A DNA stretch of 34,943 nt from Spirosoma fluviale (lineage in GTDB: Bacteria > Bacteroidota > Bacteroidia > Cytophagales > Spirosomataceae), in contig CAMDSI010000004.1 in assembly GCA_945906915.1 (NCBI GenBank), forward strand, positions 1 to 34,943, read 5' to 3'. Under the pieces are notes generated by a model that saw nothing but the letters and a program-made list of their open reading frames with translations, made no database searches and was not told the origin of the DNA. Of this stretch, positions 1 to 34,943 are shown piece by piece. Both the position numbers and the translations under genes were made by a program. Every line of letters begins with the position of its first letter. Position 1 is the stretch's first letter.

Positions 1-467
1 TGCTTTTGGACAAATACGAAAAAGAACATGACGATTATAATTCGATCATGGTGAAGGCTTTAGCGGATCGTTTAGCGGAAGCCTTTGCTGAATTATTGCA
101 CGAGCGTGTTCGTCGGGAATTCTGGGGCTATGCTTCTGAGGAGCATTTAAGCAATGAAGAGTTGATTTCAGAAAAATACGATGGCATTCGTCCTGCTCCA
201 GGTTATCCGGCTTGCCCTGATCACACCGAGAAGAAGCGATTGTTCGAATTATTAGATGCGGAAAAGCAAATTGGGATTCAATTAACGGAGAGTTATGCAA
301 TGTATCCGGCCTCTGCGGTGTCTGGATTCTATTTCTCACATCCGGAGAGTACGTATTTTGGTTTAGGTAAGATTGCCAAAGACCAGGTAACAGATTATGC
401 GAAACGCAAAGGCATGTCCCTAGACGACATCGAAAAATGGTTAAGCCCGGTTTTGAATTATGACTAA
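1..467 (+). CDS. metH: Methionine synthase (cobalamin-dependent), C-terminal activation domain; 5' truncated by window edge
   Basis: Protein has the MetH activation-domain signature ([15 protein letters not shown]..., [21 protein letters not shown]). It is followed by metF with an 8-bp overlap. The reading frame is open to the window edge. Confidence 0.93.
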
Positions 468-1413
468 GATTACGAAATATTTTGAGCAAGCGGCTGGGAA
501 AACCCTTTTCTCGATCGAGATCATTCCACCGATGAAAGGCCAGCACTTGGGCGAGTTAATGTCGCACATCGAGCCTTTAATGGAGTTTAAGCCACCCTTT
601 ATCGAGGTGACTTACCATCGCGAAGAATATGTCGATAAAGTCGTGGATGGCATTTCTAAGCGTATTCCTATCCGCAAACGTCCGGGAACTTTAGGGATTT
701 GTGCGTCTATCATTCAACGCTTTCAAATCGAAGCGGTACCTCATGTTATTTGTGGTGGTTTTACGCAGGAGGAGACGGAGGATTTCTTAATCGATTTACA
801 CTATTTAGGGATCGAAAATGTGCTATTATTGCGCGGTGATCAAGAAAAAGGAGAAAGTCATTTTATACCCAAACCGGGCGGGCATGCTTATGCGAACGAA
901 TTAGTGGCGCAAGCGGCGGCAATGAATCAAGGAATATTATTGCACGAAGAAACGGAATCCTTACCTACGAATTTCTGTATAGGGGTTGCTGGTTATCCAG
1001 AGAAGCATATTGACGCGGTTTCTTTTGAACAAGATTTGCGCTATTTGAAGCAAAAAGTAGATGCGGGTGCGGATTATATCGTGACGCAGATGTTCTTTGA
1101 TAATTCGAAATACTTTGATTTTGTTAAAAAATGCCGCGAAATGGGCATTAAAGTGCCTATTATCCCAGGATTAAAACCTTTAGCAACTGAGCGTCAATTA
1201 GAGATTTTGCCGGAGATTTTCCATTTAGAAATTCCCAAGGAATTTGTTTCTGAGGCTCGTAAATGTGCAAATAACGCGGCAATCAAGCAATTAGGTATTG
1301 AATGGGCGGTGCAACAAGGCAAGGAATTAATTCAAGCTGGTGTTCCTGCTTTACACTTCTACACGATGAGTAAGTCTGATAGTGTACGCGCCATCGCTGA
1401 AAAATTATTCTAA
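460..1413 (+). CDS. metF: Methylenetetrahydrofolate reductase
   Basis: 317 aa; [24 protein letters not shown] and IPGLKPL match the MTHFR family. It overlaps the metH stop. Confidence 0.94.
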
Positions 1414-1769
1414 TGAAGGTCTTAGTTTACGGTGCGAGTACGAATCCGAGTCGATATGCCTATATCGCCACCGAATTATTATTGCAACATAAGCACGATG
1501 TTTCACTTGTCGGAATAAAAAAAGGGGAAGTCTTAGGTCTCATTATTCAACAAGATCAACCTTTGCTGAAAGATATCGACACAGTTACCTTGTATGTAGG
1601 CCCTGCGAATCAGGATGGCCTTTTTGAGTATCTTCAAGCCATATCACCCAGACGTGTAATATTCAATCCAGGAACTGAAAATCCGGATTTGGAAAAGGAA
1701 TTAGAACAAGTGGGTATTCAAATAGAAGAGGCCTGTACACTGGTTTTATTGCACACAGGCCAGTTTTAA
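1413..1769 (+). CDS. CoA-binding (CoA_binding_2 / YccU-like) protein
   Basis: 118 aa; VYGASTNPSRYAYIATELL...VIFNPGTENPDLEKELEQVGIQIEEACTLVLL. The start codon overlaps the metF stop (TAATG). Confidence 0.8.
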   Translation: MKVLVYGASTNPSRYAYIATELLLQHKHDVSLVGIKKGEVLGLIIQQDQPLLKDIDTVTLYVGPANQDGLFEYLQAISPRRVIFNPGTENPDLEKELEQVGIQIEEACTLVLLHTGQF

Positions 1770-1773
1770 GATC

Positions 1774-2025
1774 TTATTGAGCTGTTAACGTAAACTCAAA
1801 TTCCTCCATAATCAAGTTCGCTAATAACTTCTTGCAAGCGTTAGTTACTACCTCGTTTGCCTCAGCCTCGGATGATGCGTCCACACTTAATGTAATGTGC
1901 TTACCGATACGAACGCCAGCCACTTGGTTAATACCTAAGTTTTGTAAGCCAATAAGTACCGCTTTCCCCTGAGGATCAAGGATTTCTTTTTGAGGCATTA
2001 CGTTGATTTCAGCTAAGAATTTCAT
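1774..2025 (-). CDS. purS: Phosphoribosylformylglycinamidine synthase subunit PurS
   Basis: 83 aa; MKFLAEINVMPQKEILDPQGKAVLIGLQNLG...VRIGKHITL is the PurS pattern. Confidence 0.88.
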   Translation of the reverse strand: MKFLAEINVMPQKEILDPQGKAVLIGLQNLGINQVAGVRIGKHITLSVDASSEAEANEVVTNACKKLLANLIMEEFEFTLTAQ

Positions 2026-2738
2026 TATTTGTTTGGATTTAAAAGGAAAATAAGGCCGGACAGCAGGATATATGCGATCACTAAAACCGGAATTGCTGCA
2101 AATTTAAGCATAACAAGGGCAGCAATGCAAAAAATAAGGAAAATGAATTTTACTTGATTGCTTTTCCAATCCCAGGTCTTAAACTTAAATGCTAAAAGTG
2201 GTAATTCGCAGACCATAAGATAGCTCATGATGACTGCATAGAATAATAAGCCTTGGAACTGAAGAATATACGAACTGAATTCTGGTTGGAATTGTAGAAT
2301 TAAGGGTAATGACGCGATTAAAAGGCCATTGGCTGGGGTAGGGACTCCGATGAATTGATCGCTTTGGCGTGTATCAATATTGAATTTTGCCAAACGATAG
2401 GCTGACATTAATACCAACGCAAAGACCATAAATGGCTTATAGAATCCAAAAATACCCACACTGCATTGTGTCCCGCAGCTTTGTTCCACTAAAGAAAACA
2501 AGATAAAAGCGGGCAATACCCCGAAAGAAACCATATCCGCCAAAGAGTCCAACTGTTTTCCCAGTTCTGAATAAGCCTGCAAAGCACGCGCTAAAAATCC
2601 ATCGAAAAAATCACAAATGAGTGAAATGAAGATGGAATAGGAGGCACTCACTAAATCGCCTTGCATCACGAACCAAAGTCCGATGCAGCCAGCCAGCAAA
2701 TTGCCGAGCGTTAATAGGTTAGGGATTTCTTTTTTCAT
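2025..2738 (-). CDS. pssA: CDP-diacylglycerol--serine O-phosphatidyltransferase
   Basis: 237 aa multi-spanning membrane protein. CDP-alcohol phosphatidyltransferase motif CDFFDGFLARALQAYSELGKQLDSLADMVSFG. Confidence 0.9.
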   Translation of the reverse strand: MKKEIPNLLTLGNLLAGCIGLWFVMQGDLVSASYSIFISLICDFFDGFLARALQAYSELGKQLDSLADMVSFGVLPAFILFSLVEQSCGTQCSVGIFGFYKPFMVFALVLMSAYRLAKFNIDTRQSDQFIGVPTPANGLLIASLPLILQFQPEFSSYILQFQGLLFYAVIMSYLMVCELPLLAFKFKTWDWKSNQVKFIFLIFCIAALVMLKFAAIPVLVIAYILLSGLIFLLNPNK

Positions 2739-3376
2739 GCTTTTACGAATGGATTGGATACTTTTTCTTGACCTATGGTCGTGCTTCCCCCGTGTCCAGG
2801 GTAAACAATCGTTGATTCAGGTAAGGTATATAATTTCGTTTGAATGCTATGAACTAAATCAGCGTGATTGCATAAAGCGAAGTCAGTTCTACCGATACTT
2901 TGTCTAAATAACACATCTCCATCAAATAATAGACCTTCATTTTCAAAATACAAAGCCACGTGTCCAGGCGCGTGACCTGGCACGAATAAAATCTTGATTT
3001 CCATTTCGCCAATCTGTAGAATTTGATTGTCCTCGTACCAAACATCTACCTCAGAAGCTTGATAATGAGGAAAACCATACACTTGAGCCCGATTCGCTGA
3101 ATCTTTAAGTAAAGGTTCATCTTTTGGATGAAGGTAAAATGGGATCTTGTATTCTTGTCTAAAATACTCCACACCTAAAACATGGTCAATGTGCGCGTGG
3201 GTATTAAGAATATGTGTTAACGTAATGTTTTTTTCTTCAATGAAGCTTTTTAGCGTTTGACGCTCCTCAAAAGTGTAGCATCCCGGATCTACGATAATGC
3301 CTATTCCCTGGGAATCCCAAATGATATAGGTATTTTCTCGAAATTGATTTACGGTGAAGGCTTGGTGGAAAATCAT
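2735..3376 (-). CDS. MBL-fold metallo-hydrolase (glyoxalase II-like)
   Basis: 213 aa; THAHIDHVLG zinc-binding motif, FVPGHAPGHVALY, YPGHGGST. 4-bp overlap with pssA. Confidence 0.9.
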   Translation of the reverse strand: MIFHQAFTVNQFRENTYIIWDSQGIGIIVDPGCYTFEERQTLKSFIEEKNITLTHILNTHAHIDHVLGVEYFRQEYKIPFYLHPKDEPLLKDSANRAQVYGFPHYQASEVDVWYEDNQILQIGEMEIKILFVPGHAPGHVALYFENEGLLFDGDVLFRQSIGRTDFALCNHADLVHSIQTKLYTLPESTIVYPGHGGSTTIGQEKVSNPFVKA

Positions 3377-3383
3377 ACGTTAT

Positions 3384-4082
3384 TTATTTGCCTAAAAGGA
3401 ATATACATGGTTTTTTGTGTAAATCTGGTTGGTTTTTGGCCCAATCACTTGCCTTCTTTGTTTGAACAAATCCGTCAGGCGCTGTCACTTCGCAGGCAAT
3501 GCAAATTAAGGAATCCGGCGCACATTGCGCAATCAGATCTTCTAGCAGGGCATTGTTTCGATAAGGAGTTTCTATAAAGATTTGAGTTTGACCCCATTTG
3601 GCCACATCTCGATCTAACTGTTCGATTTTTCGAATGCGAGCGGCTTTGTCGATAGGAAGATAACCGATGAAGGCGAAACTTTGGCCAGAAAAACCAGATC
3701 CCATCAAGCCCAAAAGAATGGAAGAGGGGCCTACTAAAGGAATTACTTCTATGTTTTGCTGTTGCGCAATCGAAACCGCTAGGGCACCTGGATCGGCAAC
3801 ACCAGGGCACCCTGCCTCGGAAATAACGCCGATATATTCGACAGAACTATGTTTTTCATAAAAATTCTTAACCGTTTTAGCTTCGGTATCCTTATCTAGT
3901 ACTTCAAAAATCAATTCGTCTATTAGAATCCCTAATTTTAATTCACTGATGAACCGCCTGGCCGTACGTACATTTTCGACTAAAAAATGTGTCGTCTGTT
4001 GAATAGCTGCTAAGATTTGTGGACTCAATACATCGGAGGACGTATTTTCAGCAATCGGACAGGGGATGAGGTAAATTTTCAT
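3384..4082 (-). CDS. SAM-dependent methyltransferase, RsmI/tetrapyrrole-methylase family
   Basis: 232 aa; LIPCPIAE, GVISEAGCPGVADPGA, PLVGPSSILLGLMGSGFSGQSFAFIGYLP match RsmI-family proteins. Confidence 0.85.
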   Translation of the reverse strand: MKIYLIPCPIAENTSSDVLSPQILAAIQQTTHFLVENVRTARRFISELKLGILIDELIFEVLDKDTEAKTVKNFYEKHSSVEYIGVISEAGCPGVADPGALAVSIAQQQNIEVIPLVGPSSILLGLMGSGFSGQSFAFIGYLPIDKAARIRKIEQLDRDVAKWGQTQIFIETPYRNNALLEDLIAQCAPDSLICIACEVTAPDGFVQTKKASDWAKNQPDLHKKPCIFLLGK

Positions 4083-4840
4083 AAATACGATTGAAGCGCC
4101 TGCAAAAATAGCTCAGGTTGTTCTGCTTGCACCCAATGGCCAGCTCCTGGAATTTCTACCACTTCAAAATTAGGGAAAATTTCTGCAATGTATCGCTCGT
4201 CTTCGGGTTGAATGTAATGGGAATCTGCTCCTTTAATGAATAGGGTTTCCGTATTAGAGGCGTTAGGAACGAATAATTCGTGACCCACCACATCGATGTT
4301 TTTGGTGATAACTTTCAGATTGATGCGCCAGGCGAATTGTTGCTCTGTATCTCTGTAGAGATTTTTAAACAAAAATTGACGAACTCCTTCGTTTTCCTCA
4401 AATCGTTTCAGATGATCATTTGCTGCTTGTCGACTTTCCAGTGTGGTCAAATCTAAGCTATTTAATCCTTCTAAAATGTGCGTATGGTGCACCGGATAGA
4501 ATTTAGGCGCAATATCAACGATGACAATTCGGCTAGCTACACCAGGATGTAATAAATCGAATTGCATGACCACTTTGCCTCCCATGCTGTGACCAATGAG
4601 GATGGGATTTTCTAATTGATGTTCCTGAATGAATTCCAAAAGATCGGCAGCCATCACTTGGTAATCGAATTCGTCATCCCATGGAGATTGGCCGTGGTTT
4701 CTTTGGTCCAAAAGAAAAACCCGGTGATCCCTTGATATCGCTTTTCCAAATCCTAGCCAATTATCAGAGGTGCCAAAAATTCCGTGTAGTATAATTACCG
4801 GTGTTCCTGTTTCTCCCAGTGCGCGATAAAATAATTTCAT
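4079..4840 (-). CDS. Alpha/beta hydrolase (YbfF-like)
   Basis: 253 aa; ILHGIFGTSDNW, LDQRNHGQSP, GHSMGGKV nucleophile elbow, GAGHWVQAEQP catalytic His. Confidence 0.9.
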   Translation of the reverse strand: MKLFYRALGETGTPVIILHGIFGTSDNWLGFGKAISRDHRVFLLDQRNHGQSPWDDEFDYQVMAADLLEFIQEHQLENPILIGHSMGGKVVMQFDLLHPGVASRIVIVDIAPKFYPVHHTHILEGLNSLDLTTLESRQAANDHLKRFEENEGVRQFLFKNLYRDTEQQFAWRINLKVITKNIDVVGHELFVPNASNTETLFIKGADSHYIQPEDERYIAEIFPNFEVVEIPGAGHWVQAEQPELFLQALQSYL

Positions 4841-5878
4841 TTAGGAAAGGTATATAGCTTTTTCTTGTGGCTCCGTTAATTCGCCAATCGGACTCAAATC
4901 AAATCCATTTTCTTTTGCAAAGGCTTCAAATTCAGCCGTGTGCTCAGCTTCCACTGCAATTAACAGTCCTCCCGATGTTTGGGGATCTGCTCCGATGTAG
5001 CGCTGGCGTTCAGAGAATTCCTCGCTTAGGCGATCTCCATAACTCGCTAAATTGCGAGCAGTGCCACCAGGGAAGCAGTTGAGGTCTAAATAATGATCTA
5101 TGTTAGGGAGAAGCGGTAGATTCTCAAAGGCAATTTTAGCACTTAAACCGGATCCATCCGCCATTTCTACTAAATGACCAAACAAACCAAAGCCTGTCAC
5201 ATCTGTTAAAGATTTTACATAGCTCAAAGGCCCAAGCTTCTCTCCGAAATTATTCAATGTACTCATTTGCTTCACTGCGCGGCCTAAATCGCCAGGGCTA
5301 ACGATTCCTCGCTTTTGGCCTGTAGATAAAATACCTACGCCTAATGGCTTTGTTAAATAGAGCATACAGCCTTTAGTGGCCGAATCGTTTTGCTTTAAAT
5401 GTTCTTTACGAACTTTACCCGTTACAGCAAGACCAAAAATTGGTTCCGGAGAATCGATGGAGTGACCACCTGCTAAAGGAATTCCTGCCTCTGCACAGGC
5501 CGCCCGGCCACCTTCCAGGACTTGCGCTGCAATTTCAGGTGCTAACTTATCAATAGGCCAGCCTAAAATCGCAATTGCCAGTAAAGGGCTTCCACCCATG
5601 GCATATATGTCAGAAATGGCATTAGTGGCTGCAATTTTCCCAAAATCAAAAGGATCATCGACAATTGGCATGAAAAAATCCGTCGTCGAAATGACTGCCT
5701 CGCCATTTTGCCAATCAAATACTGCTGCATCATCCCGACTCTCATTTCCGACTAATAATAAGGGGTGATTAGCCTTGGGTTTGTCTGATTTTAGTATTTT
5801 ATCTAAAATCTGTGGCGATATTTTACATCCGCAACCCGCGCCGTGGCTAAATGAAGTTAATTTGATATTTTCTGACAT
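4841..5878 (-). CDS. selD: Selenide, water dikinase (Cys-type active site)
   Basis: 345 aa; [13 protein letters not shown] active-site motif with Cys (TGC GGA TGT codons), [53 protein letters not shown]. Confidence 0.93.
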
Positions 5879-5950
5879 GATGTGTTTTTTCTGCTGTAAA
5901 ATTATTCTATAAATAATTAAAAATTAAGTTTCTGTTAAATTAATACAGAT

Positions 5951-6013
5951 TATAGGACTATAAGAGGCTGCTTCTCTTAGGTTATTGCACGTTTTTTACA
6001 TTTTAGTCCTATA
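5951..6013. promoter_or_regulatory. Nested inverted repeat in the divergent selD / TonB-receptor intergenic region
   Basis: Outer arms TATAGGACTA (5951-5960) and TAGTCCTATA (6004-6013) are perfect reverse complements. Inside them is TAAGAG-GCTGCTT-CTCTTA. Confidence 0.5.
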
Positions 6014-6060
6014 TATCAATCAATTACCCCTATAAAAGGCAAAATACTTTTTAAAGATAT

Positions 6061-6092
6061 TTTGGAGTATTTGATTTTTCTCCCTTATTTTG
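6061..6092 (+). promoter_or_regulatory. Candidate Bacteroidota promoter for the TonB-dependent receptor
   Basis: TTTG (6061-6064), 20-nt spacer, TTATTTTG (6085-6092; one mismatch to TAnnTTTG), 43 nt upstream of the ATG. Confidence 0.5.
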
Positions 6093-6135
6093 CGGTTGCA
6101 TTACTTAATTAACTTTATAACTAAATTTCAATTTT

Positions 6136-9100
6136 ATGCAAAGAAGGTTTATTACTAAATCAGTGTTATTAGGAGCGTTTTTTGCTTTTATTATGGCACT
6201 ACCTGTTGGGCAAGCCTTTGCTCAAGGGTCTACAACATCCGCTTTGTCGGGTACCGTTGTGGATGAAAAAGGACAAGGGTTACCAGGTGCTACGGTAATC
6301 GCAATTCACGAACCTACGGGTTCTCGTTACGGTGCATCTACTCGTGGAGATGGACGTTACAACATTGTAAATATGCGTGTAGGTGGTCCTTATAAAGTGA
6401 CTATTTCATTCGTAGGTTACAAAGAATCTGTTCAATCAGGTATTTCTTTGACTTTAGCCTCAGAGCTTCGTCAAAACTTTAAATTAGAATTAAACCAAGC
6501 TCAATTAGAAGAAGTTAAGGTTGTTGCGTCTCGTTCATCTGTGATTAACTCAGGTCGTACAGGAGCTGCTACTACAGTTTCTAATAGTTCAATCACTACC
6601 TTACCTACGTTGAATCGTTCACTAGGTGATTTTGCTCGTTTAGATCCACGTGCAAATGGTTTGAACTTTGCAGGTCGTAATGCATTATATAATAACGTTA
6701 CCGTTGATGGTGCGTTCTTTAACAATGCCTTCGCTTTATCCCCTACGATTGGTGGTCAAGCAGGTGCTTCTCCTATCTCAATAGATGCGATTGATCAGTT
6801 CCAAGTTTTAATTGCTCCTTATGACGTACGTCAAGGTATGGCAACGGGTGCTAACATCAACGTAGTAACGAAATCAGGTACAAATGATTGGACTGGTTCT
6901 GCTTACTATTTTGGTACAGACCAAAACCAAGTAGGAAACAAGATTGGTGATGTAGTTAACCAATATGGTAACTTCGCTAGAGGTCAATTTGGTGGTCGTA
7001 TCGGTGGTGCTTTAGTAAAGAACAAATTATTTGTTTTTGCTTCATTCGAGCAGGAATTACAAACTCAACCAGGTTCTAACTTCATTGCAAGACGTGGTGG
7101 TTCTAATGCCGCTAACCAATCTGTTGCAACTGTTGAACAATTAGAAAGTATCAAAAGCCTTTTGAAATCGAAGTTTAACTACGATCCAGGTGCATATGAA
7201 GGTTGGGATAGAGAGAATTATTCACAAAAGGCGAACATTCGTTTTGATTGGAATATTTCTGACAAGCACAAATTTAACTTGAAATACAACTACCTTCGTT
7301 CATACGCTGATGTTCCTCCATCTTCATCTGGATCATTAAACGGTGGACGTAATCCTTCAGCTACGGTATTACCTTTCCAAGGTTCTTTATACCGTATCAA
7401 CAACAACTTAGATTCTTATATTGCTGAATTGAACTCTACGTTCTCTTCTTCAGTCGCGAATAACTTAACCGTTGGTTATACGCAGATGCGTGACTTCCGT
7501 CAATCACCTGTTAACAACACTCCGTTCCCTACAGTTGATATTGGAAACAATAACAATAACTCGCTTACTGCTTTTGGTTTCGAGCCATTCTCTGCAAACA
7601 ATATCTTAGATTCAGATATCTTCCAAGCATCTGATAACTTGACAGTTTATGCAGGTAAGCACGTATTTACTTTAGGTGCTGCGTATGAAACAAATGCATT
7701 TAGAAATGGTTTTGCTCCTAATTACTATGGTGGTTACCAATTCAAATCAGTAGATGATTTCATTGCATCTGTTAATACAGGTGTTTCAAATGCACTACAA
7801 TACCAACAATCTTGGTCTAACTACTCAACTTTCCCTTTTGCGGAGATGAAAGGTTATACGGCATCATTGTATGCGCAAGATGAATTCACTGCAGCGAAAG
7901 GTTTGAAATTAACATTTGGTCTTCGTGCAGATGGTACTGGTTTCCCAGTAGCTGACGATGCGAAGTATAATAATGCTTATGTTCCTAGCTTAACTTTCCG
8001 TAATAACACGGTATTAAGAACAAATCAATTGCCAGATTTCACCACCTTGTGGTCTCCACGTTTCGGATTTAACTGGGATGTGAAAGATGATAAGACGACT
8101 CAGGTTCGTGGTGGTTTAGGTGTATTCTCAGGGCGTGTTCCTTACGTTTGGTTGTCAAATCAATTATCAAATAATGGTGTATTATTTGGATCAGAGCGTT
8201 TGGCCAATCCGACTAATCGCCCTTTCAATGCGAACGTAGACGCATATCGTCCAGCTGTTGCAACTTCAATCATTCCTACTTCGTATAACTTAGCGGTAAC
8301 TGATCCTAACTTTAAATTCTCTCAAGTATTCCGTGCTAACTTAGCATTGGATAAAAGCTTAGGAAATGGCTGGTTAGTATCGTTAGAAGGTATCTACACA
8401 AAAGATATCAATGCTGTTTACTTAGAGAACATAAACTTACCAGATTCGAAAGTGAAAGCGGTGGGTTCTGATAGCCGTGTGATTTATTATACTTTAGGTG
8501 CTAATGGTTTACCTAGCTCGACTAAAAATAACCAAATTTATGGTGGAACTAGAGGCTTAAATGCTCCAACAACAGGAAATACGGGTTTAAATCCAAACAT
8601 TTCTGATGCGATTCTAATTAAGAATACGCAATTAGGTTATTCTTATGCTTTAACTGCAACGGTTTCAAAAGCATTTGATAATGGCTTATTTGCTTCCTTA
8701 TCATACACTAATTCTGATTCTCGTTCAGTAAATGACGGTGGTTCTATCGCTCAGTCACAATGGAGAGACCGTGTAGTTTCTGGAGATCCTAATGAGAACG
8801 TAGCATCTTATTCATCATACATGCAAGCACATCGTATCAATGCGTACGGATCTTACAAGTTGAATTACTTGAATGAGAAAGCAGCAACTACGTTTGGATT
8901 TACCTATTCAGTTGCTCCTGCAGGACGTTATTCTTATACCTACTCAGGTGATATGAACGGTGATGGTCAAAATAATGACTTGATGTATGTTCCTTATGGA
9001 GAAGGAGACATCTTATTAAAAGACTTAGCTGTTTCTTATAACGTTTCTCAGACATTTACTTACACTGCTGCACAGCAATGGATAGATTTAGATAAGTTTA

Positions 9101-9495
9101 TCTCTCAAGATCCTTATTTGAATTCTCGTCGTGGTAAATATGCTGAGCGTAACGGTGCTGAATTACCTTGGTCAGCTAACTTTGATTTCAAAGTAATTCA
9201 AGATTTCTATATCAATGTAGGTGGTAAGAAAAATACATTACAATTTACTTTAGATGTATTTAACTTAGGTAACTATGTCTCACCACAGTGGGGCTTAGGC
9301 CAATCAGCTATCCGTGCTAGTTTATTAAACTACACAGGAAATGATGCAACGACTGGTAAGCCTAGTTTCAACTTCCCTTACAGATATACTGGTAACCCTA
9401 CTTCATCTGTGCCTTTGACAGATTCATTCCAACGTAGCTTTGGTTTAGGATCAAGATGGCAAGCACAGTTTGGTGTACGTTATATCTTTAACTAA
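6136..9495 (+). CDS. TonB-dependent receptor, Oar-like, with N-terminal carboxypeptidase-regulatory-like domain
   Basis: 1119 aa; signal peptide; LSGTVVDEKGQGLPGATVIAIHEPTGSRYGASTRGDGRYNIVNMRVGGPYKVTISFVGY domain; plug and beta-barrel style sequence ending in ...QAQFGVRYIFN. Confidence 0.92.
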   Translation: MQRRFITKSVLLGAFFAFIMALPVGQAFAQGSTTSALSGTVVDEKGQGLPGATVIAIHEPTGSRYGASTRGDGRYNIVNMRVGGPYKVTISFVGYKESVQSGISLTLASELRQNFKLELNQAQLEEVKVVASRSSVINSGRTGAATTVSNSSITTLPTLNRSLGDFARLDPRANGLNFAGRNALYNNVTVDGAFFNNAFALSPTIGGQAGASPISIDAIDQFQVLIAPYDVRQGMATGANINVVTKSGTNDWTGSAYYFGTDQNQVGNKIGDVVNQYGNFARGQFGGRIGGALVKNKLFVFASFEQELQTQPGSNFIARRGGSNAANQSVATVEQLESIKSLLKSKFNYDPGAYEGWDRENYSQKANIRFDWNISDKHKFNLKYNYLRSYADVPPSSSGSLNGGRNPSATVLPFQGSLYRINNNLDSYIAELNSTFSSSVANNLTVGYTQMRDFRQSPVNNTPFPTVDIGNNNNNSLTAFGFEPFSANNILDSDIFQASDNLTVYAGKHVFTLGAAYETNAFRNGFAPNYYGGYQFKSVDDFIASVNTGVSNALQYQQSWSNYSTFPFAEMKGYTASLYAQDEFTAAKGLKLTFGLRADGTGFPVADDAKYNNAYVPSLTFRNNTVLRTNQLPDFTTLWSPRFGFNWDVKDDKTTQVRGGLGVFSGRVPYVWLSNQLSNNGVLFGSERLANPTNRPFNANVDAYRPAVATSIIPTSYNLAVTDPNFKFSQVFRANLALDKSLGNGWLVSLEGIYTKDINAVYLENINLPDSKVKAVGSDSRVIYYTLGANGLPSSTKNNQIYGGTRGLNAPTTGNTGLNPNISDAILIKNTQLGYSYALTATVSKAFDNGLFASLSYTNSDSRSVNDGGSIAQSQWRDRVVSGDPNENVASYSSYMQAHRINAYGSYKLNYLNEKAATTFGFTYSVAPAGRYSYTYSGDMNGDGQNNDLMYVPYGEGDILLKDLAVSYNVSQTFTYTAAQQWIDLDKFISQDPYLNSRRGKYAERNGAELPWSANFDFKVIQDFYINVGGKKNTLQFTLDVFNLGNYVSPQWGLGQSAIRASLLNYTGNDATTGKPSFNFPYRYTGNPTSSVPLTDSFQRSFGLGSRWQAQFGVRYIFN

Positions 9496-9530
9496 TAAAA
9501 AAGGGGACTTAGGTCCCCTTTTTTATTAGT
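9491..9530. terminator. Bidirectional intrinsic terminator overlapping the receptor stop codon
   Basis: ACTAATAAAAAAGGGGAC-TTAG-GTCCCCTTTTTTATTAGT; 18-bp perfect arms with a T tract. Stop TAA (9493-9495) lies in the left arm. Confidence 0.9.
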
Positions 9531-9563
9531 ATAGAGTATAGATTATAGAGCACAGATTATAGA
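9529..9563. repeat. Degenerate heptad repeat, 5 units (consensus about KYAYAGA)
   Basis: gtataga|gtataga|ttataga|gcacaga|ttataga. Confidence 0.7.
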
Positions 9564-9565
9564 GT

Positions 9566-9707
9566 TGGTTAACAAAAAAGGCGCAATCTGCGCCTTTTTT
9601 GTTGTATAGGAAATATTTTCCTCCGGACTGATTTCCTCTGAACTATTTGACTAAGCCGCAGGCGACTAGGACGAAGTCGACTAAGTTGCGAAGCAACGAC
9701 TCATTGA
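9566..9707. repeat. Intergenic repeat module, copy 1 (142 bp)
   Basis: Aligns with 9748-9874 apart from one 15-nt insertion and one substitution. Contains hairpin AACAAAAAAGGCGCA-ATC-TGCGCCTTTTTTGTT (9571-9603) and a GNA mini-hairpin array (9649-9707). Confidence 0.92.
9571..9603. terminator. Terminator-like hairpin, module copy 1
   Basis: 15-bp perfect arms, ATC loop, terminal T tract on both strands. Confidence 0.8.
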
Positions 9708-9710
9708 TTG

Positions 9711-9745
9711 TTTTAGATTAGAGATAATAGAGTAAAGAGTAGAGA
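9711..9745. repeat. Degenerate heptad repeat, 5 units (consensus NTANAGA-like)
   Basis: ttttaga|ttagaga|taataga|gtaaaga|gtagaga. Confidence 0.65.
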
Positions 9746-9747
9746 TG

Positions 9748-9874
9748 TGGTTAACAAAAAAGGCGCAATCTGCGCCTTTTTTGTTGTATAGGAAATATGT
9801 TCCTCCGGACTATTTGACTAAGCCGCAGGCGACTAGGACGAAGTCGACTAAGTTGCGAAGCAACGACTCATTGA
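9748..9874. repeat. Intergenic repeat module, copy 2 (127 bp)
   Basis: Tandem copy of 9566-9707. The last 59 bp (9816-9874) are identical to 9649-9707. Confidence 0.92.
9753..9785. terminator. Terminator-like hairpin, module copy 2
   Basis: Identical to 9571-9603. Confidence 0.8.
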
Positions 9875-9912
9875 CAAAACGTTTTAGTCGCGAAGCGACT
9901 AAAACGTTTTGT
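9874..9912. repeat. Perfect 18-bp-arm palindrome with GAA loop, overlapping the 3' end of the uxs-like CDS
   Basis: ACAAAACGTTTTAGTCGC-GAA-GCGACTAAAACGTTTTGT. The stop codon of the minus-strand CDS (9899-9901) lies in the right arm. Confidence 0.9.
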
Positions 9913-10870
9913 GATGCGCCATTCTAAACAAATCATCCTTAGTCAACGACTTGAAATACTCATAGGTAATCTTTAAGCCATCAGCGCGATTAACTTTGGG
10001 CTCCCAGCCTAGAATGCTGCGCGCCTTGGTAATGTCAGGTTTGCGTTGTTTGGGATCATCTGTAGGCAATGGAAGGGAAATAAGCTTCTGTGATGTTCCC
10101 GTTAATTTGATGATCTCCTCGCCAAATTCTTTGATCGTAATCTCATCTGGATTTCCAATATTCACAGGCTGGGCATAATCGCTCAATAAGAGGCGATAAA
10201 TGCCTTCCACTAGATCATCTACATAACAAAAGGAACGCGTCTGAGAACCATCACCAAACATCGTTAAATCCTCGCCACGCAACGCTTGTCCTATAAAGGC
10301 AGGCAATACACGTCCGTCGTTCAATCGCATGCGCGGACCGTAGGTATTAAATATCCGAACAATGCGTGTTTCTAAGCCGTGATAGGTGTGGTAGGCCATG
10401 GTCATGGCTTCTTGAAAACGTTTGGCCTCATCATAAACGCCACGAGGTCCCACCGGATTCACATTTCCCCAGTATTCTTCAGGTTGAGGATGCACATTAG
10501 GATCTCCGTAAACCTCTGAAGTAGAGGCGATCAATACGCGCGCATTTTTCACGCGAGCTAAACCTAGGCAATTATGTATTCCAAGAGATCCTACTTTTAA
10601 GGTTTGGATCGGAATCTTTAAATAATCGATAGGAGAAGCAGGGGAAGCGAAATGCAGAATGTAATTTAGTTCGCCAGGTACGTGGATGAATTTAGATACG
10701 TCGTTATGATAAAACTCGAAGTGCTCTAATTTGAACAAGTGTTCAATGTTCTTAAGATCGCCAGTGATCAAATTATCCATCGCGATGACGTGATATCCCT
10801 CTTTGATAAAACGATCGCATAAGTGTGAACCTAGAAATCCAGCTCCGCCGGTGATTAAAACTCTTTTCAT
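9899..10870 (-). CDS. uxs: UDP-glucuronate decarboxylase (UDP-xylose synthase), SDR family
   Basis: 323 aa; [56 protein letters not shown] catalytic Tyr/Lys. Adjacent to ugd. Confidence 0.9.
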
Positions 10871-10871
10871 A

Positions 10872-12182
10872 TTATTTTATCGTTTGACGGCCTATCGAAT
10901 AATAGGTGTAGCCTAATTCTTCCATTTGGTTTAATTCGTATAAGTTTCTTCCGTCAAATATGACTTTGTTTTTTAATAAACTATCCATTCGGTCGAAATC
11001 TGGCGTTCGGAATTGTGGCCATTCGGTGACGATCAAAAGGGCATCAGCTCCTTCTAAGGCTTCGTATGGATTCTTTGTGAAGGTGATTTTATCACCTAAG
11101 ATATTTTTAACATGGCCCATCGCTTCCGGATCATAAGCACTCACGGAAGCCCCAAGCCCTAATAAGGCATCGATATTGTATAAGGACGGTGCCTCTCTGA
11201 TATCATCCGTATAGGGTTTGAAGGCAAGGCCCCACATGGCGATTTTTTTGCCCTGTAGATCACCTTTAAAGTGTTTTTGAATCTGAGGTATTAACTTCGT
11301 TTTTTGGTTCTCATTTACTTTCATCACGGAGTCCAAAATCTTAAACTCATAGTCGTTCTCGGTGGATGTTTTAGCTAAAGCTTGTACATCTTTTGGGAAA
11401 CAACTTCCTCCATATCCGATCCCTGCAAATAGGAAGCGTTTTCCGATCCGAGAATCTGTTCCGATTCCTTTGCGCACCTCATCCACATTCGCACCTACGA
11501 GTTCGCACAGATTAGCGATCTCATTCATGAAGGTGATTTTAGTCGCTAAAAATGCGTTTGCTGCGTATTTAGTTAATTCTGCCGAACGTTCATCCATAAA
11601 GATGATCGGATTACCTTGGCGAACTAAGGGCGCATATAAGCGCGACATCAAGTCTTTTGCTCGCTCTGATTGCGTACCTATAACGACACGATCCGGTTTC
11701 ATAAAATCTTCTACGGCTACACCTTCTCGTAAGAATTCCGGATTGGAAACGACATCAAAATCCACTTTGGCCTGCTTAGCAATAGCGGAATGTACTTTTT
11801 CGGATGTGCCTACTGGAACGGTACTTTTATCAATGATAACCGCATATTCTGATAGGAGTGGGCCTAAATTATCCGCCACTTGCAAAATGTATTTTAAATC
11901 TGCCGAACCATCCGCACCAGGAGGGGTAGGAAGAGCTAGGAAAATGACTTTTGCTCCAGCAATACCCTCTTGTAAAGAAGTAGTAAAATCTAGACGCCCT
12001 TCTTCTGTATTTCTTTTGAACAAATCTTCTAAACCAGGCTCATAGATAGGGATTATGCCAGCCTGCATTTGTTTTACTTTCTCTTCATTAATATCTACGC
12101 AAGTAACGTGGTTTCCTGTTTCAGCGAAACAAGTTCCAGTGACTAAACCTACATATCCGGTTCCTACAACAGCTATTTTCAT
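10872..12182 (-). CDS. ugd: UDP-glucose 6-dehydrogenase
   Basis: 436 aa; [76 protein letters not shown]. Confidence 0.95.
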
Positions 12183-12186
12183 ATTT

Positions 12187-13779
12187 TTACTGAATTACTT
12201 TACCAATACTTCCCGAGGGTTCATTTATTTTTAACCAATTGGCTAAGGTGCTAGAAATATCACTGATACTCGTTCGTTGACTCACTTCTTTTGGCTTTAT
12301 GTTCCACCCGAAAAATAACAAAGGTACGTGTGTATCATAAGCATATAAACTACTATGAGTAGTGCCTGTTTTGTTGCCTGAAAACCACTGAGGCTTTAAT
12401 AAATACATAAAGTCCCCGCTTCTGTGTTGATTGTAGCCGTTAGTAATCATTTCGCGGTAAAGCGAAGGTATTGGGCTGGAAGCAGTTTGTCTCATGTCCA
12501 CTAATTCAGCAAAACCAGGTTGTTTTTTGAATGATTTCTCCAAAACCTTGCCTACAGCCTCCTTCGAAATCTGTAATCTAGCTAGGTTAGCCTGATTCAG
12601 GTATATTTGGTAATTATCGGTTCCTGAAATGATATCCACCTCGCCAAAAGCTTGTTTTAGAGCCGATTTCGCTTCGTTAATCGCTTTTCCGTTATCAAAC
12701 ACACCACCCGGCATACGCTTGCTTTGAAGGTAAGCAGGAATTTCTGCCACCGCATGATCCGCCGTTAAAAACACTAAGTATTGATTCTTTCCTAGTTTGG
12801 CATCTAAATAGCTTAAAATTTCAGCGATATCTTGATCTAAACGCAAATAGGTATCTTCTAATTCAATAGATTGGGGTCCAAAAGAGTGTCCCACATAGTC
12901 TGGTGATGAAAAACTAATCGCTAAAAAATCGGTCGTGCCATTTTTTCCTAAATGCTCGTCTTCAATCGCTTTTAGTGCAAAATCTTTTGTTAGCGTATTG
13001 CCATAGGGGGTTGTGCGAAGAACTTCTAATGCATTTCCTCCCTTTAAGTCATGTGGGAAAGTCGGCGTTTTTTCACCTGGTAATTTACTTTCATACAGGC
13101 TATTATCTTCAGCTGATCTCGTGTAAGTAGAGATCGGATAAAGTGTATTCCATCCTTGGCTAACGAGCTTTTGAGGGCGACCCTCTAGGTTGAATTTTTG
13201 AACCCAAGTAGGCAGTTCTTTCAGGTAAAAGGACGAGCTTATCCAGTACCCATCAGCAGAGTCATACCAATAGGCTGCATCTGCCGTGTGCCCACCTGGC
13301 AAAATAGAACCTCTGTCTTTAAGTGCAATGGCAATTGTTTTTGATTTATAATTCTGTGCCATTTTCAATTGATCCGTAATGGTAGAAGTCCAAAGGTTTT
13401 TAGGGGACATAATTCCCGCCTTACTTTTGCTTCCTACGGTTTGAACGGTAGAATCATCAGTACAATACATTTTTTTTCCGTTAGAGACTTCGATCCATTC
13501 ATTGCCTACTATGCCGTGAACCGCAGGAACCGTTCCTGTGTACACACTAGCATGTCCAGCTGCCGTCACCGTAGGAGCGTAATTATAGTGATTATCCGTA
13601 CAATTCATACCTTCATTCATGAGGCGTTTAAACCCATTATTAGAATAACGGTCGTAGTATCTATTTAAATAATCATAACGCATTTGATCAACTACAATGC
13701 CTACAACGAGTGCAGGTCTCTTTTGTGCTGTAGCTGTTAGCGATAATAAAGCGAGTGACAGAATGAGAATCTTTTTCAT
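12187..13779 (-). CDS. pafA: PafA-type alkaline phosphatase family protein
   Basis: 530 aa; signal peptide; VVGIVVDQMRYDYLNRY, YNYAPTVTAAGHASVYTGTVPAVHGIVGNEW (Thr nucleophile region), FLTADHAVAE. Confidence 0.88.
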   Translation of the reverse strand: MKKILILSLALLSLTATAQKRPALVVGIVVDQMRYDYLNRYYDRYSNNGFKRLMNEGMNCTDNHYNYAPTVTAAGHASVYTGTVPAVHGIVGNEWIEVSNGKKMYCTDDSTVQTVGSKSKAGIMSPKNLWTSTITDQLKMAQNYKSKTIAIALKDRGSILPGGHTADAAYWYDSADGYWISSSFYLKELPTWVQKFNLEGRPQKLVSQGWNTLYPISTYTRSAEDNSLYESKLPGEKTPTFPHDLKGGNALEVLRTTPYGNTLTKDFALKAIEDEHLGKNGTTDFLAISFSSPDYVGHSFGPQSIELEDTYLRLDQDIAEILSYLDAKLGKNQYLVFLTADHAVAEIPAYLQSKRMPGGVFDNGKAINEAKSALKQAFGEVDIISGTDNYQIYLNQANLARLQISKEAVGKVLEKSFKKQPGFAELVDMRQTASSPIPSLYREMITNGYNQHRSGDFMYLLKPQWFSGNKTGTTHSSLYAYDTHVPLLFFGWNIKPKEVSQRTSISDISSTLANWLKINEPSGSIGKVIQ

Positions 13780-14228
13780 GAATAGGAGGGGAAATCGCTT
13801 AGGATCTCGGATGATTTGTTGAAAATGTGGTAATGAAGTCCATTGGTAATAACTAAATAATTAGCTTGTTGGGTTTTTTGGTATTGACTAATTTGTTGTA
13901 GTGTTTCTAAGTTTAATTCTACCTGAGGAGCTTTGCATTCAATTAACATAAAAACATCTCCTTGAGTGTTGTATATACGAATATCAGTTCGTCTGTTCAA
14001 TTTATCTACCTTCATACCCCTTTCAATTTGAAATAGGCTGGCGGGATAGTTCAAGTGTTTTACTAAATAATTAATGCAATGTTGTCTGACCCACTCTTCA
14101 GGTGTAAGTAATCGATATTTAGTAGAGATCTCTTCGAAAATATATAGTTTTCCTTCATTTTTCTTTACTTTGTGAGAATAGGCAGGAAAAACTAGGATTA
14201 GATCCGGAGATGTTGTCATCTTTATCAA
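13776..14228 (-). CDS. Small type I restriction HsdR_N-like protein (PD-(D/E)XK fold candidate)
   Basis: 150 aa; RTDIRIYNTQGDVFMLIECKAPQVELNLETLQQISQYQ is the HSDR_N pattern. ATGA overlap with pafA. Confidence 0.78.
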   Translation of the reverse strand: MIKMTTSPDLILVFPAYSHKVKKNEGKLYIFEEISTKYRLLTPEEWVRQHCINYLVKHLNYPASLFQIERGMKVDKLNRRTDIRIYNTQGDVFMLIECKAPQVELNLETLQQISQYQKTQQANYLVITNGLHYHIFNKSSEILSDFPSYS

Positions 14229-14286
14229 TATAAGCTCTAAATTAATCTTTTTGCTTAATTAATTCATCACAAAGAAGCGTATAAAT

Positions 14287-15060
14287 ATGAAAACGAAAGA
14301 GGAAATTGTTCAGAATTGGTTGCCCCGGTATACGGGGACGAATTCAGATGCATTTGGGCAATATATTTTATTGACTAATTTCAAGAATTACGTCGATATG
14401 TTTGCGGAGAAATTTGGCGTTGAAATATTGGGTCAGGATCGTCCGATGCAGACTGCAACAGCGCATAATATAACAATCATTAATTTCGGGATGGGTTCAC
14501 CTATGGCGGCCACCGTGATGGATATATTATCTGCCATTAGTCCTAAAGCGGTTCTTTTTCTAGGGAAATGCGGTGGTTTGAAGAAGAATTTGGCTTTAGG
14601 GGATTTGATCTTGCCTATTGCTGCGGTTCGTGGAGAAGGGACATCAGATGAGTATATGCCTAAAGAAGTGCCAGCCTTACCCTCTTTCCGCTTGCAGCGT
14701 GCCGTTTCTTCCATGATTAAGAAACATGAATTAGATTATTGGACTGGTTTAATTTATACGACTAATCGCCGTGTTTGGGAGCATGATGAAGTATTTAAAA
14801 CCTATTTATCGGATATTCGGGCGATGGGAATTGACATGGAAACTGCCACGATATTTACGGTAGGTTTTAAGAATAAGATACCACATGGAGCCTTATTATT
14901 AGTATCTGATAATCCAATGACCCCTGATGGGGTTAAGACGGATGCAAGTGATAAGAATGTCACAGCCAATTTTGTGAATAAACACTTACAAATCGGTATC
15001 GACGCCTTGGAAGAATTAGCGAATTCTGGAGAATCGGTAAAACACTTAAGATTCGACTAA
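14287..15060 (+). CDS. amn: AMP nucleosidase
   Basis: 257 aa; INFGMGSPMAATVMDILSAISPKAVLFLGKCGGLKK, DMETATIFTVGF; nucleoside phosphorylase superfamily. Confidence 0.88.
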   Translation: MKTKEEIVQNWLPRYTGTNSDAFGQYILLTNFKNYVDMFAEKFGVEILGQDRPMQTATAHNITIINFGMGSPMAATVMDILSAISPKAVLFLGKCGGLKKNLALGDLILPIAAVRGEGTSDEYMPKEVPALPSFRLQRAVSSMIKKHELDYWTGLIYTTNRRVWEHDEVFKTYLSDIRAMGIDMETATIFTVGFKNKIPHGALLLVSDNPMTPDGVKTDASDKNVTANFVNKHLQIGIDALEELANSGESVKHLRFD

Positions 15061-15064
15061 AAAA

Positions 15065-15088
15065 AAGGCCTTCATTATCGAAGGCCTT
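15065..15088 (-). terminator. Intrinsic terminator between convergent genes
   Basis: AAGGCCTTC-ATTATC-GAAGGCCTT. On the minus strand it is followed by a run of T, so it fits best as the terminator of the TPR gene. Confidence 0.82.
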
Positions 15089-15091
15089 ATG

Positions 15092-16444
15092 TTAGTTGCA
15101 AAAATCTCTAATCACATTATAGGCTCCTGCATAGCCGAGTTCTCCGGATTTACTTAGGTCTAAACAGCCAGAAGAATCATTAAGAGCTAGTTTTATGATT
15201 CCACGAATGAAATAGGCTTCTGCGTATTTGGGATTTAAAAGGATGGCATTACTGCAATCTTGGATGGCATTACGCTGATCTCCTAAGGATGATTTCGCTA
15301 CACCTCTCAGAAAATAGGCTTCAGCATAGGTAGGTTGAAGTGAAATGGCTCTGTTGTAATCATCCATCGCATTTTTAGGATCTCCAGATTTTGATTTAGC
15401 TAATCCTCGGTGAAAAAATACTTCCGCCCTTTCCACACTCATATCTGTCATTTTCGTGCGATCCACTAAACCATTACGTAAGTCGTCTAATTGAATTTTG
15501 CCAAGTTTCGCTGTATAGAGAATTTTCGCATTTTCATTATTGCCAAAATCAATAGCCCGAGTAAAATCTTCCATCGCAGCTCTTTGGTCCCCCAGCTTCG
15601 CTTTTACGAATCCTCGACCATATAAAGCTTCTATTTTCTCCGGATCTAATTCTAAAGCTTTATTGAAGTCCTCTAATGCGCCTTTCTCTCCATTTTCGCC
15701 TCGGTAATTTTCTAATTGAGTTTTGCACAAACCAGAATAATACCAATCATCAGCTTTCTCGGGACTTAATTTTAGCACCTCAGAGAAGTCAGCTAATGCT
15801 CCCTTAAAGTCATTGGTTTTCATTTTTGCAAAGGCACGTCCGGACATATAATTCGTGCGCTTTGGTGTAATTTCGATGGCCTTATTATAATCTTCAATGC
15901 TTCCCGCAAAATCCCCTAATTTTGATTTACTTTCGGCTCTAGCGGCTAGTGTGGGGGCATAATCGGGTACTAATTCCAATGATTTATTAAAGTCTGTGAT
16001 GGCTGCTCGGTAGCTTTCAATTTTGTTTTTGGAAATTCCGCGACTAAAATAGGCCGTTCCCTCTAAAGGATTTAAACGAATGGCTTCGTTATAATCTTGA
16101 ATGGCTAAGGGATGTTTATCTTGTTTGCTATGGCTTTGGCCGCGGGCAATAAAGGCTTCGAAGTACATGGGCTTTAACTCGATGGCTTTATTAAAGTCCA
16201 AAATAGCGCCTTGGAAATCCTTTAAATTGTATTTTGCAAATCCTCGGTTATAATAAGCAATTGGATTGGGATTGGCTGCCGTTTTTTCAATTTCCAAACT
16301 GAAATTGCGTAAGGCATCCGCATAGTTGCCAGATTTATTCTGATTTAAACCAATCTCTAAGTAATTGATTTCCGTTGTCTGTGCTGATAAAGATAAACTG
16401 CTTGCTACAAAGGCGAAGACTAGTAGGCCAATTCTGAATTTCAT
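15092..16444 (-). CDS. Secreted or periplasmic tetratricopeptide repeat protein
   Basis: 450 aa; signal peptide; many TPR units (AIAYYNRGFAKYNLKDFQGAILDFNKAIELKP etc.). Confidence 0.9.
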   Translation of the reverse strand: MKFRIGLLVFAFVASSLSLSAQTTEINYLEIGLNQNKSGNYADALRNFSLEIEKTAANPNPIAYYNRGFAKYNLKDFQGAILDFNKAIELKPMYFEAFIARGQSHSKQDKHPLAIQDYNEAIRLNPLEGTAYFSRGISKNKIESYRAAITDFNKSLELVPDYAPTLAARAESKSKLGDFAGSIEDYNKAIEITPKRTNYMSGRAFAKMKTNDFKGALADFSEVLKLSPEKADDWYYSGLCKTQLENYRGENGEKGALEDFNKALELDPEKIEALYGRGFVKAKLGDQRAAMEDFTRAIDFGNNENAKILYTAKLGKIQLDDLRNGLVDRTKMTDMSVERAEVFFHRGLAKSKSGDPKNAMDDYNRAISLQPTYAEAYFLRGVAKSSLGDQRNAIQDCSNAILLNPKYAEAYFIRGIIKLALNDSSGCLDLSKSGELGYAGAYNVIRDFCN

Positions 16445-16476
16445 TTCGCTATTATTTTTTGTAAAAATAAGCGAAA

Positions 16477-17385
16477 TTACTGGCTTGTTAAAATTTGGAT
16501 GACCCCAAAAACGATAATTAAAAATAGGGTTCTCAATGCCGTTTTTTTCAAATAGGGGTCTATTTGCTCAGAGCTCATCTCTGAGTGTAGTTCGCGGAAA
16601 AGTTGAATGATCGGATAAATACCTACGATAAGTAATTGCTGATTTACACCTATTTTCATCCCAGCTACAAAAGGATAGGCATAGAAGCAGGCTATGGCTA
16701 CAATATAGAGTGCTTTTTGGTAATAAAATCCGAACGTTTTACCTATGCGAACCGGAATAGAGTTCTTCCCTGTTTTGATATCATTGTCGATATCCCGTAA
16801 ATTATTCAAATTCAACACGGCTACTGACAAGAATCCGCATCCTGCGGCTGGAAAAAGAATGGCTACATTTAAAGTAAAGGTTTGTAGGTAATAAGTTCCC
16901 AGTGTGCCGATTAGACCGAAAAATAGAAAAACAGATACATCCCCTAAGCCCATATAACCATACGGTCTTTTTCCTACGGTGTAGGCAACGGCTGCAGCAA
17001 TGGCAGCGACTCCCAAGGCTAAAAATGTGCCCCAAACTTCAATGGGGGCATTCTTGAGTCCGAAAAATAATAAGGAGATACCAGAAATAAAGGAGAAAGC
17101 TGCCGTGTAAATCACAGCAGCTTTCATCTCTTGTTGACTAATTTTTCCTGTTTGAACGGCTCTTAAAGCCACTTTTCGGTCTTGATTATCGACTCCGTTA
17201 GAGAAGTCGCCTAAATCATTCGCGAAGTTGGAAAGTATTTGTAAAAATAGGGTAGTTAAAGTAGCAAGTACGGCAATCAGTAGATTAAATTTTCCTGCAG
17301 AATAAGCTAGAAAATTACCTAATAATATACTTCCCACTGCTAGCGGTAAGGTTCTAGGCCTTGCCGCATCTACCCATCTATTCAT
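16477..17385 (-). CDS. menA: 1,4-dihydroxy-2-naphthoate polyprenyltransferase
   Basis: 302 aa; WVDAARPRTLPLAVGSILLGN, NFANDLGDFSNGVDNQDR, NLNNLRDIDNDIKTGKNSIPVRIG. Confidence 0.93.
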   Translation of the reverse strand: MNRWVDAARPRTLPLAVGSILLGNFLAYSAGKFNLLIAVLATLTTLFLQILSNFANDLGDFSNGVDNQDRKVALRAVQTGKISQQEMKAAVIYTAAFSFISGISLLFFGLKNAPIEVWGTFLALGVAAIAAAVAYTVGKRPYGYMGLGDVSVFLFFGLIGTLGTYYLQTFTLNVAILFPAAGCGFLSVAVLNLNNLRDIDNDIKTGKNSIPVRIGKTFGFYYQKALYIVAIACFYAYPFVAGMKIGVNQQLLIVGIYPIIQLFRELHSEMSSEQIDPYLKKTALRTLFLIIVFGVIQILTSQ

Positions 17386-17387
17386 TA

Positions 17388-18011
17388 TTACTTACCTATA
17401 GCAGCTAAAAATTCAGGGCTATTTGGTTTGATTCCAGAAGCAAAGAAGTTTTGTAATTCCCCTTTTTCGTTGATCACATACTTGCAAAAGTTCCAGCTTG
17501 GCTCTTTTTCATTCCAGCCATTCTTCGACTTATCTGATAACCATTGATATAAGTCACATTTTTCTGAACCTTTCACAACTACTTTTTCCATCATTTGGAA
17601 GGAAACGCCATAGTTTAGTGAGCAGAATGAAGAAATTTCTGCATTTGACCCTGGCTCTTGTCCACCAAACTCATTAGCAGGGAAGCCTAAGATCACGACA
17701 TCTTTGTTTTCTTTGTGGAATTTCTCCCAGTCTGCATATTGTGGTGTATAACCACATTTAGAGGCTGTATTTAATACGATGATTTTCTTGCCTTTAAATT
17801 GCGAGAAGTCAATTTCTTTTCCATCAATACCTTTCATTTTGAAGGAGTGGAAATTCGAAGCTGCAGTGATTTCCATTTTTTCTGGTCTGTTTAAGATTGT
17901 TTTTTGGGTGAATGGTACAGCCAAGGCCGTTAATAACGATCCGATTTTCATAAAACTTGCGATCATGATGATAATAATTAAAATGGTGAGGTAAATATAT
18001 TTACGTTTCAA
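17388..18011 (-). CDS. Glutathione peroxidase family protein (Cys-type), with N-terminal membrane anchor
   Basis: 207 aa; IIVLNTASKCGYTPQYADWEK, ILGFPANEFGGQEPGSNAEISSFC, WNFCKYVINEKG. The active-site codon is TGT (Cys). Confidence 0.93.
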   Translation of the reverse strand: MKRKYIYLTILIIIIMIASFMKIGSLLTALAVPFTQKTILNRPEKMEITAASNFHSFKMKGIDGKEIDFSQFKGKKIIVLNTASKCGYTPQYADWEKFHKENKDVVILGFPANEFGGQEPGSNAEISSFCSLNYGVSFQMMEKVVVKGSEKCDLYQWLSDKSKNGWNEKEPSWNFCKYVINEKGELQNFFASGIKPNSPEFLAAIGK

Positions 18012-18012
18012 A

Positions 18013-19782
18013 TTACATACGATTAGGTGAAACTATTCCTAATAACGAGGTGGCATGCTGAATTGTTTTACCTGTAAGGTCAGCTAAGATAATTCGAATG
18101 TTTCGTTTCACCTTATTTTCTTCTGAAAGAATTGTCATCTCATTATAAAACTTATTAAAAGTTTTGGCAAGATCATAAGCATAATTCGCAATGACTGATG
18201 GTGCAAAATTCGCCGCAGCTGTTGCAATTATAGCCTTGTATTCACCCAGTAGGTAGATTAATTCTTGTTCTGAGCTTGCTAATTCTGAATCTGTTGTTAT
18301 CGGATTAATCGTACCAGCTTTGCGCAAGATCGAACAAATCCGAGCATGAGTATATTGAATAAATGGCCCCGTATTTCCTTGGAAATCAATGGATTCCTCT
18401 GGGTTAAATAGCATCCGTTTTTTAGGCTCTACTTTTAATAAGAAATATTTCAAAGCACCTAATCCAAGATTATGGAATAATTCGTTTGATTCCACCTCCG
18501 TGAAACCATCAATTTTCCCCAATTCTAGCGTGCGATCTTTCGCCGTTTGAATCATCTCCGCCATTAAATCATCGGCATCAACCACCGTTCCTTCACGGGA
18601 TTTCATTTTGCCACTAGGTAAATCCACCATGCCATAAGAGAGGTGAAAATTACCTTGAGAGAAGGGTTTATTTAATTTTTTCAAAATATGGAAAAGCACT
18701 TCAAAGTGGTAATCCTGCTCATTTCCCACGACGTAAACCGATTGGCTAGCTTTGAAATCTGCGTATTTTAATTGGGCCGTTCCCATATCCTGAGTGATGT
18801 AAACGGAGGTGCCGTCTTTACGCAAGACTAATTTCTCATCTAATCCTTCCGCCTCTAAATTAATCCAAACAGAGCCATCGGGCTTTTGGAAAAATACCCC
18901 AGAGGCTAATCCTTCGTCCACAATCTGCTTTCCTAATAAATAGGTATTCGATTCGCGGTAAATTTTATCAAAAGACACCCCCATGGTTTGGTAAGATTTC
19001 TCAAAACCAGCAAATACCCAGGCATTCATCGTATTCCACAATTTCATCACCTCCGCATCACCCTGTTCCCATTTTAAGAGCATCTCTTGTGCCTTCAATA
19101 GGATAGGAGCCTGTTTTTTCGCTTGTTCTTCTTCGAGTCCATTAGCCTTTAAATCGGCGATTTCTTCCTTATAAGCCACATCGAAGGCCACATAATATTT
19201 TCCTACTAAATGGTCGCCCTTTAATCCAGTCGATTCGGGAGTTTCTTCCTTGCCAAAAAGCTGGTAAGCCAGCATTGATTTACAAATATGAATACCTCGA
19301 TCGTTCACTAAATTTGTTTTAACTACTTCATATCCACCCGCTGCTAAAATTTGAGCCACAGAAAAACCTAGAAAATTATTCCTTAAATGGCCTAAGTGTA
19401 AGGGCTTATTCGTGTTAGGTGAAGAGTATTCGATGAGAATCTTTTCGCCTTTCGATTCGATTTGAAATGGATTTTTATCGGATGCCACCGCTGATAATAA
19501 ACCTAACCAAGCTGAATCGTGAATTGAAATATTCAAGAAACCTTGAACCACTTGAAAAGCTTTAACTAGGGTACAATTAGCTAGTAAATAGTTCCCTAAG
19601 TCCGTTGCAATCGCTGCAGGAGCCTTTCCAGCTTGTTTTGTATAAGGGAAAACAACTAGGGTATAAGCACCTTCGAATTCCTTTTTCGTTTCTTGTAAAA
19701 CGATTTCGGAAACCTCGATGCTAAATAATTCGTGTAGTCCTTTAGCTAGTTGTTCTTGTAATGTTTGTTGAATAGTCGACAT
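18013..19782 (-). CDS. argS: Arginyl-tRNA synthetase
   Basis: 589 aa; EYSSPNTNKPLHLGHLRNNFLG class I HIGH-like motif, GMVDLPSGKMKSREGTVVDADDL. Confidence 0.96.
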   Translation of the reverse strand: MSTIQQTLQEQLAKGLHELFSIEVSEIVLQETKKEFEGAYTLVVFPYTKQAGKAPAAIATDLGNYLLANCTLVKAFQVVQGFLNISIHDSAWLGLLSAVASDKNPFQIESKGEKILIEYSSPNTNKPLHLGHLRNNFLGFSVAQILAAGGYEVVKTNLVNDRGIHICKSMLAYQLFGKEETPESTGLKGDHLVGKYYVAFDVAYKEEIADLKANGLEEEQAKKQAPILLKAQEMLLKWEQGDAEVMKLWNTMNAWVFAGFEKSYQTMGVSFDKIYRESNTYLLGKQIVDEGLASGVFFQKPDGSVWINLEAEGLDEKLVLRKDGTSVYITQDMGTAQLKYADFKASQSVYVVGNEQDYHFEVLFHILKKLNKPFSQGNFHLSYGMVDLPSGKMKSREGTVVDADDLMAEMIQTAKDRTLELGKIDGFTEVESNELFHNLGLGALKYFLLKVEPKKRMLFNPEESIDFQGNTGPFIQYTHARICSILRKAGTINPITTDSELASSEQELIYLLGEYKAIIATAAANFAPSVIANYAYDLAKTFNKFYNEMTILSEENKVKRNIRIILADLTGKTIQHATSLLGIVSPNRM

Positions 19783-19808
19783 TAAAAATGGTCTGATTTG
19801 TCAATCTA

Positions 19809-19816
19809 CAAAGGTA
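19809..19816 (-). promoter_or_regulatory. Candidate -7 element for argS
   Basis: TACCTTTG on the minus strand, a perfect TAnnTTTG match. Confidence 0.5.
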
Positions 19817-19870
19817 GCTAAATTCGCTCTAAACCTTGCCTCTCATGCTCAGAAATGAATAAATTAATCT

Positions 19871-19878
19871 TACCTTTG
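19871..19878 (+). promoter_or_regulatory. Candidate -7 element for the tsaC-like gene
   Basis: TACCTTTG, 8 nt before the ATG at 19887. Confidence 0.5.
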
Positions 19879-19886
19879 TCGCTATT

Positions 19887-20450
19887 ATGCAAAATATGTA
19901 CCACGAGGCGATTCAAACTTTAAAATCCGGAGGAGTGTTGTTGTATCCCAGCGACACGATTTGGGGTTTAGGCTGTGATGTTCGGAATGAGCAGGCGATT
20001 GAGAGAATTTTAGAACTAAAAAATAGACCAGCTAATAAAGGCTTGATTCTATTGATTTCTAAAATGGAGCAATTGAGCGAATATGTCGAGCAGGTGCCTG
20101 AAATCGCCTGGGATTTAGTGGAATTTGCGGAAGATCCATTGACGGTCATCTATCCTAAAGGGAAGAATGTAAGCCCTTTATTACTAGGCCCAGATGGAAG
20201 TATTGCCATTCGACTTTTGAAGGATGAGTTCTGTAAAGGCTTAGTTTTTCGCTACCAAAGAGGAATTGTATCTACATCGGCTAACCTTTCAGGCGAGCCA
20301 TCTCCGCTTAATTTTGCAGGCATTGCGCCTTCTATTGTGGCTGGAGTGGCCGGGATATTAAAGAATCCAGCAGGAGAGGGGGCAGTAAAAAAAGCGAGTA
20401 AAATTGTACAATTAGGCCTACATGGCGATTATAAATTAATTAGAGGATAG
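19887..20450 (+). CDS. tsaC: L-threonylcarbamoyladenylate synthase (Sua5/YciO/TsaC family)
   Basis: 187 aa; GGVLLYPSDTIWGLGCDVRNEQAIERILELKNRPANKGLILLIS, STSANLSGEPSP. Confidence 0.9.
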   Translation: MQNMYHEAIQTLKSGGVLLYPSDTIWGLGCDVRNEQAIERILELKNRPANKGLILLISKMEQLSEYVEQVPEIAWDLVEFAEDPLTVIYPKGKNVSPLLLGPDGSIAIRLLKDEFCKGLVFRYQRGIVSTSANLSGEPSPLNFAGIAPSIVAGVAGILKNPAGEGAVKKASKIVQLGLHGDYKLIRG

Positions 20451-20451
20451 C

Positions 20452-21891
20452 ATGAAAGAAGGGACGGAGATTGTAGCGGATCCTATTTTCTCAAAAATCG
20501 GTGTAGCAGCTGATCGTTTGGGATTGGATTGTTACGTCATTGGTGGATGTGTGCGCGATGCTATTTTAGGGCGTGAATGCAAGGATATTGATGTGGTTTG
20601 TATCGGTTCTGGGATTGATTTGGCTTTAGAAGTGGCTAAAGAATTTGATTTACCAGAGCACGCTGTGTCGGTATTTAAGAATTTTGGAACGGCAATGATC
20701 AAAGTCGATGATTGGGATCTAGAATTTGTCGGTGCTCGTAAAGAATCCTATAACCGCGATTCACGCAAGCCAGTGGTGGAAGAGGGAACTTTAGAAGACG
20801 ATCAAAACCGCCGAGATTTTACCATCAATGCCATGGCGGTTCAATTGAACCAGGTTCATTGGGGATTATTACTAGATCCATTTCATGGTGTAGACGATTT
20901 AAAAGGCAAACTAATTCGAACACCTCTTGCCCCCGGTATCACTTTTTCGGATGATCCTTTGCGCATGATGCGTGCGGTTCGATTTGCGGCTCAGCTAGGC
21001 TTTGATATTTTTCCTGAGACTTTTGAAGCCCTGAAAACGGAGAAAGACCGCTTAGAAATCATTTCGATGGAGCGGATTTCGGATGAATTGAACAAGATTA
21101 TTTTATGTAAAAAGCCATCGTATGGTTTTTTATTATTGGATGCCTGCGACCTATTGCCTATCATCTTTCCTGAGTTCATGAAATTGAAAGGTGTTGATAC
21201 GGAAGATGGTAAAGGGCATAAAGACAATTTTTACCATACGCTGCAGGTTTTAGATAATATTTCAGATAACACAGATGATCTTTGGTGGCGCTGGGCAGCT
21301 ATTTTACATGATATTGCCAAACCTCAAACCAAACGTTTCGTTCAAGGAAAAGGTTGGACTTTTCACGGGCACGAAGATATGGGAGCCCGTCAGGTGCCTA
21401 ACATCTTCAAGCGCTTGAAATTACCTTTGAACGAGAAAATGAAATTGGTTCAAAAACTCGTCCGTCTACATTTGCGCCCCATCGCCTTGTCTAAAGAAGA
21501 AATTACGGCATCGGCTTTGAGGCGTTTGCTCTTTGAAGCAGGTGAGGAATTGGAGGCCTTGATGACCCTATGTAGGGCAGATATTACCTCTAAAAATGGA
21601 GATAAAGTCAAACGCTATTTGCGCAATTTTGACATCGTAGAAGCGAAATTAAAAGAAGTTGAAGAAAGTGATTCTTTGCGTAATTTCCAGCCAGTTTTCT
21701 CTGGAGAAGTGATCATGCAAGTTTTTGATATAGGTCCCGGCCGCGAAATTGGCTTAATAAAAATTGCCATGCGCGAGGCCATCCTAGAGGGTTTGATTCG
21801 GAATGATTTCGAATCAGGTTGGGATTTATTACTCGATGAGGGCAAAAAGCTTGATTTGAAACCTATCTTATCTCTTACTGACCTACAATAA
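20452..21891 (+). CDS. cca: CCA-adding / poly(A) polymerase family tRNA nucleotidyltransferase with HD domain
   Basis: 479 aa; YVIGGCVRDAILGRECKDIDVV, RRDFTINAMAV, DPLRMMRAVRFAAQLGF, ILHDIAKPQTKRF...FHGHEDMGA (HD). Confidence 0.92.
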   Translation: MKEGTEIVADPIFSKIGVAADRLGLDCYVIGGCVRDAILGRECKDIDVVCIGSGIDLALEVAKEFDLPEHAVSVFKNFGTAMIKVDDWDLEFVGARKESYNRDSRKPVVEEGTLEDDQNRRDFTINAMAVQLNQVHWGLLLDPFHGVDDLKGKLIRTPLAPGITFSDDPLRMMRAVRFAAQLGFDIFPETFEALKTEKDRLEIISMERISDELNKIILCKKPSYGFLLLDACDLLPIIFPEFMKLKGVDTEDGKGHKDNFYHTLQVLDNISDNTDDLWWRWAAILHDIAKPQTKRFVQGKGWTFHGHEDMGARQVPNIFKRLKLPLNEKMKLVQKLVRLHLRPIALSKEEITASALRRLLFEAGEELEALMTLCRADITSKNGDKVKRYLRNFDIVEAKLKEVEESDSLRNFQPVFSGEVIMQVFDIGPGREIGLIKIAMREAILEGLIRNDFESGWDLLLDEGKKLDLKPILSLTDLQ

Positions 21892-21919
21892 AAAAGGCTC
21901 CGATTTCGGAGCCTTTTTT
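21890..21919. terminator. Bidirectional terminator between convergent genes
   Basis: AAAAAAGGCTCCG-ATTT-CGGAGCCTTTTTT. Confidence 0.9.
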
Positions 21920-21937
21920 AATAGGTATTGAAGTGGA

Positions 21938-22567
21938 TTATAAATTAATCACAAAATCTTCTTTTGCATAACGAACTTTGGCTGCATTTGCCATAAAGTC
22001 ATTAGCTGCATCACGTTCTCCTACGGCTAGCATCAATACTGAATGTAATCCCATAGCTTCTAAGCCTAGTAATTCATCTAATTTCGCTGGAATAAATCCT
22101 TCCATTGGCGTGGAATCAATTTGTAATTCACCCGCCGCCGCAAGGGCTGTACCCATCGCTAAATAAACTTGACGTGCTGCCCAATGTCTTTTCGCCTCTA
22201 CCGGACGACCTAATAATGAACCAGCAATAGCACCACGGTAATCCCCTAGCATATCTAGTGAAAGACCACGTGTATCAGCTACTAATTGGATGAAAGCATC
22301 GATTTGAACTTCAGTAATATCATTCCAAGCTGCAAAAACCAATAAATGCGATGATTCAACAGCCTGTGGTTGACCATAAGCGATTGGTTGAATTTTTGCT
22401 TTTAATTCTGGGTTTTCGATTACTAACACTTTATAGGGTTGTAAACCAAAACCTGATGCTGAAAGGCGGATTGCTTCTAATAAAGAATCAATTTTATCTG
22501 CGGAAACTTTGTTTCCTGTCATTCTTTTTGCGGCATAGCGCCACGATAATGAGTCAATTAAAGACAT
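21938..22567 (-). CDS. Nitroreductase family NAD(P)H-dependent oxidoreductase
   Basis: 209 aa; SLSWRYAAKRMTGNKVSADKIDSLLEAIRLSASGFGLQPYKVLVIENPELK, DSTPMEGFIPAKLDELLGLEAMGLHSVLMLAVGERD. Confidence 0.92.
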   Translation of the reverse strand: MSLIDSLSWRYAAKRMTGNKVSADKIDSLLEAIRLSASGFGLQPYKVLVIENPELKAKIQPIAYGQPQAVESSHLLVFAAWNDITEVQIDAFIQLVADTRGLSLDMLGDYRGAIAGSLLGRPVEAKRHWAARQVYLAMGTALAAAGELQIDSTPMEGFIPAKLDELLGLEAMGLHSVLMLAVGERDAANDFMANAAKVRYAKEDFVINL

Positions 22568-22572
22568 AAGTT

Positions 22573-22600
22573 GAATGGTGAATGGTGAATGGTAAATTAC
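22573..22600. repeat. Heptad tandem repeat (GTGAATG-type, about 3-4 units)
   Basis: ttgaatg|gtgaatg|gtgaatg|gtaaatt; gaatggt occurs three times without interruption. Confidence 0.75.
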
Positions 22601-22653
22601 AAGGCTTACTCTAGAAAATGGTCTACGACATATTTTCTGCGAATAAGCCTTGA
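22601..22653 (+). repeat. Conserved-core hairpin element, copy A
   Basis: CAAGGCTTA...TAAGCCTTG outer stem enclosing core TCTAGAAAATGGTCTACGACATATTTTCTGCGAA. Confidence 0.85.
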
Positions 22654-22739
22654 TAATTTATCAAATAAATAATTCAAATTCTTTTACTCCTGCGCCAAAT
22701 TAAGAGAGCGAAAGAGTTATTAGATTATCGAATAATTAT

Positions 22740-22796
22740 AAAAAAGGGGATTCGCAGAAAATATGGCAAAGACCATTTTCTAGAATCCCCTTTTTT
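22740..22796 (-). repeat. Conserved-core hairpin element, copy B (inverted), also a candidate yceI terminator
   Basis: Minus strand: AAAAAAGGGGATTC ... GAATCCCCTTTTTT outer stem enclosing core TCTAGAAAATGGTCTTTGCCATATTTTCTGCGAA (31/34 identical to copy A). Confidence 0.88.
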
Positions 22797-22799
22797 ATA

Positions 22800-23375
22800 T
22801 TATTCTGAAACTAAAGACACTGTTAAAGCGAAATCATCATAAATCGCCTTATCACCAATTGATTCAAAGAATTTCTTAGAACCGTAACGGATGTTAAAGT
22901 CAGTACGATCGATCGTAATGTTTGCCTTCGCAGTTACTTTACCGCCTTTAACCGCGATTTCTGCTGGGAAAGTGATTGATTTTGTGATCCCTTTTACAGT
23001 TAAGTTACCAGTTACTTGATTACCTGCTACCTTAGTGATGACGAAAGAAGCCGTTGGGAATTTTTCTACTTCGAAGAAATCATCAGAAGAGATGTGTCCA
23101 ATGAATTTTTGGTTGTAACCTGCATCCGTGATATCTAAATCCTTAATAGTTTTCAAATCAATGGTGAAGTTTCCTCCGATTAATTTGTTTCCATCTACAT
23201 TTAAAGCGCCTGCAGAGATACCTACAGTACCATTGTGCTCTCCAGTTACCTTCTTGGCTAACCAAGCGATAGAACTAGTTGTCTTGTTTAAGTTGACAAT
23301 TTTAGGTGCGGCAACACCAGCAATTGAGATTAGGCCTAAAGCCAAAGTGGCAATAACTACTTTTACAGATTTCAT
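22800..23375 (-). CDS. YceI family periplasmic protein
   Basis: 191 aa; signal peptide; SSIAWLAKKVTGEHNGTVGIS, GHISSDDFFEVEKFPTASFVIT, LTVKGITKSITFPAEI. Confidence 0.94.
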   Translation of the reverse strand: MKSVKVVIATLALGLISIAGVAAPKIVNLNKTTSSIAWLAKKVTGEHNGTVGISAGALNVDGNKLIGGNFTIDLKTIKDLDITDAGYNQKFIGHISSDDFFEVEKFPTASFVITKVAGNQVTGNLTVKGITKSITFPAEIAVKGGKVTAKANITIDRTDFNIRYGSKKFFESIGDKAIYDDFALTVSLVSE

Positions 23376-23387
23376 ATAATTTATTGT

Positions 23388-23852
23388 TTAATTGTGAGAA
23401 AATACGGTTCTAAATTCGTCCAAAATTTGGTTCATTTCTTCGAGTTTCTTAACTCCTAAGGCGTCGAAATGTTTTCCCCAGTCATTTTGAACTTGATCTA
23501 CTTGTGTTAATAAGTCTAGTCCGGAAGGTAAAATTAAAATATCCACTGCTCTGCGATCTTTCGGGCATTCACGGCGTAGAACTAATTTTTTTTCCAGCAA
23601 TTTATCCACTAGGCGAGAGGCATTGGACATTTTATCTAACATTCGTTCCGTAATAGCCAGAACGGTCATTGGAGTTCCTTGTTGTCCACGCAGAATACGA
23701 AGTACATTGTATTGTTGAACGGTAAGGCCAAAGGGTTTAAGCAATTCCTGCTGTTTCTGAACAATCCAGTTGCCTGTATAGATCGCATTCACAACGGCTT
23801 TAGAGGCCTCAGAAGGAAATTTTGTCTGCCTTAAATCTTCGGAAATACCCAT
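23388..23852 (-). CDS. MarR family transcriptional regulator
   Basis: 154 aa; LTVQQYNVLRILRGQQGTPMTVLAITERMLDKMSNASRLVDKLLEKKLVLRRECPKDRRAVDI winged-helix pattern. Confidence 0.94.
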   Translation of the reverse strand: MGISEDLRQTKFPSEASKAVVNAIYTGNWIVQKQQELLKPFGLTVQQYNVLRILRGQQGTPMTVLAITERMLDKMSNASRLVDKLLEKKLVLRRECPKDRRAVDILILPSGLDLLTQVDQVQNDWGKHFDALGVKKLEEMNQILDEFRTVFSHN

Positions 23853-23870
23853 GATTAAAATTTGATGTTG

Positions 23871-23901
23871 TAAAATTAAATGTAATTACATTAAATACAA
23901 A
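23871..23901 (-). promoter_or_regulatory. Candidate marR-yceI promoter with embedded palindromic operator
   Basis: Minus strand TTTG - 19 nt - TAATTTTA. The 14-bp perfect palindrome AATGTAATTACATT (23879-23892) lies in the spacer. Confidence 0.65.
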
Positions 23902-23962
23902 GGAAATTAAATTTATTTTTATTAAAAACCTGATAATTTTAAATTTTGGGCTATTTTTGAAG

Positions 23963-24571
23963 ATGCAGAATCTATTATCCCTTCAATACCCATTCATTTT
24001 AGCATCGAATTCTCCGCGTCGAAAAGAGATCTTGCGTTCCGCCGGCTTTGAATTTTCTGTATTGCCGAGTGATGTGGATGAATCTTTTGATGAAACAATG
24101 AAAGCCCAAGACGTTCCTGTCCATTTAGCAGAACGTAAAGCTAGAGAATTAGCAAAAATTTCTCCTAATGCCTTAGTTTTAGCCGCTGATACGGTCGTGA
24201 TTTTGGGAACCGAAATCTTAAATAAACCACAGGATAAGTCGGAGGCCATTCAAATGCTACAAAAATTATCTGGTCAAACACACGAAGTGGTGACTGGGAT
24301 TGCATTGCAGACTCCACAAGGACTGCTTACGAAAGCGGATTCAGCTTTAGTTAAATTTCGCACCTTAGAGGACTGGGAAATCGATTTTTATGTTCGGGAG
24401 GGTGCTTGCATGGACAAAGCCGGTTCTTATGGCGTACAAGATTTTCTAGGAATGGTAGGAATCGAATCGATAGAAGGATCTTTCTACACGGTTATGGGTT
24501 TACCTATTTATGAGGTCTACTCACTAATGAAGCCTTATATTTTAGACGGGAAACAGTTATTTATAAGATAA
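23963..24571 (+). CDS. maf: Maf family nucleotide pyrophosphatase
   Basis: ILASNSPRRKEILRSAGFEFSVLPSDVDES, LAADTVVILGTEILNKPQDKSEAIQMLQKLSGQTHEVVTGIAL. ATG at 23963 is preferred over the upstream TTG at 23957. Confidence 0.93.
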   Translation: MQNLLSLQYPFILASNSPRRKEILRSAGFEFSVLPSDVDESFDETMKAQDVPVHLAERKARELAKISPNALVLAADTVVILGTEILNKPQDKSEAIQMLQKLSGQTHEVVTGIALQTPQGLLTKADSALVKFRTLEDWEIDFYVREGACMDKAGSYGVQDFLGMVGIESIEGSFYTVMGLPIYEVYSLMKPYILDGKQLFIR

Positions 24572-24578
24572 ATATGCC

Positions 24579-24905
24579 TTAGATAGAGAAGCTTTCTCCA
24601 CAACCACAAGTACGACTGGCGTTAGGGTTTTTGAATTGGAATCCTTTGCCATTTAAGCCATCGGAAAAGTCTAATTCAGTGCCAGCTAAGTATAAGATGG
24701 ATTTTTTATCAACCATTACTTTTACCCCTTTGTCTTCGATAATCATATCATTTGGTTGAGCTTCTGCGGCAAAGTCTAAGTTATACATTAAGCCTGAGCA
24801 TCCGCCACCTTCTACTGCCACGCGGATATTGAATTCCTCCGTTAAACCTTCCTTAGAACGCAATTCTTTAATTCTATTGGCTGCTAAATCCGTTATCGTG
24901 ATCAT
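24579..24905 (-). CDS. sufA: HesB/IscA/SufA family Fe-S assembly protein
   Basis: 108 aa; VAVEGGGCSGLMYNLDF...ASRTCGCGESFSI conserved three Cys. Confidence 0.9.
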   Translation of the reverse strand: MITITDLAANRIKELRSKEGLTEEFNIRVAVEGGGCSGLMYNLDFAAEAQPNDMIIEDKGVKVMVDKKSILYLAGTELDFSDGLNGKGFQFKNPNASRTCGCGESFSI

Positions 24906-24933
24906 GATCGATGTTTTTGAAATAATTCTGCTA

Positions 24934-24941
24934 CAAAATTA
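24934..24941 (-). promoter_or_regulatory. Candidate -7 element for sufA
   Basis: TAATTTTG on the minus strand (TAnnTTTG). Confidence 0.5.
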
Positions 24942-24942
24942 A

Positions 24943-24990
24943 GAATTTTTTCGATAAAAAATTCATTTATTTAGAGTGAATCTAAATAAA
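24943..24990. promoter_or_regulatory. Two adjacent perfect palindromes in the divergent sufA/sufC promoter region
   Basis: GAATTTTTT-CGAT-AAAAAATTC (24943-24964) and TTTATTTAGA-GTGAA-TCTAAATAAA (24966-24990). Confidence 0.7.
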
Positions 24991-25016
24991 GGCTAGTTTT
25001 TCAAAACCATTGGTCT

Positions 25017-25024
25017 TAATTTTG
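25017..25024 (+). promoter_or_regulatory. Candidate -7 element for sufC operon
   Basis: TAATTTTG (TAnnTTTG), 30 nt before the preferred ATG at 25055. Confidence 0.5.
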
Positions 25025-25054
25025 TGTTTTAAATGCAGATTCAAATACAATATG

Positions 25055-25807
25055 ATGCTTTCAATTAAGAATTTACACGCAAGTATAGGAGAGAAGGAAA
25101 TCTTGAAAGGGATTAATTTAGAAGTTAAAGCCGGTGAGGTTCATGCGATTATGGGGCCGAACGGTTCTGGAAAGTCTACCTTAGCGTCTGTTTTAGCTGG
25201 CCGCGCTGATTATGAAGTAACAAGTGGAACCGTAGAATTTCAAGGTAAGGATTTATTAGAATTAGCTCCTGAGGAACGTGCTGCAGAGGGTTTATTCTTA
25301 GCTTTTCAGTATCCGATAGAGATTCCAGGTGTTTCGACTACTAATTTTATGAAGTCAGCTGTCAACGAAATTCGTAAATACCGTGGTGAAGAACCATTAG
25401 ACGCTGTTCAGTTTTTGAAAATGTTTAAAGAGAAGATGAGCTATGTGAATATAGACCAAAGTTTATTGTCTCGTGCATTAAACGAAGGCTTTTCAGGTGG
25501 TGAGAAAAAAAGAAATGAAATCTTCCAAATGGCGGTGTTAGAGCCGAAGTTAGCCATCTTGGATGAAACAGACTCTGGATTAGACATTGATGCCTTGCGT
25601 ATCGTGGCAGAAGGAGTAAATAAATTGAAATCCCCAGACAATGCGACGATCGTGGTGACTCACTATCAACGTCTTTTGGACTACATTATTCCAGATTTTG
25701 TGCACGTTTTGTACAAGGGAAAGATTGTGAAATCAGGAGGGAAAGAATTAGCGCTTGAATTAGAAGAGCGTGGGTACGATTGGATCATTTCAGCTTTAGG
25801 AGAATAG
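25055..25807 (+). CDS. sufC: Fe-S cluster assembly ATPase SufC
   Basis: MLSIKNLHASIGEKEILKGINLEVKAGEVHAIMGPNGSGKSTLASVLAG Walker A; EGFSGGEKKRNEIFQ signature; LDETDSGLDIDAL Walker B. The ORF-track start at 25010 overlaps the promoter, so the start is moved. Confidence 0.93.
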   Translation: MLSIKNLHASIGEKEILKGINLEVKAGEVHAIMGPNGSGKSTLASVLAGRADYEVTSGTVEFQGKDLLELAPEERAAEGLFLAFQYPIEIPGVSTTNFMKSAVNEIRKYRGEEPLDAVQFLKMFKEKMSYVNIDQSLLSRALNEGFSGGEKKRNEIFQMAVLEPKLAILDETDSGLDIDALRIVAEGVNKLKSPDNATIVVTHYQRLLDYIIPDFVHVLYKGKIVKSGGKELALELEERGYDWIISALGE

Positions 25808-25808
25808 G

Positions 25809-27020
25809 ATGTTGTATACAGAATTAACGTCATCAACTCAGAAAGAGGCTTTGGAGCGTTTTAAGGCCAAAGGTTTTCCTACCAACAAATGGGAGGAATG
25901 GAAGTATGCTTCCTTGAAATCATGGAATGAGAGAGAAGTAGAGTGGACCCCTTCAGCCTTGAATGAGGCTTCTGAGGCTAGCTTACAAACCCAAAATGGA
26001 AATACCACCTTTACTGGTATTTTGCCAGCAGGTGTAGAATTTCTACTTTTTGATCAGTTTTTAGCTACTAATCCAGCGATGGCTGCTAAATGGGAGCAGC
26101 GTTTTCCGATCCTTGATCAAAATTCACTCTATGATTTAAATGCAGCACTCGTTGCTAATACTCACGTTTTGTGGGTGAAGGCAGGTGTTTCTGTGGACGA
26201 TGCCATATCGCATGATTTTATTTTATCGGTGAAAAAAGCGTCGGCTATTCAAAGCCGTTTAATTGTGTTCTTGGAGGCTGATGCTTCTTTAACTTTGATT
26301 GAGCGAGCTTATACTTCAGCAGGTTCAGAAGAAGTCTTGTCTAATTTTGTGCAAGAAATATATGTGAGTGAGAAGGCAAATTTGACCTATGTGAAGGAAC
26401 AAGATTTGGCCCAAAACACCACCCACATCGATCATACCTTCATTACGCAGCTTTCAGATAGTCAAGTAGATTTATTTACGTTCTCTCTGAATGCCGCATA
26501 TTTACGTAATAACCTGCATTTCTACAGTGATGGAGAACGCGTAATGTCCAATCTAAATGGACTCTATGTGCCAGGAGAGGACCAATTAATGGATTCTCAT
26601 ACGGTTGTGGATCACCGTAAACCGAATTCAGAATCCCATGAATTATACAAAGGGGTTTTAATGGGGAATGCGACTGGGGTGTTTAATGGTAAGATTTTTG
26701 TGCGTCCTGATGCTCAGAAAACGAATGCTTTCCAAAGCTGTAAAAATGTCTTAGCCTCTACGCGTGCCACGATGAATACGAAGCCTCAGTTAGAGATTTG
26801 GGCAGATGATGTTAAGTGTTCTCATGGAACCACGACAGGTCAATTGAACGAGGACGCTTTATTTTATTTACGGTCTAGAGGTATTTCTTTAGCAAACGCA
26901 CGAACTTTATTGTTATTAGCTTTTGTTCAAGAAGTAATCGATCGTGTTACACACGAAGAGACGAAACTACGTTTGACAGATAAAATCATTTCAAAAATCC
27001 AAACTTCCTTAGCGATTTAA
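25809..27020 (+). CDS. sufD: Fe-S cluster assembly protein SufD
   Basis: 403 aa; NKWEEWKYASLKSW, HKxELYKGVLMGNATGVFNGKIFVRPDAQKTNAFQSCKNVL-type region, DDVKCSHGTTTGQLNEDALFYLRSRGIS. Confidence 0.93.
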   Translation: MLYTELTSSTQKEALERFKAKGFPTNKWEEWKYASLKSWNEREVEWTPSALNEASEASLQTQNGNTTFTGILPAGVEFLLFDQFLATNPAMAAKWEQRFPILDQNSLYDLNAALVANTHVLWVKAGVSVDDAISHDFILSVKKASAIQSRLIVFLEADASLTLIERAYTSAGSEEVLSNFVQEIYVSEKANLTYVKEQDLAQNTTHIDHTFITQLSDSQVDLFTFSLNAAYLRNNLHFYSDGERVMSNLNGLYVPGEDQLMDSHTVVDHRKPNSESHELYKGVLMGNATGVFNGKIFVRPDAQKTNAFQSCKNVLASTRATMNTKPQLEIWADDVKCSHGTTTGQLNEDALFYLRSRGISLANARTLLLLAFVQEVIDRVTHEETKLRLTDKIISKIQTSLAI

Positions 27021-27022
27021 TC

Positions 27023-28249
27023 ATGGCGGAAAAATTAAATATAGATCAAATTAGAGCGGATTTCCCTGTTTTACATCAGCAGGTGAATAAAGCTCCCTTG
27101 ATTTATTTTGATAATGCGGCCACTACTCAGAAACCCAAAGCGGTTATTGATGCCTTGCAACATTATTATGAGTTGGATAACGCGAATATTCACCGGGGAC
27201 TTCACACCTTGGCTGAACGCGCTACGACCGCTTACGAATTAACTCGAAAGAAGCTTGCCACCTTTTTAAATGCTCCTTCTACTGACCAGATTATATTCAC
27301 TTCGGGTACTACAGCAGGAATTAATTTAGTCGCTCAGACCTTTGGTCGCGCGAACATCGAAAAAGGGGATCAAATTATCGTCTCTAATCTGGAACACCAC
27401 TCGAACATCGTGCCATGGCAGATGATTGCGCAGGAAAAAGGAGCAGAGATAAAAGTGATTCCGGTAAGCGACGAAGGAGTTTTAGATATCGAAGCTTTTA
27501 AAGCATTATTAAATTCTAAAGTTAAATTAGTCGCTGTAAATCACGTTTCTAACGCGATTGGAACGATTAATCCCATTGTTGAAATCATAGCACTTGCACA
27601 CGCTGTAGGTGCAAAAGTGCTGATAGATGGTGCACAATCGGTGGCGCATTTAGCTGTGGATGTGCAGGCGCTCGATTTGGATTTCTTTGTATTTTCTGCA
27701 CACAAGTTATTTGGGCCGACTGGCGTAGGCGTATTGTACGGTAAGCGCGATTTATTAGAAGCGATGCCACCTTACCAAGGAGGCGGGGAGATGATTAAAG
27801 AGGTGAGCTTTGCGGGTACGACTTATAATGAATTACCTTATAAATTTGAAGCAGGTACCCCTAATATCGCTGATGTGATTGCTTTAGGAGCTGCTTTAGA
27901 TTATTTGCAAGCAATCCCAGCTGATGCCTTAGCGGCTCAGGAAGAGGCGCTTTTAGCTTATGCGACGGAGAAACTACAGGTTATTCCGGGTTTAAAAATC
28001 GTCGGTACAGCACCTGAAAAAATTGCGGTGATTTCCTTCATGGTGAATGGTGTTCATCCACAGGATATTGGCGTTTTATTGGATAAATTTGGCATTGCGA
28101 TTCGTACGGGTCATCATTGTGCTCAGCCTTTGATGGAACGTTATGGGCTTGTGGGAACTTGTCGTGCCTCTTTCTCGTTTTACAATACGTTCGAAGAAAT
28201 CGATCGATTTGTTTTATGTTTAGAGAAGACTTTACAGATGTTACAATAG
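27023..28249 (+). CDS. sufS: Cysteine desulfurase SufS
   Basis: 408 aa; IYFDNAATTQKPKAVIDAL, NIHRGLHTLAERAT, VFSAHKLFGPTGVGVLYG (PLP Lys), RTGHHCAQPLMERYG. Confidence 0.96.
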   Translation: MAEKLNIDQIRADFPVLHQQVNKAPLIYFDNAATTQKPKAVIDALQHYYELDNANIHRGLHTLAERATTAYELTRKKLATFLNAPSTDQIIFTSGTTAGINLVAQTFGRANIEKGDQIIVSNLEHHSNIVPWQMIAQEKGAEIKVIPVSDEGVLDIEAFKALLNSKVKLVAVNHVSNAIGTINPIVEIIALAHAVGAKVLIDGAQSVAHLAVDVQALDLDFFVFSAHKLFGPTGVGVLYGKRDLLEAMPPYQGGGEMIKEVSFAGTTYNELPYKFEAGTPNIADVIALGAALDYLQAIPADALAAQEEALLAYATEKLQVIPGLKIVGTAPEKIAVISFMVNGVHPQDIGVLLDKFGIAIRTGHHCAQPLMERYGLVGTCRASFSFYNTFEEIDRFVLCLEKTLQMLQ

Positions 28250-28264
28250 AGATGTTACAATAGA
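28237..28264. repeat. 14-bp perfect tandem duplication at sufS/sufE junction
   Basis: gatgttacaataga gatgttacaataga, spanning the sufS stop. Confidence 0.9.
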
Positions 28265-28680
28265 TGGGACAGCCGATAAACGAAATTCAAGAGGAATTAA
28301 TAGAGGAGTTTGGTCTTTTTGAAGATTGGGCGGATAAATATGAGTATTTGATTGATCTAGGGAAGAAGTTAGCCCCTATGACAGACGCTTTTAAGACCGA
28401 GGAGAATGTGATTAAGGGCTGCCAAAGCCGGGTATGGTTACATGCCGAAAAGCAAGGCGATTTAGTCGTGTTTCAAGCTGATTCAGAAGCAATCATTGTG
28501 AAAGGAATGATTTCGATGTTGATTCGGGTTTTATCGAATCATACTCCAGCGGAGATTTTGGCATCGGATTTATATTTTATTGATCAAATCGGAATGAGCC
28601 AGCATTTGGCCCAAACCAGATCAAACGGTTTAGTTTCCATGGTAAAACAAATGCAACATTATGCTTTGGCCTTCTCTTAA
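28264..28680 (+). CDS. sufE: SufE family sulfur acceptor
   Basis: 138 aa; DWADKYEYLIDLGKKLAPM, VIKGCQSRVWLHAE active-site Cys. Confidence 0.94.
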   Translation: MGQPINEIQEELIEEFGLFEDWADKYEYLIDLGKKLAPMTDAFKTEENVIKGCQSRVWLHAEKQGDLVVFQADSEAIIVKGMISMLIRVLSNHTPAEILASDLYFIDQIGMSQHLAQTRSNGLVSMVKQMQHYALAFS

Positions 28681-28693
28681 GCGATTATTCAGT

Positions 28694-29023
28694 ATGGAAA
28701 ATTCAAGTCAAATGAATGAGGTAGAATTAAAGGAAAAAGTGGTAAAGGCGATTAAGACCGTCTATGACCCAGAAATTCCAGTCGATGTGTATGAGTTAGG
28801 ATTAATCTATGAAATCAAGATTTTTCCAGTGAACAATGTCTATATTTTGATGACATTAACTTCACCCTCTTGTCCGTCTGCGGAAAGTATTCCGGTCGAT
28901 ATTGAGAAGGCGGTGAGAGAAGTGGAAGGTATAGCTGAAGTGTCAGTTGAATTAACATTTGATCCACCATACGAGCAAGATATGATGTCAGAAGTGGCAA
29001 AATTGGAACTCGGATTTATGTAA
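28694..29023 (+). CDS. sufT: SUF-associated DUF59/MIP18-family protein (SufT-like)
   Basis: VVKAIKTVYDPEIPVDVYELGLIYEIKI, LTSPSCPSAESIP, VELTFDPPYEQDMMSEVAKLELGF. Start set at the internal ATG 28694. Confidence 0.88.
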   Translation: MENSSQMNEVELKEKVVKAIKTVYDPEIPVDVYELGLIYEIKIFPVNNVYILMTLTSPSCPSAESIPVDIEKAVREVEGIAEVSVELTFDPPYEQDMMSEVAKLELGFM

Positions 29024-29065
29024 TTGCGTTAACGTTTTAATTATAAAATTTAAATAGAAAAATAT

Positions 29066-29479
29066 ATGTATCCAGAACATTTAGTACATCCTATGCGGAT
29101 GGATATCGTGGCCGGAGGATTTCAAGAATTGAAGTCGGCTTCAGAAGTGGAAGACGTCATGGCAAAACCAGGTACAACCTTGGTGTTTTTTAATTCTGTT
29201 TGTGGCTGCTCAGCTTCTACGGCTCGCCCAGGTGTTAAAAATGCCGTAGCAGCTTCTGAAAAGAAACCAACAAACTTAGTGACAGTATTCGCAGGTGTTG
29301 ATCCAGAAGCGGTCCAAAAAGCACGTGAATACACCTTACCTTATCCTCCATCTTCTCCATCGATAGCTTTATTCAAAGATGGTGAATTAGTTCATTTCGT
29401 AGAGCGTCACCACATTGAGGGACGTTCGGCAGATATGATTGCAGGACACTTAGAAGGTGTGTTTGATGAGTTTTGCTAA
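29066..29479 (+). CDS. BrxA/BrxB (YphP/YqiW) family bacilliredoxin
   Basis: 137 aa; MYPEHLVHPMRMDIVAGGFQELKSASEVEDVM, FFNSVCGCSASTARPG (CGC motif), PPSSPSIALFKDGELVHFVERHHIEGR. Confidence 0.93.
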   Translation: MYPEHLVHPMRMDIVAGGFQELKSASEVEDVMAKPGTTLVFFNSVCGCSASTARPGVKNAVAASEKKPTNLVTVFAGVDPEAVQKAREYTLPYPPSSPSIALFKDGELVHFVERHHIEGRSADMIAGHLEGVFDEFC

Positions 29480-29493
29480 TTCTATACAGCATA

Positions 29494-29526
29494 AAAAAAG
29501 GGAGCTCCATTCGGGCTCCCTTTTTT
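29494..29526. terminator. Bidirectional terminator between convergent brx and M16 peptidase genes
   Basis: AAAAAAGGGAGC-TCCATTCGG-GCTCCCTTTTTT. Confidence 0.9.
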
Positions 29527-29544
29527 GTTTCCTTTCAGGAAGGA

Positions 29545-32373
29545 TTATTGCTTGGGCGCACCGCCCATCGCTCCTGATTCTGAACTGCTATTTTTAGCTT
29601 TCTCTGCCATTTTCTTCGCAGCGCCTTCATAGTCACCCGCTTTAATGAAGGACATCTTCAATAAGTCGATTGATTTCTGAGTAGCCTCTTGAATTTGAGC
29701 AGGAGTTAAGCTCTTCACCTTAGTCTCTAAATCTTCAGACCATTTCATATTACGGCCTAAGTATAAGTTACTGTTTAAGCTTCCTACTAAAGCATTATCT
29801 TGAGAACGCGTCACTTGACGTGATTGTAACCAAGATTTCTTAGCTTCATCGATTTCTTTCTGAGTAAAACCTTCTTTTAATACTTTCTCGATTTCCTCTT
29901 TGAAAGCAGACTCTAGCTTAGCTAAATTCTCCGGAGCGTAAATAGCATATCCGATGAAGGCACCACTTTGATCTAATGGACTAGCCACGAATTGCGATCC
30001 AACACCGTAAGATAAACCATCTTTTTGACGGATACGGTTCATTAAACGAGAGCTTAATCCACTACCACCACCTAACATATAGTTAGACAATTCTAATGCA
30101 GCGTAGTTCGGATCGCTATCAGAAATCTTCAATGGCTGGTAAGCTAAGAAGAAGGCATTTGCCTTATCAGGCGTCTCGATAGAAATGGCCTTGCCACCTG
30201 TCTCTTTGAACACATCTGGAATGCGTTTGTAAGGCTTAGGGGATTTCCAGTTAGCAAATTCCGCCGTGATTACATCCTTCAATTCTTTCTCATCAAAATC
30301 ACCTACGGCAGAGAATGTTGCATCCGATGCTCCGTAGAAGTTCTTGTAGAAATTAATTGACTCCTCTAATTTTGCAGCCGCATAATTAGTCGTTTGCTCT
30401 GCCATAGTAGGCTGGTAACGTACATCTTTCTTGTCATAGTGACCTGTTCTCAATTGACCTAATGCATCAGATCCTTTTGCTTGAGGCTCACTTTTTTGAC
30501 CTTCGATGGCTGTTAAATTCTCTTGCTTTAACTTCTCGAATTCAGCTGCCGGGAATACCGGTTGCTTTAATGCTTCAGCCACTAATTTCATCGCTGGGAT
30601 TAAATTCTCGCGAGTTGTTTCAATAGAAACACTTGCTTGAGTAGGTCCGCCATTGATGCTCACACGGGCTTTTAATTTGTCTAATTCATCCTGGAATTGT
30701 TGACGTGTATGTTTCGCTGTTCCTTTAGATAACATGTCTGCCGCTAAATCGGCTGCAGTTACTGTACCCATTAATGATTTTTCATCACCAAAACGTAAAG
30801 TCATACGAGCATAAACCGAGTTACCTCTTGTCTTCTTAGATAAAAGGGCTAATTGTATACCCCCAATTTTTTCTTTTTTAGTACGAGCATCGATGTTCGC
30901 TGGAGATGGATCAAATGCCTCGCCTTGGCTAACTGCTGCTTTTGGCTTGAAGTCTTTCAATACCGTTGCTACCTCTTTCGCTTCTGGAATCTCCGCACGC
31001 TCAGGCTTCTCTGTAGGGTAGAAAGTACCTGAGGTTCTATTAGATGATTTGAAATAAGCAGCAGCCACACGTTGAATATCAGCAGGAGTGATTTTCTCTA
31101 ATTGATTACGTGTGTGGAATAATAAACGCCAATCACCTTGAGCGATGTACTCAGACATTCCCACACCTACACGTTGTGCATTATTTAATAATAATTCGAT
31201 GTTCTTAATGCCTTTCGTTTTGATACGGTCTACCTCTTCTTGCGTTGGAGGAGTTTTGGCAAAATTCTCGATGGTGTTAATCATAATCTGACGAACTGAA
31301 TCCACAGATTTTTCTTTCAATACTTCTGCGCCAAAATAAATCAACCCTGGTTCTTTCAATTGGAAAGAGAATCCAAACTGGCTACTTGCCTTCTTCGTAT
31401 CAATCAAGGCCTTGTATAAACGTCCAGACGGAGCATCAGTTAATAAATCAGCCATCACATCTACTGCAACGTAATCCGGGTGCAAGCCAGATGGAATATG
31501 GTAGGCCATACCCAAAACTTGTACATCACCCACGCGGCGAAGTGTTACCTCTCTTTCGCCATCTTGTGTAGGTTCAGCCGTGAATGTAGGCGTTAAAACA
31601 CGCTCAGGACGTGGAATTACACCAAATTTCTCATTGATTAATTTCAATGTCTTAATTGCATCAAACTTACCTGCCACTAATAATACGGCATTATCTGGTT
31701 GATAATACTTGCGGTAATAGGCTTGTAAATTCTCGATAGGCACTTTTTCGATATCAGAACGCGCTCCAATCGTAGAGTTTCCATAGTTATGCCATAAGAA
31801 GGCAGTAGAAACGACACGCTCCATTAAAACACTTCCTGGATCATTTTCGCCACGTTCGAATTCATTACGAACAACCGTCATTTCGGTTTCTAATTCGCTT
31901 TTTGCAATGCGGGAATTGATCATACGATCAGCTTCCATATCTAAAGCCCAATCTAAGTTTTCATCTGATGAAGCAAAGGTCTCGAAGTAATTGGTACGAT
32001 CTAACCACGTAGTTCCGTTGAATTGAGCTCCGTGATCCGAGATTTCTTTTGCGACTTCTTTGTGCTTTTCTTTAGTTCCCTTGAACACCATGTGCTCTAA
32101 TAAGTGGGACATACCTGTTTCACCGTAGCCCTCGTGACGAGATCCTACTAAATAAGTGATATTAACCGTAATGGTTTGTTTCGATGGATCTGGGAATAAT
32201 AAAACTTTTAAGCCGTTGGCTAATTTATATTCCGTAATTCCTTCCGCTTCTGTTACCTTTTCAGGGATAGGGAGGATGGCTGACGCCTTTTGTGTGGTTG
32301 GAGCGGGTTTAGTTTGTGCGATGGCTGGTTGTAAAAGACAAAGCAGTAAACCCGAAAGAATAATTTTCTTCAT
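29545..32373 (-). CDS. M16 family zinc metallopeptidase (two-repeat, secreted)
   Basis: 942 aa; signal peptide; GMSHLLEHMVFKGTKEK (HxxEH). The second half is an inactive-type M16 repeat with GGGSGLSSRLMNRIRQKDGLSYGVGS. Confidence 0.93.
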   Translation of the reverse strand: MKKIILSGLLLCLLQPAIAQTKPAPTTQKASAILPIPEKVTEAEGITEYKLANGLKVLLFPDPSKQTITVNITYLVGSRHEGYGETGMSHLLEHMVFKGTKEKHKEVAKEISDHGAQFNGTTWLDRTNYFETFASSDENLDWALDMEADRMINSRIAKSELETEMTVVRNEFERGENDPGSVLMERVVSTAFLWHNYGNSTIGARSDIEKVPIENLQAYYRKYYQPDNAVLLVAGKFDAIKTLKLINEKFGVIPRPERVLTPTFTAEPTQDGEREVTLRRVGDVQVLGMAYHIPSGLHPDYVAVDVMADLLTDAPSGRLYKALIDTKKASSQFGFSFQLKEPGLIYFGAEVLKEKSVDSVRQIMINTIENFAKTPPTQEEVDRIKTKGIKNIELLLNNAQRVGVGMSEYIAQGDWRLLFHTRNQLEKITPADIQRVAAAYFKSSNRTSGTFYPTEKPERAEIPEAKEVATVLKDFKPKAAVSQGEAFDPSPANIDARTKKEKIGGIQLALLSKKTRGNSVYARMTLRFGDEKSLMGTVTAADLAADMLSKGTAKHTRQQFQDELDKLKARVSINGGPTQASVSIETTRENLIPAMKLVAEALKQPVFPAAEFEKLKQENLTAIEGQKSEPQAKGSDALGQLRTGHYDKKDVRYQPTMAEQTTNYAAAKLEESINFYKNFYGASDATFSAVGDFDEKELKDVITAEFANWKSPKPYKRIPDVFKETGGKAISIETPDKANAFFLAYQPLKISDSDPNYAALELSNYMLGGGSGLSSRLMNRIRQKDGLSYGVGSQFVASPLDQSGAFIGYAIYAPENLAKLESAFKEEIEKVLKEGFTQKEIDEAKKSWLQSRQVTRSQDNALVGSLNSNLYLGRNMKWSEDLETKVKSLTPAQIQEATQKSIDLLKMSFIKAGDYEGAAKKMAEKAKNSSSESGAMGGAPKQ

Positions 32374-32452
32374 AGGGGGTATTTTGTTTATTGACTGGAA
32401 ATTTAAAAGATTATTGAATTGAGTGTATGATTAATGTGATGAGCGGTTGAAT

Positions 32453-33856
32453 TTATTTCTTGTATTGTTGAATTAACTTGTAAATCGCCTTTTGTGTTTC
32501 CATGTTAGGGAAATATTCGAAAATTATTTCATGCTTGTCATAATCTAATAATAAACCTGATTCCAAGAAGTGAAAGGCCTCCTTGAATTGACCTGCTTTT
32601 ATTAAAAAGATGGCTGCTCGGTAATATAAATCGGCTTCCTCCGGAAGTTCATCGATCGCCGATAACATAATTTCTGCACACTTTTCGAAATCATCTAAAT
32701 CATAATGCAATTGTGCCCATTTGACCCAAGTAGGGGCGAAGAAGGAATCTAAATCAACGGATTTGGCATAAGCCTCATCCGCAGAAACGGGATTGCCTAA
32801 ATAGGATTCCACATCGGCTAAACCAGTCCAATAAAGTGGATTTAGGTCATTTAATTTCAGTGCTTTCTTTAGAAAATGCAGGGCTTCAAACCATTTGTCC
32901 ATCTCGGTTAAGCAAACAGCTAAGCCATAATAGCCTTCATCCCAAAGAGGGTCGACCTTAATCGCTTCTTTATAGTTTTCTAAAGCCCCCTCAAATTTAC
33001 GTTGACGCTCTAAACTAGCCCCTAAACAGCAATATAATTCTGGATTAGGGTCATCGTATTTCAAACATAATAGGTAGGATTCCTCTGCTTTTATGTATTC
33101 CTGAATATTCATATAGGTATTACCCAGGTTAAAAAGAGACGAGCCAAAAGTAGGTTCAATCGCCAGCGAATATTCATAGGCATCAATCGCCTTTTCGTAT
33201 TGTTTTAGCTTAGAATAGGCGATACCTAAATTATACCAAGCCGTAAAAGAGAATGGATCCGAATCAATGAATTGCTTATAATAGGGTATACTTTCATCGA
33301 TTTTGCCTATTTCGTCCAAACAATTAGCTAATTCCACCAGCGCATTTTCATTCTCTGGGTTCATTTCTAGACATTTCTTTAGCATGTCGACCGCCTCCCG
33401 AGGTTTACCCCAGGCTTGGTAACTTAATCCGATTCGAAAATAGACCTCGTCTTTTTCCTCTGTTCGGTCTAAGGAGGCTAAAAAAAGTTGGATGGATTCT
33501 TCGTGCTGGCCCATTTGGCTTAATAAATAGCCTTTAACGAGCGTTAATTCGATGTCGTTAGGGAAAAGCAAGATGGCATTTTCAATTAATTCCATCGCCT
33601 CTTCCGGCTTCTGCATTTCGCCTAAAATTTGTGCTTTCAGCGTAATCAACTCCAGCGAATAACTGAAGTGAGTCAGACCTAAATTTACGGCCTCTAGAGC
33701 TTGGTCAAAACGCGATTGAACAAAATAATGTTCAGCAATTTGTTCCAAGGTTTCTGCATCGAAAAACGCGTTTTCTTGCTGATTCAACATGTTCTCGTAA
33801 CGTTGTACGGAAGATTGAATGTCTTCTTTATTCTCGTCGAATTCGGGATCTAGCAT
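32453..33856 (-). CDS. Cytoplasmic tetratricopeptide repeat protein
   Basis: 467 aa of consecutive TPR units (AWYNLGIAYSKLKQYEKAIDAYEYSLAIEP etc.); no signal peptide. Confidence 0.9.
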   Translation of the reverse strand: MLDPEFDENKEDIQSSVQRYENMLNQQENAFFDAETLEQIAEHYFVQSRFDQALEAVNLGLTHFSYSLELITLKAQILGEMQKPEEAMELIENAILLFPNDIELTLVKGYLLSQMGQHEESIQLFLASLDRTEEKDEVYFRIGLSYQAWGKPREAVDMLKKCLEMNPENENALVELANCLDEIGKIDESIPYYKQFIDSDPFSFTAWYNLGIAYSKLKQYEKAIDAYEYSLAIEPTFGSSLFNLGNTYMNIQEYIKAEESYLLCLKYDDPNPELYCCLGASLERQRKFEGALENYKEAIKVDPLWDEGYYGLAVCLTEMDKWFEALHFLKKALKLNDLNPLYWTGLADVESYLGNPVSADEAYAKSVDLDSFFAPTWVKWAQLHYDLDDFEKCAEIMLSAIDELPEEADLYYRAAIFLIKAGQFKEAFHFLESGLLLDYDKHEIIFEYFPNMETQKAIYKLIQQYKK

Positions 33857-33918
33857 TTTTCAGAATACATTTTTACTAAAATAAAGAATAATATTTATTC
33901 TTGAACGCCTTTTCAGCT

Positions 33919-33926
33919 TATTTTTG
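33919..33926 (+). promoter_or_regulatory. Candidate -7 element for ppx/gppA-like gene
   Basis: TATTTTTG (TAnnTTTG), 10 nt upstream of the 33937 ATG. Confidence 0.45.
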
Positions 33927-33936
33927 TTCCAAATAA

Positions 33937-34872
33937 ATGATAATGTCAAAAATCTGCGCGATTGCGGACCTCGGTACGAATACTTTTCAATTACTAATTT
34001 CACCTAAGAATGAATTTCAAGTTTTGAATCAGCTGCAAAGGCCAGTGGGCTTAGGGATGGGAGCAATGGAAAAGGTGACATTGCAGGAGGATGCCATGGA
34101 TCGTGCTTTTGTTTGTTTGAAGGAATTTAGTGACCTTTTTCTGGCCAAAGGTGGAGATTTGTCTGATTTTCGAGCCATTGGAACAAGCATAATAAGACGT
34201 GCTTCGAATGCGGATGCTTTTATTCAACGTGTTAAAAAGGAGTTAGGCATTCAAATTCAAGTGATTGATGGAATGCAAGAGGCTGAATATATCTATTCAG
34301 GTATACGAAATTCCTTGCCTGAACGTTGGGAGAAAACTAGTTTAGTGATGGATATTGGTGGAGGAAGTGTGGAATTTATCTTGTTTAAAGGTAATGAAGT
34401 GCTTTACCGGGCGAGTTTGGAACTGGGAGGTTTGCGTTTAAAATCGATGTTTTCTGTGAATCATGAATTCAATCTATCTATCATAGACGATTTAGATAGT
34501 TATGTTTCGAAAGAAATGCAGGTCTTATTTAGTGAATGCGAGAGGGCGAGGCCGGCTGTTTTAATAGGAGCCGCGGGAGCTTTTGAGACGATTTTAGAAT
34601 TAGAGAATAGACCAGGCCTTGCGCCGGCTTCCTGCGAAATAGACCTAGCTCAATTTCGATGGCATAAAAAGAGTTTAGATAGTTTGCCTTATCAGGATAG
34701 GGTAGTATACCCTGGAATGAAGGCTTTTAGAGCAAGTATTTTTCCATATGCGACTTTTTTAGTGGAGAAAGTAGTGACAGAATTAGGAATAAAAGAACTT
34801 TGGTTTTCGTCCTATAGTTTAAAGGAAGGATTTTGGTTTAAAGAACTCTCACCTTCGATTAAACAACCGTAG
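33937..34872 (+). CDS. Ppx/GppA family phosphatase (exopolyphosphatase-like)
   Basis: 311 aa; CAIADLGTNTFQLLI, FRAIGTSIIRRASNADAFI, LVMDIGGGSVEFILF, LGGLRLKSMF. ATG at 33943 is an alternative start. Confidence 0.9.
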   Translation: MIMSKICAIADLGTNTFQLLISPKNEFQVLNQLQRPVGLGMGAMEKVTLQEDAMDRAFVCLKEFSDLFLAKGGDLSDFRAIGTSIIRRASNADAFIQRVKKELGIQIQVIDGMQEAEYIYSGIRNSLPERWEKTSLVMDIGGGSVEFILFKGNEVLYRASLELGGLRLKSMFSVNHEFNLSIIDDLDSYVSKEMQVLFSECERARPAVLIGAAGAFETILELENRPGLAPASCEIDLAQFRWHKKSLDSLPYQDRVVYPGMKAFRASIFPYATFLVEKVVTELGIKELWFSSYSLKEGFWFKELSPSIKQP

Positions 34873-34943
34873 AGATTGTAAAAAAAAAATTGTAAACTTG
34901 TAGTAAATAAGATTAATCAACCTCATCCTATGGCTTTTTCGCT

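Follow-up and report, generated by a model that had tools for sequence, protein, structure and literature searches.

Gene-end hairpin elements with a conserved tip and locus-specific stems form a dispersed, clade-specific family in Aquirufa

Palindromic repeats are normally defined by the sequence of their stems. REPs keep the stem sequence between copies and carry a GTAG/CGTC tag; together with REPINs and BIMEs and the associated RAYT transposases, they form a class of imperfect palindromes that are dispersed, lie outside genes, contain unpaired bases, are often found at 3′ ends and are specific for the folded strand. A second class of folded sites, attC, lies at the gene 3′ end in a fixed orientation and consists of a variable palindrome that is read by its structure on the bottom strand, with a conserved hairpin base and unpaired bases spaced as T-N6-G (PMC3053210). 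Template switching, finally, makes and repairs perfect stems and yields multibase compensatory changes (PMC8794818); the hairpins described there belong to single RNA genes. Here we describe hairpins that resemble each of these systems in part and that, unlike REPs, have locus-specific stems and no tag.

Two such hairpins lie in inverted orientation in the window, by which we mean the whole 34,943-nt stretch of DNA analyzed (Table 1). Their cores are identical at 31 of 34 positions, all three differences are confined to the apical 10 nt, and dinucleotide shuffles of the window give zero expected core matches. The pair noticed in a sequence-only reading of the window is thus real; the reading placed core B correctly, while its position for core A (22611–22644) was off by one. 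It had also described the outer stems as unrelated yet complementary, and this is borne out: the stems of the two copies are unrelated in sequence, and their arms are 92% complementary over 12 nt in copy A and 100% over 17 nt in copy B. On either strand, the folding of both copies beats that of shuffled sequences (z −6.7 to −8.4), and a covariance-model scan found no third copy in the window. Copy B directly follows the stop codon of yceI and is sense to it. Copy A lies 5′ of the nitroreductase gene, as the reading had stated, and is antisense to both neighbors.

Table 1. Hairpin elements in the window and the genes beside them (R1 and R2, covariance models)
Feature	Coordinates	Strand	Remarks
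Copy B, complete hairpin element	22737..22799	-	R1 74.3 bits, R2 65 bits
17-bp outer stem of copy B			TATAAAAAAGGGGATTC/GAATCCCCTTTTTTATA
Core B	22751..22784	-	TCTAGAAAATGGTCTTTGCCATATTTTCTGCGAA; A+T inner stem, G/AT internal loop, apex GGTCTTTGCC
Copy A, complete hairpin element	22595..22657	+	R1 64.8 bits, R2 46.7 bits
Core A	22610..22643	+	TCTAGAAAATGGTCTACGACATATTTTCTGCGAA; apex GGTCTACGAC
YceI-like gene	22800..23375	-	3′ end bears copy B; gene order same in sister Aquirufa
Nitroreductase-like gene (putative)	21938..22567	-	Product name from the sequence-only reading

Both hairpins belong to a dispersed, clade-specific family of gene-end hairpin elements. Six exact copies of the core are present in the source genome, and further ones occur in part of the freshwater genus Aquirufa. 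Scanning about 85,000 genomes for the exact 22-nt core gave 55 stretches, among them A. antheringensis 30S-ANTBAC and "Cytophagaceae" MAGs (genus Aquirufa). Flank complementarity was 14–20 of 20 in most Aquirufa copies and 6–11 of 20, the chance level, outside the genus, where the stem was missing from all exact-core matches. Covariance model R1, built on 29 copies, and the broader R2, built on 38 diverse copies, identified the same 10 carriers among 38 Aquirufa genomes (3–15 copies per genome with R1 and 14–25 with R2) and returned zero copies in the other 28. Carriage within Aquirufa is therefore all-or-none, with A. antheringensis 30S-ANTBAC and its relatives carrying the family. An A. antheringensis branch with ∼2.5-Mb genomes has been described (PMC10821818), and the 10 carriers probably correspond to it. 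The statistics below are based on 137 distinct copies for position and apex and on 63 copies below 80% identity for the arms. The window has no match in Rfam, the sub-threshold matches being spurious and miRNA-like; viral contigs gave one chance match to two core patterns and none to one narrower pattern, and BLAST of the intergenic region against phages and plasmids gave no match. A brief look at the literature found no paper on the family. It is real and apparently undescribed, and the anatomical case for it is strong.

The element consists of a conserved apical module on top of a long stem. The 22-nt module, absent from sister genomes, comprises five A+T pairs, an internal loop with G on one side and AT on the other, two or three further pairs and a C-TNY-G triloop; it also includes an extra base on the same arm as the AT bulge and about 6 nt below it. 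The supporting stems are near-perfectly complementary, and their sequences are unrelated from locus to locus. Among the 38 diverse copies, 21 of 25 pairs show change on both sides, and covariation reached 0.716, against 0.180 after shuffling and 0.257 or less after sliding. Covariation scores can be inflated by related sequences, but stems at unrelated loci are themselves unrelated, so the covariation there cannot be inherited. The core covaries too: pair 22–36 is T-A or C-G, and pair 24–33 is G-C, T-A or C-G in all 38 copies. The internal-loop G (5′) and AT (3′) are invariant in this set, the copies beyond it having come from a search that required both, and a slipped pairing register of the core fits more poorly than the G/AT internal loop. 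The apex is C-TNY-G in 119 of 137 copies and GNRA-like in 13, and one or two extra bases occur on the 3′ arm in 58 of the 63 nonredundant copies, the first of them after 6 nt in 31 and after 5–7 nt in 47. The reading had taken a conserved inner sequence with a compensatory outer stem as the signature of a selected hairpin, and had held that a lack of both further copies and covariation would speak against it. The search of the genome and its relatives that it proposed found well over a hundred members, and their strong covariation, which extends into the core, where the reading could not have seen it, supports the claim.

The sites are transcription-unit ends, just past stop codons. With ORFs taken from a simple script, none of the 137 copies lies inside one; 128 of 135 have the same orientation as the gene directly upstream, copy A being among the few exceptions. 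The tip lies at a median of about 18 nt beyond the stop codon, and the outer stem starts within the coding sequence in 91 of 117 near copies. The host genes represent some 35 unrelated families, presumably including prfA, infB, mutS, guaA, NAD kinase and yceI. A suspicion of tRNA remnants, raised by GGAGAGGTTGACTGAAGGGGCGGTTTA, was dropped, as this sequence is the end of prfA and ARAGORN found no tRNA.

These features place the family close to, but outside, the described classes. At the 3′ foot, where the complements of REP tags were sought in the 63 copies, CTAC occurs in 4 and GACG in none, and CTCT (18/63) and TCT (40/63) are found instead. A Y1 transposase (IS200-like/RAYT, PF01797) is absent from 9 of the 10 carriers, including the near-complete G007, G012 and G019, and the arms at nonorthologous loci are unrelated, in place of a shared palindrome; a REP assignment fails on these features. 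The resemblance to attC goes further, with a pair of extrahelical positions on one arm (6 nt being the commonest spacing), a gene-end site and the bottom-strand folding discussed below. R boxes (RYYYAAC/GTTRRRY), however, occur in 0 of 63 copies, attC conserves the base of the hairpin where the element conserves the tip, and cassettes and arrays are probably lacking. The hosts are housekeeping genes syntenic with sister genomes, which argues against integron cassettes. We file the family as a variant of the extragenic palindromes, in neither REP/RAYT nor attC. The proposal that the cores are the termini of a ∼174-bp MITE did not hold up: most copies are single and a facing pair is one arrangement, arms, stems and spacers are not common to the loci, no direct target duplication was seen, and in sister Aquirufa the homologous region spans about 70 bp and holds a single ordinary terminator. 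Since most copies are single, the general function cannot lie in the two cores pairing with one another, as was also suggested.

The stems turn over while the module stays. No arm is shared between nonorthologous loci, and even at the same locus (mutS/guaA, yceI and prfA) the stems can be unrelated between genomes. Among the carriers, yceI shows three unrelated stem states and prfA at least four; next to mutS an element is missing in G014, G019 and G012 but present in other genomes; and at one locus the stem has been wholly replaced between species with the module kept. Reverse-complemented gene ends close the 3′ arms, and ahead of new elements lie relic 5′ halves that break off in the apex. 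At guaA, complete elements are followed by stacked relic 3′ halves, each still ending in AATTTATTTC, the complement of the guaA gene end GAATAAATT. Like the hairpins described for template switching (PMC8794818), the elements have perfect stems, multibase compensatory changes and few G–U intermediates; what sets them apart is a conserved tip shared by dozens of unrelated gene ends. Template switching may have acted on them, as judged from the end products, none of the compared loci offering a before-and-after pair that resolves a single event. The family is a natural case for following the template-switch renewal of hairpins across loci and species.

Comparing G·T with A·C mismatches can tell which strand of such a hairpin folds. 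In the outer stems of the 63 copies, A·C mismatches on the sense strand outnumber G·T by 34 to 5 (p about 2e-6, the counts ignoring phylogeny). Sense A·C mismatches are wobble pairs on the complementary strand, which points to the folding of that strand, whereas folding as sense RNA predicts G·U above A·C. The mismatches at core pair 25–31 (C·T 13, T·C 12, C·A 6 and G·T one on the sense strand) become A·G, G·A and, for the C·A cases, G·T on the other strand and point in the same direction. On the complementary strand the loop is mostly C-GNA-G, and loops of this class are extraordinarily stable in DNA, according to work of Yoshizawa (1997) as cited in PMC6479982. The exception is the GNRA-like loop of 13 of the 137 copies, which looks stable on the sense strand instead, and the wobble asymmetry could partly be an effect of strand-biased mutation. 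We infer that the folding strand is the complement of the mRNA, most likely as DNA, in a single-strand hairpin or a cruciform.

The reading that we prefer, held tentatively and at somewhat less than even confidence, is that of a template-strand hairpin site recognized by its structure, the gene end being the source from which its stem is rebuilt. A protein or enzyme is predicted to read the loop and the unpaired bases, not the stem sequence. The stem would be made and re-made by template switching, or fold-back copying, such that the 3′ arm repeats, in inverted form, the gene end together with the bases that follow it; copying of this kind would account for perfect stems, for the replacement of whole arms and for relic half-elements. 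With only the tip fixed and the stem built from the adjoining gene end, sequence clustering would miss the family. Several observations sit uneasily with the template-strand site: an orientation following transcription is natural for a sense-RNA element, the GNRA-like loops are apparently stable on the sense strand, and a few copies, copy A included, run antisense. No protein recognizing the element was found; should a protein read the tip, it would be a recognizer specific for structure, acting on a gene-end site not seen before. A more specific version, in which the elements form a dispersed, attC-like class of folded template-strand DNA sites, each tailored to its host gene's end by fold-back copying round a fixed tip and used by an enzyme that the A. 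antheringensis branch has for this purpose, seems improbable to us.

The orientation is better accommodated if the element is a hairpin in the 3′ UTR of the sense mRNA, with the module as the target of an RNA-binding protein or nuclease confined to the lineage, so that 3′ ends are protected or processed. This explanation, which we rate as possible but less probable, draws on the 95% sense orientation, the distance from the stop codon, the ordinary terminator that follows the element at several loci, the structural covariation and the 13 GNRA-like loops. It runs against the scarcity of sense G·U relative to A·C (5 versus 34) and the pyrimidine–pyrimidine core mismatches on the sense strand, and the host genes form no regulon.

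The stem turnover could also come about with no selected function at all, a stable tip provoking template switching in replication or repair and being handed from old to new hairpin at the same place, in self-renewing palindromes at noncoding gene ends. The wholesale stem replacement, the relic 5′ and 3′ halves, the stacked guaA copies and the arms unshared between loci are as expected from such renewal. We nevertheless consider it unlikely, as it leaves unexplained how a single tip came to occupy some 35 unrelated loci, why the orientation is so strictly sense and why the G/AT internal loop is never corrected to a perfect stem.

Of the 125 sense copies with a known downstream neighbor, 106 face a convergent gene and 19 are co-directional with it. 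Read-through from the facing gene would then carry the hairpin in antisense RNA and could stop or destroy antisense transcripts at the gene border, in agreement with the folding evidence for the bottom strand. Such a role is distinctly unlikely. In a 400-kb sample of G007, where a transcription-unit end was taken as convergent, or as co-directional with a gap of >100 nt, 82% of the ends are convergent anyway, which explains the apparent specificity for convergent genes; the 19 co-directional copies also speak against it, and no terminator tract was seen on the antisense strand.

The intrinsic terminators of the source genome resemble the element in being hairpins downstream of the stop codon and differ in being short (10–16 bp, GC-rich, with a 3–8 nt loop), having A/U tracts and being present in sister genomes. 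At infB and several G007 loci, the element sits between the stop codon and an ordinary terminator, and at infB and yceI the sister genomes have only the ordinary one. An origin in which the core entered the loop of an existing terminator is rejected for infB, where the element precedes a separate terminator, and unsupported for yceI, where the element and the terminators of sister genomes have no stem in common. After the 3′ arm, TTTT is not enriched (11/63 versus 18/63 in the background), whereas CTCT is (26/63 versus 6/63). The element is generally not a terminator, an ordinary one often lying farther downstream. The suggestion that copy B is the yceI terminator stands in part, as its A-tract/U-tract arms are like those of the ordinary terminators and it may act as one; taken together, however, the copies of the family are not followed by a U tract. 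That the elements are ordinary intrinsic terminators sharing a loop by chance, an idea resting on the arms of copy B, is very improbable given the TTTT counts, the separate terminators downstream and the absence of the module from sister genomes.

Other repeats and hairpins were seen at gene ends. The inositol-oxygenase-like gene end (L082, L085 and L059) has three or four GNRA-like elements per intergenic region, some of them facing, and a long gene-end hairpin in G007 (L248:9578–9647) has a 23-bp stem and an apex, TCCTTGTTCCTGGCGAAAAGACTC, unlike that of the family. In sister Aquirufa, the prfA 3′ end (L287 and L290) bears several copies of a different hairpin repeat, GTAGAGACGCGA..TCGCGTCTCTAC. 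Elsewhere in the window, a 404-bp tail-to-tail region (9491–9912) contains four strong hairpins. Two copies of AACAAAAAAGGCGCA..TGCGCCTTTTTTGTT are among them and lie in a duplicated stretch of about 180 bp; a perfect 18-bp palindrome, ACAAAACGTTTTAGTCGC, is also present. Tandem GAATGGT repeats occupy window positions 22573–22593, between copy A and the nitroreductase start, and at comparable gene-end places other Aquirufa (L365, L366 and L367) have GAGTAGAGATTATAGAT or AAAGCATAAAG repeats, as if purine-rich gene-end repeats replaced one another.
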